Shown here one piece after another: positions 1 through 64,000 of a DNA stretch of 64,000 bases. How positions within the stretch are numbered: position 1 is the stretch's first letter; the number at the start of each line of letters is the position of its first letter. Under the pieces are notes generated by a model that saw only the letters and a list, made by a program, of their open reading frames with translations, did no database searches and was not told where the DNA came from. Both the position numbers and the translations under genes were made by a program. The DNA is from Mariprofundus sp. NF (GTDB lineage Bacteria; Pseudomonadota; Zetaproteobacteria; Mariprofundales; Mariprofundaceae): the NCBI RefSeq assembly GCF_013387455.1, contig NZ_VWNC01000006.1, positions 62,001 through 126,000 of the forward strand. Reading direction: 5' to 3'.

Positions 1-507
1 ATGGTTGCGGATAAAATCACGCGACCACTCGTAATCACTGCGACTGCAGATGACAAACTTGATCTCATCCCCGGCCCCAAGCCGTTGCATATTATCAAGT
101 TGATTGCGCGCCACTTCACCACTATCGGGGGTTTTCACATCAACAATGCGGTGCACTCCATCAGGCACAGCGGCTACACTGTATGCACCTGAAGTCTCCA
201 ACTGCACCTCAATGCCAAGTCCAAGCAGCCTGCTCAGTAGTTCACCGCAATTGCGCTGGGCAAGGGGCTCACCACCGGTCACCAGCACCAACGGGCGCGC
301 CCTCTGACGCACATCTTCAATAATGGCATCAATATCCATCCAGCTACCACTATCGGTCGGAATGGCTTGTGTCGTATCACAATAGTTGCAGCGTAACGGA
401 CAACCTGCCAGCCGGATAAAGGTGCACGGCATGCCCGCCAGTGTACTTTCACCCTGGATGCTGTCGTAAATCTCATGAATGCGAAGACGCGAGGCTGAAA
501 CTGTTAT
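1..507 (-). CDS. queE: 7-carboxy-7-deazaguanine synthase, 3' end cut by window edge
   Basis: QueE is a radical SAM enzyme that contracts 6-carboxy-tetrahydropterin to 7-carboxy-7-deazaguanine in queuosine (preQ0) synthesis. The reading frame shows the conserved N-terminal IYDSIQGES motif and, numbering from the proposed start, the QueE-type CX3CX2C cluster (C36, C40, C43, in AGCPLRCNYCDT), followed by the TGGEP SAM-binding motif at 77-81. About 169 codons are visible; the family is usually near 200-220, so roughly 40 C-terminal residues lie outside the window. The frame is open only from 543, and has no ATG, GTG, TTG or CTG before the conserved IHEIYDS block. The best start is ATA at 507-505, which overlaps the cpoB stop in an ATAA arrangement and has a GGAG eight bases upstream; ATT at 480-478 is the alternative. 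It follows tolB-pal-cpoB, the usual neighbourhood in proteobacteria. Confidence 0.9.
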   Translation of the reverse strand, partial: MTVSASRLRIHEIYDSIQGESTLAGMPCTFIRLAGCPLRCNYCDTTQAIPTDSGSWMDIDAIIEDVRQRARPLVLVTGGEPLAQRNCGELLSRLLGLGIEVQLETSGAYSVAAVPDGVHRIVDVKTPDSGEVARNQLDNMQRLGAGDEIKFVICSRSDYEWSRDFIRNH

Positions 508-1340
508 TGTTGCTGCTCCACACCGCTGCTCTGCTGCAGATCAACAAGGGCCTCACGCGCCTGCTCAGCCAGTGAAGATTCAGGATGTTGTTTGATCAGG
601 CGACTGTAATACTCGATAGCAGCGCCATTTTTCTCTTCCATCTCAGAGAGCTGGCCAAGCTTCAGCAGTGCAGATGCGTGTTTAACACTTTCAGGATAGT
701 GATCAGCTACATATTTAAAAGCGTTATGGGCATTGTCCAACGCCTGTTGCGCCAGTCGTGCTTCACCTAACCAGTACCAGGCCTGATCTGCATATTCACC
801 TTGCGGGTAAGCATCAAGCTGCTCATTGAAACCCTTGGATGCTTCATCAAAACGACCACTTTTCAGTGCCAGATAGGCAGAGGTATAGGCATTCTTCTCT
901 TCTTCAGCATGTGCTGCACGATTAATAACAACAGCGCGCTTAACAGCTACGGGTGGCAGTTCAGGCGCCTTCACCGGTGTAGTCCGATGTTGTGCAACCT
1001 GAGTTTCCACGGCGGCTTCTGGCTTCTTTTTCGCAACAGGTTTGGCTACAACTTTTCTCTTACGATGCAGCTTTTCAATACGGGCAGTCAGTGCATCAAT
1101 CTGAGCCTGCTGAGTACGATTAACCGTCTCCAGGTCTTTCAACTGCTTATTCAGTTTGATATGTTCGATTTGTGCTGTTGATTCAGCGATCTCCTGGGAT
1201 TTTGACAACGCCTTGATCGAATCAGCAACACTATCTTTATCCTCAGCCCAGCTGGGGCCAACACTCTCTTTTGCGCAACCGGCAAAGAGAAACGAGCACA
1301 ATGCAAGGACGGCCATTGGATAAACCAATGGCCGCCTCAC
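504..1340 (-). CDS. cpoB: Tol-Pal system protein CpoB (YbgF), apparently a lipoprotein
   Basis: CpoB is an envelope protein that links Tol-Pal function with peptidoglycan synthesis at division. After the signal sequence there is a heptad-like helical stretch rich in Q, E, K and L, a Lys/Ala/Pro-rich linker, then three C-terminal TPR-like repeats (motifs such as YPQGEYADQAWYWLGEA and YPESVKHASALLKLGQL). I chose GTG at 1340, which gives an Arg-Arg n-region, a hydrophobic core and the lipobox LFAGC; the internal ATG at 1316 would lose the two arginines. The longer open frame back to 1469 overlaps pal in another frame and is unlikely. E. coli CpoB is a soluble periplasmic protein, so the lipobox is a difference. 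It follows pal by 19 bases and overlaps the queE start, so these genes are probably co-translated. Confidence 0.9.
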   Translation of the reverse strand: MRRPLVYPMAVLALCSFLFAGCAKESVGPSWAEDKDSVADSIKALSKSQEIAESTAQIEHIKLNKQLKDLETVNRTQQAQIDALTARIEKLHRKRKVVAKPVAKKKPEAAVETQVAQHRTTPVKAPELPPVAVKRAVVINRAAHAEEEKNAYTSAYLALKSGRFDEASKGFNEQLDAYPQGEYADQAWYWLGEARLAQQALDNAHNAFKYVADHYPESVKHASALLKLGQLSEMEEKNGAAIEYYSRLIKQHPESSLAEQAREALVDLQQSSGVEQQQ

Positions 1341-1359
1341 TAATCCACTGTTGATGGTG

Positions 1360-1836
1360 TTAACGGGTGACAATGTCACCACGACGATTCTGAGCCCAGC
1401 ACGCTTCACCAGTACCCTTACATGCCGCACGCTCTTCACCGAATGATACAGTATCAATACGATCTGCACTTACGCCACGAGAGGAGAGGAAATCACGAAC
1501 TGCATCAGCACGACGCTGACCCAGAGCCAGGTTGTATTCACGGCTTCCGCGTTCATCAGCATTACCCTCAACGGTAACATTTGCACTACGGTTGGCATTC
1601 AACCATGCTGCATTCGCATCCAGAGTTGCCCTTGCTGCGGCATCCAGATCAGATTTATCAAAAGCAAAATAGACAGCATTTGATGATGGTTTAGCCACAC
1701 CTGAATCCACTGCACGCGTGGTCTCAGTTGGCTTATCGGTGGTCACTTCCACCTTCTTCTGACAGCCAGCAAACAGCAATCCAGCCGATGCGATAGCTAC
1801 CAGGAGGATCTGTTTTTTTGAACGATTGAAATTCAT
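1360..1836 (-). CDS. pal: Peptidoglycan-associated lipoprotein Pal
   Basis: Pal is the outer-membrane lipoprotein that anchors the outer membrane to peptidoglycan and binds TolB. The 158-residue product starts with a lipoprotein signal (lipobox LFAGC, lipidated Cys25), then a short Thr-rich linker and an OmpA-like C-terminal domain from about residue 50. Peptidoglycan-binding signatures are visible: FAFDKSDL, EGNADERGSREYN and LGQRRADAV. The ATG is preceded by GGGAG about six bases upstream. It lies 126 bases downstream of tolB and directly upstream of cpoB, the standard tol-pal order. The 126-base gap holds a TTGACT element (1895-1890) that could be part of a separate pal promoter, but its best -10 match lies 19 bases away. 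Confidence 0.97.
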   Translation of the reverse strand: MNFNRSKKQILLVAIASAGLLFAGCQKKVEVTTDKPTETTRAVDSGVAKPSSNAVYFAFDKSDLDAAARATLDANAAWLNANRSANVTVEGNADERGSREYNLALGQRRADAVRDFLSSRGVSADRIDTVSFGEERAACKGTGEACWAQNRRGDIVTR

Positions 1837-1962
1837 ATTTTTCTCCCTTAGCGCTTCTAGTTAGCGTATAGTGACATTCCCTTTTTACTAGTCAACCATC
1901 AAGCTGAATATTAAGCATTGATAGCATCAGGAATCCACATTTATTTAACTCACTGGCAACCA

Positions 1963-3228
1963 TCAATGGCGAGACCAGGCCGGGTCTGAAGCATCCACAG
2001 CAGGTGAGGTTATCGGCTCAGCCCTGCCACCCCAACTCGGCACACGGTAAACACGACGAACCCTGTGCTCCTCAGCAGAATAGAGAATCATCTGCCCGTT
2101 AGGCGACCACGAAGGTGATTCAACCCGCTTACCTGCCACCAGATAGCGGATATCACTACCATCGGGACGCACCGTTGCCACAGCATAGGACCAGTTCTTC
2201 AGAGAGATCATGGCAATGCGATCACCCGCCGGAGACCAGGCCGGTGAACTGTTGTAAGAGCCCTGGGTACTCACCCTGTGTGCTTTACCGCCGGATACTG
2301 CCTTACGGTAGATCTGAGGCTGACCGCTGCGATTGCTGACAAAAGCGATCCATTTGCCATCCGGCGACCATGTCGGCGTGGTATCAATACCGTTATTGGT
2401 TGTGAAACGACGCCACTTCCTGGTTTTGATATCATAGATGTGAATATCGGTATTACCGGTATTGTGCGATAGCGTAGCTGCCACATAACGGCCATCGGGA
2501 GAGAACTCAGGGGTAGAGTTCAAACCTTTGAACTCACCAAAGGCGGTGCGGCCACCGCTCTGCAGATCAAAAAACTCCAGTCGTGGTCGATTACCCACAT
2601 AGGTATTGAGTGCCACTTTCTGCCCGTCCGGCGCCCAGTCAGGAGAGAGTAGCAGCGTGAAGTTCTTACCCACCACCTGATTATTGGCCCCATCCTGATC
2701 CATATAGATCAGATCGGAGTAATCACCTCGTTTATGTACGTAGAGAATATGACTGGTAAAATAACCGGGAATACCGAGAGCTGCGCTGTAGATCTGATCA
2801 GCCACCCGATGGGCAAGTCTGCGAATCTGTTTGGCGCCACCCTCAATGGTGACCGTGGCCAGCTCTTTGGTCCTGAACAGGTCGTAAACCCTCACCTCGG
2901 CTTTCCAGCGCTCCCCCTCCCTGCGCAATTTGCACAAGGCAAGGATATCGGCACCGACAATGCGCCAGTCACCATATTCAACCTTGGCCCAGCTATCATC
3001 AAAGGTTGCCAGATAAGCCAGTGGATCAATCACTTTAAACGACTGGCTCGACTCCAGATCATCACTGACCACACCATTAAACAGGCGTCGTTCATTTTCG
3101 CCATCATCAACCGAGACCAGCAGGCCCAGCTGAAGTGGCCGATAACCGGACTGGTAGATATCAAATTCGGCAGCCGATACAGGCAGTGTGAGTGAGAAAA
3201 ACAGTAGAAAAACAGATAGCAGTCGCAT
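1963..3228 (-). CDS. tolB: Tol-Pal system beta-propeller protein TolB
   Basis: TolB is the periplasmic propeller protein that shuttles between Pal and TolA. The 421 residues match the usual length of about 430. A Sec signal peptide (cleavage probably after VSAA, residue 20) is followed by the N-terminal TolB domain to about residue 150 and then repeated propeller blades with the typical (F/W)SPDG(K/R) signature: LSPDWAPDGQ, FSPDGRYVA, WSPDGKWIAF, WSPAGDRIAM, WSPNGQMIL. The next gene upstream is amtB with its own terminator, so tolQRA are not next to tolB here and tolB must be transcribed from within 3229-3270 or by read-through. No strong Shine-Dalgarno sequence is visible before the ATG. Confidence 0.97.
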   Translation of the reverse strand: MRLLSVFLLFFSLTLPVSAAEFDIYQSGYRPLQLGLLVSVDDGENERRLFNGVVSDDLESSQSFKVIDPLAYLATFDDSWAKVEYGDWRIVGADILALCKLRREGERWKAEVRVYDLFRTKELATVTIEGGAKQIRRLAHRVADQIYSAALGIPGYFTSHILYVHKRGDYSDLIYMDQDGANNQVVGKNFTLLLSPDWAPDGQKVALNTYVGNRPRLEFFDLQSGGRTAFGEFKGLNSTPEFSPDGRYVAATLSHNTGNTDIHIYDIKTRKWRRFTTNNGIDTTPTWSPDGKWIAFVSNRSGQPQIYRKAVSGGKAHRVSTQGSYNSSPAWSPAGDRIAMISLKNWSYAVATVRPDGSDIRYLVAGKRVESPSWSPNGQMILYSAEEHRVRRVYRVPSWGGRAEPITSPAVDASDPAWSRH

Positions 3229-3266
3229 GTCCGGTTTCTAACGTTTGCAAAGGTTGAAGACAAGAT

Positions 3267-3297
3267 GCAAAACGGGCCCGCGTTTCCACAGGCCCGT
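3267..3297 (-). terminator. Intrinsic terminator after the 3323-4534 amtB
   Basis: On the minus strand ACGGGCC and GGCCCGT form a 7-bp GC-rich stem with a 12-base loop followed by TTTT, 26 bases past the amtB stop. It separates the nitrogen cluster from tolB. Confidence 0.75.
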
Positions 3298-3322
3298 CAT
3301 AGCTATATTCATCAACTACAGA

Positions 3323-4534
3323 TCAGTGATTGGCCATATCCTGCTCAGGTGTTGAGCTGATATTGTGAACAGCCAGATCCGCGCCCATATGTTCATCCTC
3401 CTCAGAGAGACGGATGCCCATAATAGCCTTAACAAGACCATATACGGCAAAACCACCGACTACTGCGATGCCAACACCAGTGCCCGTGCCGATCAACTGT
3501 GACATAAATGTCACGCCGCCAGCACCACCCATGGCTGTAGTACCGAAGATACCGGCAGCGATACCGCCCCAGGCGCCACAGACACCGTGCAGTGGAATCA
3601 CACCCAGCACGTCATCAATTTTCAGCTTAATCTGAATAAATTCAAATCCAACTACAAATATAACACCGGCAATAGCGCCAATGCTCAGTGCGCCAATGGG
3701 GTGCACGATATCGGAGCCGGCACAGATCGCCACCAACCCGGCCAGTGCCCCGTTATGAACAAAACCGGGGTCATTTTTACCAGCCACAAGTGCCGCCAGC
3801 AGACCACCAACCATAGCCAATAGCGAGTTCATAGCGACAAGGCCTGATGCCCCCTCTGCTGTGCCTGCACTCATCACATTAAATCCGAACCAGCCGACAC
3901 AGAGAATCCATGAACCCAGCGCCAGGAATGGAATATTCGAGGGCAGTATGGCCATCATGCGGCCCTCCCTGTTATATCGGCCTCTGCGTGCACCCAACAC
4001 CACCACTGCACCCAGCGCCAGGAATCCGCCCATAGCATGCACTACGACAGAGCCGGCAAAATCATGAAAGGCAGCGCCAAAGTTCGCCTCCAGCCATGCC
4101 TGATAACCAAAATTACCATTCCAGATCATGCCTTCGAAAAACGGGTAGATCACAGCTACCAGCAACACCGTTGCCAATGCGTTGGGCCAGAATCTTATAC
4201 GTTCGGTGACACCACCGGAGATAATAGCCGGAATGGCTGCCGCGAAGGTCAACAAAAAGAAAAAGTGAACCATTTTGTAACCGTTAGAGATATCTGCAAG
4301 CCTGTTCAGCTCTGATACCGGCGCAAAAAAGTTGATGCCATAAGCGACGGAAAAACCGACAAAGAAATAGGCAATGGTAGAGAAACCGAAATCGGTAATC
4401 ACACGCACCAGTGCGTTCACCTGATTTTTCTTGCGAACCGTTCCAACTTCCAGAAAAGCGAAACCCGCATGCATTGCCAATACCATGGCAGCACCCAAGG
4501 TAAGGAAAAAGACGTCAAATCCTGCTGTGTTCAT
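3323..4534 (-). CDS. amtB: Ammonium transporter, Amt family (first copy)
   Basis: Inner-membrane ammonium channel that deprotonates NH4+ and conducts NH3. The 403 residues are strongly hydrophobic with about 11 transmembrane segments. Both pore histidines of the family are present, in VVVHAMGG and PLHGVCG, as are GAxxALGSWILxxGWFGFN-like and NGALAGLVAI signatures. There is no N-terminal signal peptide; the ATG has GGGAG ten bases upstream. The C-terminal tail (GIRLSEEDEH) resembles the cytoplasmic element that contacts GlnK. It follows a glnK gene by 144 bases. It is clearly divergent from the second amtB at 6274-7539, so the two are not a recent duplication. Confidence 0.95.
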   Translation of the reverse strand: MNTAGFDVFFLTLGAAMVLAMHAGFAFLEVGTVRKKNQVNALVRVITDFGFSTIAYFFVGFSVAYGINFFAPVSELNRLADISNGYKMVHFFFLLTFAAAIPAIISGGVTERIRFWPNALATVLLVAVIYPFFEGMIWNGNFGYQAWLEANFGAAFHDFAGSVVVHAMGGFLALGAVVVLGARRGRYNREGRMMAILPSNIPFLALGSWILCVGWFGFNVMSAGTAEGASGLVAMNSLLAMVGGLLAALVAGKNDPGFVHNGALAGLVAICAGSDIVHPIGALSIGAIAGVIFVVGFEFIQIKLKIDDVLGVIPLHGVCGAWGGIAAGIFGTTAMGGAGGVTFMSQLIGTGTGVGIAVVGGFAVYGLVKAIMGIRLSEEDEHMGADLAVHNISSTPEQDMANH

Positions 4535-4678
4535 TTTAATATAACTCCCTGTTTTATATTATTTTTCTATCAAGGAAACCGTTTGCAGCTCCCCATAAAC
4601 TTAGATTGTGAGCACTGCTGCTCGTTTTGACCTGGTGTGGCTCATTAACGCAAGAGATAAATCACCACTCTCCTATAA

Positions 4679-5029
<351 letters not shown>

Positions 5030-6124
5030 CTAAAGATCACACGAATCTGTTGATCCATGGTTGAGTAACTTCTCCAGCAACATTTGCTGATTAGCCAACA
5101 TGCGAGAATGCATCAACGGCTGTAGAATCTGCGACTGTTTTTCAACCTGCCTGAGCATCTCATCATATGCATTGAGACTATCCTTAACATGATCAAACGG
5201 CGTTAACATACGACTGACCAGCGAAGCCAAACCCTGCATTTCAGAGATCTCCAGCTCTGCCAAAATAACATCGAACAGTCGTTGGATCCCCTTCAGCTTG
5301 GCATGCAGCCTCCTACTCTCGTCTGACTCTGACGCCAGACGCAGTGCAATCGATCCATTTCTCCTGACAAGAGCGTCCCACTCAGCCGGAGTCGGGTTTT
5401 GACTCTCAACAGCACTCATCAGATCCATCATCTCCTGACACAGTGTGGCCGCCTCACTCTTCTCACTGATTTGATCATAGAGATTCATCACACTGCCCAT
5501 CAAACCCATCAGATTACGCAACGAATAGAGCGCATGACGAATCTCATAACGCTGATGATTCTGAGCATGGCTGGATGGACAGATTACAAATTTACCGGAG
5601 GGAACAGGATAAGCTTCTGTCATGCCACAGAGATAAAAGGCATCGCCATAGAGGCGCTGAGCAAAGATCTCACTACCCAGCATGCTCCTGATATCGGGCA
5701 TCTGCAGCGGCTCTGCGGCAAAACGAACCGAATAGGAGATGGCCGGCTGCAGCAGATCCTCCTCCTGCCAGTCGATCTGATCACTGAGCAACTCCACTTC
5801 GGAGAGGCTATCCGAATGCGGCTGTAACCAGATACCAAGGAAATAGAAGTAATCGGAAGTCAGTGAATCATCCTGCAGAGAGATAATCACCGTTACCGGC
5901 TGCCCCTTTCGCTTCACATCAAAGGCCATTATATCATCTTCCCAACTGATCTCGGCATCTTGAATACCAAGCAGCGAGAGCATATTCAGGCAGTTTCCGA
6001 CAAACTCTTCGCGGCTGAAACTCTCTTTATCATAACCCCATACGTGCCCTGAAACAGGCAGCTGATTAGGCTCCAGCATTCGATCATTAAGTGAAAGTGC
6101 ATGTAGTAAAAGTGAACCACTCAA
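5030..6124 (-). CDS. Unrecognised 364-residue protein inside the amtB/glnK cluster
   Basis: I do not recognise this family. The start is TTG at 6124, chosen because GGAGG sits six bases upstream. There is no signal peptide or transmembrane segment, so it is probably cytoplasmic. Residues 1-185 look like a mixed alpha/beta domain with many Trp, Tyr and acidic residues. Residues 190-364 are almost entirely helical, with Leu/Met-rich amphipathic stretches (RHALYSLRNLMGLMGS, MLRQVEKQSQILQPLMHS) that could form a helical bundle or coiled coil. It ends 10 bases before the glnK at 4679-5020 and starts 150 bases after amtB 6274-7539, so it is almost certainly expressed with nitrogen genes. A regulatory or scaffolding role is a guess from position only. 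Confidence 0.85.
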   Translation of the reverse strand: MSGSLLLHALSLNDRMLEPNQLPVSGHVWGYDKESFSREEFVGNCLNMLSLLGIQDAEISWEDDIMAFDVKRKGQPVTVIISLQDDSLTSDYFYFLGIWLQPHSDSLSEVELLSDQIDWQEEDLLQPAISYSVRFAAEPLQMPDIRSMLGSEIFAQRLYGDAFYLCGMTEAYPVPSGKFVICPSSHAQNHQRYEIRHALYSLRNLMGLMGSVMNLYDQISEKSEAATLCQEMMDLMSAVESQNPTPAEWDALVRRNGSIALRLASESDESRRLHAKLKGIQRLFDVILAELEISEMQGLASLVSRMLTPFDHVKDSLNAYDEMLRQVEKQSQILQPLMHSRMLANQQMLLEKLLNHGSTDSCDL

Positions 6125-6189
6125 TCTATACCTCCTTATTCATAAAAAGGATTCCTGACTTCAGTCTTGAATCCAGTATACAAACGGGA

Positions 6190-6219
6190 ATTGGGAGCGG
6201 ATAAAAATCCGCTCCCAAT
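6190..6219 (-). other. Perfect 13-bp hairpin between amtB and the unrecognised gene
   Basis: The arms 6190-6202 (ATTGGGAGCGGAT) and 6207-6219 are exact reverse complements around a 4-base loop. On the minus strand it lies about 55 bases past the amtB stop and is not followed by a T-run (ATTCCCG follows), so it is better read as a partial terminator or an mRNA-stabilising 3' structure that lowers expression of downstream genes. Confidence 0.7.
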
Positions 6220-6273
6220 CCATCTGTCATAAAGTAATCTTAAACCTATGATCTGCTAAGACTCCTTTTTTTA

Positions 6274-7539
6274 TTACTTCCTGTCCTGACTAAATTCCGG
6301 ATAGGCCTCAAGACCACACTCGCCAACATCCAGACCTTCATACTCCTCCTCTTCGGATACACGAATACCCATGACTGCCTTCACAATACCCCAGACAACC
6401 AGACTGGTCGCAAACACCCAGGCAAAGATCACACCGATACCCAGCAACTGCGCTGAAAGTGTAGCATCAGGATTGGAGATGCAAACTGCCAGCAGCCCCC
6501 AGAGACCAACCACACCATGCACCGAGATCGCACCTACCGGATCATCAATCTTGAACTTGTTGTCAAGGGTGACGATTGAAATCACAACCAGTGCACCACC
6601 GATGGCACCAATCAGGGTAGCCAGTTCAGGTGAAGGCGTCAGCGGTTCAGCAGTGATCGACACAAGCCCTGCCAGTGCACCATTGAGTGCCATGGTAAGA
6701 TCAGCCTTACCGAACCAGAGACGTGCCAATAGAAGAGCCGCGACACAACCACCAGCAGCAGCCATGTTGGTATTCACAAACACCATCGCTGTTGCATTTG
6801 CCTCGGCAATATCAGAAACCTTCAGCTCTGAACCACCGTTAAAGCCGAACCAGCCCATCCAGAGGATAAAGGTACCCAGTGTTGCCATCGGTAGATTGGC
6901 ACCCGGAATAGCGTTGACCGAACCATCTTTACCATACTTGCCTTTACGAGCACCAAGCAGCAGTACACCGGCAAGTGCTGCAGCAGCACCAGCCATATGA
7001 ACCACACCGGAACCTGCGAAATCAAGGAAGCCTGCTTCATCAAGGAAACCACCGCCCCACTTCCACATACCCTGCGTTGGATAGATGATACCGGTAAATA
7101 CGATAGCAAAGGCAAAGAAGGCCCACAGCTTCATACGCTCGGCAACGGCACCGGAAACAATCGACATCGCGGTAGCTACAAACACCACCTGGAAGAAGAA
7201 GTCCGACAGGTTGGAGTAGTACGGCGCATCATCGCCACCGGCCAGCACTGCAGCAGCCTCATTATCAGCACCGAGACCGAAACTGATGCCCGGGATAATC
7301 GATGAGATCGAATCACCATACATGATGTTATAACCGATCAGCATGTACATGATACATGCAATGGAGTAGAGCACGACATTCTTGGTCAGAATCTCGGCCG
7401 TGTTTTTTGAGCGGACAAGGCCAGCCTCCAGCATGGAGAAGCCAGCGGCCATCCACATAACGAATGCGCCCATCACCAGAAAGTAAAAAGTGTCCAGTGC
7501 ATATTTAGTTTGCAGGATATCTCCTGTAATCTGTTCCAT
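6274..7539 (-). CDS. amtB: Ammonium transporter, Amt family (second copy)
   Basis: A 421-residue Amt channel with about 11 transmembrane helices after a short non-cleaved N-terminus. Family signatures include FVMWMAAGFSMLEAGLVRSKN, the first pore His in SGVVHMAGA, NGALAGLVSITA, and the second pore His in SVHGVVGLWG. The tail GIRVSEEEEYEGLD is the typical Amt C-terminal motif needed for cooperative opening and P-II contact. It lies 13 bases after glnK 7553-7894, with a good AGGAGG ribosome site, so translation of the pair is probably coupled. The neighbouring second pair suggests two ammonium channels with separate P-II partners. The 'Amt' call is firm; whether one copy acts as a sensor is not visible. 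Confidence 0.96.
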   Translation of the reverse strand: MEQITGDILQTKYALDTFYFLVMGAFVMWMAAGFSMLEAGLVRSKNTAEILTKNVVLYSIACIMYMLIGYNIMYGDSISSIIPGISFGLGADNEAAAVLAGGDDAPYYSNLSDFFFQVVFVATAMSIVSGAVAERMKLWAFFAFAIVFTGIIYPTQGMWKWGGGFLDEAGFLDFAGSGVVHMAGAAAALAGVLLLGARKGKYGKDGSVNAIPGANLPMATLGTFILWMGWFGFNGGSELKVSDIAEANATAMVFVNTNMAAAGGCVAALLLARLWFGKADLTMALNGALAGLVSITAEPLTPSPELATLIGAIGGALVVISIVTLDNKFKIDDPVGAISVHGVVGLWGLLAVCISNPDATLSAQLLGIGVIFAWVFATSLVVWGIVKAVMGIRVSEEEEYEGLDVGECGLEAYPEFSQDRK

Positions 7540-7552
7540 GTTTTACCTCCTT

Positions 7553-7906
<354 letters not shown>

Positions 7907-7938
7907 TTAAGATTCTCTCACACGTGAACTTGGGGTCC

Positions 7939-7962
7939 GGGAGACGGTTGCAGCCGTCTCCC
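7939..7962 (-). other. 9-bp hairpin between porin gene and glnK
   Basis: GGGAGACGG (7939-7947) and CCGTCTCCC (7954-7962) pair perfectly around a 6-base loop. No T-run follows on the minus strand, so complete termination is unlikely; an RNA-processing or stability element between the porin and glnK cistrons fits better. Confidence 0.65.
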
Positions 7963-7986
7963 TTTCCATTTCCAATCGGGGATTGA

Positions 7987-8976
7987 TTAGAAGCTGTACG
8001 TCATTTCAAAGGCGTAAGTGTTGATACTTGTGCTTGGGATAACAGTACGGTCTTTATCATTACGGAACTCAAACAGAGCACCCAGGCCATCACCCAGTGC
8101 TGCAGTTAAGGCGACTGTTGTTGCGGTCATTTTACCTGCTGCGACTGTATCCGGATCCCAAACACCGTAGCGACCGGTGACACCGAGCATGTCGGTGAAA
8201 TCGTAGTGAGCAGTTACAAAGAAACCCTGAGACTTGGTGTTCAATGCAGTCCAGTTTTTATTCTGCGCATACTCAGCGCCGATAATCAGACCATCTACAA
8301 GCTCAAGCGTCAGATCGATATCATATGTTTTGAACTTCTGCAGCTGATAAACGCCTGCAATATTGTCACCGGTCAGATAAGAGAAGCCGATATTCATGCC
8401 TTCGATCGGAGTAAGTCCCAGACGACCACCGAAGGTGTTCACGCCTGTAGTTGTGTTCGCTGCATTGGTGTCGGTACCGTTTGCTGCATAAACGATCAGA
8501 TCAGCAATACCGAAACTTGTCGCAAGCGAAGCACCTGTCATGTTGGTTGGCAGTGCATTATTAAACACCAGCGCATGTGAGTACTGATACATATCAGGTG
8601 CATCAAGCAGTTCCCAGCCAATGGGTGCATTAAACTTACCGAAGGTGAAAGTCACACCTTCACCGATACCATTGAAGGTGTAGTAGATATAACCCTGTTC
8701 AAATGGTGTGGCACCAAATCCATCCGCAGTGGATTCAAGGTCAAAGCGCAGACCCACATTATCGGATGCGTATTCAATATCGATCTCTACCTGATCGAGC
8801 GTGATTCCACCCTTGGCAGGAGGCCTAGCGTTGCTATCAGACCATGCTGCATCAACAAAACCACTGATCTGGATATTATCAAGTTTGTCCTTCAAGCTGC
8901 CAGACCAGCCGATTGATGGCCCAGCCATCAACCCGAGACCCAGTAATGCAGCCATTGCACTATTTTGTACCTTCAT
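7987..8976 (-). CDS. Outer-membrane beta-barrel porin (OmpL-like, bbp2 family)
   Basis: A 329-residue secreted protein with a Sec signal peptide (residues 1 to about 25, ending GPSIGWSG) and alternating amphipathic beta strands typical of the OmpL-like beta-barrel family (Pfam bbp2). The signature ISGFVDAAWSDSN at the mature N-terminus, the repeated aromatic girdle residues and the terminal Phe in FEMTYSF support outer-membrane insertion by the BAM machinery. It heads the nitrogen cluster, so it may be induced under nitrogen limitation to widen uptake of small nitrogen compounds; the substrate itself cannot be read from sequence. The family assignment is from pattern memory; an outer-membrane location is much surer than a substrate. 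Confidence 0.85.
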   Translation of the reverse strand: MKVQNSAMAALLGLGLMAGPSIGWSGSLKDKLDNIQISGFVDAAWSDSNARPPAKGGITLDQVEIDIEYASDNVGLRFDLESTADGFGATPFEQGYIYYTFNGIGEGVTFTFGKFNAPIGWELLDAPDMYQYSHALVFNNALPTNMTGASLATSFGIADLIVYAANGTDTNAANTTTGVNTFGGRLGLTPIEGMNIGFSYLTGDNIAGVYQLQKFKTYDIDLTLELVDGLIIGAEYAQNKNWTALNTKSQGFFVTAHYDFTDMLGVTGRYGVWDPDTVAAGKMTATTVALTAALGDGLGALFEFRNDKDRTVIPSTSINTYAFEMTYSF

Positions 8977-9029
8977 ATTTATCTCCTCATGTTACTTTTT
9001 TTATTGTGCTGAATCAGATACTCTCTTAT

Positions 9030-9045
9030 AGCAGGGCTGGTGCCA
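9030..9045 (-). promoter_or_regulatory. Sigma-54 type -24/-12 promoter of the nitrogen cluster
   Basis: The minus strand reads TGGCACCAGCCCTGCT: GG and GC are separated by exactly 10 bases and only one position of the core TGGCAC-N5-TTGC consensus differs. It would start transcripts near 9018, about 40 bases before the porin ATG. RpoN-dependent promoters are the standard control for amtB/glnK genes. Confidence 0.75.
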
Positions 9046-9084
9046 CCCGTGCCAAATCATATAACACGTTTATTTTCAAATAGT

Positions 9085-9136
9085 TAGAATAATTCTACCA
9101 TTAGCGATCAATCTGTACATGCCTAATAAATAGGCA
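9085..9136. promoter_or_regulatory. Two palindromes upstream of the sigma-54 promoter
   Basis: TAGAATAATTCTA (9085-9097) is a perfect 6-1-6 palindrome and TGCCTAATAAATAGGCA (9120-9136) a perfect 6-5-6 palindrome. They lie about 70 and 110 bases upstream of the predicted start, where enhancer-binding activators act. Neither clearly fits the NtrC consensus I know. Confidence 0.4.
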
Positions 9137-9264
9137 GGCATGCATCATAATTGAGCATTCAAACTGATATCGAGCAGCCTGTAGAAATAGCTGGATCAGG
9201 TCGGCGTGATTTCAGCGCTGAAACCAGTTAGTCTTCGTCAATCACGATCAGGAAAGGGAGCAGC

Positions 9265-11883
<2,619 letters not shown>

Positions 11884-11915
11884 TTTTTCGAGGCAACCAT
11901 CCTCGACTCAACTTT

Positions 11916-11943
11916 AAAAGGGAGCCTTCTGGCTCCCTTTTTT
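11916..11943 (+). terminator. ilvC terminator
   Basis: AAAGGGAGCC and GGCTCCCTTT form a 10-bp stem with a TTCT loop, followed by a run of T. It lies 33 bases after the ilvC stop. Confidence 0.93.
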
Positions 11944-11975
11944 ATGCATGAGTAATTTTTACACCCTGTGACCCA

Positions 11976-12003
11976 TTGACATATAATTATATCATAATAT
12001 TAT
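11976..12003 (+). promoter_or_regulatory. Strong sigma-70 promoter of the cytochrome c gene
   Basis: A perfect TTGACA (11976-11981), a 16-base AT-only-like spacer and TATTAT (11998-12003), 30 bases upstream of the ATG. An extra TATAAT lies inside the spacer at 11982-11987. Confidence 0.7.
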
Positions 12004-12033
12004 GCGTTAATTCTTTAACAACAGGAGCAGACG

Positions 12034-12402
12034 ATGAAAAAAATTATCATGATCACCACAGCAGCAACCATGTTAATGAGCGGCGTTGCTATTACAGAAG
12101 CGGTAGCCGGAGCAGAGAGTAAGTGTAAGTCATGCCACACCTTTGATCAGGGTGATAAAAATAAGGTTGGCCCTAACCTGTTTGGTATCATGGGTAAGAA
12201 GGCTGGTTCTGTTGAAGGCTTTAAATATGGAACGTATCTGAAAGGTGCTGATTTCGTATGGAATGAAGAGAATATGAAGGCTTGGATTGCCGACTCCAAA
12301 GGCATGGCAAAAGCAGCAGGCGGCAAGAGCAAGATGAGTTCTCAGAAGGTAACTGGTGCCAAAGCTGATGAGGTCATTGCATTTCTCAATGGTCTGAAAT
12401 AA
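12034..12402 (+). CDS. Small class I cytochrome c
   Basis: A 122-residue periplasmic electron carrier. A signal peptide ends near residue 26 (EAVAGAES), and the single haem site CKSCH is at residues 31-35, followed by GPNLFGIMGKKAG, a typical c2/c550-like segment. The likely axial methionine is M101 in KSKMSS; the usual KMPF context is changed to KMSS, so the sixth ligand is not certain. A strong promoter and AGGAG ribosome site suggest high expression, and the gene stands alone between two terminators. In an iron oxidiser such a carrier would bridge outer-membrane iron oxidation and the inner-membrane chain; that role is an inference. Confidence 0.9.
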   Translation: MKKIIMITTAATMLMSGVAITEAVAGAESKCKSCHTFDQGDKNKVGPNLFGIMGKKAGSVEGFKYGTYLKGADFVWNEENMKAWIADSKGMAKAAGGKSKMSSQKVTGAKADEVIAFLNGLK

Positions 12403-12423
12403 CGCCATTCATTTATTCACAAT

Positions 12424-12455
12424 AAAAAGGCGGCCCTCGGGTCGCCTTTTTTTTT
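12424..12455. terminator. Bidirectional terminator between cytochrome c and minus-strand operon
   Basis: AAAAGGCGGCCC pairs with GGGTCGCCTTTT (one G-T pair) around a 2-base loop. A run of nine T follows on the plus strand and a run of A precedes it, so it can serve both converging transcripts. Confidence 0.88.
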
Positions 12456-12918
12456 ATAGAGCCAGAGTGATGTTATGCCATTGACCCAATGTAACCTTTC
12501 GAGCCTTGCCAAAGCCCCCAACCCAATGAATAGACTCAGGTTTAAATTGAAACAGAGAGAAATCCGTAAAAGCAAATAGCTGCTCAGCATCCGGAAGGGC
12601 TTTTAGATAAGTGAGTTTCGCTGTTTCAAACTCTTCATCTGTAACAAGTCTGACTTCTCCCTGCAAACTAAGTCTGGGTAGTGCCAAAGGTGAATTACCT
12701 CTGGCTTCAGGCGTGCAGATCATCAGACCAATACTGGCACTGTTCTCAATGTTCGTAGTATGGGCTGCCAGTTTTGATAGATGCAGAAGAACATAACCCT
12801 CACAAATGGCAAAGGGTGCCATCGATGTCTCTGGGCCATGTTTTCCCTGTGTAGCTAAAAAACTTATTTTCGAATGACTAAGCAGCGCCTTGATTCCCTC
12901 TTGCCAGCTTTCACTCAT
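12454..12918 (-). CDS. Pyridoxamine 5'-phosphate oxidase-like FMN split-barrel protein (HugZ-like)
   Basis: A 154-residue protein of the FMN-binding split-barrel class. The pattern [34 protein letters not shown] (given here only as a position: residues 11-45) with strands ending in a hydrophobic core, [21 protein letters not shown] and the [10 protein letters not shown] segment is typical of the N-terminal domain of haem-utilisation (HugZ/HutZ) proteins. It lacks the additional C-terminal haem-binding domain of full HugZ proteins, so an oxidoreductase or haem-related role is possible but not shown. It overlaps the preceding pseudouridine synthase gene by 4 bases (ATGA), so the two are translationally coupled. 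Confidence 0.8.
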
Positions 12919-13574
12919 CTGCGAACTCTCTTTTCTCTGCCTCTGTTCGAACCTCGATCTCTGGCTGTCGAGCCCGGCTTGTTGCTACCTCTTGAACGCG
13001 AGGCCTTCTGTTTAGGAAAGAGCTCCCACAACGGTTGCTCTTCTACTTCGGCATATTCACCGGGACTCAATCCATCGAGGCTGATCGGGCCGATAGCATA
13101 ACGAATCAAGCGCAGGGTTGGAAAACCGACTGCGGCCGTCATACGACGCACCTGACGGTTGCGCCCTTCGCATATCTCGATTTGAAGCCATGAGGTGGGA
13201 ATCTCCGCCCGCATACGAATCGGCGGGTCTCGCGGCCACAATGATGCTGGTGGAGGGATCTCTTCCGCCCGTGCGGCTAACGTCATGCCATCCTTGAGTT
13301 GAACGCCGTCACGCAGCTTCTGTAGCGCTTCAGCACTAACCTGGCCATCCACCTGAACCCAGTAGACCTTGCTAAGCTTGTGGTCCGGATGTGAGATGCG
13401 GTTCTGTAGCTGGCCGTCACTGGTTAACAGCAGCAACCCCTCGCTATCGCGATCGAGTCGACCTGCGGCATAGATCCCCGGCATATCGATATAATCGGCC
13501 AAAGTCTGGCGACCCGTTTCATCAGTGAACTGGGTCAGTACCTGATAGGGTTTATTAAAGCGAAGTGTGGTCAT
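12915..13574 (-). CDS. rluE: Ribosomal large-subunit pseudouridine synthase, RsuA/RluE family
   Basis: A 219-residue pseudouridine synthase of the RsuA/RluB/E/F family, most like RluE, which modifies U2457 of 23S rRNA. The catalytic aspartate is in [14 protein letters not shown], and the family blocks [22 protein letters not shown] and [13 protein letters not shown] follow. As in RluE there is no N-terminal S4 domain. The last 30 residues form an Arg/Ser/Gly-rich tail (many RG and RS pairs), probably an unstructured RNA-binding extension. It is the first gene of a two-gene unit with the FMN-barrel protein. The exact uridine target is inferred from family resemblance only. Confidence 0.9.
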
Positions 13575-13643
13575 AATTGCGCTCTACTCTGGATTGCTAT
13601 ATCTCATACCGCAATCAGATGGGTTGATAATAGCATCACCTCT

Positions 13644-15602
13644 TTAAACGTGCTCTTCTGGAGAGATCACAACCTGGTTTCGCCCACTATCCTTGGCTTT
13701 GTAGAGGGCACCATCCGCACGCTCCAACCAGGACTCAATAGAGATATCCCAGCTCTGCTCAAGAGAAGCCAGGCCGATGGATATAGTCCAGGATATATGC
13801 TCATTTTTATAGATGGTACTCATCTGCTCAGCGGCCTCCCGCAACCGCTCAGCAAGGATAGTGGCACTCTTTGAATCGGTATGAGGCAGAATGATCACAA
13901 ACTCTTCACCACCATAGCGCGCCACCACATCCACAGTTCGCGTCATTTTGCGCATCAGTTCAGCAAATTCGATCAGGCAGGCATCACCTGCGGCATGGCC
14001 GTAGTGATCATTCACCTTTTTAAAATAATCGATATCAAGAAACATAAGTGATATCGGATGTTTATATCGCTTAGCGCGCGAGAGCTCTTCAATAATTCGC
14101 GTATCAAATGTGATGCGGTTATAGAGCCCGGTCAGGCCATCCTTGCTGGCCATAGCCTCCAGTTGGCGCTCCAGTTTTTTCGTTTCGGTGATATCATGAA
14201 TAATCGCACCATAATAGTGCTCGCCATCCGAACCCCAGGTTGAGAGAGAAAAACGTATATCGATCTCTTCTCCATCTTTCTTCAGGCCATGCAACTCCAT
14301 GGTTTTATCAATAAGTACTGGATAACCGTTCTCTTTATAGTGCTGGATACCCTGATTGTGCATCTCCCGATAGCGTTCAGGCATGATCATGGTCACCTGT
14401 TCACCAAGCGTCTCAGACTCCGTATAACCGAAGGTATAGGTGGCGCCGCCATTCCATGAAACAATTTCTCCATCTCCATCGGTAATAATAATGGCATCTT
14501 TTGCAGTCTCAGTGACTGATCTAAAGCGCCGCTCTGAAACCATTAACTGCTTCTCGGCAAGATGGTGCCTATTCATCGCATCGGCACCAATCCATGAACC
14601 AATAGCAAACAGCAGGGCAAAAATAACATTGAAAAGAATATAGCGTTCACGTTGAACCTGACTCATCAAATCCAGTTCCTGCGGTGATACATAGGAGATG
14701 ATCCACCACCAATTCGAAGTTGCAGAAGGATTAATCGAATGCCCTTCCAGTGTTGGGGCTGCTGAAATCCTCGTATAGGCAAAAAAGCCGGAATCCAGAG
14801 AGAGGGTGCCATTTTCACTGCTCATCACTATTTTTGCAGCTTCAGGAAAGCGTTTCTGGAATGTTCTATCCCTACCTTCGGAAAACATAAACCCCCACTC
14901 ATCCTCACGCTGCAACCCCTTCAACCAATAGCCCTCGGCATTGATCAACAATGTTTTCCCGACGCCTGCAGATACCAGCTTCTCAAACGGACTAAGCAGC
15001 CCCTCACCAACCATATTAAGAATGATTATGGCGCGTTTATTGCCACGCTCATCAAATATTGGAGTTGCCATCCGAATGACAGGATTCAGTGGCTGTTGGA
15101 TTGCCCCGTGTTCGATATTCAGATCAAATGGAGAGATATAGAATTCGCCCTCACCCAGTGCGACAATCTCTTTAAAGTAATACCTCTCGCTTTTATTCTG
15201 CAGTTTGGATGCTTGAATAACCACGGGAGCTCCGCTATTGCTGTTAACGCGAAAAATTTCATTACCATCAAGATCGAGGATTCGAGCCTGATCATAAATA
15301 TCCTTATGCTCCATAAATGCTACAATCTCATTGGCCAGATCATGACGATGAGTTTCGCCATCACTGGCAAACAGGAGTTTCAGTTCATGCTGTGAGGAGA
15401 GCACCATCAAATCCGACATGAACAGATTCAGGGTCTTCTCAATACCATCTTTCTGATACGTAAGCAGAGAGGCATGTTTGGATTGCAGTCGAGCCTGATC
15501 TGCCTCTATGGTGGCAAAATAGAGGTTCAACGAAATGGCAGTGGTAATCAACACAAGCGGCACAAAAAATGTAAGGAACCGCTTCAGTCGGAAAGATAGC
15601 AT
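13644..15602 (-). CDS. Membrane sensor diguanylate cyclase with PAS domain
   Basis: A 652-residue signalling protein that should make c-di-GMP from two GTP. A transmembrane helix (about 9-28), a periplasmic Cache-like sensor region (about 30-315) and a second helix (about 318-336) precede a PAS domain (about 355-475) and a C-terminal GGDEF domain (about 485-645) with an intact RYGGEEF active site and the metal-binding FLDIDYFKKVNDHYGH segment. The periplasmic part contains YFKEIVALGEGEFYISP, a pattern common in dCache sensors of small ligands. It is preceded and followed by unrelated genes, so its stimulus cannot be deduced. The start at 15602 sits directly before the first helix. Confidence 0.92.
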   Translation of the reverse strand: MLSFRLKRFLTFFVPLVLITTAISLNLYFATIEADQARLQSKHASLLTYQKDGIEKTLNLFMSDLMVLSSQHELKLLFASDGETHRHDLANEIVAFMEHKDIYDQARILDLDGNEIFRVNSNSGAPVVIQASKLQNKSERYYFKEIVALGEGEFYISPFDLNIEHGAIQQPLNPVIRMATPIFDERGNKRAIIILNMVGEGLLSPFEKLVSAGVGKTLLINAEGYWLKGLQREDEWGFMFSEGRDRTFQKRFPEAAKIVMSSENGTLSLDSGFFAYTRISAAPTLEGHSINPSATSNWWWIISYVSPQELDLMSQVQRERYILFNVIFALLFAIGSWIGADAMNRHHLAEKQLMVSERRFRSVTETAKDAIIITDGDGEIVSWNGGATYTFGYTESETLGEQVTMIMPERYREMHNQGIQHYKENGYPVLIDKTMELHGLKKDGEEIDIRFSLSTWGSDGEHYYGAIIHDITETKKLERQLEAMASKDGLTGLYNRITFDTRIIEELSRAKRYKHPISLMFLDIDYFKKVNDHYGHAAGDACLIEFAELMRKMTRTVDVVARYGGEEFVIILPHTDSKSATILAERLREAAEQMSTIYKNEHISWTISIGLASLEQSWDISIESWLERADGALYKAKDSGRNQVVISPEEHV

Positions 15603-15691
15603 CTAGTTCAATCAACTCCTGTCGAAATAGAAAAGGTAAAGCTCATTGGAGAGCGTATCACCCAATCACCATCTATTCTATCGACAGAAAC

Positions 15692-16864
15692 TTATTGAGG
15701 ATTAATCAAAGCCCTCTTCAGCCACAGGTAGCCACATATTGCGGAGAGTGTGGAGGCAGCAATGATACCCAGGCGCTCATCGAAGAAGAGGTTCTCCCCC
15801 CCACTCTCAAAGGCCAGCGAACCGATAAACAGACTCATCGTAAAGCCAACGCCGCAAAGCAGTGAAACGCCATAGATCAGTGACCAGTTCACCTTAGAAG
15901 GCAGCGTCGCCAGCCCCATCTTCACAGCCAGCCAGGCAAAGGTAAAAACACCCAGCTGTTTACCGACAAACAGGCCCAGAGCAATACCAACGGTCACCGG
16001 ATGCAGCAGTTGATCCAAGCCCGTCTCTTTAAAACTCAGCCCTGAATTGGCAAAAGCAAACAGAGGAAGGACCACAAAAGCCACCAGAGCATGCAGATCA
16101 TGTTCCAACTCTTTAAGCGGAGAGCGATCTCTCTCCGGGTCACGAGCCAGTGGAATAAACATCGCCACGATCACACCTGCCAGTGTCGCGTGCACACCCG
16201 ATTTCAGTACTGCCACCCACATAATCACTGCAAAAAGGATATAGGGGGTCAATCTGTATACATGAGAGCGATTCAGTAGCGCCAATCCGGCAATGCAAAC
16301 AGCAGCAATGATCAAGCTGATGGTCGAGATCTCAGAGGTATAGAAGATAGCAATAATGATGATCGCCCCCAGATCATCGAAAATTGCCAGAGAGACCAGA
16401 AAAGTTTTCAGTGCCAGCGGTACGCGATCACCAAGCAGAGTGAGAATGGCAAGCGCAAAAGCGATGTCTGTTGCTGTGGGCACAGCCCACCCTTCAAGTG
16501 CTACCGGATCACCACGATTGATAAGGATATAGATCAGCGCAGGCACGACCATGCCACCCACTGCAGCAAAAGCAGGAAGAGCAATCGCTCTGGCTGAGGA
16601 TAGTTCCCCTTCAAGCATCTCGCGCTTTAACTCCAGACCGACAATGAAGAAGAACACAGCCATCAAGCCATCATTAATCCACAACAGCAGAGGTTTGGCG
16701 ATCTGCAGTGCACCGACACGCACCTCTACAGGCGTATCAAGCAGAAGATCGTAGTAGTGTGAGAGTGGTGAGTTGGCCAGTATCACAGCCAGACAGGCCG
16801 CTGCAATGAGCAGGATACCACTGGCTGACTCCAGTTTAAGAAAAGATCTGATTGCTGAAATCAT
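15692..16864 (-). CDS. nhaA: Na+/H+ antiporter NhaA
   Basis: NhaA exports sodium in exchange for two protons and helps with pH and salt balance, which suits a marine organism. The 390-residue protein has about 12 transmembrane helices. The family sequence ALPAFAAVGGMVVPALIY, the ion-binding double aspartate in LAIFDDLGAIIII, and TDIAFALAILTLLG are present. The ATG at 16864 is the natural start with an N-terminal amphipathic helix as in other NhaA. It stands alone, 90 bases from the diguanylate cyclase gene, with no obvious terminator of its own. Confidence 0.96.
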   Translation of the reverse strand: MISAIRSFLKLESASGILLIAAACLAVILANSPLSHYYDLLLDTPVEVRVGALQIAKPLLLWINDGLMAVFFFIVGLELKREMLEGELSSARAIALPAFAAVGGMVVPALIYILINRGDPVALEGWAVPTATDIAFALAILTLLGDRVPLALKTFLVSLAIFDDLGAIIIIAIFYTSEISTISLIIAAVCIAGLALLNRSHVYRLTPYILFAVIMWVAVLKSGVHATLAGVIVAMFIPLARDPERDRSPLKELEHDLHALVAFVVLPLFAFANSGLSFKETGLDQLLHPVTVGIALGLFVGKQLGVFTFAWLAVKMGLATLPSKVNWSLIYGVSLLCGVGFTMSLFIGSLAFESGGENLFFDERLGIIAASTLSAICGYLWLKRALINPQ

Positions 16865-17004
16865 TGTAACTCCATCACTTTGATGGATGCGATTTTGGCC
16901 ACCCTGTGATTAAAAACCAGTTAAATTTAAAAGCAACTCAGAACATCGAATAGGCACAACTTTCGATATAAGCATCAACCGGCTTTGACTGATAGGATGC
17001 GGCC

Positions 17005-19107
17005 ATGACCAAAGAGCAGAAAACTCACAAACGCTCGATTCTGAGTTGGCCGAAATATCGGTCTGAGCTTACCCCTGCTCAGCAACTCCCTATGAGCAGA
17101 GCCGAGATGGATCAATTGGGTTGGGATAGTTGCGACATCATCATCGTAACCGGTGATGCCTATATCGATCACCCTAGCTTTGGCATGGCTGTGATTGGCC
17201 GTGTACTCGAGGCGCAGGGCTTTCGGGTTGGCATTATCTCTCAACCGGACTGGAAATCTGCTGATGCATTCCGCACGCTCGGTGCGCCGAACCTCTTTTT
17301 CGGTGTGACTGCCGGCAATATGGATTCGATGGTCAATCACTACACATCCGAGCGCCGTATCCGCTCTGATGATGCCTATACCCCGGATGGCGTAGCAGGC
17401 AAACGGCCGGATAGGGCCGTTACCGTCTATGCCCAGCGCTGCCGCGAAGCCTTTAAAGGTGTGCCGGTGATTATCGGTAGTATTGAGGCCAGCCTGCGCC
17501 GTATCGCCCACTACGACTACTGGTCAGACACGGTTCGCCGCTCCGTTCTGCCTGACTCCAAAGCGGACATGCTGGTTTTTGGTAATGCTGAGTCTCAGAT
17601 CATCGAGGTCGCACATAGATTAGCTGATGGTGACTCGGTCAAAGAGATTACCGATCTGCGCGGCACAGCCATCATGCGCAACACGATTCCCGATGGCTGG
17701 CATGAGATCGACTCACGTGAACTGGACACACCGGGCAAGCTAATTGAGCACCCTGACCCTTATGCCATGAAAGATAGTGCCACACAGGCCTGTGCGACTC
17801 AGGATGAGGCAGAACCGCTGCGTCTGATGTCCCGCTCACTGGAGAGTGCCAACACAGTGATTCGCCTCCCCTCATATGAAGAGGTCAAAGAGAGTCCGGT
17901 TCTCTACGCCCACGCCTCCCGTCTGATGCATCTGGAGACCAATCCGGGCAATGCGCGGGCGCTGGTGCAACGCCATGGCAATCGGGATGTCTGGCTTAAT
18001 CCTCCCCCTATCCCGCTGAGCACCGGTGAAATGGATTTTGTGTTCGGACTGCCCTACTCACGCACACCGCACCAGAGTTATGGAAACCGTAGAATTCCAG
18101 CCTATGACATGATCAAACACTCCGTGAACATCATGCGCGGCTGCTTTGGGGGCTGTACCTTCTGCTCAATCACCGAGCATGAGGGGCGCATCATCCAGAG
18201 CCGCTCTGAAGATTCGATCATCCATGAGATCGAAGAGATTCGTGATAAAACACCGGGTTTTGCCGGCACCATCTCCGATCTGGGCGGACCTACTGCCAAT
18301 ATGTATCGGCTGGCCTGCAAGTCGAAAGAGATTGAGGCGGCCTGCCGCAAACCATCCTGTGTATTTCCCGGCATATGCAAAAACCTGGGCACCGATCATG
18401 CCCCTCTGATCAGACTCTATCGCAGAGCACGCTCCATTCGCGGCATCAAACGCATCTTTATCGCATCGGGCTTGCGCTACGACCTAGCTGTTGAATCACC
18501 GGAATATATTGAAGAGTTAGCCACGCATCACGTCGGTGGTTATCTGAAAATCGCGCCGGAACACACAGAAGACGGGCCGCTGAACAAGATGATGAAACCG
18601 GGTATCGGCAGCTTTGACCGGTTCAGGAAGATGTTTGAATCCGCATCAAAACGAGCCGGCAAAAAACAGTATCTCATCCCCTACTTTATCGCCGCCCATC
18701 CGGGCACAAGTGATGAGGATATGCTTAATCTGGCGCTATGGCTGAAAGCCAACCAGTTCAGGCCTGATCAGGTGCAGGCTTTCCTGCCATCACCCATGGC
18801 TACAGCCAGTGCGATGTATTATTCGGAGAGAAATCCGTTGCGCAAAATAAGCAACAAAAGTGAAACGGTATTTACACCCAAACGAAAAAAACAGCGAGAC
18901 CTGCACAAGGCCTTTCTGCGTTATCACGATCCTGAAAACTGGCCGCTACTGCGTGAAGCACTCAAAAAAATGGGCCGCACCGATCTTATCGGTAACGGCC
19001 CGGATCAGCTGATCCCATCCACTTCGATGAGGAGGCATGAGGCAGGAGGGTCATCAGCTGCAAAACCTCAGCGCCCGTTGCATAAAAGGCGCGTGAGGAG
19101 ACGTTAA
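17005..19107 (+). CDS. ygiQ: YgiQ family radical SAM protein
   Basis: A 700-residue protein of the YgiQ (UPF0313) family: an N-terminal cobalamin-binding-like domain (about 25-300, starting around the [14 protein letters not shown] segment), a radical SAM core with the CX3CX2C cluster in GCFGGCTFC near residue 385, and a C-terminal HxPG-containing extension ([11 protein letters not shown]) with a basic tail. The reaction of the family is not established to my knowledge. The length fits full-length members (about 700-740). It is convergent with the 34-codon gene at 19118-19222, with only ten bases between their stops. The C-terminus is rich in Arg and Lys (HKRRVRRR). Confidence 0.93.
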
Positions 19108-19117
19108 ATCTTAACTG

Positions 19118-19222
19118 TTATTTGGCAAACAGCGGCCGTGGAAACGGGTAAATGGTCTGACGCGTGTCGTTCTGATCAGCTTTCGCGTTCACTTTTTCAT
19201 TTTCAACCTGTTTTTCAATCAT
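19118..19222 (-). CDS. Small 34-residue peptide gene, unknown
   Basis: A 35-codon frame (ATG at 19222, TAA at 19118) encoding a peptide with a charged, Lys/Glu/Asn/Asp-rich N-terminal half (MIEKQVENEKVNAKADQND) and a hydrophobic, Pro-rich C-terminal half (TRQTIYPFPRPLFAK). It has no Cys and no signal peptide. Support for being real: AAAGGAG stands 8 bases before the ATG, the frame fills the otherwise empty space next to ygiQ, and base composition is gene-like. It is convergent with the ygiQ radical SAM gene. I do not recognise it; its shape (acidic leader, short conserved-looking tail) could be a RiPP-like precursor, but nothing in the neighbourhood other than YgiQ supports that. Confidence 0.55.
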   Translation of the reverse strand: MIEKQVENEKVNAKADQNDTRQTIYPFPRPLFAK

Positions 19223-19463
19223 AACATCTACTCCTTTGAAACAACGTCACTTTATCCACAGCACTAAAACTAACCTCCTGACATGCATCAACTGTGACCG
19301 ACCTCACTAGTAAGAGCGTCTCTTCGATAAAGCTCTGACACCCATTCCATAGATTTGTCTTAAACGCTTCGCTTCAGTTGAGTTAGCGTGACTGAATCAC
19401 CATTAAGTTGGCCCGATTTATGCGTATAAAAGTGAATCAGGTCATATTCAACGGGGTGAATAT
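19223..19463. other. Intergenic region with possible sigma-54 element before the haem c diguanylate cyclase
   Basis: 241 bases without a gene. At 19408-19423 the plus strand reads TTGGCCCGATTTATGC, with GG and GC 10 bases apart as in -24/-12 promoters, but the inner positions fit the consensus only moderately. A start would be near 19435, about 30 bases before the ATG. Confidence 0.4.
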
Positions 19464-21326
19464 ATGCGCATTCGGACCAAAGTTTCTATTCTTATTCTGC
19501 TATCCACACTGGCCATGGTGGTGATGCTGGCCGGTGTATCACTGCTCTCCTTCCGCTCCACTTCACTGGAGAATGAGAGAGAACATGGAGAGATGGCATC
19601 TGAACTGGCTCGCAATGAACTACTACTGAGCTTTCTTGCTGGCGACTACGATCATGAGGCATTGGAAAAACATATTAGAAGTCATATTGCCGATCTGCAT
19701 GAAATCCGCATCGTGCGCACGCAGGCGACAGAGAAGCAGTACGGCAAAGGGACTCATGAGCCCAATGATGCAGAAAAAATAGCCCTGAGAACCGGCACTT
19801 CAAATGATCGCATGATCGAAACGGCCGAGGGTGTAAAATACCAGTACATCACCCCCTACTACGCTGAAAAAACATGCCTGCAGTGCCACGACGTCAACGA
19901 AGGTACACTGCTCGGCCTGGTAAATATCGAACTGGATCTTACAGATCAGCGTGCCAGTGCCTTATCCTCAACCTATGCTCTCATTGCTGCATTTATAGTC
20001 TTCGCCATTGTGCTCGGTTACATCCTTCGCCAACTTCTTATGCCCATTGTTGCTACCGCCACATCGATGCGTGATGTGGTTGCCCATGCCAAGGAGGGTA
20101 ACTTTTCTGGCCGTATGGAAGAGGGTCGCAATGATGAACTGGGTCAGGTAGCAACCCAAACCAATCACCTCATGGATACGCTGGAGCAGAGTTTTGGCAC
20201 CATTATCAAAGAGGTCGAATCGATGGAGGTTCACAGCATCACAACTGGTGAGGGTAACCTGCTCACCCGTACGGTGGACTCGGTAAAAACTATGGTGGGT
20301 GCCGTACGCTTTAAACAGACTATTGAAGAGGATCGCAACCTTGGTGATGTCTATGAACGCATTTTTCAGGCACTCACAGACACCTTCCAGATCAAACGCT
20401 TTTCACTCTATGAAGTGAACCATGACAAACAGCTGATGAAGCTTATTTATGCGCATGGGCTTCCGGAAGAGCAAACGCTCTGGTGCAACCCTGAGGTCAA
20501 TGTCGATTCGTCTGCATGCAGAGCCTGCAGAACTGCCCACGATGTTAATTCTGAAGAGGAGGAGAATATCTGCACCTCATTTGCCGGTAACCGCATCTGC
20601 TCCAAAGATGAGATTCATCTGCACCACTTCTGCATCCCGCTGATGCAGGGTGGCCGTATCGGGGTTGTGTTGCAAATCATCCATGCCGACAGCGAAGCCG
20701 CAGAGATCAAAAAGAAGCTGCCGTTTATCCGTACTTACTTCAGTGAAGCTTCGCCGGTGATTGAGTCCAAGCGCCTCACAGAGGTGTTGCATGCATCGAC
20801 TCTCAAGGATCCGATGACTGATCTTTATAACCGCCGTTTCCTTGATCAATTCAAATCACGGCTGATTGCTTCAGCCCAGCGCAGTAAAAAGAAGATCGGC
20901 CTGCTGATGTGCGATGTCGATTTTTTCAAAGATACCAATGACACCTATGGTCATAAGGTCGGCGACACCGTATTGATTGCTACGGCCAATATTCTTGCCA
21001 AGGCGATACGCCCATCAGATTACGTCATCCGCTATGGCGGCGAGGAGTTTCTGGTTGTTATTTCCGAGGCTGAAGAGGAGAAGACGCTGGAGATTGCCGA
21101 GCGCATCCGTAAAACACTGGAAGAGAATCAGTTCAATGCCGAGGGCAGTACTTTTAATAAAACACTATCTATCGGTGTGGCGATCTATGCAGATGATTCT
21201 GATGATCTGGACAAGTGTATTCATCTGGCTGATACAGCACTGTATGTTGCCAAGGATACCGGACGTAATCAGGTGATCCGATATCAGGAAGGCATGGAAA
21301 AAGAGGATTCCGACAACGAAGGTTAA
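19464..21326 (+). CDS. Diguanylate cyclase with periplasmic haem c sensor domain
   Basis: A 620-residue signalling protein: transmembrane helix (about 8-30), a periplasmic DUF3365/Tll0287-like domain with a covalent haem c motif CLQCH at 138-142 in the context KYQYITPYYAEKTCLQC, a second helix (about 170-188), HAMP (about 190-243), a GAF-like domain (about 290-430) with six cysteines (341, 352, 355, 370, 379, 390), and a GGDEF domain with intact RYGGEEF (523-529) and CDVDFFKDTNDTYGH. It should make c-di-GMP in response to redox state, gas or ligand at the haem. The Cys-rich GAF may bind a metal or form disulfides. It stands alone; no terminator is visible. Haem attachment requires the cytochrome c maturation system. 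Confidence 0.9.
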   Translation: MRIRTKVSILILLSTLAMVVMLAGVSLLSFRSTSLENEREHGEMASELARNELLLSFLAGDYDHEALEKHIRSHIADLHEIRIVRTQATEKQYGKGTHEPNDAEKIALRTGTSNDRMIETAEGVKYQYITPYYAEKTCLQCHDVNEGTLLGLVNIELDLTDQRASALSSTYALIAAFIVFAIVLGYILRQLLMPIVATATSMRDVVAHAKEGNFSGRMEEGRNDELGQVATQTNHLMDTLEQSFGTIIKEVESMEVHSITTGEGNLLTRTVDSVKTMVGAVRFKQTIEEDRNLGDVYERIFQALTDTFQIKRFSLYEVNHDKQLMKLIYAHGLPEEQTLWCNPEVNVDSSACRACRTAHDVNSEEEENICTSFAGNRICSKDEIHLHHFCIPLMQGGRIGVVLQIIHADSEAAEIKKKLPFIRTYFSEASPVIESKRLTEVLHASTLKDPMTDLYNRRFLDQFKSRLIASAQRSKKKIGLLMCDVDFFKDTNDTYGHKVGDTVLIATANILAKAIRPSDYVIRYGGEEFLVVISEAEEEKTLEIAERIRKTLEENQFNAEGSTFNKTLSIGVAIYADDSDDLDKCIHLADTALYVAKDTGRNQVIRYQEGMEKEDSDNEG

Positions 21327-21384
21327 GGCTTAATTCTGGCTGGAATAGATCTGATTGGAAAAGGCCAAACTAAATTCAGCAGAC

Positions 21385-22242
21385 TTACTGTTTTCTGTTT
21401 CCCTCAGGGTTGATCTCTTCTTCGTTCTCATCAATCTGCTTGTAACCACAATGTGGGCAGTAATGAAACTCAGGAGCCATTGACTTTTCACAGCTCTGGC
21501 ACTTCACGCCATGATGAACAGCACGGGCGATTTTAATCGACACCACACCGGTCACTGCAGCAAACATACAGATACCCACCACCATCAGACAGACAGCCAC
21601 TGCACGTCCTGCCAGCGTGTGCGGCACCACATCACCATAACCGACTGTGGTCATGGTCACGATACCCCACCAGGCACCATCAAAGGCACTTTTGAAGGTC
21701 TCCGGCTCAATGGTATAGATCAGGTTTCCGGCGAGTATGGCACCCAGTCCGATGCTACCCAGCACCATGGCCAGCATCTCCATCGTGTCACGCATACTCG
21801 ATATAAACAGGCGCAAGGCACGCAGATAACGCACCAGCTTTAACAGACGCAGAATTCTGAGCATTCTGATGGCCACATTCGGATCACCAATCAATAACAT
21901 CGGCAGAATTGCCAGCATATCAACGATGCCATAAAAACTAAAAATATAGGCTCGGGCACTTCTTGCCGCATAACAGCGAAGAACAAATTCCATGGCAAAA
22001 ACAAAGGTGACAATCATCTCAAACTGATGAACACGCTCTACCCAGATTTGTTCAAGATCCGGCATGGTCCCAGTCATTGAAACCAGCACACTGACAACAA
22101 TCAAAATGGTGATGCTTAAGTTTACAGTGCGTCCCAGTTGGGTATGCACATCGAAAAACATCATATTCAAGAGGTTGCGTAGCGGACCTCTATCTGCCCT
22201 CTTGGCAAAAGCTTTTTTCGATGAATTGGCATCCAACCGCAT
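21385..22242 (-). CDS. Voltage-gated-type potassium channel with C-terminal zinc ribbon
   Basis: A 285-residue six-helix ion channel (Kv-like). The S4-like segment carries spaced arginines in VAIRMLRILRLLKLVRYLRAL, and the selectivity filter TVGYGD lies between S5 and S6 in TMTTVGYGDVVPHTLAGR. The N-terminal 35 residues are basic and cytoplasmic. After S6 a short linker leads to a zinc ribbon with C248, C251, C262 and C265 (CQSC and CPHC), followed by an acidic tail. The zinc ribbon suggests a metal-binding or assembly element in place of an RCK domain. The gene follows deaD's terminator and is transcribed from its own promoter. Confidence 0.9.
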   Translation of the reverse strand: MRLDANSSKKAFAKRADRGPLRNLLNMMFFDVHTQLGRTVNLSITILIVVSVLVSMTGTMPDLEQIWVERVHQFEMIVTFVFAMEFVLRCYAARSARAYIFSFYGIVDMLAILPMLLIGDPNVAIRMLRILRLLKLVRYLRALRLFISSMRDTMEMLAMVLGSIGLGAILAGNLIYTIEPETFKSAFDGAWWGIVTMTTVGYGDVVPHTLAGRAVAVCLMVVGICMFAAVTGVVSIKIARAVHHGVKCQSCEKSMAPEFHYCPHCGYKQIDENEEEINPEGNRKQ

Positions 22243-22377
22243 ATCGCCTCCGATACTCTTCTATCGGTCATGTTTCTGACTGCATTAATCATAACAGTGC
22301 AAGCAGGGAACGCCACAACAGGAAATCTATTCAATACACAGGAGAGATCGCATTCACCATAGTGATATAAACTGAAC

Positions 22378-22412
22378 AAAAAAAGAGCCACCCGAATCGG
22401 GCGGCTCTTTTT
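22378..22412 (-). terminator. deaD terminator
   Basis: GAGCC(G/A)CCCGA and TCGGG(C/T)GGCTC arms form an 11-bp stem with one mismatch, flanked by A and T runs on both sides. It lies 21 bases past the deaD stop on the minus strand. Confidence 0.9.
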
Positions 22413-22432
22413 ATCTCTTCAATTTGCCTGTT

Positions 22433-24310
22433 CTATGACTTGCGTGGCGGTTTACCTCTGCCTTTCACCACATTACCACGACGCGGAGGACGATCACCGC
22501 CCCTTGATCCCGAAGGCCTGATGTTCCTTTTTTTGGCAGCAGGTGGCCTTGATGGGCCCTCAGAGCCTGAATCGCTGAGGCATGTGGCATCCAGTGTGCG
22601 ACCTGCAACCCTGATCTCACGGAACTGCTTGAACAGTTCACTGGGCATACCCTCTGGCAAATCAACGGTACTGTGATCATCCATAATGTTGATTTTATCA
22701 ATAAATTCAGATTCCAGCCCCATCTCATTGGCGATAGCGCCTACAATGTTGCCCGGTTTCACACCGTGGGTTTCACCGACTTCAAGGCGGTAGCGTGCCA
22801 TGCCCCTCTCCGGTTTTGGCCCGCTGAAGGTTCTGGCTACAGGTTTGTCCCTGCGCGACGCACGATCTGATGCACTAACAGACGAACTTGAACGCTCAGC
22901 CCTTGGCCTTCTCTCGCCTCTACTCTCATCACGCGAATCACTGCGTTCGACACGTTCACGAACTGCACGCATAGGCTGATCCTTAAGCAGCAGAGACTTA
23001 TCACCCTGTGCCATTTTTGCCAGTGCAGCTGCAATCTCAATAGCCGAAACGTCATGTTCAGCCTGATACTTTTCAACGATACCGGCAAACAACTCCAATC
23101 CATCACTGGATTCCAGTGTGTCACTGATACGCTGCTTGAATTCATCAATGCGTTTGTTGTTGATATCTTCAGTAGTCGGCATGACATACTGCTCAATCGT
23201 CTGCTTGGTCGCCCGCTCAATCGCATAAAGCATGCGCTTTTCACGTGGGGCTATGAAAAGAATTGCATCACCTTTGCGCCCTGCCCTACCGGTACGGCCA
23301 ATACGATGAACATAAGGCTCAGTATCGTTGGGGATATCAAAGTTAATCACATGCGAAATACGATCCACATCGAGACCGCGTGCTGCAACATCTGTAGCAA
23401 CAATAATATCGATCTGCCCCTTCTTCAGTCGGTTCACAGTCGCTTCACGTGTTTTCTGGGTGATATCACCATTAAGTGCTGATGCAGAGAAACCTCGCGC
23501 TTCAAGCTTTTCAGCAATCTCTTCGGTCGCAGACTTGGTGCGCACAAAGATGATCATGCCATCAAACGGCTCTGCCTCAAGAATACGGGTCAATGCATCC
23601 ATCTTCTGACGAACGCCGCCAGCTACAAGGTAACGCTGACGAATCGTTTCTACTGTCGACGTTTTCGTCTTGACGGTAACATGTTCAGGACTGTTCAGAT
23701 GCTGCTCAGCAATCTTGCGAATCACCGGTGGCATAGTGGCGGAGAATAGTGCGATCTGACGATCTGAAGGAGTCTGTTCGAGAACCCACTTCACATCATC
23801 GATGAAACCCATGCGCAACATCTCGTCCGCTTCATCGAGAACAAGAGCGCGCAGGCCACCAAGATTGAGTGTGCCGCGACGCATATGGTCCATCACACGA
23901 CCGGGCGTGCCGACGACAACATGTACGCCACGTTTAAGTGCACGCAGCTGAATCTCATAGCTCTGACCACCGTAGATCGGCAACACATGGAAGCCTCTCA
24001 TATGCTTGGCATAGATCTGGAACGCCTCGGCAACCTGAATAGCAAGCTCACGTGTTGGTGCCAACACAAGCAGCTGCGGAGTGCTTTTGTTCAAATCGAT
24101 ATGGGAGAGCAGCGGCAGCGCAAAGGCGCCTGTCTTGCCCGTGCCCGTCTGTGCCTGGCCAACAAGATCCCTGCCCTCTAAGAGCAGTGGAATCGTCTGT
24201 GCCTGAATCGGAGATGGTGTTTCATATCCCACATCTTGAACGCCCTTAAGCACGTCCGGGTGTAGGTTCAGCTCACTGAATGTAGGCTGAGTTTCTTCAT
24301 TTGTAGTCAT
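22433..24310 (-). CDS. deaD: DEAD-box RNA helicase, DeaD/CsdA type
   Basis: A 625-residue ATP-dependent RNA helicase used in ribosome assembly and RNA turnover, often cold-induced. All DEAD-box motifs are visible: Q motif, AQTGTGKT (Walker A), PTRELA, TPGRVMDH, DEAD, SATMP, IIFVRTK, TDVAARGLD and HRIGRTGRAG. After the two RecA domains (to about residue 375) come a helical dimerisation-like region, an Arg/Ser/Asp-rich stretch around 460-500, a DbpA-type RNA-binding domain (about 505-580, RYRLEVGETHGVKPGNIVGA) and an Arg/Gly/Lys-rich tail. This order identifies the DeaD/CsdA group over RhlE or RhlB. It is followed by a strong terminator. Confidence 0.95.
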   Translation of the reverse strand: MTTNEETQPTFSELNLHPDVLKGVQDVGYETPSPIQAQTIPLLLEGRDLVGQAQTGTGKTGAFALPLLSHIDLNKSTPQLLVLAPTRELAIQVAEAFQIYAKHMRGFHVLPIYGGQSYEIQLRALKRGVHVVVGTPGRVMDHMRRGTLNLGGLRALVLDEADEMLRMGFIDDVKWVLEQTPSDRQIALFSATMPPVIRKIAEQHLNSPEHVTVKTKTSTVETIRQRYLVAGGVRQKMDALTRILEAEPFDGMIIFVRTKSATEEIAEKLEARGFSASALNGDITQKTREATVNRLKKGQIDIIVATDVAARGLDVDRISHVINFDIPNDTEPYVHRIGRTGRAGRKGDAILFIAPREKRMLYAIERATKQTIEQYVMPTTEDINNKRIDEFKQRISDTLESSDGLELFAGIVEKYQAEHDVSAIEIAAALAKMAQGDKSLLLKDQPMRAVRERVERSDSRDESRGERRPRAERSSSSVSASDRASRRDKPVARTFSGPKPERGMARYRLEVGETHGVKPGNIVGAIANEMGLESEFIDKINIMDDHSTVDLPEGMPSELFKQFREIRVAGRTLDATCLSDSGSEGPSRPPAAKKRNIRPSGSRGGDRPPRRGNVVKGRGKPPRKS

Positions 24311-24436
24311 TTAATTATATACCTGCGGAAATTACCGGCCGCGAAGAGTGCCTATAATTGCATTAAGATACCATGAATATAATAGGTTTGTAGAAAAAAC
24401 TGTCCCAATCCACCACAGATCGACTAAGCTTTGGCC

Positions 24437-24787
24437 ATGACCGAAAACAATATTCTCAAGAAAATCACCATCGCCAACAACCTCAAACATTTCGAGATCA
24501 AAGAGATCTTCGAGCTTGGCGGCTTCGAATTCAGTAGCAGTCAGATCAAGGCATTTATGGCCGGATCACAAAACAAGAACTACGAGAAACTCTCTGAAGA
24601 GCAGTTTGAAGGTTTCCTCAACGGCTTCATTCTCTACTCCCGTGGCCCGGTGGATGAACCCACCCTGCTGCCGCGCACCATCGAAAGCTTCATCATCGGA
24701 CTTATCGAGTCAGGCAACACAGGTGCTATCGAAGAGATTCGCTGCCTGATTGAAGATGTGAATGATGAGATCGGAACTGCTGATTAG
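24437..24787 (+). CDS. DUF1456 family protein (YehS-like)
   Basis: A 116-residue cytoplasmic protein of the DUF1456 family (E. coli YehS). Two copies of a repeated helical unit are visible: residues 2-62 (NNILKKITIANNLKHFEIKE...FLNGF) is the first; the second copy of the family repeat is short here, since E. coli YehS is about 156 residues. It ends in an acidic helix (SGNTGAIEEIRCLIEDVND). The function of the family is unknown. The start at ATG 24437 is chosen over the TTG six bases earlier; neither has a strong ribosome site. It is divergent from deaD and convergent with the hybrid kinase. Confidence 0.75.
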   Translation: MTENNILKKITIANNLKHFEIKEIFELGGFEFSSSQIKAFMAGSQNKNYEKLSEEQFEGFLNGFILYSRGPVDEPTLLPRTIESFIIGLIESGNTGAIEEIRCLIEDVNDEIGTAD

Positions 24788-24824
24788 CGATGGGTTGGCC
24801 AGCCTGACTGGCTACTCTGAATAG

Positions 24825-27362
24825 TTAAGCGTCCAGTTGCTCACGAATCACCCTGCTCAACATCTCAATATGACATGGTTTGGAGAGAATCAGGTAATCA
24901 CTGGATGGCATCTCCCCTTTCAATGCATCCTCTTTATCGTAACCGGTTGTAAAGATCACTTTCACATCCGGATCAATGCCACACATCCTCTCTACCGCTT
25001 TCACACCACCCAGCCGTGGCATCACCACATCCATTAGCACACACGAAATAACACGATGACTGGTGCTGAATATTTCAACGGCTTCCAGTCCATCGGATGC
25101 CTCCAGCACGTTGTAACCGATGCTCTCCAACACCTCTTTGGTACTCATTCGAATGTCGGCATTATCATCGACCACAAGAATCGTCTCACCCTGGCCACTG
25201 ATAATAGCGTCACAATCTTCAGGGCTGATTACAGACTGCTTCTCCTCCAGCAGCGGCAGATAGATATAAAATGAGGAGCCCTCACCGGGAGTGCTCTCCA
25301 CTTCAACGATGCCACCATGACTTTCAATCGCACCATAAACCATGGCCAGACCAAGGCCTGTGCCTGTACCAACCTCCTTTGAGGTATAAAATGGTTCGAA
25401 GATATGCTCCTGCTGCTCTTTGCTGATACCGCAACCGTTATCACTGACTGTCAGCCTTGCAAACCGGGTACCGCTCATAGATGGATGCAGATGTGAGAAC
25501 TCAGCATCTGCCTCAAACTCATCAAGAGAGAGAGAGACCTGCGGTTCAGCAACCGAAGCAACAGCATCACGGGCATTGTTCAGAAGATTGATCAACGCCT
25601 GATGCAGCTGCGTGGCATCACCATTGACCACCAACTCCTCCAGACAGAAGCGGGTCTTGAATGAGATGTTTTCAGGAATACTGACTTCATTGATCTTGGA
25701 TACCTCTTTAATAAATGAGGTCAGGCCAAAAGGTCGCATCTCCAGCACACCCTTGCGCGCAAACATCAGCAGCTGTTTGATCATATCTGAAGCCCTGTAA
25801 CTCAGACTCTCGACAACCTCCAGCCTGTGTACCACATCAGGAAAATCTACCATGCGTTTCTTGGCCAGATAGAGGTTGCCGGTCATGCCTCCCAGCATAT
25901 TATTAAAATCATGGGCAATACCACCCACAAGCGTACCGATCGCCTCCATCTTCTGGGCCTGCCGGAACTTGTTCTCCAGCTCCTCATGATCACTCATATC
26001 CTGCTGGATACCGACAAAATGGGTGATTTCATGGGCCTCATTGAAGATCGGAGCAATCGACATCGATGCCGGATAGAGGCTGCCATCCTTACGACGTTCA
26101 ATCAGTGAACGTTTCCATACCTCGCCACTCAAAATTGTCTGCCACAACTCGTCGTAAAACTCTGAACTCTGCCTGCCACTTTTAAGCAGTCTCGGGCTCT
26201 CTCCCATGACCTCCTCAGCAGTATGACCTGTAATGATTGAAAACGCCGGGTTCACATATTCAATGATCCCCTCTCTGTCGGTAATGATAATTGATTCGCC
26301 GGCCTGCTCGATAGCCTGAGATAGTTTGCGTAGTTGATCTTCGGCTTTTATACGGGCAGTGATATCATGAATAATCGAGTAGAGAACCTGCTCTCCATTC
26401 CAGTGCAAGGGACCTGAATAGACCTCAACATCTTTTACCTCTCCAGAAGCAAGCCTGTGTTTAAAGATGAAATGACTTCGCCCCTCTGATTTTGCATGCT
26501 GCATCTCAACCGCAATCTCTTCAGAAGAGAGACTGTTGATAGCAGAAATCGACATCGACATGAGTTGATCCTGGCTGTAACCGTAAAATAGTTCCGCAGC
26601 TCTGTTGGCGGCAATAATGGCTCCAGTATCGGGATCAATAACCAGTTCCACACACTTGTTGTTCTCAAACAGCTCTCTGAATCGCCCCTCACTCTTTTCC
26701 AGCTCATCTTTCTGATGCTGACTCTCAAGCCTGAGCGAGATATTTTGAGTAATTTGATGGTGAATCCTTAGCGAACTGATAACCAGAATAATCCAAAACA
26801 GGAAAAGCATAAAACCCATGGCATAAGCCATAGGCGTTGCCTCCATGACAAAGCGGAGGGAGAGAGGCAAAAGGCTCAGAGATAGATAAATGAGAATGGG
26901 GAGTTTTTGTGGGGAGAGTGAGGTGATCGCCCCGGCGCACATGCCACCTACCACAAAGGCGAGAAACACCTGATGTACTACAGACTGGTCGGCAAACAGA
27001 AGTAGTGATGCGCAGCCCCAGCTCAAAGCCGCCAGCGTGGTTCCTGCTAAAAAAGATATCTCCCAACGCTGAGAGTTTTGGACTTTAGCTTGATCACGTT
27101 GAAAATAGTGGCTGTGAAGCAGTCGGCCCAATGTGATAAACAGCAGGACAGCGAGCCATGCGATCAGATAGTCGTGCCTGATAACATCCCACAACATGAG
27201 CGTTAATATCGATGCGTTAATGGTAGTCGCAATGGAAGAGGAGGCCATTGCCTTAAACAGAAGAGAGACCTGCTCGGCTTTTATTGCCGCTTGCAGATGT
27301 GACATGTCAGCAACCTCTTCGCTCTTCACCATCTCAGGATATCTACCCCACTCAAATGCCAT
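24825..27362 (-). CDS. Hybrid sensor histidine kinase with MASE-like membrane domain, two PAS domains and receiver
   Basis: An 845-residue signalling kinase. An N-terminal membrane module with about six helices (roughly residues 35-195) is followed by PAS domains at about 220-345 and 350-475, a HisKA dimerisation domain with the phospho-accepting histidine in AHDFNNMLGG, a HATPase domain (NDNGCGISKEQQ, GTGLGLAMVYG), and a C-terminal receiver domain with the aspartate in CVLMDVVMPRLGG. The H-box HDFNN pattern identifies the group in which the receiver often passes phosphate to a separate protein. I start at ATG 27362, eight codons inside the longest frame, because AAGGAG is nine bases upstream. 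No cognate regulator is adjacent. Confidence 0.92.
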   Translation of the reverse strand: MAFEWGRYPEMVKSEEVADMSHLQAAIKAEQVSLLFKAMASSSIATTINASILTLMLWDVIRHDYLIAWLAVLLFITLGRLLHSHYFQRDQAKVQNSQRWEISFLAGTTLAALSWGCASLLLFADQSVVHQVFLAFVVGGMCAGAITSLSPQKLPILIYLSLSLLPLSLRFVMEATPMAYAMGFMLFLFWIILVISSLRIHHQITQNISLRLESQHQKDELEKSEGRFRELFENNKCVELVIDPDTGAIIAANRAAELFYGYSQDQLMSMSISAINSLSSEEIAVEMQHAKSEGRSHFIFKHRLASGEVKDVEVYSGPLHWNGEQVLYSIIHDITARIKAEDQLRKLSQAIEQAGESIIITDREGIIEYVNPAFSIITGHTAEEVMGESPRLLKSGRQSSEFYDELWQTILSGEVWKRSLIERRKDGSLYPASMSIAPIFNEAHEITHFVGIQQDMSDHEELENKFRQAQKMEAIGTLVGGIAHDFNNMLGGMTGNLYLAKKRMVDFPDVVHRLEVVESLSYRASDMIKQLLMFARKGVLEMRPFGLTSFIKEVSKINEVSIPENISFKTRFCLEELVVNGDATQLHQALINLLNNARDAVASVAEPQVSLSLDEFEADAEFSHLHPSMSGTRFARLTVSDNGCGISKEQQEHIFEPFYTSKEVGTGTGLGLAMVYGAIESHGGIVEVESTPGEGSSFYIYLPLLEEKQSVISPEDCDAIISGQGETILVVDDNADIRMSTKEVLESIGYNVLEASDGLEAVEIFSTSHRVISCVLMDVVMPRLGGVKAVERMCGIDPDVKVIFTTGYDKEDALKGEMPSSDYLILSKPCHIEMLSRVIREQLDA

Positions 27363-27407
27363 GATGCATTTCTCCTTAATCTGCATAGGAATAGTGCGAC
27401 AGTAAAC

Positions 27408-27437
27408 AAAAAAGGCCGCTCAGAGAGCGACCTTTTT
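27408..27437 (-). terminator. hemE terminator
   Basis: An 11-bp stem (AAAGG-CGCTC and GAGCG-CCTTT with one mismatch) followed by a T-run on the minus strand, 20 bases after the hemE stop and just before the hybrid kinase gene. Confidence 0.85.
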
Positions 27438-27456
27438 AAAGTGAAGCAGTAGTCAG

Positions 27457-28524
27457 TTACTTATGATATTGAACGGACTCTTCGCGAACAGCCTTGAAAA
27501 ACTCAATAGCGTGCTCAGGTGGCACATCTGGAGTGATGCCGTGACCAAGATTAAAGACATGGCCATTACCATGACCGAACTTGGCCAGAATATCCTTCAC
27601 CTCAGCACGGATACGCTCAGGTTTAGCGTATAACATAGTCGGATCCATATTACCCTGCAGAGCCACGCGATCACCAACACGCGCTTTGGCCTCATCAATA
27701 TCAATCGACCAGTCCAGACCCAGCACATCACAACCGGTATCAGCCATCGCTTCCAACCAGCCCATGCCACCCTTGGAGTAGAGGATTACAGGCACTTTAC
27801 GGCCGTCATGTTCACGGGTGAGCTGTGAAACAATCCTCTGCATATACTGCAGGGAGAACTCTTTATAATCACGGGTATTAAGGATGCCACCCCAGGTATC
27901 AAAGATCTGTACAGCCTGTGCACCACTGGCAATCTGACCATTGAGATAAGCGGCAACAGAGTCGGCTAGCTTCTCAAGCAGCAGATGCATAGTTTCCGGA
28001 TCATTGAATGCCATCGCTTTGACTTTGGAGAAGTTCTTGGAGCCGCCACCCTCAACCATGTAGGTCGCCAGTGTCCACGGAGAGCCTGCAAAACCGATCA
28101 GAGGTACGCGGCCATTGAGATCACGCCGAATGGTGCTCACTGCATCCATCACATAACCCAACTCTTTGGTTGGATCATCCAATACAGGCAGTTTTTCTAC
28201 ATCAGCACGGCAGGTGATTGGATCAGGGAACTTAGGCCCTTCACCGACACCAAAGGTCAGTTCCATGCCCATCGCTTCGGGTACAACCAGAATATCGGAG
28301 AAGAGAATCGCAGCATCTGCATCAAGAATATCAATCGGCTGCAGGGTTACTTCGGAGCACAGCTCAGGTGAGCGGCAGAGATTCAGGAAACCACCAGCGC
28401 GTGCTCGGGTTGCCCTGTATTCAGCAAGGTAACGTCCAGCCTGGCGCATCATCCATACCGGCGTACGCTCAACATCCTGGCGCAGGCAGGCGCGCAAAAA
28501 TAGATCATTTTTCAATTCAGTCAT
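27457..28524 (-). CDS. hemE: Uroporphyrinogen decarboxylase
   Basis: HemE removes four carboxyl groups from uroporphyrinogen III to give coproporphyrinogen III in haem synthesis. The 355-residue product has the N-terminal signature [17 protein letters not shown] (substrate-anion arginines), [11 protein letters not shown] with the essential aspartate, [17 protein letters not shown] and [15 protein letters not shown]. Start is ATG at 28524 with AAGGA nine bases upstream. In a haem-rich, cytochrome-producing organism it is an expected housekeeping gene. It is monocistronic, with repeat-containing spacer upstream and a terminator downstream. Confidence 0.98.
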
Positions 28525-28539
28525 TTATTATATTCCTTT

Positions 28540-28688
28540 TTTAGACACAGATGGACGCAGATTATCGCTGATGAACAGGATTACTATCAAAAACGATATC
28601 ACCTAATCCTTCCACTCAATTTCTATCGTATTTACTGATCAAAAAAAGCACACTATCTGTGTTTATCTGCGTTAATCAGCGTCTAATT
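28540..28688. repeat. Inverted repeat pair in the hemE-thiG spacer
   Basis: The left arm (about 28541-28577, AGACACAGATGGACGCAGAT...) and the right arm (about 28655-28686) are imperfect inverted copies with shared words ACACAGAT, ACGCAGAT and GCTGAT. The same type of degenerate ATCTGCGTTAATC spacer sequence is known to me from many unrelated bacterial genomes. No ORF lies inside. Confidence 0.55.
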
Positions 28689-28691
28689 TAT

Positions 28692-29471
28692 TTAATCCCA
28701 GATGTAACCTTCAGTTGGTGATGAAGCACTGGCAAAGGCGCGTTTTGGCATACGTCCGGCCAGATAGGCCTGACGCCCTGCCCTGACTGCATCGCGCATC
28801 GCTTTAGCCATCAGACACTCATCTTTGGCTTCTGCAATGGCAGTATTAATCAGTACAGCATCTGCACCCAGCTCCATCGATTTCGCAGCATCAGAAGCAG
28901 TACCAATGCCGGCATCGACAACAATCGGAACCGATGCGCGCTCTTTGATGACGCGAATATTGAACGGATTAGCAAGTCCACGTCCTGAACCGATCGGATT
29001 ACCCAGTGGCATCACTGCCACGCAACCAATCTCCTCCAGCCGTGTTGCCACAATCGGATCATCATTGGTGTAGACCATCACCTCAAAACCCTCTGCAACC
29101 AGCGTCTCGGCGGCATTGATCGTCTCAACCACATTGGGATAAAGCGTCTGTGTATCGCCAAGCACCTCCAGCTTCACAAGGTTCCAGCCACCGGCTTCAC
29201 GAGCCAGACGCAGGGTGCGCACCGCATCATCGGCATTAAAACAGCCTGCTGTATTAGGCAGAATGGTATATTTTTTCGGATCGATATAATCGAGCAGATT
29301 CTCTTTGCCAGGGTCAGTAATATTCACACGACGCACAGCCACAGTAATCATCTCAGCATCTGATGCTTCGGTAGCATCTTTGGTGGTCTGAAAATCTTTG
29401 TATTTACCAGAGCCTACAATGAGTCTCGATCTGAACTCATGGCTACCTACTTTAAACATATCATCAGACAT
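28692..29471 (-). CDS. thiG: Thiazole synthase
   Basis: ThiG builds the thiazole phosphate of thiamine from deoxyxylulose phosphate, dehydroglycine or iminoglycine and the ThiS thiocarboxylate. The 259-residue TIM barrel shows [19 protein letters not shown] (Schiff-base lysine region), [28 protein letters not shown] and [30 protein letters not shown]. Start at ATG 29471; a second ATG four codons in is possible. It lies downstream of thiS in the same direction, separated by an unusual 281-base hairpin-rich spacer. No thiamine riboswitch was recognised upstream. Confidence 0.97.
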
Positions 29472-29752
29472 CTAATCAAACTCCCCTTCCGCACAATCTG
29501 TACGGGAAAACGTCGCAACTTTTGCTCTTTTGTGCAAGCACGGGATGAATCATCCCATACACTAAGCAATAATTCCCTTCCGCACACGACGTGCGGCTTT
29601 TGACTCAGGCTATCCTGAGCCTTCGAGGCTGTGCCCCGCAGCATGCGTCCAATTCGGCTATTCTTCCGAATTGTGTAAACAGGCGAAAATCACACTTTCC
29701 GACTGCGAAAACAAGTAAAAGCCACGCAAGCCTTTTATGAATCGATCAAACC
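29472..29752 (-). other. Hairpin-rich spacer between thiS and thiG
   Basis: A 281-base spacer within the operon with several short palindromes: CAATTCGG/CCGAATTG (29649-29672), CTCAGG/CCTGAG near 29604-29618, GCAC/GTGC near 29582-29596, and GGGATG/CATCCC near 29542-29555. The word CCCTTCCGCAC occurs twice (near 29484 and 29576). A 65-codon frame crosses it but looks non-coding. Confidence 0.5.
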
Positions 29753-29962
29753 TTATCCGCCACCGATCATGTGAACCAGTTCAATGCGGTCACCATTTTT
29801 CAAAGCGGCGCTCTCATACTGGCTTCTGGGAACCACCTCAAGATTACACTCAATGGCAATCATCCGTTTCTCCAGTCCCATTTCAGTTACCAGTTCACTC
29901 AGGGTGGTTGCCTGCACTATCCGGTCTTCGCCATTGATATGGATGGTAATCTCGTCAGACAT
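29753..29962 (-). CDS. thiS: Sulfur carrier protein ThiS
   Basis: ThiS is a ubiquitin-fold sulfur carrier; its C-terminal Gly-Gly receives sulfur as a thiocarboxylate for thiazole synthesis. The 69-residue product ends in HMIGGG, has the ubiquitin-like pattern ITIHINGED...TTLSELVTEMGLEKRMIAIECN and the typical NGDRIELVH end strand. The start is ATG 29962 with AGGGG five bases upstream; the open frame reaches further back to 30046 but that part lacks the fold. MoaD would be the alternative, but the downstream thiG makes ThiS the better call. Confidence 0.92.
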   Translation of the reverse strand: MSDEITIHINGEDRIVQATTLSELVTEMGLEKRMIAIECNLEVVPRSQYESAALKNGDRIELVHMIGGG

Positions 29963-30040
29963 GCAAGCCCCTATAAAATCCACAAAAAAACAACCGTAAT
30001 GATCATTTTTTGACCAGAATCGATCTTTTTTCACCTGTTT

Positions 30041-30541
30041 ATGCATTCATCCCGATTGACCCGGTATATACGAACACTTAGTGTGAGCCGCATGCTAACA
30101 GCAAGCGCCAGCACACCCAATACCCGGCAGTTAAAAGCTAAGTCAGCCCCTGTGCCAGGCAACTGGTACGGTGTCGCAGCTGGCATGCATGCGGCAAAAG
30201 AGGCGATTGCCAACAGTGATCTAAAATCAGCTGAGAAGATTCTCAATGAATTGATCGCCTTTGCCCCTTCTGAAACATCTGCGTGGCAGCTTCTGGCTCG
30301 CATACAGAGAAAACTCGGCAAGATTGAAGCAGGCATACAGAGCGCTACCCGTGCACTTAAATTGCAGAATGCCCGCCAGGTGCCGCAAACACCCGCATCA
30401 AGCACACTGGCCAGACTGCTCTGGCAGCAAGGCGAAAAAGAGCATGCAGTTAAAATGCTTGCTCTGCTCATGATGCGTCAGCCCGAAGATCCTTCACTAC
30501 AAACACTTAAGAACGATTGGGAGAGGGAGACCGACTCATGA
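30041..30541 (+). CDS. Small TPR-like protein upstream of aroQ
   Basis: A protein of up to 166 residues with a basic, low-complexity N-terminus (to about residue 45) and two or three TPR-like helical pairs (about 50-155): [40 protein letters not shown] and [20 protein letters not shown]. There is no signal peptide. The first ATG (30041) and an internal ATG (30092) are both possible starts; neither has a convincing ribosome site. Its stop overlaps the aroQ start (ATGA), so it is coupled to aroQ. Its partner or function is not evident. Confidence 0.75.
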
Positions 30542-30993
30542 AAAACCTGCGCATTCTTGTTCTGCATGGACCAAACCTCAACCTTCTCGGCACACGTGAA
30601 CCCGGCCACTATGGACATCTCACGCTTGCTGATATCAACCAGTCACTGATTGAGCTGGGTGACAACCTCGGAATCGAGATATCCAGCTTCCAGAGCAATC
30701 ACGAAGGCGAGCTGGTTGATCGCATCCATCAGGCTGCCAGTGACCATATCGATGGTATTGTTATCAATCCGGCAGCCTACACCCACACCAGCATTGCGCT
30801 TCGTGATGCTATGCTGGCGATCAACATCCCGTTTATTGAAGTGCACCTATCTAATATTCACCGCCGTGAAGAGTTTCGTCATCACTCCATGCTGGCGGCT
30901 GCCGCCACAGGTATCGTGGCTGGCTTTGGTGCAACCTCATACCAGCTGGCCCTGCGCGGCCTGCAAGACCATTTGCGTCAGATAAAAGACTAA
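30538..30993 (+). CDS. aroQ: Type II 3-dehydroquinate dehydratase
   Basis: AroQ converts 3-dehydroquinate to 3-dehydroshikimate in the shikimate pathway. The 151-residue protein has the type II signature [19 protein letters not shown] (active-site Arg and Tyr), [29 protein letters not shown] and [17 protein letters not shown]. Start at ATG 30538, which overlaps the previous stop; the longer frame back to 30517 is unlikely. aroQ-accB-accC is a common proteobacterial gene order, and accB follows after 19 bases with its own AAGGAG. Confidence 0.97.
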
Positions 30994-31012
30994 CTAAAAC
31001 AAGGAGATCAAC

Positions 31013-31462
31013 TTGGATATTTCTCAAATTCGCAAACTTATTAAACTGATTCAGAGCACCGATGTTACAGAGATTGAAGTCACCGAAGGTGCTGAAACTG
31101 TACGCATCTCGCGTGGCTCCCCTGTGGCAGCAGCCCCGGTTTATGCTGCAGCTCCTGCCGCACCCGTTGCAGCCCCTGTTGCTCCAGCAGCCGTAGCTGA
31201 AAGCCCTGCCGAAAGCACGGCCAATCAGGTTAAATCACCAATGGTAGGCACCTTCTACTCATCCCCTAGCCCTGAAGCTGATACCTTTGTTGCCATCGGC
31301 CAGAAAATTAAAAAGGGTGATACCCTCTGCATCATTGAAGCGATGAAGATGATGAATGAGATCGAGTCGGAGTATGATGGTGTGGTTGAAGCCATTCTTG
31401 CCGATAATGCAACGTCAGTAGAATACGGCCAGCCGATTTTCGTTATCACACCACTGGGCTGA
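31013..31462 (+). CDS. accB: Biotin carboxyl carrier protein of acetyl-CoA carboxylase
   Basis: AccB carries biotin between the carboxylase and transferase parts of acetyl-CoA carboxylase. The 149 residues comprise an N-terminal helical domain, an Ala/Pro/Val-rich flexible linker (about 42-72) and the biotinyl domain with the modified lysine in EAMKMMNEIE, plus the thumb-containing YSSPSPEADTF segment. The start is TTG at 31013, supported by AAGGAG six bases upstream; no ATG is in frame before the conserved start DISQIRKLIKLI. It precedes accC by 11 bases and they form one unit. Confidence 0.97.
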   Translation: MDISQIRKLIKLIQSTDVTEIEVTEGAETVRISRGSPVAAAPVYAAAPAAPVAAPVAPAAVAESPAESTANQVKSPMVGTFYSSPSPEADTFVAIGQKIKKGDTLCIIEAMKMMNEIESEYDGVVEAILADNATSVEYGQPIFVITPLG

Positions 31463-31473
31463 TCGGAGGATAC

Positions 31474-32823
31474 ATGTTTCACAAAATTCTGATCGCCAAC
31501 CGTGGCGAAATTGCCGTACGCATTATCCGTGCCTGTAAAGAGCTTGGGATCCGTTCGGTCGCCGTCTACTCTGAAGCAGATCGTGACTGCATGCATACAA
31601 GGCTCGCTGATGAGTCGGTCTGTATCGGGCCTGCATCAAGCGCCCTCTCCTACCTTAATATTGCGGCCATCATGGCAGCTGCTGAACTGACTGATGCGCA
31701 AGCCATTCATCCCGGTTTCGGCTTTCTGGCTGAAAATGCCGAATTTGCCGATATCGTTAACGAATCCGGCCTTGTCTGGATCGGCCCGACGCCTGAATCG
31801 ATGCGTATCATGGGTGATAAAGTTACTGCCAAGAAGAAGATGGAGATCGCTGGAGTCCCTCTGGTCCCAGGTTCAGACGGTGCAGTAAACGACATTGAAG
31901 AAGCCAGAGCAATCGCCAAAAAGTCCGGTTTCCCACTGATTATCAAAGCATCTGCTGGCGGCGGTGGTCGTGGTATGAAGGTGGTGCACTCCGAGGCATC
32001 TTTTTCAAACGCTTTCTCCATGTGCAAAGCAGAAGCCGGTGCGGCATTTGGTGATGATACAGTCTTTATCGAAAAGTTCCTCGTCGAGCCGCGTCACATC
32101 GAGGTGCAGGTGCTCGGCGATACGCACGGTAATCTCGTTCACCTTTACGAGCGCGAATGTTCCATGCAGCGCAATAATCAGAAGGTACTTGAAGAGGCAC
32201 CAAGCCCGTCAATAGATTCGGAAACACGTGAGAAGATCTGTGCCGCAGGTCTGGCTGCAGCCAAGGCAGTAAATTATGTCGGCGCAGGCACCATCGAATT
32301 CCTGATGAATGCGGATAACTCCTTCTATTTCATGGAGATGAACACCCGCATTCAGGTGGAACATCCGGTAACAGAATGGATCACCGGTGTTGATCTGATC
32401 GAGTGGCAGATCCGTGTAGCCAACGGTGAAGAGCTCGCCTTCAAACAGGAAGACCTCAAGATCAAGGGGCACGCGATTGAGTGCCGTATCAATGCGGAAC
32501 ACCCGTTCAAGTTCACCCCGTCACCGGGCACTGTGGAGCTCTATCATGCACCCGGCGGTCGCAGTGTACGTGTCGATTCACACCTCTATACAGGTTATAA
32601 AATCCCACCCCACTACGACTCGATGATCGGTAAAATCATCACCCATGCTCGTGATCGCGAAAAGTGTATCCGTCGTATGCAGCGGGCGATTGATGAACTG
32701 GTCGTTCTGGGAGTCACCACCAATCAGGAGCTGCATCAGCGTCTGCTGGCCAATCCCGGATTCCAGAAGGGTGAGTTCAATATTCACTTCCTGGAGAAGT
32801 GGCTGAAACAGATGAGTTTATGA
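31474..32823 (+). CDS. accC: Acetyl-CoA carboxylase biotin carboxylase subunit
   Basis: AccC is the ATP-dependent biotin carboxylase for malonyl-CoA synthesis. The 449-residue length and motifs IANRGEIAVRIIRACKELG, KASAGGGGRGMKVV (ATP-grasp Gly-rich loop), FIEKFLVEPRHIEVQVLGD, RECSMQRNNQKV and MEMNTRIQVEHPVTE are diagnostic. It ends 12 bases before a GGTTAGGAGTG repeat and upstream of a strong bidirectional terminator. No other acc gene is in the window, so accA and accD lie elsewhere. Confidence 0.98.
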   Translation: MFHKILIANRGEIAVRIIRACKELGIRSVAVYSEADRDCMHTRLADESVCIGPASSALSYLNIAAIMAAAELTDAQAIHPGFGFLAENAEFADIVNESGLVWIGPTPESMRIMGDKVTAKKKMEIAGVPLVPGSDGAVNDIEEARAIAKKSGFPLIIKASAGGGGRGMKVVHSEASFSNAFSMCKAEAGAAFGDDTVFIEKFLVEPRHIEVQVLGDTHGNLVHLYERECSMQRNNQKVLEEAPSPSIDSETREKICAAGLAAAKAVNYVGAGTIEFLMNADNSFYFMEMNTRIQVEHPVTEWITGVDLIEWQIRVANGEELAFKQEDLKIKGHAIECRINAEHPFKFTPSPGTVELYHAPGGRSVRVDSHLYTGYKIPPHYDSMIGKIITHARDREKCIRRMQRAIDELVVLGVTTNQELHQRLLANPGFQKGEFNIHFLEKWLKQMSL

Positions 32824-32825
32824 TG

Positions 32826-32880
32826 AAGGGTTAGGAGTGGAGGCGTTAGGAGTGAGGGGCTCACACCTCACTCCTGACTA
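32826..32880. repeat. Intergenic hairpin repeat, copy 1
   Basis: Contains GTTAGGAGTG twice (32830 and 32846) and arms AGGAGTGAGG and CCTCACTCCT able to pair. A second copy lies at 32990-33047 across the terminator; the shared start GATGAAGG(G/A)TTAGGAGTG is a direct repeat of 18 bases with one mismatch. Confidence 0.55.
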
Positions 32881-32932
32881 TTCACCCTTTCACCTCACTC
32901 TTCACCATGAACCTGTAAGGGAATCAATAACA

Positions 32933-32964
32933 AAGAAAGGCCGGGCAAATGCCCGGCCTTTCTT
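32933..32964. terminator. Bidirectional terminator between accC and leuA
   Basis: A perfect 14-bp stem (AAGAAAGGCCGGGC with GCCCGGCCTTTCTT) and AAAT loop. Symmetric ends allow it to stop both converging genes. Confidence 0.92.
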
Positions 32965-32989
32965 GATTTCACTATGTTTCATCAAACAG

Positions 32990-33047
32990 ATGAAGGATTA
33001 GGAGTGAGAGACTGACACCTTACGCCTGACACCTCACTCCTCTCCCC
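32990..33047. repeat. Intergenic hairpin repeat, copy 2
   Basis: Holds ATTAGGAGTGAGAG and CACCTCACTCCT, which pair as in copy 1. It abuts the leuA stop at 33048. Confidence 0.5.
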
Positions 33048-34592
33048 TCACACCCCTGAGTATTGCGCATGAAGCTCTCTGGCGTGCATGTTAGGAAGCT
33101 TATTCAGTGCGGCGATCAGTGCCTTGGCAGATGCCACAATAATATCGGTATCTGCCCCCTGCCCGTTCACAATACGCTCACCATCCTGCAAGCGTACTGT
33201 CACTTCACCCTGAGCATCGGTACCGACGGTAATGGCGTTCACGGCATAGAGCAGGAGCTTGCCATTGGGCTCAACCATCGATTTGATCGCCTGGAAAGCA
33301 GCATCCACAGGGCCATCGCCTTGTGCTGTCGCCTTGTGCCGAACGCCCTCGATCTCCAACTCAACTGCAGCCACCGGCGCGTCATTGGTGCCTGATGCCG
33401 CATGCAGACTGATCAACTTCACACGTTCAGTATCAATATTAGAGTCATCAGAGAGAATCGACATCAGATCTTCATCGAAGATATCCTTCTTCTTATCCGC
33501 CAACACCTTGAAGCGATCAAAGATCACAATCAGACGCTCATCATCCAGCTCTATGCCCAATTCAACATAACGGGCTTTAAGCGCTGCACGACCGGAGTGT
33601 TTACCCAGAACCATACGATTGGCTCTCCAACCGACCGATTCAGGCGTCATGATCTCATAGGTTTTCTTATGTTTGAGCATGCCGTCCTGATGGATACCGG
33701 ACTCATGGGCAAAAGCATTAGCCCCGACAATCGCTTTGTTCGGCTGAATCGGCATGCCGGTAATCTGGCTAACCAGTTTTGAGGTCGGCACAATCTTGGT
33801 GGTATCAATGCCCATCTCAACATCATAACGGTCGGCACGGGTTTTCATGATCATCACGATCTCTTCCAGAGCCGCATTGCCTGCCCGCTCGCCCAGTCCA
33901 TTGATGGTGCACTCGACCTGCCGCGCACCGTTTTCGACTGCCGCCAGTGAGTTGGCCACTGCAAGGCCCAGATCATTATGGCAATGCACAGAGAAGATAG
34001 CCTGATCAGAGTTTGGAACACGTTCAATCAGAGTGCGAATACGCCAGCCGAACTCATCAGGCGTCATATAACCGACCGTATCCGGAATATTAATCACACG
34101 GGCACCGGCTTTAATTACCGACTCTACGATTCGGCAGAGGAAATCCATCTCGGAACGCCCTGCATCTTCAGCAGAGAACTCAACCTCAGGCACCAGTGAG
34201 CGGGCCTGCTTCACTGCCGCAACAGCACGCTCGACCACCTGATCCGGGCTCATGCGCAGCTTGGCTTCCATATGAATCGGACTTGTCGCAATAAAAGTGT
34301 GAATGCGAGCACGATCACCAGCCGGTTTTACAGCCTCGCCAGCGCGGGCGATATCACCCTGCGCGGCTCTTGCCAGACCGGCAATGACCGGGCCATGCAC
34401 TTCACTGGCAATGCGGTGAACCGCTTCGAAATCACCCGGTGATGCGATCGGGAAACCCGCCTCAATAATGTCCACGCCAAGTTTGGCCAGTGAATGGGCT
34501 ACGCGCATCTTCTCTTCAATGTTCATCGAACAGCCCGGTGACTGCTCGCCATCACGCAGTGTTGTATCGAATATATACAAGCGATCAGACAT
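33048..34592 (-). CDS. leuA: 2-isopropylmalate synthase
   Basis: LeuA condenses 2-oxoisovalerate and acetyl-CoA in the first committed step of leucine synthesis. The 514-residue protein has [16 protein letters not shown] (metal and substrate residues), [32 protein letters not shown] and the subunit linker [20 protein letters not shown], then a C-terminal regulatory domain (about 390-514) that in the family binds leucine for feedback inhibition. Start at ATG 34592. The leader region 34593-34796 carries a promoter, a leucine-containing leader peptide and a terminator, an attenuator in structure. Confidence 0.97.
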
Positions 34593-34631
34593 TATTAACT
34601 CCTATCTTCATCCAATAAAATCAGCACCAAC

Positions 34632-34657
34632 AAAAAAGGCCGCGGAAATCCGCGGCC
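34632..34657 (-). terminator. Attenuator terminator upstream of leuA
   Basis: On the minus strand GGCCGCGG and CCGCGGCC form a perfect 8-bp GC stem around ATTT, followed by six T. The base sequence GTACAGGCC, whose last four bases (GGCC) are the start of the 5' terminator arm, can alternatively pair with 34690-34698. Confidence 0.85.
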
Positions 34658-34680
34658 TGTACATCATCAGCTGAATCCAA

Positions 34681-34755
34681 TCAGCAGACGCACAGACCCG
34701 TTCGAAGTAGTAGGTACTTCGTTGCAGTGGTGAATGCAGACAACTGTTTGTTCAT
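34681..34755 (-). CDS. leuL: Putative leuA leader peptide
   Basis: A 24-codon frame starting MNKQLSAFTTATKY (ATG at 34755-34753, stop TGA at 34681-34683). Codons 15-17 are CTA CTA CTT, three consecutive leucines inside a hairpin, and GGT CTG TGC just before the stop is the antiterminator strand. The promoter places the transcript start at or beside the A of this ATG, so the leader would be leaderless; a longer in-frame start three codons upstream (34764) would lie within the promoter. The architecture matches transcription attenuation by leucyl-tRNA supply; the peptide is not related by sequence to E. coli LeuL as far as I can see. Confidence 0.6.
   Translation of the reverse strand: MNKQLSAFTTATKYLLLRTGLCVC
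34690..34721 (-). promoter_or_regulatory. Leader hairpin and antiterminator strand of the leuA attenuator
   Basis: CGAAGTA (34721-34715, minus) pairs with TACTTCG (34709-34703) around the leucine codons, and GGTCTGTGC (34698-34690) can pair with GTACAGGCC (34662-34654) over 9 bp with two G-T pairs, which is exclusive with the terminator stem. Confidence 0.6.
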
Positions 34756-34762
34756 GCGACGC

Positions 34763-34791
34763 ATTAAAGCACCATGCAACTGGCGGGTCAA
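34763..34791 (-). promoter_or_regulatory. Sigma-70 promoter of the leuA leader
   Basis: On the minus strand TTGACC (34791-34786), a 17-base spacer and TTTAAT (34768-34763). It overlaps the last bases after the pssA stop (34797). Predicted start near 34756. Confidence 0.65.
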
Positions 34792-34796
34792 TTCTC

Positions 34797-35615
34797 TTAA
34801 CCCTGATCAGACTCTTCGCCATCACTCTGCTGTTTGCGGTTGAGCTTTCGCTGCTGACGGTACTGGGTGAGGCGCCTGTTCTGCCACAGACTCAAAATCG
34901 GCCCATGCAGGCAGTAGACAAACATAATGCCGAACGGCACGCGATACGGATCAATGGCAACAAGACCGATCACCAGAATCATACCGATCAGCACACCGGT
35001 TGAGTGACGCTGTTTCAGATCAATATCTTTACCCGAAATAAAACGGACATTACTTAGCATCAACCAGGCAAGTAAAAGCGAGAGGAAGAACCAGAGCCAT
35101 GGCCATGGGCTGAATTGACCATCAACATGGTAAAGTACGGCGGTGGCAATCAGCAGCGCCACACCCGGCGTCGGCAGACCCTGAAAATAACGTTTATCCT
35201 GATGCTCCAGCTGAACATTAAAACGCGCTAGTCGGATAGCTGCTCCGGCAACCAGGAAAAAACCACCCAGCCATGCCAATTTATGCAGGTCAGGGCCAAG
35301 ATTCAACAGTGCCCACATATAGAGAAGCACAGCAGGTGCAATACCGAAGGAGAGCATATCACAGAGAGAGTCATACTCTGCACCGAAGGAGGTTTCGGCA
35401 TGCAGAAGTCTTGCCACACGGCCATCGAGCATATCAAACACAGCAGCAGCAAGAATCGCCCAGGCCGCAAGTTCAAAGCGCCCTTGAACAGCCGCAAGCA
35501 GTGCATAGAAACCGGCAAATAAGCCCATCGTGGTAAACAGGCTAGGCAGCAGATATACGCCGCGTCGGGTAACCGCATCTTTAATTGGCACTGGCTTCTC
35601 CTGCTTGCTCTTCAA
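34797..35615 (-). CDS. pssA: CDP-diacylglycerol-serine O-phosphatidyltransferase
   Basis: PssA makes phosphatidylserine from CDP-diacylglycerol and serine, the precursor of phosphatidylethanolamine. The 272-residue membrane protein has about eight hydrophobic segments and the CDP-alcohol phosphotransferase motif DGRVAR...GAEYDSLCD (D-G-x2-A-R-x8-G-x3-D-x3-D) at about residues 60-85. A charged N-terminal tail and a basic, Gln/Arg-rich C-terminal tail flank the core. The long class II form (over 250 residues) matches. The stop is just before the leuA leader promoter. Confidence 0.95.
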   Translation of the reverse strand: MKSKQEKPVPIKDAVTRRGVYLLPSLFTTMGLFAGFYALLAAVQGRFELAAWAILAAAVFDMLDGRVARLLHAETSFGAEYDSLCDMLSFGIAPAVLLYMWALLNLGPDLHKLAWLGGFFLVAGAAIRLARFNVQLEHQDKRYFQGLPTPGVALLIATAVLYHVDGQFSPWPWLWFFLSLLLAWLMLSNVRFISGKDIDLKQRHSTGVLIGMILVIGLVAIDPYRVPFGIMFVYCLHGPILSLWQNRRLTQYRQQRKLNRKQQSDGEESDQG

Positions 35616-35712
35616 GAGCGAATAAAATGGAGCCGTGAGGCTTACCAGAGATTGGATGTTCTGTAATCATGGGCTAAGACTAGCGACAACCATGACCATA
35701 CCCAAGCAATGT

Positions 35713-35740
35713 ATGACAATCCCGTTTCATAGGCTATGCT
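35713..35740 (+). promoter_or_regulatory. Candidate promoter overlapping the start region of the 35748 gene
   Basis: ATGACA (35713-35718), a 16-base spacer and TATGCT (35735-35740). A start at about 35747-35748 would put the A of ATG 35748 at the 5' end of the mRNA. Confidence 0.45.
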
Positions 35741-35747
35741 TGCAACC

Positions 35748-36815
35748 ATGTCACTGAGTCAACAAAAGCTCCTGCACAGCTATCTGCTGCTGCATCATAT
35801 CTTCCCCGAAGATATGCATATTGTGCGTCCACTGATTCAGATGTTGCAGAAAACTGAGCGTATCAAAGAGGCACGCAATCTCGCGCTGAGCATGGCCAGA
35901 CGCATGCTGGCCAGTGGCAAAGGCGGTTTTGCGCTCGGATTTCTGGCGATCTGCAAACAGCTTAATCATCCCAAAACTGATGAGATCGAAGCACTCTCGA
36001 ATATGGCACAGATCACCAGCGCCGGTTTTCAGGAATCAAGTACCGGATCAGGCCACCTGTTTGCCCTGATTGATCAACTTTCTGATCAGGAAGCGCTCGA
36101 TTTCATCACACAGGCAACCCTGATACAGGCTGAGGCCGGTGAGGATATTGTGAGCCAGGGTGAGGCCAGCGAAACCTTCTATCTGATCCTCGAAGGTGCG
36201 GTGGATGTTCGCCTGATGCTGGCTGATGCCAGTTCAAAAACACTGACCACACTTAAAGCCGGTGATTTCTTCGGCGAATTTGCCTGCCTCTATAAGCTGA
36301 ATCGTTCAGCAACGGTGACGGCCAACAGCTTGACCCGAATGCTTGAGTTCTCCAGCCAATCGATCACCAAACTGATAGAGCGCTCCCCTCTGGCAGGTGA
36401 TCAGCTTATCCGTACGGTACAGACCCGCATGGTACATGCGATGACTCATGCCATGCCTGCATTCTCCCAACTGCCTGAAGAGGACAAGCTCTGGGCTGCT
36501 GAAGAGTCTGTCGTTAATTTATATGAAGCTGGGGAAGCGATCCCGATCAGCGATCTTTCTGCACCTGTCTGCCATATCATCCTCTCCGGTGAAGCAGAGT
36601 TGAGTATACCTGATGGTCAACAGATAAACCTCTGCAGTGGAGATTTCTTCGGTACGGTTAATCCGCACATCGAGCTGCCTTTTGAGTCCGAAATAAGAAC
36701 AAAAGAGCGTGCGCTGGTGTGTGAGATGCCCGAGAATATTTTCAACACCTTTATGAAACTCTACGCATCCTTTGAACAACATGTAGAGCAGGTCAATACG
36801 AGCAGATTTATCTAG
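35748..36815 (+). CDS. Protein with two cyclic-nucleotide-binding-type domains
   Basis: A 355-residue cytoplasmic protein. Residues 1-105 are helical. A cNMP-binding beta-barrel domain follows (about 110-230) with the phosphate-binding-cassette pattern FFGEFACLYKLNRSATV; a second, degenerate copy (about 255-345) lacks the cassette residues (GDFFGTVNPHIELPF). There is no helix-turn-helix, so it is not a CRP-type regulator, and no kinase or other output domain is attached. It may bind a nucleotide, or use the fold for protein contacts. I chose the second ATG because it fits the predicted promoter; the longer start is 35736. It is divergent from pssA and convergent with the envelope ABC operon. 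Confidence 0.8.
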   Translation: MSLSQQKLLHSYLLLHHIFPEDMHIVRPLIQMLQKTERIKEARNLALSMARRMLASGKGGFALGFLAICKQLNHPKTDEIEALSNMAQITSAGFQESSTGSGHLFALIDQLSDQEALDFITQATLIQAEAGEDIVSQGEASETFYLILEGAVDVRLMLADASSKTLTTLKAGDFFGEFACLYKLNRSATVTANSLTRMLEFSSQSITKLIERSPLAGDQLIRTVQTRMVHAMTHAMPAFSQLPEEDKLWAAEESVVNLYEAGEAIPISDLSAPVCHIILSGEAELSIPDGQQINLCSGDFFGTVNPHIELPFESEIRTKERALVCEMPENIFNTFMKLYASFEQHVEQVNTSRFI

Positions 36816-36828
36816 GTGTCTGTTAAGG

Positions 36829-38058
36829 TTAAAAATAGCTGCGAATCTCTGCACTTAGCGAATTAGGATAGAGACCAAACTCGCTGTTGATGCGCGCACC
36901 AACCGGCCTTACTCCCCTTGCCACTGCCCCACTGAAAGCAAGCTCGGACTCATCACTCAATGAGTAGAGCAGGTAAACAGCCGCCAGCGCCGAGTGATCC
37001 ATCCAGTTATAGATCACTGTCAGATCCCCGCTCAGTAGCGGTGTAAACTCATAGCTGGCTCCCAATGCACTATAGTTTCTCGCCAGATAGCTGCCTTGCG
37101 TAGCCAGAACTGCACCATAAGTCGCACTGTTTGAGGCACCACCACCGTGATAAAACTGCTCTGCGCGCAGGCTCAATGTACTTTCCCAACGATGCTCCAG
37201 CCCCAAAGCGAACTCCACCCGTCGCTTTAGCCCTGCCTGATCAGGGAAATTCACATGTCCCTCCGCCCTGACTCCCAACCACTCAAACAACTCACCCTGC
37301 AGATCACCACCGACCACCCGATCCTTTTTCACCGAACCAGCCAGCAGTGCCAGTTCAAAATCACCGAACAGCGCGGAGATGCGGGCCAGGTACGAATTCC
37401 TAGCCGCATCAACCCGATTGCTCCAACCATTGTCTCCGCCGGCATCAAGTCGATACCCCAGCACCGAAATCAGCGACAGCTGTGAGATATCAGCCAACTG
37501 AACATCTGCCCGCAACGCATCCACGCCGGGTTTATATGAGCGGAAAAAAGTTTGTGCAGCAAAAGGAGCAAAGAAATCGTTGGGGGTGAAATAGAAAGTA
37601 GTGGCCAGATTGACCGGCTGCCGCCCTGCTTTGATGTTCACTCTGTTTGATGCGTACTGCAGGTTCAGACGATCGATCAGCAGATGGGCCGCCCTGCTAT
37701 AGTAACTCCAGTCAACAAGATCACTGCGCTCCACCCCCTGCAAGGTGAGCAGATTGCTGCCACCATGTTGCAATGTTAGCGGGACATAATTTTGCACAGC
37801 ATGCATCTCAATGCTCCATGCGTCACTTATCCCTGCATCGATCATCAGCCGGCCAGAGCCAGCCAGACCTGATACAGAGCGTTTATTGTAAAAAACAGGA
37901 GCATTCGGATTCTTTAACAGCAGACCGGAACCGCGCAGCAGCCCTCTGATCTCCAGAGAGCTCTTCTCATCTGACCAGGAGATAAAGGCATACGCTGGCT
38001 GCACACACAAAAACAGCATCAACAGTGATAAGGTGGCAGCTTTAAGCGCTAATTTCAT
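36829..38058 (-). CDS. Outer-membrane beta-barrel protein of an envelope ABC operon
   Basis: A 409-residue secreted protein. A signal peptide ends near residue 24 (FLCVQPAYA) and is followed by regularly alternating beta strands with many Tyr, Leu and Gly residues, ending in a terminal aromatic (RSYF), typical of barrels assembled by BAM. I start at ATG 38058, which overlaps the end of the LolD-like gene by 17 bases; the longer frame back to 38085 lacks a ribosome site. It is the last gene of the operon starting at 42001 or 42421, so it probably receives or exports the substrate of the ABC transporter. I do not recognise its subfamily. Confidence 0.8.
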   Translation of the reverse strand: MKLALKAATLSLLMLFLCVQPAYAFISWSDEKSSLEIRGLLRGSGLLLKNPNAPVFYNKRSVSGLAGSGRLMIDAGISDAWSIEMHAVQNYVPLTLQHGGSNLLTLQGVERSDLVDWSYYSRAAHLLIDRLNLQYASNRVNIKAGRQPVNLATTFYFTPNDFFAPFAAQTFFRSYKPGVDALRADVQLADISQLSLISVLGYRLDAGGDNGWSNRVDAARNSYLARISALFGDFELALLAGSVKKDRVVGGDLQGELFEWLGVRAEGHVNFPDQAGLKRRVEFALGLEHRWESTLSLRAEQFYHGGGASNSATYGAVLATQGSYLARNYSALGASYEFTPLLSGDLTVIYNWMDHSALAAVYLLYSLSDESELAFSGAVARGVRPVGARINSEFGLYPNSLSAEIRSYF

Positions 38059-38743
38059 CCGACTCAATCTTGCCATCATGCACACGAATGGTGCGTTTAG
38101 CCCGATCCATCACATGCTGATCATGGGTGGAGAAAAGGAAGGTAATGCCCTGCTCCCGGTTCAACTGCTGCATCAGATCAAGTAGTGCTTCTGCAGTATG
38201 TGAATCAACATTAGCTGTCGGTTCATCGGCCAAAACAATGGCCGGAGAAGTTACGATGGCCCTGGCAATCGCCACCCGTTGCTGTTGACCGCCACTCATC
38301 TCATCAGGGCGCCGATGCTCCAGCCCTTCAAGCCCTACTGCTGCCAATGTTGCCATCACCCGCTCACGAGCTTCCGCCTCACTTACCCCCTGCAGATTCA
38401 GCACAAACTCCGCATTCTCATAAGCGGTCATCACTGGAATCAGATTATAGGCCTGAAAAACAAATCCGATGCGATTCTTACGCACCTGGGATAGCTGGCT
38501 GTTATCGAGTGTGGAGAGATCAATGCCATCAACCAGAATCTGGCCCGAAGTCGGTACATCAAGGCCACCAATCAGATTCAGTATGCTTGTTTTACCGGAT
38601 CCAGACGGCCCACAGAGCACAGCAAAATCGCCACTCTCAATAGCCAGAGACACACCATTGACCGCATGCACATCGACTTTTCCCTGACGATAGGTTTTCA
38701 CGACATCCTGCATACGGACAATATATCTCTCTTCAGACGGCAT
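38042..38743 (-). CDS. LolD/MacB-type ABC transporter ATP-binding protein
   Basis: A 233-residue ATPase with all ABC signatures: Walker A GPSGSGKTS, Q-loop VFQAYNLIPVMT, signature SGGQQQRVAIARAI, Walker B IVLADEPTAN and the H-loop STHD. The Q-loop context (NRIGFVFQ.YNLIP) and SGGQQQRVA pattern identify the LolD/MacB/FtsE-like group that works with FtsX-type permeases. I use ATG 38743, which has AGGAG 7 bases upstream, over the ATG at 38758 that overlaps the previous stop. Its neighbours are two FtsX-like permeases, so the complex is probably a heterodimeric mechanotransmission transporter. Confidence 0.92.
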   Translation of the reverse strand: MPSEERYIVRMQDVVKTYRQGKVDVHAVNGVSLAIESGDFAVLCGPSGSGKTSILNLIGGLDVPTSGQILVDGIDLSTLDNSQLSQVRKNRIGFVFQAYNLIPVMTAYENAEFVLNLQGVSEAEARERVMATLAAVGLEGLEHRRPDEMSGGQQQRVAIARAIVTSPAIVLADEPTANVDSHTAEALLDLMQQLNREQGITFLFSTHDQHVMDRAKRTIRVHDGKIESDEISA

Positions 38744-38754
38744 ATCTTCGCTCC

Positions 38755-39993
38755 TCATATCGTCTTCAGGCTCTCAACCGGAGGCACGCGCCCTGCCCGC
38801 CATGCCGGATATACTCCTGCCAGCAGAGCCAGTATAAACAGACCGCCAAGGATCGCTATGATACTCTCTTTGAACAGTCTGGCTTTGAAGACCGGATCAA
38901 CCAGTACTCCGCCATAGCTGAAATCAGTGCCGAATGCGCCGGAGAAATCGATGCCGGTATTATAAAGAAAATAGTACCAGGGTGCGGTGATGATAATACC
39001 CAGCAGCAGTCCAACAATGGCCAACCAGAATGACTCCACCATCACCAGTTTAAAGAGCACCTTCGGCGACATACCAACGGCCATCATCACTCCGAATTCA
39101 CGGCTTCGCTCCAGCACACTCATCAACATGGTATTAAGAATGCCAACGGCAATCAGCAGGCCAACAAGAAACTGGCTGATATAGTTACCCGCTTTATCAA
39201 AGGCGATCACACCGGCCAGATCGGGCTGCGACTTCTTCCAGGTCAACACCTCTGCCTCATGCGCCTCAGGGAGTGCCGCCAACTCATCACGCATGGCCTC
39301 GGCATGGCGTTGATCGCTGATCACCACAGCGATCACGGTCGCCTCATCCGGCGCATATTTCAGATTCTTCTGCACGCTGCCAATCGGTAGCAGCGCCATG
39401 ATGCCATCAACCATATCAATGCCGGTGGTGAAGATGCCGGTGACGCGAGTGATATCGCTGATGATCTCGCCGTTGGCATCGGTGGTGGTATAGACGATCT
39501 TTTTACCAAGCTTTACATGTAGTTTTTTAGCCAGTCTGCTACCGATGACAATGCCCCGCCCCTGTTTGTCGGAGAACAGTTCCCCTTCAACAATGGAGTG
39601 TTTGAGCAGATTGTTGGCACTGCTCTCATAAGCCGGATCAACCGCAATAAATGCCCCTCCCACACTTTTTCGAGCGCTGGCAAACATCGCCTGGCCGGTG
39701 ATGCGCACAGTGACATTGGCAACACCATCCATACCCATAATGCGCTGGTGCAGTTTCTCTGTCTGTTTAAGGCGTTTATCCAGCGTCGGTTTAAGATGAT
39801 ACCCAACCGGCTGCACCGTCACATGGCCCATGCCCATGCTGGCCCCCATATCGATCATATTGGTATAGGTGTAATCACCGGAGCCGGTAAAGGTAACCGA
39901 GAGCATAACTCCGAAACCGATGGAGAAGGCAGTGATAAGCGTGCGTCGCTTCCTGCGCCAGATATTGCGCCAAGCCAGTTGATTGAGATTCAT
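38755..39993 (-). CDS. FtsX/MacB-like ABC permease (second)
   Basis: A 412-residue permease with one N-terminal transmembrane helix (about 20-40) after a basic WRNIWRRKRR segment, a large periplasmic domain (about 45-270), and three C-terminal helices (about 278-300, 320-350, 370-395) in the FtsX layout. Conserved features include SVLERSREFGVMMAVGMSP between helices 2 and 3 and AGVYPAWRAGRVPPVESLKTI at the end, where PVE(S/A)L is typical. It follows the first permease by 10 bases and precedes the ATPase with overlapping stop and start. Likely one half of a LolCE/MacB-like transporter that moves lipid or lipoprotein. Confidence 0.92.
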   Translation of the reverse strand: MNLNQLAWRNIWRRKRRTLITAFSIGFGVMLSVTFTGSGDYTYTNMIDMGASMGMGHVTVQPVGYHLKPTLDKRLKQTEKLHQRIMGMDGVANVTVRITGQAMFASARKSVGGAFIAVDPAYESSANNLLKHSIVEGELFSDKQGRGIVIGSRLAKKLHVKLGKKIVYTTTDANGEIISDITRVTGIFTTGIDMVDGIMALLPIGSVQKNLKYAPDEATVIAVVISDQRHAEAMRDELAALPEAHEAEVLTWKKSQPDLAGVIAFDKAGNYISQFLVGLLIAVGILNTMLMSVLERSREFGVMMAVGMSPKVLFKLVMVESFWLAIVGLLLGIIITAPWYYFLYNTGIDFSGAFGTDFSYGGVLVDPVFKARLFKESIIAILGGLFILALLAGVYPAWRAGRVPPVESLKTI

Positions 39994-40003
39994 GGTTTCA
40001 TAC

Positions 40004-41224
40004 TCATCGGAAATAGATCGCTTTGACCGGACTTAATAGTGCGGCTTTAGCAGCCGGATAGATCACGGCCAGCGCAGCAACGAGCAGCAGGAAGACAAAC
40101 GGGTAGATCAACGATTCAGCTGTTAGAGCAGCATACCAGACCGGATCAAATGCAATGCCGCCATAGGAGATAGAGCCGGCAATGGCAGACATATCAATAC
40201 CATGTGTCTGATAGTAATCAGCAATCCACCAGCCTCCAAGCAGGCCAGTAAACGCAGCCAGTAGTGCCATCATCATTGTTTCGGCAAAGACCAGACCTAC
40301 CAGCTGCCATGGAGAGACACCGAGCGCCTTCATGATGCCAAACTCATGGATGCGCTCAAACACATTCATCAGCATCGCATTGAGTACAACTGTTGCCACG
40401 GCGATATAGAAGATCACCAGCATGATCATAATCTGCACATCGGCAGTTTCGATCATACGGGCGACAACCGGCATCAGCTGCTTCCAGTTTTTTACCTCCA
40501 GCCCCTCCGCCAACAGTGCAATTTTTGCTGTCTCAATATCCAGATCACTGCTTCGATCCGGGCGAATCACCACGATCTCATGCGTCCCATCCGGCATGGC
40601 CATCAGATCCCTGAGTGTCTGCATCGGCATGAACATACCCATTCTGTCGATACCATCAGAGACCGACTTCAGCACCCCGCGCACCCTGAACAGCTCATTG
40701 GCCATGTAGCCATCTGCACTCTGACCGACAAAGACCAACTCATCGCCCAGCTCAACACCAAGTGTGCCGGCCAGTTTTTTACCCACTACCACGCCATTGC
40801 TATCATCCTCATCCAGCCAGACACCGCTGCCAAGATGCCTGTGAAGCTCGGTAACGCTCATCTCCTGTTTTAGATCAACACCGCGCAACTGCACGCCGCT
40901 GGAGGCCATGTTGGCCGCCAGAAGCCCGTAGCTGTAGATACGGCTGGCCGCTCTAAAGCCCTGTTTCTCAATCTCCGCCACCAGAGCGTCCGGACTCTCG
41001 ATACGCGTATAGATATCAGGATCATCACGGTAGCCCTGCGCATGAATCTGGATATCCCCCATATTCATCGACACCACACTGCGCTCACTGCCCTGCATCA
41101 TCCCCTCCATCAGGGATGAGAAGAAAATCATGATGAAACAGGCAAACGCCATCGCCAGCATGGTCACCAGCGAGCGATGCCAGTTTCTGCGCACATTTCT
41201 TGATGCCAGCGTCAGGATTCGCAT
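40004..41224 (-). CDS. FtsX/MacB-like ABC permease (first)
   Basis: A 406-residue permease with the same four-helix FtsX layout as the next gene: an N-terminal helix after RNVRRNWHRS, a periplasmic domain, then three helices, with NVFERIHEFGIMKALGVSP and AVIYPAAKAALLSPVKAIYFR at the end. It and 38755-39993 are homologous but clearly different (heterodimer-like, as in LolC and LolE). The gene follows the LolA-like gene by 12 bases. No strong ribosome site is visible before the ATG. Confidence 0.92.
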   Translation of the reverse strand: MRILTLASRNVRRNWHRSLVTMLAMAFACFIMIFFSSLMEGMMQGSERSVVSMNMGDIQIHAQGYRDDPDIYTRIESPDALVAEIEKQGFRAASRIYSYGLLAANMASSGVQLRGVDLKQEMSVTELHRHLGSGVWLDEDDSNGVVVGKKLAGTLGVELGDELVFVGQSADGYMANELFRVRGVLKSVSDGIDRMGMFMPMQTLRDLMAMPDGTHEIVVIRPDRSSDLDIETAKIALLAEGLEVKNWKQLMPVVARMIETADVQIMIMLVIFYIAVATVVLNAMLMNVFERIHEFGIMKALGVSPWQLVGLVFAETMMMALLAAFTGLLGGWWIADYYQTHGIDMSAIAGSISYGGIAFDPVWYAALTAESLIYPFVFLLLVAALAVIYPAAKAALLSPVKAIYFR

Positions 41225-41236
41225 ATCAGAAGAGGA

Positions 41237-42001
41237 TCAGCGGCGTTTCAGACTGGCTTTGGTGAACATCGCATCACTAACTTCGATATTCAGTTCCAGC
41301 TCTTCATAGATAAATTCAGTGTACTCATCGGGTCTGTCTGCAGGCACTACGCGCAATAGTGCCGGCCGCATTTTACCACTAAGCAGTTTCATATCGGTAA
41401 AGGTAAATGTACGGGCCAGCTGCATATCTTCATCGAAATATCGCTCCTCCAGCGGCGTATAGCTATCAGCCAGAATCGTCAGTAGAAGTTTGCCCCACAC
41501 CACCGGTGCATCCGGTTTAGGGGTAAGCGTGAACTCAATAATTTCCTGACCGTCGCGCACCCCTTCAAAGCTGATTGAGGCGTCGTAATCCTCCTCAAGT
41601 CGTGCCTCTTTGACGAGATCATCATTCGTGAGGTGGCTGCCCATCCATGAGCCCATCATCATACCACTGGTCAGGCGTATCGTGCGATCTGTTTTGGGCA
41701 GGTAGGTGTAGATATGATTATCGGACTTAAGCGTCATCGTGCCCTTTTCACGCAGCGGCTCCAGCACACGGAATAGTGTCTTTTCCTTGCCCTTGGACCA
41801 CCCCTCCATACGCATGGTGCGGGTATAATGCTCTGTCTTCACCCGCATCGTCACCACTGCATAGGATGAATCACCACGCCAGAGATCATCAACCCTGTTC
41901 AGAATAAGGGTGGTTCGATCTTCAGCTGCATACAGGTGATCAGTTGTTCCCAATATCAATAGGCATAAAGCAAGAAGAATTAGAAGCACTCTCATATGCA
42001 T
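41237..42001 (-). CDS. LolA-like outer-membrane lipoprotein-sorting family protein
   Basis: A 254-residue exported protein (signal peptide to about residue 25, with cleavage near LYAAED) of the family annotated as outer membrane lipoprotein-sorting protein (LolA-like fold, PF17131). Signatures are MEGWSKGKEKTLFRVLEP, TYLPKTDRTIRL, MMMGSWMGSHLTNDDLVKEA and YTPLEERYFDED. The fold carries lipid-modified cargo across the periplasm. In this class it usually sits with RND or ABC exporters, not with the canonical lolCDE; here it precedes two FtsX-like permeases and a LolD-like ATPase, so a lipid shuttle between the two membranes is likely. Confidence 0.88.
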   Translation of the reverse strand: MHMRVLLILLALCLLILGTTDHLYAAEDRTTLILNRVDDLWRGDSSYAVVTMRVKTEHYTRTMRMEGWSKGKEKTLFRVLEPLREKGTMTLKSDNHIYTYLPKTDRTIRLTSGMMMGSWMGSHLTNDDLVKEARLEEDYDASISFEGVRDGQEIIEFTLTPKPDAPVVWGKLLLTILADSYTPLEERYFDEDMQLARTFTFTDMKLLSGKMRPALLRVVPADRPDEYTEFIYEELELNIEVSDAMFTKASLKRR

Positions 42002-42055
42002 TAGTGTAGAGGATTACAGATAGATTCGAAAGTGGAGAAGCTGCTACAGAGCGTG

Positions 42056-42421
42056 TTATTTTCCGAAACTGAGAAATGGACTAAGGCTGACATAGAGAAT
42101 AAACAGCGAGAAAAGAATAAGAACGATCACCATAACCGGGTGCTGCCTAAAGCGGTCGAAAAAGGTCATCTGCTCCCCTTCTGCCTTCAACCGGTTATAT
42201 TCAGCCTGCTGCTCAACAGATCGCCTCTGCTGGTATTCATCAATCAAAGTTCTGGCCTGATCCTGCTTGTCATCATCGTGCAGCCAGATTGCAGGGGTAC
42301 CAATGCCAAAGCCACCAGCATGGGTCTCATAAAAGGAGATATCATGCTCACTTAACAGCAGGCGCACATCCTCTGCCTCATCATCCGGCACATCCCTGAG
42401 CTTAAACAGTCTTACAGCCAC
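42056..42421 (-). CDS. DUF6164 family membrane protein
   Basis: A 121-residue protein. The first 80 residues form a small soluble domain with the pattern KLRDVPDDEAEDVRLLLSEH and GGFGIGTPAIWLHDDD, which I recall as the DUF6164 signature; a single transmembrane helix (about 97-116, VMVIVLILFSLFILYVSLSP) is at the C-terminus. It precedes the LolA-like gene by 54 bases and is transcribed in the same direction, so it may head the envelope operon. Function is unknown. Confidence 0.8.
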   Translation of the reverse strand: MAVRLFKLRDVPDDEAEDVRLLLSEHDISFYETHAGGFGIGTPAIWLHDDDKQDQARTLIDEYQQRRSVEQQAEYNRLKAEGEQMTFFDRFRQHPVMVIVLILFSLFILYVSLSPFLSFGK

Positions 42422-42550
42422 AATATATCTCCATGAGCTAAGAATACCCTGAATTGTTCAGTGTATCCCTAACACTATGCACACACCGCATCTAAATAAA
42501 ATACCTATATGCAAATATTGTGCTATTATTAGTCATGCAAGCGCCCTCTT

Positions 42551-42580
42551 TTGACACACTTTGCTGACACTTTTTGTCAC
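42551..42580 (+). promoter_or_regulatory. Putative PilR activator sites upstream of pilA
   Basis: GACAC at 42553 and 42566 (GTGTC on the other strand) and TGTCAC at 42575, spaced 13 and 9 bases. This resembles the repeated (C/G)TGTC elements known for PilR in Pseudomonas, and it lies about 65-95 bases upstream of the predicted start. Confidence 0.5.
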
Positions 42581-42616
42581 AAGGGTGATAAAAAGCTCGA
42601 TATAGCAACATTTATC

Positions 42617-42632
42617 TTGGCATCATGCTTGC
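42617..42632 (+). promoter_or_regulatory. Sigma-54 promoter of the pilA gene
   Basis: TTGGCATCATGCTTGC has GG and GC exactly 10 bases apart and fits the TTGGCAC-N5-TTGC core with one mismatch. Predicted start near 42644, about 50 bases before the pilA ATG. RpoN control is standard for pilA. Confidence 0.8.
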
Positions 42633-42692
42633 GATTAGAGAGGTACACATTGCCATGGATGGCAGTAACTTAATAAAGGGAGATTCAATCCA

Positions 42693-43139
42693 ATGATGAA
42701 TTTAATTAAAAAACAGAAGGGTTTCACACTGATCGAACTGATGATCGTGGTTGCCATCATCGGTATTCTGGCTGCCATCGCAATTCCGCAGTTCGCCAGC
42801 TACCGTACTAAAGCTTTCAATACAGCATCAGCTTCTGATACACGTACAGGTGTAACTATTTTTGAAGCATTTTTCACTGATCAAAATGCTTACCCTCAGG
42901 CAGAAGCACTGTTTACAGGTTCAGCCACACTTGACAGCTCTGCTGGTGCAACGTCAACCACATGGAACCTCTCTTCTGGTGTAACCGGTGGTTCAACTGG
43001 TGGCGGTAACGCTTACGTGATCAGAACCAAACATACTGGTGGTGATGCGTGCTACACAGCAAATCAGGATGCTCCTACAGCAGTAGCTGAATCTGGAACC
43101 GCAGGTACTGCCATTACAGCCGTAGGCACTTGTCCTTGA
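42693..43139 (+). CDS. pilA: Major type IV pilin
   Basis: A 148-residue prepilin. The N-terminal leader MMNLIKKQKG is cleaved before Phe by the prepilin peptidase; the mature N-terminus is the canonical FTLIELMIVVAIIGILAAIAIPQF with Glu5. Residues 20-55 complete the long helix; the rest is a small Thr/Ser/Gly-rich globular domain with two cysteines near the C-terminus (residues about 125 and 147, DACYT and GTCP), the usual D-region disulfide. A sigma-54 promoter precedes it and a strong terminator follows at 43181-43212. AGGGAG lies 7 bases before the first ATG. The low-complexity Ser/Thr tract around residues 85-115 may be a glycosylation target. Confidence 0.95.
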   Translation: MMNLIKKQKGFTLIELMIVVAIIGILAAIAIPQFASYRTKAFNTASASDTRTGVTIFEAFFTDQNAYPQAEALFTGSATLDSSAGATSTTWNLSSGVTGGSTGGGNAYVIRTKHTGGDACYTANQDAPTAVAESGTAGTAITAVGTCP

Positions 43140-43150
43140 TAGATGGTACT

Positions 43151-43167
43151 GCTTGTTAGTAACAAGC
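43151..43167 (+). other. Small hairpin in the pilA 3' untranslated region
   Basis: GCTTGTT and AACAAGC pair perfectly around AGT, 11 bases past the stop and ahead of the terminator. It may stabilise the pilA mRNA. Confidence 0.5.
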
Positions 43168-43180
43168 ATTGTAATATCCT

Positions 43181-43212
43181 AAAAAGGGCGGCTTCACAGC
43201 CGCCCTTTTTTT
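43181..43212 (+). terminator. pilA terminator
   Basis: AAAAAGGGCGGCT and AGCCGCCCTTTTT form a 13-bp stem with a TCAC loop and T-run. The ABC gene starts 15 bases later, so the following genes depend on read-through or another promoter. Confidence 0.93.
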
Positions 43213-43226
43213 GCTAAGGTGGCAGC

Positions 43227-43910
43227 ATGGATCAAGCGTGGCATATTCAACATCTGACAAAACGGTATCAGCGCGATACTGTACTGGATGATATCGACCT
43301 CACACTAAAGACAAGTCAGATTACGGGACTGCTAGGTGTTAACGGTGCCGGAAAAAGCTCCCTGTTTAAATCGATGCTAGGGCTGATCTCTCCTGATGCA
43401 GGCTCAGCCGTACTGCCCCACCCATCAAGCATCGGTTATATGCCGGATCTGACGCATCTGCCCGATAGCCTTACTGCGCTGCAGTTAACACGCCACGCCC
43501 TGCGTATTAAGGGAGCCTCCGCACACCTGGCAGAGGCCACACTTGACGAGATTGGCCTGAAATATGCAGCCTGGAACAGAAGAATAGGCAGCTACTCCAA
43601 AGGCATGCGCCAGCGTACAGCCCTTGCTTTTGCGCTGGCAGGAAATCCCTCCTGGCTTCTGTTGGATGAACCGATGTCCGGCCTTGATGCGGTAGGGCGC
43701 AAACAACTGCTCAAGCTATTAAAACTGCGACATCAACAGGGTACAGGCATCTTTGTCTGCAGCCATATCGTTCCTGATCTAGTCAGACTTTGTGATCGCA
43801 TTCTCATCCTCTCTAACGGCAAGCTAGAGACAGATTTAGCTATTCAGGAGCACTCCATGGATGAGATCTCCTTTGTTGAAGATCAACTGGATAAACTGAG
43901 CCAGCCATGA
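43227..43910 (+). CDS. ABC transporter ATP-binding protein of the pilin locus
   Basis: A 227-residue ATPase with Walker A GVNGAGKSS, the signature YSKGMRQR, Walker B LLLDEPMSG and an H-loop in CSHI. The GGxG-type loop and the short Q-loop region place it among ABC-2 type exporters. AAGGTGG precedes the ATG by 4 bases. It is followed by a permease with a 4-base overlap, and the pair lies between two pilin genes. A similar ABC pair (PilH and PilI) accompanies pilA in Myxococcus and is needed for pilus assembly; that link is by analogy, with no sequence comparison performed. Confidence 0.92.
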   Translation: MDQAWHIQHLTKRYQRDTVLDDIDLTLKTSQITGLLGVNGAGKSSLFKSMLGLISPDAGSAVLPHPSSIGYMPDLTHLPDSLTALQLTRHALRIKGASAHLAEATLDEIGLKYAAWNRRIGSYSKGMRQRTALAFALAGNPSWLLLDEPMSGLDAVGRKQLLKLLKLRHQQGTGIFVCSHIVPDLVRLCDRILILSNGKLETDLAIQEHSMDEISFVEDQLDKLSQP

Positions 43911-44716
43911 ATACAACCATTGAAATTAGCCGCATCACAATTTTAGAGATCATCCGCATGCGCATCTTTCAGTTTTTTGCTGTGGCCATTCTAATCACCC
44001 CAATCATCGCGCTGGTTTTCTCCAATATTTTTATATTCGATATTGGCAAAGTAAGAATCGATGTTTTTGCTGCGGCAACGCGTCTGCTGATCACCTGCTA
44101 CATCCTGTTTGTTGCCATAACACTGATGGGAAGGGATATCGGTCAGAAGACCTGTTATCAGTTTCTTATGCCTCCGGTATCCAGGCATGCTTACCTCACT
44201 GGCCGTTTCGCAGGTCTCACCCTCTGTATGCTGATGTTGATGGTCGTCACCATGATCTCAGGAGAGCTCTTGATTGCATTGACCCTTGCGGAGACGACCG
44301 AGATCTATCGCCACGGCATCACACAGGGGCAGGGTTTTACGCTGGCAATCTTAAGCTTCTTTCAACACATTAGCACACTGGCCATGGTGATGATGATCTG
44401 CGTCTGGGCCACAGGATTGGCTGAAATGCTGGTCTTCTCTATTGCGGCCATCTTTCTTACTTGGACACTGCCACCAATTATCCATGCCCTGCAGAATCAG
44501 GAGGTGATGCAGCATGTTCCACCACTGATTTCATCACTGACCAATAGCATTGGTTATATCTTCCCCCAACTCAACGGGGGTGATATCGCAGTGGCACTGG
44601 CGCATGGCGTCAACATCAGCAGCAGAGATATTTTTCTGCACTTCACAGAGCATTTCAGCTATGCCTTGATGATGTTTGTGCTGGCACTGATCATTTTCTC
44701 GCGACGCGATCTTTGA
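43907..44716 (+). CDS. ABC-2 type permease of the pilin locus
   Basis: A 269-residue membrane protein with six to seven hydrophobic segments (roughly 20-45, 60-80, 105-130, 150-170, 180-200 and 240-265). It partners the ATPase at 43227-43910, whose stop overlaps its start (ATGA-type overlap of 4 bases). The arrangement is that of an ABC-2 exporter without its own periplasmic binding protein. Its stop overlaps the next start (TGATG). Confidence 0.9.
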   Translation: MNTTIEISRITILEIIRMRIFQFFAVAILITPIIALVFSNIFIFDIGKVRIDVFAAATRLLITCYILFVAITLMGRDIGQKTCYQFLMPPVSRHAYLTGRFAGLTLCMLMLMVVTMISGELLIALTLAETTEIYRHGITQGQGFTLAILSFFQHISTLAMVMMICVWATGLAEMLVFSIAAIFLTWTLPPIIHALQNQEVMQHVPPLISSLTNSIGYIFPQLNGGDIAVALAHGVNISSRDIFLHFTEHFSYALMMFVLALIIFSRRDL

Positions 44717-45381
44717 TGCAACGTCTGCTCTGGTCTCTGCTTCTACTTGCAACGATCACCTATGGGGCAAGTCGTATGCTGGTAAGTGATAGCACTTCAA
44801 TACTATCTACAGTTGTTCAAAGCGGCCCTCTGCCAAGTGTGGCACAACAGATTGTTGCTGGCCCTTTTGTCGGCATGGTCGCCGATTATAATATCCTGGC
44901 TGTATTCACGATCTATGATCAAATCACCTACAAACTTCCTGAGTCTGAAAAACGGCATGCATGGCAACAGTTGGCGTCATATCTTCAACGCACCAGTGAT
45001 ATCGATCCCCTGTTTATGGACACCTATCGCCTCTCAAGCGGCCTACTGGCCTACTCAGAGCATGGCACGCGGGATGCAGTTACAATATTGGCAAAAGGTG
45101 CAGAAGCCCGAAGCTGGGACTGGGAACTACCTTTTCTGGCCGGTTTTATTGCCTATGACAGTCTGAAAGATTATGAGCAGGCCTTCTATTTCATGAAAAT
45201 GGCCACCAAACGTCCGGGTGTACCTCCAATAGCCATAGGTTTGGCAAGCCGCATGCTTACTCAGGAACAGGGTATGGAAGCAAGCATCAGTTTTTTGCAG
45301 TACTTGCTTACAACGATGCCCGAAGCCTACCATGGCCAGATCCAACGACGCTTGAGAGAGCTAAAGGAGTCAGCATTGTGA
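44716..45381 (+). CDS. Helical-repeat protein of the pilin locus
   Basis: A 221-residue protein with an N-terminal signal or anchor segment (MQRLLWSLLLLATITYG) and several TPR-like pairs of helices (YLQRTSDIDPLFMDTYRLSSGLL, GTRDAVTILAKGAE, DYEQAFYFMKMATKRPG, TQEQGMEASISFLQYLL). It is co-translated with the permease before it, and its last bases overlap the start of the next pilin gene (45378). In Myxococcus, PilG is a third protein beside PilH and PilI; this could be a positional counterpart, but I could not verify homology. Confidence 0.8.
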   Translation: MQRLLWSLLLLATITYGASRMLVSDSTSILSTVVQSGPLPSVAQQIVAGPFVGMVADYNILAVFTIYDQITYKLPESEKRHAWQQLASYLQRTSDIDPLFMDTYRLSSGLLAYSEHGTRDAVTILAKGAEARSWDWELPFLAGFIAYDSLKDYEQAFYFMKMATKRPGVPPIAIGLASRMLTQEQGMEASISFLQYLLTTMPEAYHGQIQRRLRELKESAL

Positions 45382-45869
45382 ATGAGAAAGGATTTACCCT
45401 GATCGAACTGATGATCGCAGTTGCTATTGTTGGCATACTTTTAGCTGTTGCCATCCCCTCCTATCAAAGTTATCGAGTAAAAAGTTATTACGCCTCTGCA
45501 GCCAGTGACATTCGTAACCTCTCCCTGTTTGAACACAGCTTTTATTCAGATCATCAGGAATATGTTGCAGTCGTCCCTTCTGATAAAGGTGCAGATGGCG
45601 TCATCTCAAAAAATGTCACGCTTAATAACGGCTCAACTGAACTGTTTGAGATCAGATCATTAACTCCGGATGTACAGATCGTAGTCAACATTGATGGAAC
45701 CAGACAATATGCGAACTTTGGTGCTTACCATCCCGGCGGCGATCAGATTCTGGCTATTGAGAACGATTTTTCTGAATTTAGAAAGACTGATAAATCAGGC
45801 ACACTAGTCTCTGCTGATGTTCCGGCTGCCACTGCTGCAAATGACCTCGCATCGTGGGCAAAATATTAG
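45378..45869 (+). CDS. Second type IV pilin-like protein
   Basis: A 163-residue prepilin with a very short leader (MNEKG) and the canonical FTLIELMIAVAIVGILLAVAIPSYQSY helix with Glu5. The start is GTG at 45378, supported by AAAGGAG eight bases upstream. The globular domain contains no cysteine pair visible at the C-terminus, unlike the first pilin. It ends with LASWAKY. It may be a second pilin subunit or a minor pilin. It is the fifth gene of the pilin cluster and is followed by the Wzy-like ligase. Confidence 0.93.
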   Translation: MNEKGFTLIELMIAVAIVGILLAVAIPSYQSYRVKSYYASAASDIRNLSLFEHSFYSDHQEYVAVVPSDKGADGVISKNVTLNNGSTELFEIRSLTPDVQIVVNIDGTRQYANFGAYHPGGDQILAIENDFSEFRKTDKSGTLVSADVPAATAANDLASWAKY

Positions 45870-45890
45870 CCAGACGCTGTCATTTAACTA

Positions 45891-47570
45891 ATGATACAGA
45901 ACACCAGGTTCACAACTCGTATCTCCCTTTTTGCACTTTTTTTATCACCGCTTTTTGCGCCCTACCTGATCAATCCGAACGTCGTACCAATGTACAGTGT
46001 TCCGGCCATTTCACTCGCAGGTTTAATCCTCTATTTATTGGCTGAAAAAAATCGCTACCTGCCAGCACCGTTCGTTGCCATCTTTTTTTTCCTGCTCTCG
46101 ACTCCCTTTTTAATCGGCTCTGATCTGCTTCTGTTCAGCTTCGCCCTGGCAGCGATCTATTTGTATGCAAGCCTGCTACCCCACCATGAGCTGAGACCAC
46201 TGTATAAAATCTACACAATATCGATAGCAGCCATTATATTTATATCTCTCTATGTGTGGCTTGGCTGGAATGGCAGTGAAGCGTTACACTTTAATGGTTG
46301 GGCCCTGACCACAGATACCATCCAAGGCAAAATGAACGGGCCATTCGCCAATGGCAATATACTTGCCATCATCATTGTTTGCGCATGGTCTATCGCTGTC
46401 TGGTTCTGGCTGAACAGCGCCAACAGATATCAATGGGGTTGGTTGCTGCTCCTGCTCTTTTTCTGGACATTTATCTTCAGTTCAATGGCCCGGGGAGCAT
46501 GGCTTGCACAGTTCTTCATTTTAGCATGGGTCATGTTTGAACTACTCAGAAGAAAGTGTTTAAAAAAAGTAGCGACACTTCTAGTTGCAGGATTCATTGC
46601 CTGGGGTGCAGGAGATGCACTGGCGCAATTCAATCTGCCGCAGATTGGCGGCATCCAGCATCAATTTGAGAAAAGTACAGAAGCAGGACTGGCAGAGAGA
46701 GTGACGCTGTGGAGAAGTGCATGGGAGGTGTGGAAATCATCGCCACTATTTGGCGTTGGCCCATCTCAGCTTAAAGCGCACTATCTTACCGGCCAGTCAA
46801 AAGCGCTGGAAAGAACTCCTGATGCACATGGGCTTCGCGACACAGAGAGCGCGCACAATATTCTGCTGCACCTTATGGCTGAGTTTGGTATTGCAGGTTT
46901 TCTGCTCTGGCTGGCTCTCTCCCTGTTAATATTTCGTCTGCTTTGGTTATACCGTCTCAAACTCGATTCACTGCGATGGCCTGCTCTTGCATCAGTGGTT
47001 GTACTATGGATACAAGGCCATTTCAACATGACCTTAACCGAACCCTTTCCTTTGATTCTATTCGCACTCATGCTTGCTATATGTACAAAGCCACTGCTAC
47101 GAACACATACTTTCCAAGCTAGGAAAACGTGGGTATTGGCTATTACCGTTGTTATCTTTGCTTTTCTGGTGTCAGGAACTGTCCAGACTACGACAGCGTG
47201 GCATAAATTTGGCCAATGGGTGCAAATGGACTACAAAGATCCACGCAAAGGTTCAATCGCAACTGAACTGGCCGCTAACGATCAACTGTTTCCCTATATT
47301 GTTGAGTTCTCAATAGCAGAGATGGTCCACCTTCCAGGCAAACAGAGACAGATTGCAGAGATGCACTCGCTTATTCTCAGAGCACTTTCACTGCATGAGC
47401 GACCACGCCTCTACAGAGAGCTCTTCTACTCATACCTTGTCGACAACAAACTGGATGAGGCATGCATAATCGGAATATTTATCAGGAAACAGAACTGGAG
47501 AAATGAACCGAACAGTGAAGCCTATGCAGACGTATGTAGTGGCATCGCTCCAGATGCCTTCCAGCTTTAA
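45891..47570 (+). CDS. O-antigen ligase/PglL-like membrane protein of the pilin locus
   Basis: A 559-residue polytopic protein. About ten to twelve transmembrane segments occupy residues 10-410; the large periplasmic loop typical of Wzy_C-domain ligases and PglL oligosaccharyltransferases lies near 235-320 and contains GVGPSQLKAHYL and DTESAHNILLHLMAEFGIAGF (the conserved H-N-x3-H motif is visible in HNILLH). A 150-residue C-terminal domain follows. Placement directly behind two pilin genes points to transfer of a glycan to pilin, as with PglL/PilO/TfpO. An O-antigen ligase role is the alternative. Its stop overlaps the tsaD stop by 4 bases (convergent). Confidence 0.85.
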   Translation: MIQNTRFTTRISLFALFLSPLFAPYLINPNVVPMYSVPAISLAGLILYLLAEKNRYLPAPFVAIFFFLLSTPFLIGSDLLLFSFALAAIYLYASLLPHHELRPLYKIYTISIAAIIFISLYVWLGWNGSEALHFNGWALTTDTIQGKMNGPFANGNILAIIIVCAWSIAVWFWLNSANRYQWGWLLLLLFFWTFIFSSMARGAWLAQFFILAWVMFELLRRKCLKKVATLLVAGFIAWGAGDALAQFNLPQIGGIQHQFEKSTEAGLAERVTLWRSAWEVWKSSPLFGVGPSQLKAHYLTGQSKALERTPDAHGLRDTESAHNILLHLMAEFGIAGFLLWLALSLLIFRLLWLYRLKLDSLRWPALASVVVLWIQGHFNMTLTEPFPLILFALMLAICTKPLLRTHTFQARKTWVLAITVVIFAFLVSGTVQTTTAWHKFGQWVQMDYKDPRKGSIATELAANDQLFPYIVEFSIAEMVHLPGKQRQIAEMHSLILRALSLHERPRLYRELFYSYLVDNKLDEACIIGIFIRKQNWRNEPNSEAYADVCSGIAPDAFQL

Positions 47571-48598
47571 CCTGCAGTTAAAACCCAGCGTGGTGTGGCG
47601 TCCCACTCATCCGGAGCGCTGATACCTGCATAGAGATGCTGAAAACCGGCGTAGGCGATCATGGCGGCATTGTCGGTACAGTGTTTGGGGTGTGGCAGGT
47701 GCACTTCCACACCATTTTTTTCTGCCAGATCAAACAGTGTATGCCTGAGTGTATGGTTGGCAGCTACGCCACCGGCAATGACCAGTCTCGGCGCATCTTC
47801 TCTGAGGCAGGCGCGAATACTCTTTTTGACCAGCACCTCACTGATCGAAGCTTCAATGGCAGCAGCCATATCTTTCATCATCTGCAGATCAAAAGATTGG
47901 ATACCACCTGCATTTTTTACGGCATACATCACGGCAGTTTTCAGGCCTGAGAAACTGAAATCGAGATTGTCTTTATTGAGCATCGGACGTGGCAGTTTAA
48001 AACATTTGGCGTCCCCACCCTTGGCCAGCATGGCAATCTCCGGTCCACCCGGATAAGGCAATCCCATCAGCCTTGCTGATTTGTCGAAACACTCTCCTGC
48101 CGCATCATCCAGCGTCTGGCCAATCACACTGTATGAGCCAATGCGATCCACCCGCACCAGCTGTGTATGACCACCGGAGACCAGAAGCGTGATAAAGGGA
48201 AATTCAGGCAACAGCCCGGCCAGTCCCGGTGCCAGCAGATGCCCCTCCATATGGTGAACAGGTGCAACAGGAATATTGTGTACCAGGCCAGCTGCTCTGG
48301 CGTAGGAGGTACCAACCAGAAGTGCCCCCATCAGACCGGGGCCTGAGGTAACGGCGATATGATCAATCTGCTTCCAGCTCAAGTCAGCCTCAGCCAATAT
48401 CGACTCAACCATCGGTGGCAGTGTGACCAGATGCTCACGCGATGCCACCTCGGGTACCACGCCACCAAAACGCGCATGTGTCTCAATCTGTGAGGCCACC
48501 TGTTCAGCGAGAAGCGTGCCCCTGCCTGTAGCTGGATCACCTTCATAAATCGCTACCGCAGTCTCGTCACACGATGTCTCAATACCGAGAATTCTCAT
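47567..48598 (-). CDS. tsaD: tRNA N6-adenosine threonylcarbamoyltransferase
   Basis: TsaD transfers threonylcarbamoyl to A37 of ANN-decoding tRNAs together with TsaB and TsaE. The 343-residue ASKHA protein has LGIETSCDETAVAIY, HHMEGH (metal-binding histidines), LLVSGGHTQLV, FSGLKTAV and GGVAANHTLR. The ATG at 48598 overlaps the hyuB stop (ATGA), so it is the last gene of a hyuA-hyuB-tsaD unit. An essential tRNA-modification gene at the end of a hydantoinase operon is unusual. Confidence 0.97.
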   Translation of the reverse strand: MRILGIETSCDETAVAIYEGDPATGRGTLLAEQVASQIETHARFGGVVPEVASREHLVTLPPMVESILAEADLSWKQIDHIAVTSGPGLMGALLVGTSYARAAGLVHNIPVAPVHHMEGHLLAPGLAGLLPEFPFITLLVSGGHTQLVRVDRIGSYSVIGQTLDDAAGECFDKSARLMGLPYPGGPEIAMLAKGGDAKCFKLPRPMLNKDNLDFSFSGLKTAVMYAVKNAGGIQSFDLQMMKDMAAAIEASISEVLVKKSIRACLREDAPRLVIAGGVAANHTLRHTLFDLAEKNGVEVHLPHPKHCTDNAAMIAYAGFQHLYAGISAPDEWDATPRWVLTAG

Positions 48599-50148
48599 TC
48601 ATCACCCTTCTTTTTTCCAAAGCCACCACCACCCGGCGTCTCAATGCGTATCCGGTCACCGCTTTTAAGCGCAAAGCTGCCCTTGGCAGGCAAACTTCGC
48701 CACTGACCATTTCGCCACAAGCTGTTCACACCAGAGCTTCCCGATTCGCCACCAGCCAACCCATAGGGCTGAGACTCTCTTCTCTCAGTTAACAGGGAGA
48801 GATGACAATCCTCCAGCACACGCCATTCGCGCACCACACCATCACCACCGCTAAAGACCCCTGCTCCACCGGAATTCTCACGCACCGCGTAAGCTGAAAT
48901 ACGCAACGGGTAGTGCATCTCCAGCACCTCAATCGATGAGTTTTTGGTGTTGGTCATATGACACTGAACAGCGGAGAGACCATCACCGCCAGCATATGCA
49001 CCCATACCTCCGGCCAGCGTCTCATAATAGACCCAATCCTCGCCGTTGCTTTTGCCACCGAAAATCACGTTGTTCATGGTGCCCTGCGCTGCAGCAGGGA
49101 TACGATCAGGAATCGCCTTGGCCAGAGCACCCAGCAGCACATCAACAATACGTTGGCTTGTCTCGACATTACCGGCAGCAACAGCTGCCCCTTCCCCTGA
49201 GTTCACCAGGCACCCTTTTGACGCACGAATGGAGATCGGGTGAAACAGTGCTGCAGTCTGCGGTGTATGGTCAGGCATCAGACAACGGAACACATAAAAG
49301 ACACTGGCAGCTGTGACTGCCAGCGGGCAGTTGACCGGACCAACGGTCTGCAATGCAGTACCATCAAAATCGACAATAGCAGCTTCACCCCTGATCGAAA
49401 CAGTGACCCGAATAGCCAGCGCGGATGAACCCCAGCCATCATCCTCCAGACTATCTTCAAAACAGTAGTCGCCATCCGGAATCGAAGCCACAGCTGTCCG
49501 CCCATAGCCTTCTGACACAGCAATAAGTGCAGCAAACATCTGGCGCAATTCAGAGGCTTGGAAATCGTTCAGGCGTGAAACACCGACCATAGCGGCTGCC
49601 TTCTGCGCTGCGAGATCACCCATACGTTCTGCAGGTGCTCTAACATAGCCATAGAACAATCGAGCCAACTCAGGGTCTTCAATGCCCGCCTCAAACCAGT
49701 AGCGGGGAGAGATAATCAGCCCCTCATCCTGCAGCCGGGTCTCCACCCCCATCGAACCGGGAGATCGGCCACCGATATCAGCATGGTGAGCCCGTGCTGC
49801 AGAGAATGCGACAAGTTCACCGGCCATAAAGACCGGCGTGACAACAGTGATATCGGGTAGATGGGTGCCGCCGAGAAACGGATCATTGAACACCACCACA
49901 TCTCCGCTTTTCCAAGCGAACAGAGGAATGACGTCGGCCATGGCAAAAGCCATTGAACCCAGATGCACAGGAATGTGTGCTGCCTGCGCAATCAACGCTC
50001 CCTTCTCATCAAACAGGGCACAGGAGAAATCCTCACGGTCTCGGATATTTGGCGAGATCGCGCTGCGTTTCAGCACCGCCCCCATCTCCTCACAGATCGC
50101 TGCAAGCCGGTGTGAGAAGAGGCTGAGCTCTACCGCATTAACAGACAC
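48595..50148 (-). CDS. hyuB: Hydantoinase B/5-oxoprolinase beta-type protein
   Basis: A 517-residue protein of the HyuB family (hydantoinase B/5-oxoprolinase C-terminal part). Motifs include LKRSAISPNIRDREDFSCALFD, FNDPFLGGTHLPDI, NCPLAVTAASVFYVFR, and ETPGGGGFGKKKGDE at the Gly-rich C-terminus. It overlaps hyuA by 11 bases and tsaD by 4 bases. The HyuA/HyuB pair hydrolyses cyclic amide rings such as 5-oxoproline or hydantoins, using ATP; which of these is the substrate here is not visible. Confidence 0.93.
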   Translation of the reverse strand: MSVNAVELSLFSHRLAAICEEMGAVLKRSAISPNIRDREDFSCALFDEKGALIAQAAHIPVHLGSMAFAMADVIPLFAWKSGDVVVFNDPFLGGTHLPDITVVTPVFMAGELVAFSAARAHHADIGGRSPGSMGVETRLQDEGLIISPRYWFEAGIEDPELARLFYGYVRAPAERMGDLAAQKAAAMVGVSRLNDFQASELRQMFAALIAVSEGYGRTAVASIPDGDYCFEDSLEDDGWGSSALAIRVTVSIRGEAAIVDFDGTALQTVGPVNCPLAVTAASVFYVFRCLMPDHTPQTAALFHPISIRASKGCLVNSGEGAAVAAGNVETSQRIVDVLLGALAKAIPDRIPAAAQGTMNNVIFGGKSNGEDWVYYETLAGGMGAYAGGDGLSAVQCHMTNTKNSSIEVLEMHYPLRISAYAVRENSGGAGVFSGGDGVVREWRVLEDCHLSLLTERRESQPYGLAGGESGSSGVNSLWRNGQWRSLPAKGSFALKSGDRIRIETPGGGGFGKKKGDE

Positions 50149-52093
50149 TGCTTCTCTCCAGCAGCAGATGGCCCTGAGCAGAAACCTGCATACTCCACCC
50201 CTGAGGCAGCCACAAGGTTGAGGTCTCCTCTATAATCAGAAGCGGACCGGATGATCTATAGCCGGGCCTGAGCTCAGAGCGTTGCAGATGCCCCACTTCT
50301 CCTGCCCCGTAGACAGATGAGAAAGCCGATGACTCAACAGGCTCAGCACAACCCCTCAACTCTGGAAAGCTCAGAGCCGGTCGCTCAACAAATGCGGTTA
50401 ATCGCGCTGTCATAATCTCTATCGGACGCTCAAGGCAGTGGCCGTAGGAGCGCAGATGCTCAGCCTCAAACGCTTTCACCATCGTCTGCATATCCGATTC
50501 AAACGGTATGGTAAGATGAAATCCCTGCCCCGCATAACGCATATCAACAGCAGACTCATAGGAGAGGTTCAGCCCTGCCATACCATCAGCCGCCTCCTGC
50601 TCCAGTTCATCAAACATCCCAGATAATTGTGACATCGCATTTTCATCATTGACGGCAATACGCCTGCTTCTCGAGTAATCACTCTGCTGGCGTCCAGCCA
50701 ACATGCCCAGTGCAGAAAAAGCACCACTGGCCAGCGGCACAATGACCCTGTGCATGCCCAGTTTCTCGGCCAGAGAGCAGGCATGAAGCCCACCGGCTCC
50801 ACCAAAACAGAGCAGTGAAAAGTCATCCGGATTATGCCCTCGCTCTACAGATACCACACGCAGTGCTCCGGCCATATGTTCTTCAGCAATACGGACCACC
50901 GCATCGGCTGCCTCTTCAGCACTCAGGCCAAACGGCTTTCCGTAACGCTCAAAGGCAGCCATGGCAGCATCACGATCAAGCGGCATACGACCTGCCAGCA
51001 GCGCATCAGATGGAATGCGACCCAGCACCAGATTGGCATCGGTTACCGCAGGTGTAACACCTCCTGACCCATAACAGACCGGACCGGGCCTTGCTCCTGC
51101 AGACTCGGGTCCAACCTGTGGCAGTCCGGCCACATCGATCCAGGCCAGTGAGCCGCCACCGGCACCAATGGTGTGAATATCAAGCATAGGAATAGCAATC
51201 GGAATACCGGCAATGCCGGATGCGGTCGTTTTCGCAACTTTTCCCTGAATCAGCGCCACATCTGTGCTCGTCCCGCCCATATCAAAAGTGAGCAGATTGG
51301 TCTCCCCCAGCTGCCTGCCAATCGCTTCCGCAGCCACCAGACCACCTGCAGGCCCTGATAGTGCAAGTTTCACGGCCTGTGCACCTGCAGCTTCGGCATC
51401 CATAACACCACCGGCTGAGTGCATCACAAACAGATGTTTCGGTCGCAAAGTGTCTCTGATGCGCTTGAGGTAACGTTGAACCAGTGGCCCGACATAAGCG
51501 TTGAGAAATGTGGTTGCAGACCGCTCATACTCGCGATACTCCGCAAGCACCTGATGCGAGAGAGATATAAAAACATCGTCCGGCAGGGCCGCAGCAATCT
51601 GCTGCTCATGGCCCGCATTGAGAAATGAAAAGAGCTGGCAGACAGCCACCGCCCTGTAATCGCCCTTTGCAATCAGATCAGCAAGCCCTGCAATCTCCTG
51701 CTGTTGCGTTGCTTCAATCTCCCGACCATCACAATCCAGATGCCCGGATAAACCCAGTGCATCACAACGTGATATCCATGGCTCAGATGGTACGGGTGTC
51801 AACGAATAGAGCTCGGGGCGTGTCTGCCGACCAATGATGAGAAGATCTTCAAGGCCTCGGTTGGTGATAAACAGGGTTTTGACCCCCTTGCGTTCAAGAA
51901 TCGCATTGGTGGCCACAGTTGAGCCGTGAATCAGATGCAGCTCAGCAGCATGTAAACCCAGGCTGGCGATCCCCTGCTCAATCGCCCGTGATGGATCATC
52001 CGGTGTGGAGAGCTCTTTATGAAAACGCAGCCCCGACCGGTCAAACAACACAAAATCGGTAAAGGTGCCACCTGTATCAACCCCTAAAAACAT
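50138..52093 (-). CDS. hyuA: Hydantoinase A/5-oxoprolinase alpha-type protein
   Basis: A 651-residue ASKHA-fold protein of the HyuA family. The N-terminal FLGVDTGGTFTDFVLFD (phosphate-1 loop), HGSTVATNAILERKG and the LTFDMGGTSTDVALI loop mark the two nucleotide-binding domains; KLALSGPAGGLVAAEAIG and LCFGGAGGLHACSLAEKLG are also typical. It is the first gene of the hyuA-hyuB-tsaD operon and starts at ATG 52093. 5-oxoprolinase salvage of pyroglutamate is the commonest role for the paired proteins. No transport gene is adjacent. Confidence 0.94.
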   Translation of the reverse strand: MFLGVDTGGTFTDFVLFDRSGLRFHKELSTPDDPSRAIEQGIASLGLHAAELHLIHGSTVATNAILERKGVKTLFITNRGLEDLLIIGRQTRPELYSLTPVPSEPWISRCDALGLSGHLDCDGREIEATQQQEIAGLADLIAKGDYRAVAVCQLFSFLNAGHEQQIAAALPDDVFISLSHQVLAEYREYERSATTFLNAYVGPLVQRYLKRIRDTLRPKHLFVMHSAGGVMDAEAAGAQAVKLALSGPAGGLVAAEAIGRQLGETNLLTFDMGGTSTDVALIQGKVAKTTASGIAGIPIAIPMLDIHTIGAGGGSLAWIDVAGLPQVGPESAGARPGPVCYGSGGVTPAVTDANLVLGRIPSDALLAGRMPLDRDAAMAAFERYGKPFGLSAEEAADAVVRIAEEHMAGALRVVSVERGHNPDDFSLLCFGGAGGLHACSLAEKLGMHRVIVPLASGAFSALGMLAGRQQSDYSRSRRIAVNDENAMSQLSGMFDELEQEAADGMAGLNLSYESAVDMRYAGQGFHLTIPFESDMQTMVKAFEAEHLRSYGHCLERPIEIMTARLTAFVERPALSFPELRGCAEPVESSAFSSVYGAGEVGHLQRSELRPGYRSSGPLLIIEETSTLWLPQGWSMQVSAQGHLLLERSSVC

Positions 52094-52267
52094 GTCAGGA
52101 TTGTAGCCGTCGCAACCTTTGATGGCTAACGCTGTAAGCTGACATGAACTAACCTTATCAAAGGCAGCATTGTGAGACAGGGCACATACCTTGTAGTGTG
52201 ACCACTGAGTATTGCAGACTTAAGATTTGCGAACAAAAATTCATATCTCTTGATTGGAGTGTTATTT

Positions 52268-53023
52268 ATGAAACTGAAAATATCGGCTGCTCTCTCAGCC
52301 ATGATGTTGGGCTTTGCGGGTGTTGCCAGCGCAGATGAAACCATTGCCGTAAAGGTCGGCTATATGATGCTCTCCCCATCCGGCCAGTTTGCCTCAACGA
52401 TTAACAATGTAGGCACCCGTGTGGATATGGAGACCGATCTGGCACTGAAGAACAGTCAGCAGCCCACTGGTGAAATCACTGTCAAACTGGGAGATTCATC
52501 CATCTCAGCGGCGTTCGTGCCAATGAGCTTTGGCGGCACCAGCCTGCTAGGTCGCAACATCACCTATGGTGGAACAACCTATACAGCAGGCACAACAGTC
52601 AGCAGTGATTTCAAAGCTGATATGATCGATATCGGTTACACCTATTACGTCGTCAATATGGATGATCTGCCATCCCGTTTTCAGCTTGGTATTGAGACTT
52701 CTGTAAAAACCATCAACGCCAAAACCTCCATCACAAGTGCCGGTGCCACATCCAATAAAAGTGCAACCGTTCCTATTCCTACCGTAGGCCTGCGCGCCCG
52801 TGTTGCACTTGCTGATTTTATCGGTCTCACCGGCCGGGTCGGTTACCTCGGTTATTCGGGTAACAGTATCCTTGATGCGGATGCCCAGATCGAATTTTCA
52901 CCGCTACCGACGCTTGGCGTCTATGCCGGCTATCGCCAGCTGAAACTTAAAATTGACAGTAACAGTGTCTACGTCAACGCCACCTTTAGCGGCCCCTACG
53001 CAGGTGCTTTCTTCCGCTTCTGA
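52268..53023 (+). CDS. Small outer-membrane beta-barrel protein, unknown family
   Basis: A 251-residue secreted protein. The signal peptide is MKLKISAALSAMMLGFAGVASA. The mature part alternates hydrophobic and polar residues with frequent Gly, Tyr and Asn, including LGVYAGYRQLKLKID and terminal Phe (FFRF), typical of a small outer-membrane barrel. The start at ATG 52268 is chosen because GGAG is 8 to 10 bases upstream; the longer frame begins at 52250. It is monocistronic with a strong terminator at 53064-53092. I do not recognise the family. It is divergent from hyuA by 174 bases. Confidence 0.82.
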   Translation: MKLKISAALSAMMLGFAGVASADETIAVKVGYMMLSPSGQFASTINNVGTRVDMETDLALKNSQQPTGEITVKLGDSSISAAFVPMSFGGTSLLGRNITYGGTTYTAGTTVSSDFKADMIDIGYTYYVVNMDDLPSRFQLGIETSVKTINAKTSITSAGATSNKSATVPIPTVGLRARVALADFIGLTGRVGYLGYSGNSILDADAQIEFSPLPTLGVYAGYRQLKLKIDSNSVYVNATFSGPYAGAFFRF

Positions 53024-53063
53024 TCATTCCCCACGCAGTTCACGAGGAACAGAAGACATAGAG

Positions 53064-53092
53064 AAGGCCGGATCATTGATCCGGCCTTTTTT
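53064..53092 (+). terminator. Terminator between the barrel gene and icd
   Basis: AAGGCCGGATCA and TGATCCGGCCTT form a 12-bp perfect stem around a single T, followed by a run of T. It can act on both strands. Confidence 0.92.
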
Positions 53093-53103
53093 ATTGATCG
53101 CGA

Positions 53104-54843
53104 TTAGTAGCTCTTTGTGAACTCGGTAGCATGACATTTCGGACATGGTGGTACGCGTCCGGTCTTCTTGAAGTGCAGCTCATTACCGCAGGCACTGCAG
53201 GTTAGCGTACCGGCACTGGTAATCTCACCAGAGCGGCAACTGATCGCTTTCTGGGTACGCTCAGCGATCGAAGAGAGTGCACTGCCAGCCACATTCAGCA
53301 AGGCCGACAGTGAAGCCAGAGCACCTGCGCCAACACGAGATGGATTAAGCTTCTCTTTCGCCTCACTGCGCATCACATCAGCCACCTGAGCAAAATCACG
53401 TTCGAGAAATTGTTTCAGGTTTTTACCCTGCTCCTCAGAAAAAGCACCTGCCGCTGTCAACTGCTTACGCGCTTTTTCCATAGCAATCTGGGCGTACTCA
53501 CTACTCTTCTCAGCTCCCGCCTCGAACAGCTCCTTAAAACGCTCAGCCAGTTCATCGTATTGATCCTCAGGCTTGGCTGTTTCAGCTCTCCCCATATGAG
53601 AGATCACAGCATCACCGAATTCGGAGGTGGATAGTTTAGTAGCCCCCTCCATCTGGCGATGGAAATCATAGGTCACGGTTTTAGCCGCGATTGCACCGTT
53701 AATACCATCCAGTATGAGATCAGCTGCTTCCACCCAGCCCATATAGCGCAACATCATCTCTCCGGAGAGCAGTACCGAAGAGGGATTCACCATATCCTTA
53801 TCCGCATATTTTGGCGCTGTACCGTGAGTAGCCTCAAAGATGGCATGACCAGTTGTGTAGTTGATATTTGCACCCGGTGCGATACCGATACCACCCACCT
53901 GTGCAGCCAGGGCATCGGATAGATAATCACCATTCAGATTAAGGGTAGCGATGACATCGAACTCAGTGGCGCGGGTCAGCACCTGCTGCAGTGCAATATC
54001 AGCAATAGCATCCTTGATGACAATGCCGTTAGGCAGCTTGCACCACGGCCCGCCATCAATCTCCACCGCACCGAACTCATCCTTGGCAACATCGTAACCC
54101 CAGTTACGGAAAGCCCCTTCAGTGAACTTCATGATATTGCCTTTATGAACCAGCGTTACCGACTCACGGCCATTATCGATGGCATACTGGATGGCAGCAC
54201 GAACAAGGCGTGCCGTGCCCTCTTGTGAAACAGGTTTAACACCGATACCGCTGCTTTCCGGGAAACGGATTTTGCTTACCCCCATCTCATCCTGCAGAAA
54301 GGCGATCACCCTCTTAACCTCTTCAGTTCCGGAAGCCCACTCAATACCGGCATAGATATCCTCAGAATTTTCGCGGAAGATCACCATATCGACATCTTCA
54401 GGCCGTTTGACAGGTGAAGGCACACCTTCGAAATATTTTACCGGACGCAGACAGGTATAGAGATCAAGTTTCTGACGCAGTGCCACATTCAACGATGAGA
54501 TGCCTCCGCCAATAGGTGTGGTCAGTGGCCCTTTGATACCAATCAGGTACTCAGAGAATGCATCCAGTGTCTCCTGCGGCAGCCATGCATCGTCAGACTG
54601 CCCGTAGAGATTCCACGCTTTTTCACCTGCAAATACTTCCATCCAGGCGATCTTGCGTGATCCTGAATATGCCTTTGCAACAGCCGCATCCAGCACACGT
54701 TGTGATGCTCGCCAGATATCGCGACCAGTGCCATCACCCTCAATAAAGGTGACAATTGGCTGATCCGGCACACTCAAAATGCCGTCAGCTCCCATATTAA
54801 TTTTTTCGCCGTTTTCCGGCACACTGATTTTATCAAAGGCCAT
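53104..54843 (-). CDS. icd: NADP-isocitrate dehydrogenase fused to a C-terminal YbeL-like (DUF1451) zinc-ribbon domain
   Basis: Residues 1-420 are a complete bacterial Icd: [26 protein letters not shown], the [15 protein letters not shown] loop with the regulatory serine, [30 protein letters not shown] and [11 protein letters not shown]. coli Icd is 416 residues. The remaining 150 or so residues (from about 428) are a second domain: helical region ([33 protein letters not shown]), then a zinc ribbon with C549, C552, C567, C570 (CSAC and CPKC) and an ending similar to E. coli YbeL ([17 protein letters not shown]...CPKCHATEF). There is no stop or frameshift between the parts. The function of the fusion is unknown. 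Confidence 0.93.
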
Positions 54844-54872
54844 GATTTACCTCACTCGGTAGAAACGAATTA

Positions 54873-55163
54873 TTACTGTTTTGTGGACTGTTTGATGCGT
54901 GCCGCGGCCTGTGCGTTGCGCTTGGCTTCAAGCGCTTTGCCACGTGCTGTTTCGTAGTGCTCCAGACGGATGGCTTCGGCAGCCTCTTCCAGCGCCGTTT
55001 CAGCAGACTTCAGATAAACCTCTGATTTCTGGCTGCTACCGGGAAGATCCTGTGCCGCCTTGATTGCAGAACGCGCATTGGACATCTCCTGAACTGGCGG
55101 TTTTGCCGCGCAGGCAGAGAGCAATATCATCAGGATAAACAGACCGCGTTTCATAACATGCAT
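54873..55163 (-). CDS. DUF4398-type lipoprotein
   Basis: A 96-residue lipoprotein with a hydrophobic signal (MHVMKRGLFILMILLSAC) and the lipobox LLSAC; the mature part is a coiled-coil-like helical domain rich in Ala, Glu, Lys and Gln (NARSAIKAAQDLP, AETALEEAAEAIRLEHYETARGK), as in the DUF4398 family. Starts at 55163 and 55154 are both possible. It lies 30 bases upstream of the icd start region in the same direction and could be co-transcribed with icd. Such lipoproteins are usually outer-membrane associated; no function is known. Confidence 0.75.
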   Translation of the reverse strand: MHVMKRGLFILMILLSACAAKPPVQEMSNARSAIKAAQDLPGSSQKSEVYLKSAETALEEAAEAIRLEHYETARGKALEAKRNAQAAARIKQSTKQ

Positions 55164-55272
55164 AATCAGCCTATTTAATTGCGATGTCAATGCACTGCCC
55201 GTTGTAAGCGTTTGATATCATTCATATTGATCAGGACAATGAAGCCGTTAACGGATACGGTATACGACAAAC

Positions 55273-55302
55273 AAAAAAGGCCGCGTAACTACGCGGCCTT
55301 TT
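55273..55302 (-). terminator. aspS terminator
   Basis: AAAAGGCCGCGTA and TACGCGGCCTTTT form a 13-bp stem with a 2-base loop and A/T runs on both sides, 31 bases past the aspS stop. Confidence 0.93.
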
Positions 55303-55332
55303 GATGATTGAGCGTTTGTTTGAATAGTTGGA

Positions 55333-57120
55333 TCAGCTCTCTTTGATGGTTGGACGTTTACGCAGTCCCAGCTCTTTCCACTGCGCATCTGCAACTTCAC
55401 TCGGTGCATCAGACATCGGATCAGCCGCTTTCTGTGTCTTCGGAAATGCAATCACATCACGAATTGAGTCAACACCGGCCATCAGTGCCAACACACGATC
55501 AAGGCCAAATGCCAGACCACCATGTGGTGGTGCACCATACTTCAGAGCCCTGACCAGGAAGCCGAACTTCTCGTCCGCCTCTTCATCAGAGATGCATAGT
55601 GTTCTGAAAACCCGCGCCTGTACTTCCGGTTTATGAATACGAATCGAACCACCACCAATCTCGGTGCCGTTCCAGACCAGATCATAAGCCTGTGAACAGA
55701 TATTCAACGGATCGCTCTCCAGCTTGTGTAGTTCATCTTCGTGTGGTGCGGTAAAGGGATGATGCAGCGCTTCAGGGCGTTTCTCGTCCGCATTCCATGC
55801 AAACATCGGGAAGTCGACCACCCAGACGAAACGGTGATCATTCTCGGCAATCAGATCGAGATCGTGACCCATCTTCACACGCAAATGGCCCAGTGCATCG
55901 TTAACAATATTGGTATCACCGGCACCGAAGAAGAGCAGATCACCATTCTCAGCTTCACTGGCTTCCAGCAACTCAGCCAGCACATCTTCAGGAAGGAATT
56001 TAACGATCGGTGACTGCAGGCCGGCGGCAAGATTCGATTTGTCATTGACCTTGATCCAGGCCAGCCCTCTGGCACCGTAGATCGATACAAACTTGGTATA
56101 GTCGTCGATCTGTTTACGCGAGAGTTTTGCGGCACCATCAGGCACGCGCATCACCTTGATCAGTCCACCATTATCAGCCGGATCACGGAACACCTTGAAA
56201 TCCACTTTCTTCATCAGCTCGGTAACATTGACATGCTCAAGTCCGAAACGGATATCAGGACGATCCAGACCAAAACGATCCATCGCTTCGTGATAGGTGA
56301 TACGTGGAAACTCTTCAGGCAAGCGGATGCCGACACCGGCATCAAACATCGAGCGCAGCAGCCCTTCAGCTACCGCCATCACCTCATCCTGATCAGCAAA
56401 GGAGAGTTCAATATCGACCTGCGTAAATTCAGGCTGACGATCTGCTCGCAGATCCTCATCACGGAAACAGCGGGCAATCTGGTAATAGCGATCCATACCG
56501 GCCACCATCAGCAGCTGCTTAAATATCTGCGGGCTCTGCGGTAGTGCATAAAAGGAGCCGGGGTAAACCCTTGATGGAACAAGATAATCACGCGCACCTT
56601 CAGGTGTGGATTTATTCAGGATCGGGGTCTCGATCTCAAGGAACTTCTGGCTGTCGAGATAGTTGCGCGCCGCATGCGTAACACGGTGACGCAGCTCCAT
56701 AAAACGCTGCATCTTAGGCCTTCGCAGGTCGAGATAACGATACTCAAGCCTGACCTGCTCAGAGGTATCGCAATCATCATCAATCATGAATGGCGGGGTT
56801 TCTGAACCGTTCAACACTACGATATCGGTTGCTTTCACCTCAATCTCACCGGTTGGAATGTTACCATTGACCGTTGCTTCAGAACGGGCAATCACCTCAC
56901 CCACCACTTCAATCACATCCTGCTGACGCATCGCATGGGCAAGCTTGTGCATCTCAGGGGTATCGGGATGCACCACCACCTGCACCAGACCAGAGCGGTC
57001 GCGCACATCGAGGAATACCACACCGCCATGATCACGATTGGTCTGAGTCCAACCATTCAGTCGAACAGTCTGACCGATATGCATTACTGTGAAATCTCCG
57101 CAATGTGTGCGTGGTAGCAT
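55333..57120 (-). CDS. aspS: Aspartate-tRNA ligase
   Basis: A 595-residue class II aminoacyl-tRNA synthetase. The N-terminal OB fold (about 1-110; GQTVRLNGWTQTNRDHGGVVFLDVRDRSGLVQVV), motif 2 (FRDEDLRADRQPEFTQ), the bacterial GAD insert (about 290-420) and motif 3 (GLAFGLDRVLALMAG) are visible. The start is ATG 57120 with GGAGG eight bases upstream; the frame extends to 57201 but lacks this. Because of its bacterial type and length, it could be discriminating or non-discriminating; this cannot be read from sequence alone without asnS or gatCAB context. Confidence 0.97.
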   Translation of the reverse strand: MLPRTHCGDFTVMHIGQTVRLNGWTQTNRDHGGVVFLDVRDRSGLVQVVVHPDTPEMHKLAHAMRQQDVIEVVGEVIARSEATVNGNIPTGEIEVKATDIVVLNGSETPPFMIDDDCDTSEQVRLEYRYLDLRRPKMQRFMELRHRVTHAARNYLDSQKFLEIETPILNKSTPEGARDYLVPSRVYPGSFYALPQSPQIFKQLLMVAGMDRYYQIARCFRDEDLRADRQPEFTQVDIELSFADQDEVMAVAEGLLRSMFDAGVGIRLPEEFPRITYHEAMDRFGLDRPDIRFGLEHVNVTELMKKVDFKVFRDPADNGGLIKVMRVPDGAAKLSRKQIDDYTKFVSIYGARGLAWIKVNDKSNLAAGLQSPIVKFLPEDVLAELLEASEAENGDLLFFGAGDTNIVNDALGHLRVKMGHDLDLIAENDHRFVWVVDFPMFAWNADEKRPEALHHPFTAPHEDELHKLESDPLNICSQAYDLVWNGTEIGGGSIRIHKPEVQARVFRTLCISDEEADEKFGFLVRALKYGAPPHGGLAFGLDRVLALMAGVDSIRDVIAFPKTQKAADPMSDAPSEVADAQWKELGLRKRPTIKES

Positions 57121-57201
57121 CTTTTGCACCTCCGAAAAGTCATCCGATCCCATTGAGATCAAACGGTCGCGCAGACTAGCGCCGCCTGCTGAATCAGGCA
57201 A

Positions 57202-57369
57202 AGAATGTATCTTTATTCATTTATTAACAGCGTGAATTCACGACAACATGCCTTCATACCAGTCAATGTGAGAGAACATGAAGTACTCCTACTTAAGTTA
57301 TTTCTATAATAACCGATAGATTTCTAATTGATGTCCATGGAGGGATGTTAGAGCTGGAGGGGCCCCACC
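57202..57369. other. Intergenic region aspS-HD-GYP gene
   Basis: 168 bases. It has a 12-base palindrome CGTGAATTCACG (57231-57242) and the ribosome site of the next gene. A 12-codon frame starting at ATG 57279 has no convincing ribosome site and is probably chance. Confidence 0.4.
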
Positions 57370-58449
57370 ATGTTATGCAATCAGATTGAGCAGATTCATC
57401 GAAACCTGAATGACACATTTCCAGCACTGTGCCGTATTGCCGTTGTACTCTACGACAAAGAGACAGACATGCTGAAAACCTTCACCAACAGCACCCGTGA
57501 TGCCACCCCTATCCAGTACTACTCCAGCAAACTGAGCAGTTCAGAGTCACTCTCAAAACTGGTAGAAACAAGAGAGATGCGCATCATCGATGATATCACC
57601 GCGATCTCCTCAGATCGAAGACACACCAAGCTGATCAAAGCTGCCGGTTACCGCTCAAGTCTCACCTTTCCGGTGTTCAGTAAAGATTCACTGGTCGGCC
57701 TCCTGTTTATGAACGCCAAAGAGGTCAACTATTTCTCCGCTGAGAGAGTTGAACAACTTAAAATATTCATCCATCTCATCTCCACCCTGCTGATTGCCGA
57801 AACCATGCCGCTGAAAACACTGAAGGGTGCCGTCGCCACAGCCCGTGAATTTAGTCGCATCAAGGATGAGGAGACCGGTGCCCACCTATCCCGCATGTCT
57901 CATTATGCCCGGGTGATCGCACTTGAGATTGGCGAGAAACACGACCTCAATGACGAGATGATTGAGTATATTTTCCAGTTCACACCACTACATGATGTCG
58001 GAAAAGTCGGCGTGCCGGACAAAATCATCCTTAAAGATGGGAAGCTAACGGATGATGAAAGATCCATTGTTCAGACCCATGTTCATATCGGCAAAAAAAT
58101 CATCGATACGATGGTCGATCAATTTGACCTTGATGGCCTTGATAACGTGCAGATGTTAAGAAACATTGTACTCTACCATCACGAATGTATTGATGGTTCC
58201 GGTTACCCTGAAGGGCTCAAAGGTGAGGAGATCCCGATAGAGGCTCGTATCACCTCAACGGCTGATGTATTTGATGCCCTGACCAGCAAACGCCCCTACA
58301 AAGAGGCATGGTCCAACCGCAAGGCGCTGGCATTTATGGCGGAAAACAAAGGGCGGATGTTTGATGCTGACTGTGTTGATGCGCTTTTTGCCAGCAAACC
58401 GATCCTGAAAGGTATTCAGGAACGTTTCAAAGAGGATAAGCTGGGCTGA
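57370..58449 (+). CDS. GAF and HD-GYP domain protein, c-di-GMP phosphodiesterase
   Basis: A 359-residue cytoplasmic protein. Residues 1-145 form a GAF-like domain (SLTFPVFSKDSLVGLLFMNAKE); residues 155-350 form an HD-GYP domain with the metal-binding pattern HLSRMSHYARVIALEIG, LHDVGKVGVPDKIILKDG, HVHIGKKII and the HECIDGSGYPEGLKGEEIP signature, so the catalytic HD and GYP residues are intact. It should hydrolyse c-di-GMP, opposing the two diguanylate cyclases in this window. The ATG is preceded by GGAGG 9 bases away. The GAF input is not identifiable. Confidence 0.92.
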   Translation: MLCNQIEQIHRNLNDTFPALCRIAVVLYDKETDMLKTFTNSTRDATPIQYYSSKLSSSESLSKLVETREMRIIDDITAISSDRRHTKLIKAAGYRSSLTFPVFSKDSLVGLLFMNAKEVNYFSAERVEQLKIFIHLISTLLIAETMPLKTLKGAVATAREFSRIKDEETGAHLSRMSHYARVIALEIGEKHDLNDEMIEYIFQFTPLHDVGKVGVPDKIILKDGKLTDDERSIVQTHVHIGKKIIDTMVDQFDLDGLDNVQMLRNIVLYHHECIDGSGYPEGLKGEEIPIEARITSTADVFDALTSKRPYKEAWSNRKALAFMAENKGRMFDADCVDALFASKPILKGIQERFKEDKLG

Positions 58450-58558
58450 CAAATATATCCGGCCTCTGTTTTCAACGTATGACATCCATGCTTCTGATCA
58501 ATGAAATTGCCAGCGAAATAGATTAACATTCGCCCGAATTCAGATCAGGGGCCCCATT

Positions 58559-59509
58559 TTGAGTAGTGATCAGACGCAGCATCCGGAAAATCAGTGCGAC
58601 CTTTGCGGAGGTTCGAGCTTTGAAGAGATAGGCAATCGTGACCGCCACGGCAAGGAACTGCACACCGGTATCTGCAGCAGCTGCGGACTGGTGGCGCATA
58701 TGCCGGTGCCCAGCGAAGAGGAAGTATCCGCCTACTACGCCGAACAGTATCGCCGTGATTATCATGGTGAGAGCACTCCATCGACCCGCCGTATCATGCG
58801 CGCCTGGAGAAATGGCGACCGTATTCTTAAACAGCTCTTTTCACGACTGGATAAAAAAGCCAGGGTTTTTGAGATCGGTGCCGGTATCGGCTGCACAGTC
58901 AAATCATTCGAGCTGCAGGGTTTTGATGCCAGCGGCATTGAGCCAAACAAAGATTTCAATGCATTTACCCGCGAACAGCTTCACGCATCGGTAGAGAATC
59001 GTAACCTCTACGACCTGCCCGCTGAACCCACCTATGATGTGGTTCTTCTGATCCATGTGATCGAGCATTTTTCCAGCCCTACCCGCGCCCTGAATCATAT
59101 CCACAGCCTGCTCAATGAAGATGGTTATTTCTATGTAGAGTGCCCGAACATTGCCGGCCCGTTCGCCACCTATGATCGTCTCTTCCACTACGCGCACATC
59201 TACAACTTCACCCCTGCAACCCTGATTGCTCTTGCCAAAAAGTGTGGCTTTGAGCTGGTCAGCCAGTTCACTGATGAGTCCCATCCCGATATTAACATGC
59301 TTTTCCGCAAGGTTGAGGCGAAAGCCCTTGAGGTCAGCAGTGATGAAGCGGCACGCACTAAAGCGGCCATCCATCGCTACAATGCATTCACCTACCACCT
59401 GCGTCCGGCTTATATCATTCGCCGCATCAACAAGATACTTAGCTATCTGGGTGAGTTTTTACTGGCCCGCGTATTCGTCAAAGGCATGCTCAAACACTGT
59501 AAAAAGTAG
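58559..59509 (+). CDS. Class I SAM-dependent methyltransferase with N-terminal zinc site
   Basis: A 316-residue protein. The N-terminal 40 residues have the pattern CDLCGG...CSSCGLVAHMPVP, a likely zinc knuckle found on SAM methyltransferases acting on sugar or lipid-carrier substrates. The methyltransferase core (about 85-230) shows VFEIGAGIGCTVK (motif I), YDVVLLIHVIEHFSS (motif III region) and YFYVECPNIAGP, with an additional C-terminal helical tail. The start is TTG at 58559 with AGGGG seven bases upstream. The context gives no substrate; a surface glycan methylation is plausible for this subtype. Confidence 0.88.
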   Translation: MSSDQTQHPENQCDLCGGSSFEEIGNRDRHGKELHTGICSSCGLVAHMPVPSEEEVSAYYAEQYRRDYHGESTPSTRRIMRAWRNGDRILKQLFSRLDKKARVFEIGAGIGCTVKSFELQGFDASGIEPNKDFNAFTREQLHASVENRNLYDLPAEPTYDVVLLIHVIEHFSSPTRALNHIHSLLNEDGYFYVECPNIAGPFATYDRLFHYAHIYNFTPATLIALAKKCGFELVSQFTDESHPDINMLFRKVEAKALEVSSDEAARTKAAIHRYNAFTYHLRPAYIIRRINKILSYLGEFLLARVFVKGMLKHCKK

Positions 59510-59521
59510 CGTTTGCAATGT

Positions 59522-62500
59522 TCAATCCTCTACGCTCACCTCGCGCATAACATCGAGCATGGGGAAGTAGAGTGCGGTTCTGAGCTCACGACCGGGCTCC
59601 AGGGCCTGCAGGATTGAGGCATAACGGGCTAGCTGAGGAGCGTGACGTTTGCTCTCCTCAGCAAGGAAACCTTCGAGATCACCGCCCTCATGGGCTGCGG
59701 TTTTGTAATCAATAATCCAGCGGATTCCGTCTCTGTCGATAAAGCTCCGATCGATAATGTGATGAGAGACAAAACTATCTCTCTCACTACTCAGAGCCCA
59801 CTCACAATGCGCATCACTGTGCTCACCTGATAGTATCCAGCGCCCTTTCTCGCTCGCCAATGTCTTGCGCAGCGCTCTCTCTGCACGTTGTTTTGCCTGC
59901 TCCAGCAGACTTCCTGAGAGCCCCTCTGCCAGTAGAAGTCGACCAATAGACTCACACGCCCTGTCGTTTTGCGGATCACTCCACTGCTCCAGACCAACCT
60001 CACCAACAGATTGAAGCGCGGCATGCACAGCATTACCGACCGGTGCCGCTTCAGGGCCTGCCCAGAAGTATTCGGACTCCACAGCCAACTCCTGCTCAGG
60101 TAGTGGCTCGACAATCTGTGGTATCTGTTTGACCCGTTGCACGGGTTTAACCTCAGCCGCGTCACACCCCTGCTCCAGCTCAAGCGAGACCAGCTCTGCG
60201 CCAAAACAGCCCGCCTCAATACCATCGGGCATCAGCAGATTCAGCAGCGAACCGGAGCCAGCCACTTCACTATTCTCAGAAACATGTCCGAACATATGTA
60301 ACTCAGACTCAGCCCGCGTACAAGCCACATAAAGAAGCCGCGCTAACTCATAGTCATATTTGGACTTTTCAATGCCATTCACTAGCGAGAATATGGCATC
60401 ATCACTACGCACTGCAGCCTTGGCAGCCATCAGTGGAAGCACCGCTTCACCCACGGCAATATCGGTAAAGGCCAGTAACGGCCGGTCACTATTCTGGCCT
60501 CTGTTACCAAGGCCCGGCAAAATCACCGTATCCCACTGCAAGCCTTTGGCACCGTGCATGGTCATCAATTCAACCTGGCCGGCCTCCTCTCTCACATCCG
60601 GTGCAGCAAAGAGCTTTTCAAGGCGTTCATCAAAAAGCGGGAAGTTGATACGCCCTCCCTCATCAAGCGATTCAATCAGCTCAAGCGCAACCTCAATATT
60701 GAGCCGTGCTGTTTGATCAATCAGTGCAGGCATCGCCAGTCGCTGCCATGCGCTCTCAACCAGATCACGAACAGCTACCTTGCCCGATGCATGCATGCAG
60801 GGGCCGAGTGCATGTTTGAGGAATTCAATACGCTGCAAGGCATCAGCATCAAACTTCCCAAGCAGAGCCTCATCATTGAACAGCTGCCATAACGGCCTTT
60901 TGTCACCTGCCATCAACAGATGCATATCAACCGTTGTAAGACCACAGCATGGCGCCCGCAGCAGTGCTGACCAGCAAGCACGATCCGATGGGTGCAGCAG
61001 TGCACGCACAAGAGCGCGCAACAAGCGAATTTCAGGCCTGTCATAAAGTGGTAAAATCTTGATGGCGCGATAGGCGATGCCCGCCTCTTCCAGCTCCGGC
61101 ATGATCGTATGCAACTGCTTACGTGAACGGGCAAGAACGGCAATGCGACGTCTGCCGCCATCATCACCAGTTTGTGTCAGCTGTTCGCTGATCAGAGAGA
61201 CAACTGCTTTCGCCTCTGCAGCCACATCCTTACCCGTCTGAATGCTCAAGCGTACCAAACCGGAGTGTTTCAGTGCTGCCGTCGCTTGTGCATGGGCAAC
61301 GGCACCACGCACCACATCCTGCTGATCGGGTAAAATTGATGCGAAAGCCCGATTTACCCAATCAACAATATCAGGAGCGGAGCGGAAATTGCGTTCAAGC
61401 TGCAGCGCTTCAACATAAGGCAGACCTGAGCAGTTATCAGCAGCCTGCAGGAACAGCCCCACCTCAGCTTTCCTGAAGCGGTAGATCGATTGCATCGGAT
61501 CACCCACCATAAACAGGGTGCGATGCCTGCCATCACCCTCCTGCCATCCGGCAGTCAGACTCTGCAGCAGGCGCATCTGCAGCAGTGAGGTGTCCTGAAA
61601 CTCATCAACGAGAATATGGTGGATACGATAATCCAGTTTCAGCAGAAGATCTGAAGGTGCCCCCACCTCATCTTCAAGCGCCTGTAGTGCTCTGAGAGCA
61701 ATCTCGGTGAAATCGACCTCCCCACTACGTGCAAACAGCTGCTGCAGGCGCTGTGAGGCGAACAGCAGCAGCGTAAACAGCCCTTCAAGCACCATCCACT
61801 GCTTCTGGTCATAAACAGGGCTCACAGGCAATTTGAGCAGAGATTCAAGTGCCGCTTCCAGCCCCGGCACTGAGGCCATCATCTCGGTGAGCTCCTGCAT
61901 GCACAGCTTCTCATCTTTGGCCTGCGTGCCGAAGCCACGCGCTTTGTTAATCGCACGTGCAGTCGGGAAACCACCGGTTTTTTTCAGCACTGCCCTGGCA
62001 ATGCCCTGCCATGTCTCGACCATACCAATATCAACTACAGGCCAGCACTCCAACCCGCCCAGATCCTCAATGCCAAGAGTGCAATCGGGCTGATTGGCTG
62101 CATAGGCGATAAGCGCCGGAAGTTTCTGTCTTACCTCGACCGGAATCATATCATCGCAGGAGCTAATCTCATCGACAATCAGCCTGCCTAAAAGTGCTTC
62201 CATATCACTTTGGGCACTGGCCATATCTGCAGCATGGCGGCCAATCAACGGTAGCCACTGCTCACGTTTGGAGAGCATATCGGCCACCAGTGCAATCAAG
62301 GCCGGAGCCTGATGATCATGGTGCAGCAGCAGAATTTCGGCCGTCTCCAGATCACTTCGCAGCAATTGATTCAGTGCCGTTTCAGCCGCCTCACGATAGG
62401 CCGCAAAGAGATATTCACCGGGGCGAGGCATCTCGCCCAGCCCTGAGAGCAGTGGCAACTGCTTTGCCAGAGCAAAGGTGAGACTATCAAGTGTCATCAG

Positions 62501-62827
62501 ACGCAGTCGTGCAGGGTAGTCACAGAGATTCCAGCCCCGCTCTTCAGAGCGCTTTAGCGCCTGCTGCGCCAGCAGCCATGTCTCCAGTTTATGCGACTGA
62601 TCGGCAGCAGGTTTGTCCATCGACAACGCCCCTATCACCCGGCCACGCATCTCAGCAGCAGCCTTGCGGGTAAAGGTGAGTGCCAGAATCTCTTCAGGCT
62701 CTTCAACAATGGCTAAAAGTGCCAGAATTCGCTGGGTTAGCAGTTCTGTTTTGCCTGAACCTGCCGGTGCCTGCACCAGCACTGACACCTGCGGATCACG
62801 GGCAATCAGACGTACTTCGCTACTCAA
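59522..62827 (-). CDS. addA: Helicase-nuclease subunit AddA (RecB-like)
   Basis: A 1101-residue superfamily 1 helicase with a C-terminal PD-(D/E)XK nuclease, the AddA subunit of the AddAB double-strand break repair complex. Motifs visible: APAGSGKTELLTQR (Walker A), LALTFTRKAAAEMRGR, LVDEFQDTSLLQMRLLQ (motif II), VGDPMQSIYRFRKAEV, LERNFRSAPDIV, LMTMHGAKGLQWDTVILPGL and the nuclease motif DGIRWIIDYKTAAHEGGD near the end. The start is TTG at 62827, overlapping the addB stop (TTGA). The size and adjacency to addB support AddA over RecB. Confidence 0.93.
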   Translation of the reverse strand: MSSEVRLIARDPQVSVLVQAPAGSGKTELLTQRILALLAIVEEPEEILALTFTRKAAAEMRGRVIGALSMDKPAADQSHKLETWLLAQQALKRSEERGWNLCDYPARLRLMTLDSLTFALAKQLPLLSGLGEMPRPGEYLFAAYREAAETALNQLLRSDLETAEILLLHHDHQAPALIALVADMLSKREQWLPLIGRHAADMASAQSDMEALLGRLIVDEISSCDDMIPVEVRQKLPALIAYAANQPDCTLGIEDLGGLECWPVVDIGMVETWQGIARAVLKKTGGFPTARAINKARGFGTQAKDEKLCMQELTEMMASVPGLEAALESLLKLPVSPVYDQKQWMVLEGLFTLLLFASQRLQQLFARSGEVDFTEIALRALQALEDEVGAPSDLLLKLDYRIHHILVDEFQDTSLLQMRLLQSLTAGWQEGDGRHRTLFMVGDPMQSIYRFRKAEVGLFLQAADNCSGLPYVEALQLERNFRSAPDIVDWVNRAFASILPDQQDVVRGAVAHAQATAALKHSGLVRLSIQTGKDVAAEAKAVVSLISEQLTQTGDDGGRRRIAVLARSRKQLHTIMPELEEAGIAYRAIKILPLYDRPEIRLLRALVRALLHPSDRACWSALLRAPCCGLTTVDMHLLMAGDKRPLWQLFNDEALLGKFDADALQRIEFLKHALGPCMHASGKVAVRDLVESAWQRLAMPALIDQTARLNIEVALELIESLDEGGRINFPLFDERLEKLFAAPDVREEAGQVELMTMHGAKGLQWDTVILPGLGNRGQNSDRPLLAFTDIAVGEAVLPLMAAKAAVRSDDAIFSLVNGIEKSKYDYELARLLYVACTRAESELHMFGHVSENSEVAGSGSLLNLLMPDGIEAGCFGAELVSLELEQGCDAAEVKPVQRVKQIPQIVEPLPEQELAVESEYFWAGPEAAPVGNAVHAALQSVGEVGLEQWSDPQNDRACESIGRLLLAEGLSGSLLEQAKQRAERALRKTLASEKGRWILSGEHSDAHCEWALSSERDSFVSHHIIDRSFIDRDGIRWIIDYKTAAHEGGDLEGFLAEESKRHAPQLARYASILQALEPGRELRTALYFPMLDVMREVSVED

Positions 62828-64000
62828 CTCTCTTCCCCGCTATCGCTAACAAATCCTCGCTCTTCAATTCTGCAGATCGATTCCAGCCCACAGTAGTTAC
62901 ACGCCTTCTCATCGCGCGGGGCCACTTCACTACGGCCAGCTACAAACTCAGCGGCCAATGCATTAACCTGCTCACGCCACAGCTGCAGTACCGCATCCCA
63001 ATCATCGGGAGCACCACGCTTACCATCACAGGCAGTCACCCCTTTGATACCACTGCCCTCACCTGAGAGCCCTTCAAAGCCCATCTGACCTGTACGCACA
63101 CGCCCGTATGTCACGACATCCAGCTCTGACAAACCGGCTGCCACGGCATAGAGCGGTAGTTGAGGCTCCTCAATACGCTCCCCCAGCCACTTGCGAAAAC
63201 TCTGCGGCGCTCCGGTTTTATAATCGATGAGGATAGTGCGCCCCTCTTCATCCTCATCAATACGATCCGCCTTGACTCTGATGGTCACCTGCTGTGAACC
63301 ACTTTGCGGCAGTTGCAACGTAAAATCGGCTTCGGTCGCCTTCACCCTGAAACCGGGGCGCAGCAGCTCTGTCTCAAGCCACTCCTCCAGAACCGTTGCC
63401 ATGCGCTTGACTTCAATCGCCTTGATTGCAGAGGTAAGCGACACCCCCTGCTGCTGCCATGCATGCCTGATACTGGCAGCGATCAATAGAGATCTACCCT
63501 CTGCATCCAGCGCTGAGAGTGCAGATCTCGATCTCAGCTGCTGCCAGATATATTCCAGCGCCAGATGAATCAATGAACCTTTGGTTGTCGCCTCAATGCC
63601 GGGTTCGGTCTCATCCAGTTCGGAGATACCCAGCCGCCAGGTGGCGAAACTTCTGAAAGGGCAAGCCGACTGATCGCGAATCAGGGCTGTACCACCACGG
63701 ACACTCTCATCCGCCAGCAGTGGCAGATCGGGTGCATCGGCATACACATCCTGCTCAAGCTGCTGAATCTTTTCAGGCGACACATCAGCCCTCTGTGGTG
63801 GAAGATTCCTGGCAAAAGGTGAAACATGCATCTCCTGTTCATTGCGCAGGGCTGCATAGGAGAGTTCAACAATCGGGGCTGTGTTTAAGAGCTGCTGCCA
63901 GAGCCATGTCGAGTGCTCAAAAGCCAGCTCAGCACGACTGTTGGCGATATTAAATTTCTGCTGCAACACCGGAGGCAACAGCGGCTGTGATCGCACCGGC
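62824..64000 (-). CDS. addB: AddB-like nuclease subunit, 5' part beyond the right edge
   Basis: The C-terminal 390 or so residues of an AddB-type subunit are visible: the PD-(D/E)XK nuclease with GRTILIDYKTGAPQSFRKWL and PQLPLYAVAAGLSELD, and likely iron-sulfur cysteines in the segments ACPFRSFATWRL and CNYCGLESIC near the C-terminus, as in AddB of Bacillus. The frame has no stop on the right side and stays open to the window end, so the gene starts outside. Full-length AddB proteins are near 900-1150 residues, so well over half of it is missing. It is directly upstream of addA with overlapping codons. Confidence 0.88.
   Translation of the reverse strand, partial: PVRSQPLLPPVLQQKFNIANSRAELAFEHSTWLWQQLLNTAPIVELSYAALRNEQEMHVSPFARNLPPQRADVSPEKIQQLEQDVYADAPDLPLLADESVRGGTALIRDQSACPFRSFATWRLGISELDETEPGIEATTKGSLIHLALEYIWQQLRSRSALSALDAEGRSLLIAASIRHAWQQQGVSLTSAIKAIEVKRMATVLEEWLETELLRPGFRVKATEADFTLQLPQSGSQQVTIRVKADRIDEDEEGRTILIDYKTGAPQSFRKWLGERIEEPQLPLYAVAAGLSELDVVTYGRVRTGQMGFEGLSGEGSGIKGVTACDGKRGAPDDWDAVLQLWREQVNALAAEFVAGRSEVAPRDEKACNYCGLESICRIEERGFVSDSGEES

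Follow-up and report, generated by a model that had tools for sequence, protein, structure and literature searches.

The window analysed here, a stretch of 64,000 nucleotides from the genome of Mariprofundus sp. NF, contains at 19464-21326 a plus-strand reading frame of 620 amino acids, open from the first ATG, GTG or TTG codon after the preceding stop. Its product has, in a single chain, a first transmembrane helix, a haem-c Cache domain, a second transmembrane helix, a HAMP domain, a GAF domain with four conserved cysteines and a GGDEF domain. The features of the gene, in window coordinates and with residue numbers of the protein, are as follows:

19464-21326, plus strand: predicted diguanylate cyclase gene (620 aa; full-length homologues at 34-95% identity)
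19470-19556, plus strand: transmembrane helix 1, residues ~3-31 (hydropathy)
19545-19967, plus strand: haem-c Cache domain, residues 28-168, including the edges of the transmembrane helices (weak PF11845 and PF21563 matches; AlphaFold)
19632-19634, plus strand: codon of F57, at the position of the axial Met60 of GSU0935 (profile alignment to 3b42; family alignment and tree)
19875-19889, plus strand: CLQCH, putative motif for the attachment of haem c, residues 138-142 (no exception in 33/33 full-length homologues)
19953-20060, plus strand: transmembrane helix 2, residues ~164-199 (hydropathy)
20067-20189, plus strand: HAMP domain, residues 202-242, below the Pfam cut-off (PF00672, E 0.0028)
20226-20783, plus strand: linker helix and GAF domain, residues 255-440 (AlphaFold pLDDT 86; PDB GAF matches; Pfam GAF matches of relatives)
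20484-20633, plus strand: C341, C352, C370 and C390 with H388, C-x10-C-x17-C-x17-H-x-C (60/61 relatives)
20805-21272, plus strand: GGDEF domain, residues 448-603 (PF00990, E 1e-48; motif alignment)

The gene stands alone, separated by a 356-base gap from the upstream radical-SAM gene and convergent with the downstream ion-channel gene; a pattern scan found no terminator-like site at the gene and no promoter-like site on its strand. Genes for NhaA, the radical-SAM protein and the ion channel adjoin it also in Mariprofundus sp. KV, but at the more remote loci that were inspected, a number of them on short contigs, none of these three neighbours was found. There is no functional clue in the gene neighbourhood, nor is there among the neighbours any iron-oxidation gene that would support a link to Fe(II). 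A second membrane cyclase is encoded about 4 kb upstream (13644-15602, minus strand), with a histidine-kinase-type sensor domain, a PAS domain and a GGDEF domain with RYGGEEF, and a small, secreted-looking cytochrome c with a CKSCH motif is found near the two cyclases (12034-12402, plus strand).

At the output end of the protein, the GGDEF domain has its motifs intact, with RYGGEEF at 523-529 and the catalytic, metal-binding Asp motif as DVDFF, and a product-inhibition I-site (RxxD) is present as RPSD at 516-519; on these motifs the protein is probably a diguanylate cyclase that makes c-di-GMP, and the one-piece sensor-cyclase described in the earlier note is borne out. The HAMP domain named there is located where expected, after the second transmembrane helix, but scores 18.4 bits against a cut-off of 25. 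In the Zetaproteobacteria, c-di-GMP has been tied to attachment and stalk formation on genomic grounds (PMC8250860), and surface attachment would be a reasonable output given the known role of the messenger.

Residues ~32-163, between the two hydrophobic segments, should be periplasmic. PF11845 (Tll0287-like) matches this region with an E-value of 2-3e-4 and 21.6-22.6 bits, just under its curated cut-off of 24.1, so that we call the protein a divergent relative on the grounds of fold and motif, not a Pfam member. The AlphaFold model of the domain (pLDDT 85) has a Cache-like fold, and among PDB structures it matches best that of the Geobacter haem-c sensor domain GSU0935 (3b42, E 2e-5), then those of the sensor domains of WalK, GSU0582, DcuS and CitA, all at modest TM-scores of 0.47-0.57; the large rmsd to GSU0935 would be explained by comparison of a domain-swapped dimer crystal with a monomer model. 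A profile search also puts GSU0935 first, weakly (E 0.025), and a single-sequence search of the PDB with the window protein returned GGDEF domains and weak chemoreceptor matches, nothing else. The CLQCH motif sits between model strands E96-106 and E122-131, as in the Cache fold with a haem-motif insert. Its residues C138, C141 and H142 do not vary among the full-length homologues (33/33), a set picked by overall similarity, and the motif is therefore not a chance occurrence; the earlier note had pointed to this same periplasmic site. Taken together, fold model and motif mark the domain as related to, but divergent from, the haem-c Cache group (DUF3365/Tll0287, “sCache_heme”).

Haem attachment is also plausible with regard to the maturation machinery, as the genome encodes a ResB homologue (G000:C4:54474-56057) of System II cytochrome c maturation. 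We could not find CcmE in the same genome, and maturation there appears to be of the System II type. Given the haem-Cache fold, the invariant CxxCH and the genomic ResB, it is very likely that the protein carries a covalent haem c on its periplasmic side.

Homologues were searched for in genome contigs and in 74 genomes of the same family. The closest are those of Mariprofundus sp. KV (95% identity) and of a Zetaproteobacteria MAG (78%), and proteins with the same domain order are found at 34-45% identity in other Zetaproteobacteria, Gallionella and Rhodospirillaceae MAGs. A search of 399 genomes of the phylum with the GAF alignment gave matches in 70, most of them in open frames of ~620-670 aa, and of those read most had both CxxCH and GGEEF; a plasmid search gave partial matches only. 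The conservation over the full length and the matches across the phylum indicate an old architecture, under selection and not confined to the Mariprofundus family. The connection to iron oxidation drawn in the earlier note is one of lineage only, as carried by the 95% identical protein of Mariprofundus sp. KV, and the architecture extends well beyond that family.

The genome itself encodes three copies of the haem-GAF-GGDEF architecture, namely the window protein and two paralogues (L114 and L115). Two further proteins have strong PF11845 scores: a haem-Cache GGDEF protein of 473 aa which has no GAF domain (L116; 3215-4633, minus strand) and a haem-Cache PAS histidine kinase of 757 aa (L117; 3881-6151, plus strand), these other two PF11845 proteins of the genome scoring 94 and 86 bits. 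In total the 2.5 Mb genome codes for five predicted haem-c sensors, of which four have a cyclase domain.

In GSU0935 the haem iron is ligated by His144 and, in the low-spin form, by Met60, and the proposed signal is that the Met is let go on oxidation; a redox-linked spin change and the binding of NO and CO have been described, and the potentials are -251 mV for GSU0935 and -156 mV for GSU0582 (PMC8396549). In the profile alignment to 3b42 the His of CxxCH is chain residue 110, so that Met60 is chain residue 26, which falls on profile position 30 and from there on F57 of the window protein, free of gaps from the start of the helix. Across the wide family, 48 haem relatives have a residue at position 57, and in 43 of them it is Met, with Thr and Val in single relatives. 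Only three proteins have Phe, namely L004, L005 and the window protein itself, and they group together in a single clade (support 100/100). The paralogues L114 and L115, from the window protein's own genome, retain Met. The window protein has thus very probably lost the Met switch: with Phe in place of the Met60 equivalent, the on/off redox switch of the Geobacter protein cannot operate at the same residue. M44 was considered as an axial Met; it is present in 27/33 proteins of the near set, but its conservation does not extend to the wider one, and the profile alignment, which places Met60 at residue 57, also speaks against it. A substitute ligand could be provided by H64 or H41, found in 13/50 and 12/50 haem relatives, respectively.

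On chemical grounds, such a site should leave the haem of the window protein five-coordinate or with water as a ligand, and more accessible to NO or CO, or else should give it a different redox response. This bears on a central claim of the earlier note, that the protein reads the redox state of the periplasm. Electron carriers of the periplasm would then oxidise or reduce the haem and so set cyclase activity, in the way put forward for GSU0935 and GSU0582, and the nearest solved fold is indeed that of GSU0935; however, the Met that switches in Geobacter is Phe here, and potentials of -251 and -156 mV (GSU0935 and GSU0582) seem too low to suit carriers that take part in Fe(II) oxidation. The lineage of iron oxidisers would suit redox sensing, as would the haem-c periplasmic chemoreceptor DcrA, described as a redox or oxygen sensor (PMC8396549). 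With the switch residue changed, and with a related sCache_heme protein that binds NO and not O2, the claim is not supported as stated, and we regard redox sensing by electron carriers as possible, if on the unlikely side.

The reading we favour, and hold to be somewhat more probable than otherwise, is a one-component membrane receptor in which a haem-c Cache domain with an open haem site controls c-di-GMP synthesis, joined to a four-Cys GAF domain. The covalent haem c would be carried in the periplasmic single-Cache domain and, with F57 in place of the distal Met, would be five-coordinate or water-ligated. A change in ligation or oxidation of the haem would displace the first helix relative to the Cache core, and this displacement would be passed on through the second transmembrane helix, the HAMP domain and the helical linker to the GAF-GGDEF dimer, where cyclase activity would be altered, whether up or down. 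As the trigger, the binding of a small ligand, with NO ahead of CO as the candidate, or simple oxidation of the haem would be likelier than a redox-linked exchange of Met. We could not find NirS in the genome, which accordingly encodes no NO source of the NirS kind.

It could also be argued that the haem is structural and that what is sensed is some other small ligand, bound in the Cache pocket, organic ligands being usual for Cache domains (PMC12889525). The invariance of the haem motif argues against this, as do the related domains that have been solved or assayed, which respond via the haem, and we consider a structural haem very unlikely.

The region between HAMP and GGDEF gave no Pfam match in the window protein alone. 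The model of this region (pLDDT 86) matches solved GAF domains, and Pfam assigns GAF in 9/27 and GAF_2 in 8/27 relatives, with GAF_3 matches too. The earlier note had described a GAF-like domain with six cysteines; the fold and the six residues (341, 352, 355, 370, 379 and 390) are there, but the set as a whole is not conserved, as the position of C355 is usually K, Q, N or R, and C379 lies in an insertion and is Cys in three sequences only. C341, C352, C370 and C390, in contrast, are invariant in the 33 full-length homologues, and the complete set is found in 60/61 relatives, among them those that have no haem; the one that departs from it is the distant L019. H388, too, hardly varies.

Nine relatives in the tree that have no haem motif retain all four cysteines; in two of the nine the haem domain is replaced by sCache_2 (L158) or by a different periplasmic region (L018). 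This suggests that the GAF-GGDEF unit is a module joined to different sensors, and that the cysteines do not serve the haem. One genome (G081) encodes a GAF-GGDEF paralogue with the four cysteines and no haem domain (L165) and has the haem version (L164) as well. Another (G067, contig 25, 75549-77406) has a homologue in two pieces, a haem-GAF frame of 472 aa and a second frame with the GGDEF domain (L157 and L102), in which the first GAF cysteine positions look degraded, possibly reflecting a decaying copy.

Most likely the four cysteines bind a metal or an Fe-S cluster, which would give the protein either an additional, independent input or a site with a structural role. A cytoplasmic disulfide switch at these residues is less likely. 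The second reading of the redox state through the cysteine-rich GAF domain, put forward in the earlier note, has conserved cysteines in its favour, but a module that also occurs without the haem makes the two inputs separable. One might go further and take the four-Cys site as the main regulator, sensing by Fe-S, iron or NO, with the haem domain as a modulator: the cysteines survive exchange of the haem domain for sCache_2 or other sensors, and the AirS kinase senses oxidants and NO by a Cys-ligated [2Fe-2S] cluster (PMC4601167). Their spacing, however, is unlike that in AirS (C-x7-C-x-C-x17-C), a structural Zn site would fit equally well, and the haem motif is just as invariant among full-length homologues; we consider this rather unlikely. 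Bolder still, and distinctly improbable in our estimate, would be a dual-cofactor receptor in which an open-site haem c outside and a four-Cys Fe-S or iron site inside jointly gate c-di-GMP, comparing a periplasmic with a cytoplasmic signal (NO, oxidants, redox), with Met-type and Phe-type proteins splitting redox and gas inputs in the same cell.

The family is widespread, a natural change from Met to Phe at the axial ligand is found in one of its clades, and both types occur in one genome, so that redox versus NO sensing in haem-Cache proteins becomes directly testable by comparison of paralogues. A search for a cofactor would have an obvious target in the conserved four-Cys GAF-GGDEF module, which occurs both together with the haem domain and apart from it.

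Several known systems share parts of this architecture. The haem-, iron- or redox-controlled enzymes of c-di-GMP turnover DgcO, PdeO, Bhr-HD-GYP and RmcA carry cofactors (b-type haem, hemerythrin iron, flavin) that are non-covalent and mostly cytoplasmic, and the terms “c-type” and “iron-sulfur” are absent from the text of the review describing them (PMC8846402); we found no characterised diguanylate cyclase controlled by a covalent haem c in the literature searched. AirS of Staphylococcus aureus (PMC4601167), by description, also has four cysteines in a cytoplasmic sensory region, where they hold a [2Fe-2S] cluster reacting with oxidants and NO, but with another spacing and a kinase output. 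The four-Cys GAF domain is conserved and undescribed, in that no account of such a domain in a cyclase was found in the open-access literature. Geobacter GSU2622 (PMC8396549) likewise combines, by description, a haem c motif, HAMP, GAF and a c-di-GMP output, which in its case is an HD-GYP domain that degrades c-di-GMP, whereas the GGDEF domain of the window protein would make it. GSU0935 and GSU0582 (3b42, 3b47) give the best fold and profile match and have the same CxxCH position in a periplasmic domain, but they drive chemotaxis receptors and have the axial Met60 where the window protein has Phe57.

The closest comparison is with the DUF3365/Tll0287 group, described in a 2026 preprint as Cache domains with covalent haem c, fused to kinases, chemoreceptors and GGDEF/EAL enzymes; a signalling-type member bound NO tightly in vitro and let it go slowly, and no stable complex with O2 was formed (PMC12889525). 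As GGDEF fusions are already included there, the basic idea of a haem-c cyclase is not new. The main text of the preprint, on a term search, makes no mention of a GAF domain or of the Met position. Shared with the sCache_heme proteins are the periplasmic single-Cache fold, CxxCH, transmembrane helices, HAMP and outputs including GGDEF, whereas the window protein falls just under the Pfam cut-off and has the four-Cys GAF in addition; it is best described as a conserved haem-c cyclase of this recently described kind, with a probable open haem site.

Follow-up and report, generated by a model that had tools for sequence, protein, structure and literature searches.

A partly decayed copy of a dispersed, REP/BIME-like palindromic repeat between thiS and thiG in Mariprofundus sp. 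NF

MITEs are small, non-coding, dispersed and foldable elements that lie near genes and carry terminal inverted repeats, and the CsrA-binding RNAs of the CsrB/RsmZ type have hairpins with GGA in the loop. Another group of palindromic repeats is described by Di Nocera et al. (2013; PMC3733652), where the CGTC-tagged REPs have a CGTC tag, a stem of 8-9 bp, a loop of 4-5 nt, AT first pairs and a CCA tail, and are without a dedicated transposase. We investigated a hairpin-rich spacer of Mariprofundus sp. NF, an iron-oxidising bacterium, in relation to such elements. In the window, that is, the whole 64,000-nt stretch of DNA analysed, an intact thiG ORF (28692-29471, minus strand; 259 aa) and an intact thiS (29753-29962, minus strand; 69 aa with a Gly-Gly-Gly end in its sequence) enclose the spacer (29472-29752, minus strand), a composite of hairpins by sequence and fold. 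Since thiG ends at 29471 and the thiS stop lies at 29753, the gap is exactly 281 nt, the length by which the initial annotation had described this junction as split. Near-full-length matches in 17 other members of the genus put the thiG orthologues at 89-98% identity, one more genome gave a partial match, and tblastn matches to thiS lie directly upstream of thiG in relatives. The minus-strand gene order is thiS, spacer, thiG and a gene that we take to be hemE-like; beyond thiS, presumed TPR and aroQ-like genes (all three named from similarity to known proteins) lie on the opposite strand. Across the 18 genus genomes in which both genes were placed the spacer measures 58-281 nt, ours being the longest, and across 13 genomes of other genera in the same family it measures 7-107 nt. 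The description of this junction as usually tight thus suits most of the other genera and Mariprofundus less well.

Nine hairpins can be read from the sequence on the operon (minus) strand, in agreement with the short palindromes reported earlier. From the thiS side, hairpin A (29716-29737, minus strand, found by eye) is decayed, with mismatches relative to paired versions in two genomes, G001 and G070, and a hairpin like it stands upstream of dispersed copies in G187. Hairpin B (29679-29706, minus strand, from the fold) is common to G001 and G070. The core repeat unit (29599-29675, minus strand), defined by covariance model R1 and by covariation in its family, is made of four hairpins on the same strand: H1 (29650-29673), H2 (29637-29647), H3 (29626-29636) and H4 (29607-29622). 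Hairpin C (29580-29596, minus strand) is followed by a Shine-Dalgarno-like GGAAGGG (29575-29581), and its equivalent lies directly before the thiG Shine-Dalgarno sequence in G001, G020 and G070. The remainder is the thiG leader (29472-29571, minus strand), recognized by a sequence match as common to G009, the closest relative; it contains hairpins D (29542-29556) and E (29489-29505), both on the minus strand. The candidate GGAAGGGGAG (29481-29490, minus strand), which adjoins hairpin E, is likely the thiG Shine-Dalgarno sequence, and a GGGGAG-type sequence before thiG is retained in relatives. The repeated word previously noted is indeed present, as the 12-mer CCCTTCCGCACA at 29484-29495 and 29575-29586. 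The word CCCTTCCGCAC forms the 3' arm, with Shine-Dalgarno-like bases, of hairpins C and E; the first copy belongs to C and the second precedes thiG. It lies outside the core, which its two hairpins flank.

The composite occupies the thiS-thiG junction in this genome (G000), in G001 of the same genus and in G070 of another genus, and is absent from G009. Minus-strand nucleotides 1 to ~178 match the spacers of G001 (134 nt, having lost most of the core) and G070 (by its coordinates, about 185 nt), in both of which the thiG Shine-Dalgarno sequence comes immediately after hairpin C. From ~190 to 281 the sequence corresponds to the 105-nt spacer of G009; this match to the leader covers 88 nt at 89% identity (87.1% by pairwise alignment). 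The window spacer therefore resembles one type placed after the other, and this arrangement accounts for the repeated word, C and E being successive leader hairpins. In a further genome of another genus, palindrome-rich sequence including a C-type hairpin covers 239 nt or more upstream of thiG, as far as the contig reaches (L303; G072:C7, 1-239), and so the thiS-thiG junction seems to collect such elements.

We then investigated copies elsewhere. BLAST found no second copy of the spacer in the 2.53-Mb genome, of whose 24 contigs C6 carries the window, other matches having E-values of 0.38 or weaker. A search of 74 family genomes with the spacer picked up a single hairpin, CAATTCGG...CCGAATTG, as short matches scattered over many unrelated sites, and the sequence around these revealed a longer common unit, in tandem at some of them. 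Covariance model R1 (14 units, 78 positions) matched 29599-29675 on the minus strand with 69.9 bits and E 2e-16, its only match in the window at E<=1, and found 38 copies in this genome at E<1e-4 and 45 at E<=10 (the E-values from covariance models are rough). Of the 74 genomes of the taxonomic family, 51 carry the repeat, as do 65 of the 299 sampled across the phylum (41 from the same family, and 24 from outside it: 2 from the same order and 22 from elsewhere). Carriers range from Zetaproteobacteria to distantly related Pseudomonadota. The copy numbers are minimum values, because searches over more than 40 genomes used stricter filters and scored a limited number of candidates. The spacer is thus unique to BLAST alone. 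The initial annotation's suspicion of an inserted structured repeat is borne out by a core that is one of 38 structure-matched copies in a strongly covarying family, and its counter-case, a unique sequence with unconserved hairpins, fails. No Rfam match, thiamine riboswitch included, exceeds the gathering score in the window, and at E<=1 eight loci gave one tRNA and two weak, chance-like matches. The family has no entry in Rfam 15, and we found no description of it in the literature searched, including term searches of PMC12306157 and PMC2817692; sequence words of the repeat retrieved only an unrelated herpesvirus paper. The family appears to be undescribed.

The unit is ~74 nt long and folds into four hairpins. 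Among 142 copies (141 distinct) from 99 loci searched with model R2, which was built from alignment A2, the 141 distinct copies show double-sided changes at 20 of 21 base pairs, with 95.8% of cells paired and a covariation of 0.604, compared with 0.150 for shuffled and 0.045-0.078 for slid controls; this alignment is fitted to the structure, so the pairing and covariation figures lean towards it. An unfitted MAFFT alignment of 14 units gave 87.8% paired and a covariation of 0.324 against 0.133. All four hairpins covary strongly. The segment 29599-29675 genuinely belongs to a widespread family of REP/BIME-like palindromic elements, as a copy that has decayed locally.

Several observations point to mobility. 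Tandem copies occur at a 74-nt period in this genome, for example at C1:198806, 198880, 198954 and 199028. A core unit at L170 (G000:C2:230295-230372) splits a 5S rRNA copy that is followed directly by an intact one; at this same locus the intact copy reads CGGCG-CAAAGGAG and the split copy reads CGGCG, 74 nt, CAAAGGAG. Near-identical copies stand at different places in G031, G081, G125 and G002. G001 and G003 are without the element at L253, and G009 has a different family member in the same gap; the L194 segment is found in G009 and absent from G001. The gaps at L253 and L194 take in adjacent sequence and do not represent clean excisions. Ten of 116 clusters start within a sequence resembling a tRNA T-arm (GGTTCGA or GAGTTCGA, with (A)ATCC-like sequence after it), where ~0.006 would be expected from the background density of GGTTCGA, although some of these loci may be orthologous and the ten are then not ten events. 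A tRNA or tmRNA gene is present at eight of the ten. Stems formed by the flanks, available for 67 of the 116 clusters, score a mean of 3.03 against 2.62 +/- 0.13 in 200 shuffles, and stems of 7 or more number 2 against 0.35; a preference for palindromic targets in general is suggestive only.

Some side observations concern the same sites. The T-arm-like starts are L184, L193 and L247 in this genome and L145, L339, L344, L346, L363, L364 and L381 in others. They are mostly near an intact tRNA-Ser, tRNA-Gln or tmRNA; GAGTTCGA is used once, and one site lies outside Zetaproteobacteria (G094). In G016, a unit adjoins 5S-like sequence (L034). At L252 (G000:C7:67000-70100), two units lie between what appears to be a duplicated start of a nucleotidyltransferase gene. 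At L241 (G000:C1:572688-573055), a tandem array is broken by an inverted variant unit nested in a unit, which suggests that units insert into units.

Possible sources and partners were also considered. Empty copies of the palindrome hosting L194 were sought within the genus, and the exact pattern occurred in 0 of 23 genomes. The 281-nt spacer has no plasmid match, and the repeat consensus has one Aeromonas match, to a stretch that carries no annotation in the table examined, and no phage match; a plasmid or phage origin was rejected. We found no dedicated transposase. Y1_Tnp is present in 13 of 16 element-bearing genomes (absent in G001, G072 and G125), and a copy lies within the fetched stretch at 5 of 30 Y1 loci (30 of the 41 listed Y1 matches were examined). 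A Y1/RAYT partner was rejected, given the three carriers without Y1_Tnp and the few Y1 loci with a copy nearby.

We consider it probable that the thiamine operon tolerates a mobile, REP/BIME-like palindromic element in this spacer, in the form of an old, partly decayed core copy joined to an ordinary thiG leader. The spacer would be a mosaic of palindromic DNA, in which the core with flanking hairpins A, B and C became fused to the leader, and 29599-29675 would be the remnant of a dispersed, probably mobile ~74-nt element. Copies may have spread as single-stranded or cruciform DNA hairpins with an enzyme acting in trans, for which a hairpin-recognizing HUH/Y1-like transposase would fit. Insertion may take place after an 'NA' dinucleotide, sometimes into other palindromes, yielding nested mosaics.

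Alternatively, the repeat might be a CsrA/RsmA-binding RNA, its dispersed and tandem copies serving as sites or sponges in 3' and intercistronic regions. GGA is found in the H1 loop of 89 and in the H4 loop of 99 of 107 non-redundant copies, so that two of the four hairpins carry A(N)GGA, which is the primary CsrA motif according to PMC4066749. Of 21 element-bearing genomes examined, 20 gave a CsrA match, a count that covers carriers only. G-U mismatches exceed A-C mismatches by 43:22 (p 0.012, for sequences that are not independent; earlier counts were 35 to 17, and 23:14 with p 0.19). The conserved loops and the mild G-U excess are a hint of RNA-level selection. However, G065 has 61 copies in a 95% complete genome without a CsrA match, and the window copy has lost GGA from its H1 loop (AGAATA). 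Strand bias is also lacking in the larger count. Copies are mostly intergenic and favour gene ends, and with genes called by codon scoring, and without 7 loci from beyond the class, we counted 18 sense and 17 antisense clusters in tandem gene gaps, 18 in convergent and 8 in divergent gaps, 11 of mixed orientation, 8 inside or overlapping a gene and 13 with a flank missing. A cruder count, in which every ORF of 100 aa or longer was accepted, yielded 18 sense against 5 antisense; the codon-scored count is preferred because crude ORFs include spurious frames over the repeats. This genome alone gave 7 sense and 2 antisense in tandem gaps, and the window's gaps of at least 100 nt comprise 12 tandem, 7 divergent and 1 convergent. 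Provisionally, there is no clear strand preference. We regard a CsrA-binding role as improbable. It is similarly doubtful that a self-amplifying array element spread horizontally through Pseudomonadota with hairpins that are putative CsrA-binding sites, preferring palindromic targets such as tRNA T-arms and 5S. If so, a selfish DNA repeat would rewire post-transcriptional control wherever it lands, here in the thiamine operon.

The composite itself could be a conserved cis-acting RNA of the thiS-thiG mRNA (for processing, stability or coupling), selected for thiamine synthesis. Two genera have this composite at the junction, and between them it is more alike than thiS: identity to G070 is 79.5% for the composite, 63.2% for thiS and 77.8% for the first part of thiG, and identity to G001 is 84.7%, 75.6% and 81.6%, respectively. 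Judged from sequence, the composite is more conserved than a neutral relic should be, which is the main argument against regarding it as purely neutral. The minus strand folds at -101.9 kcal/mol against -82.9 +/- 4.6 in shuffles (z -4.14; 0 of 200 as good), while the plus strand is unremarkable (z -1.38; 15 of 200 as good). By eye, the hairpin abutting the thiG Shine-Dalgarno sequence has changed stems in several relatives, its arms being misplaced in the MAFFT alignment A3. On the other hand, the composite exists in only 2 of the 18 genus genomes in which both genes were read, plus G070, and the closest relative is without it. The core occurs commonly at sites distant from thi genes, a C-type hairpin lies away from thiG at an unrelated site in G003 (L045), and the window has neither a thiamine riboswitch nor another Rfam match; we consider a selected cis-acting function unlikely. 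An independent small RNA gene in the spacer, as the initial annotation had proposed, is very improbable despite the strong folding, since there are no Rfam matches, the sense strand of neighbouring genes is not preferred (the 18 to 17 above) and the repeat family explains the structure.

Under the preferred reading of a tolerated mobile element, the hairpins would be carried in the thiSG transcript. As neither gene is disrupted and thiG retains a Shine-Dalgarno sequence of its own, the composite may have cost translational coupling and perhaps altered local mRNA stability, with no required function; we infer a passive role in the thi operon. Taken by itself, the window copy is unremarkable genomic clutter. 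As a family, the repeat is a compact unit of four hairpins in which nearly every pair covaries, and its 5S rRNA, tRNA T-arm and tandem-array loci offer defined sites for testing how transposase-less REPs spread. It is also a possible source of false claims of small RNAs and operon regulation.

Compared with the known systems, the repeat shares A(N)GGA in hairpin loops with CsrB/RsmZ, but consists of many dispersed copies on either gene strand and has no Rfam match. Like MITEs it is small, non-coding, dispersed, foldable and gene-adjacent; unlike them, it has no terminal inverted repeats spanning the unit and forms head-to-tail 74-nt arrays. H1, with a 9-bp stem, is preceded on the opposite strand by CGTC in the common form (GAGTC instead in G081 and G110), and the outer stem is AT-rich, which in part recalls the CGTC REPs as described above. 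It differs from that description in a loop of mostly 6 nt instead of 4-5, a first pair of C-G instead of A-T, the lack of a CCA tail, a tag whose CG pairs in H2 and three more hairpins. REP/BIME elements are single 20-40-nt palindromes with a GTAG tag and a RAYT gene flanked by the repeat, whereas this unit of ~74 nt has four hairpins, no GTAG at its ends and no consistent Y1 transposase partner. It is nevertheless like the GTAG, RAYT-associated REP/BIME in being short, palindromic, multicopy, intergenic, gene-end-biased and clustered with covarying stems, and the 38 copies of this genome, mostly in gene gaps, provide the many intergenic palindromic copies by which REP/BIME families are recognized.
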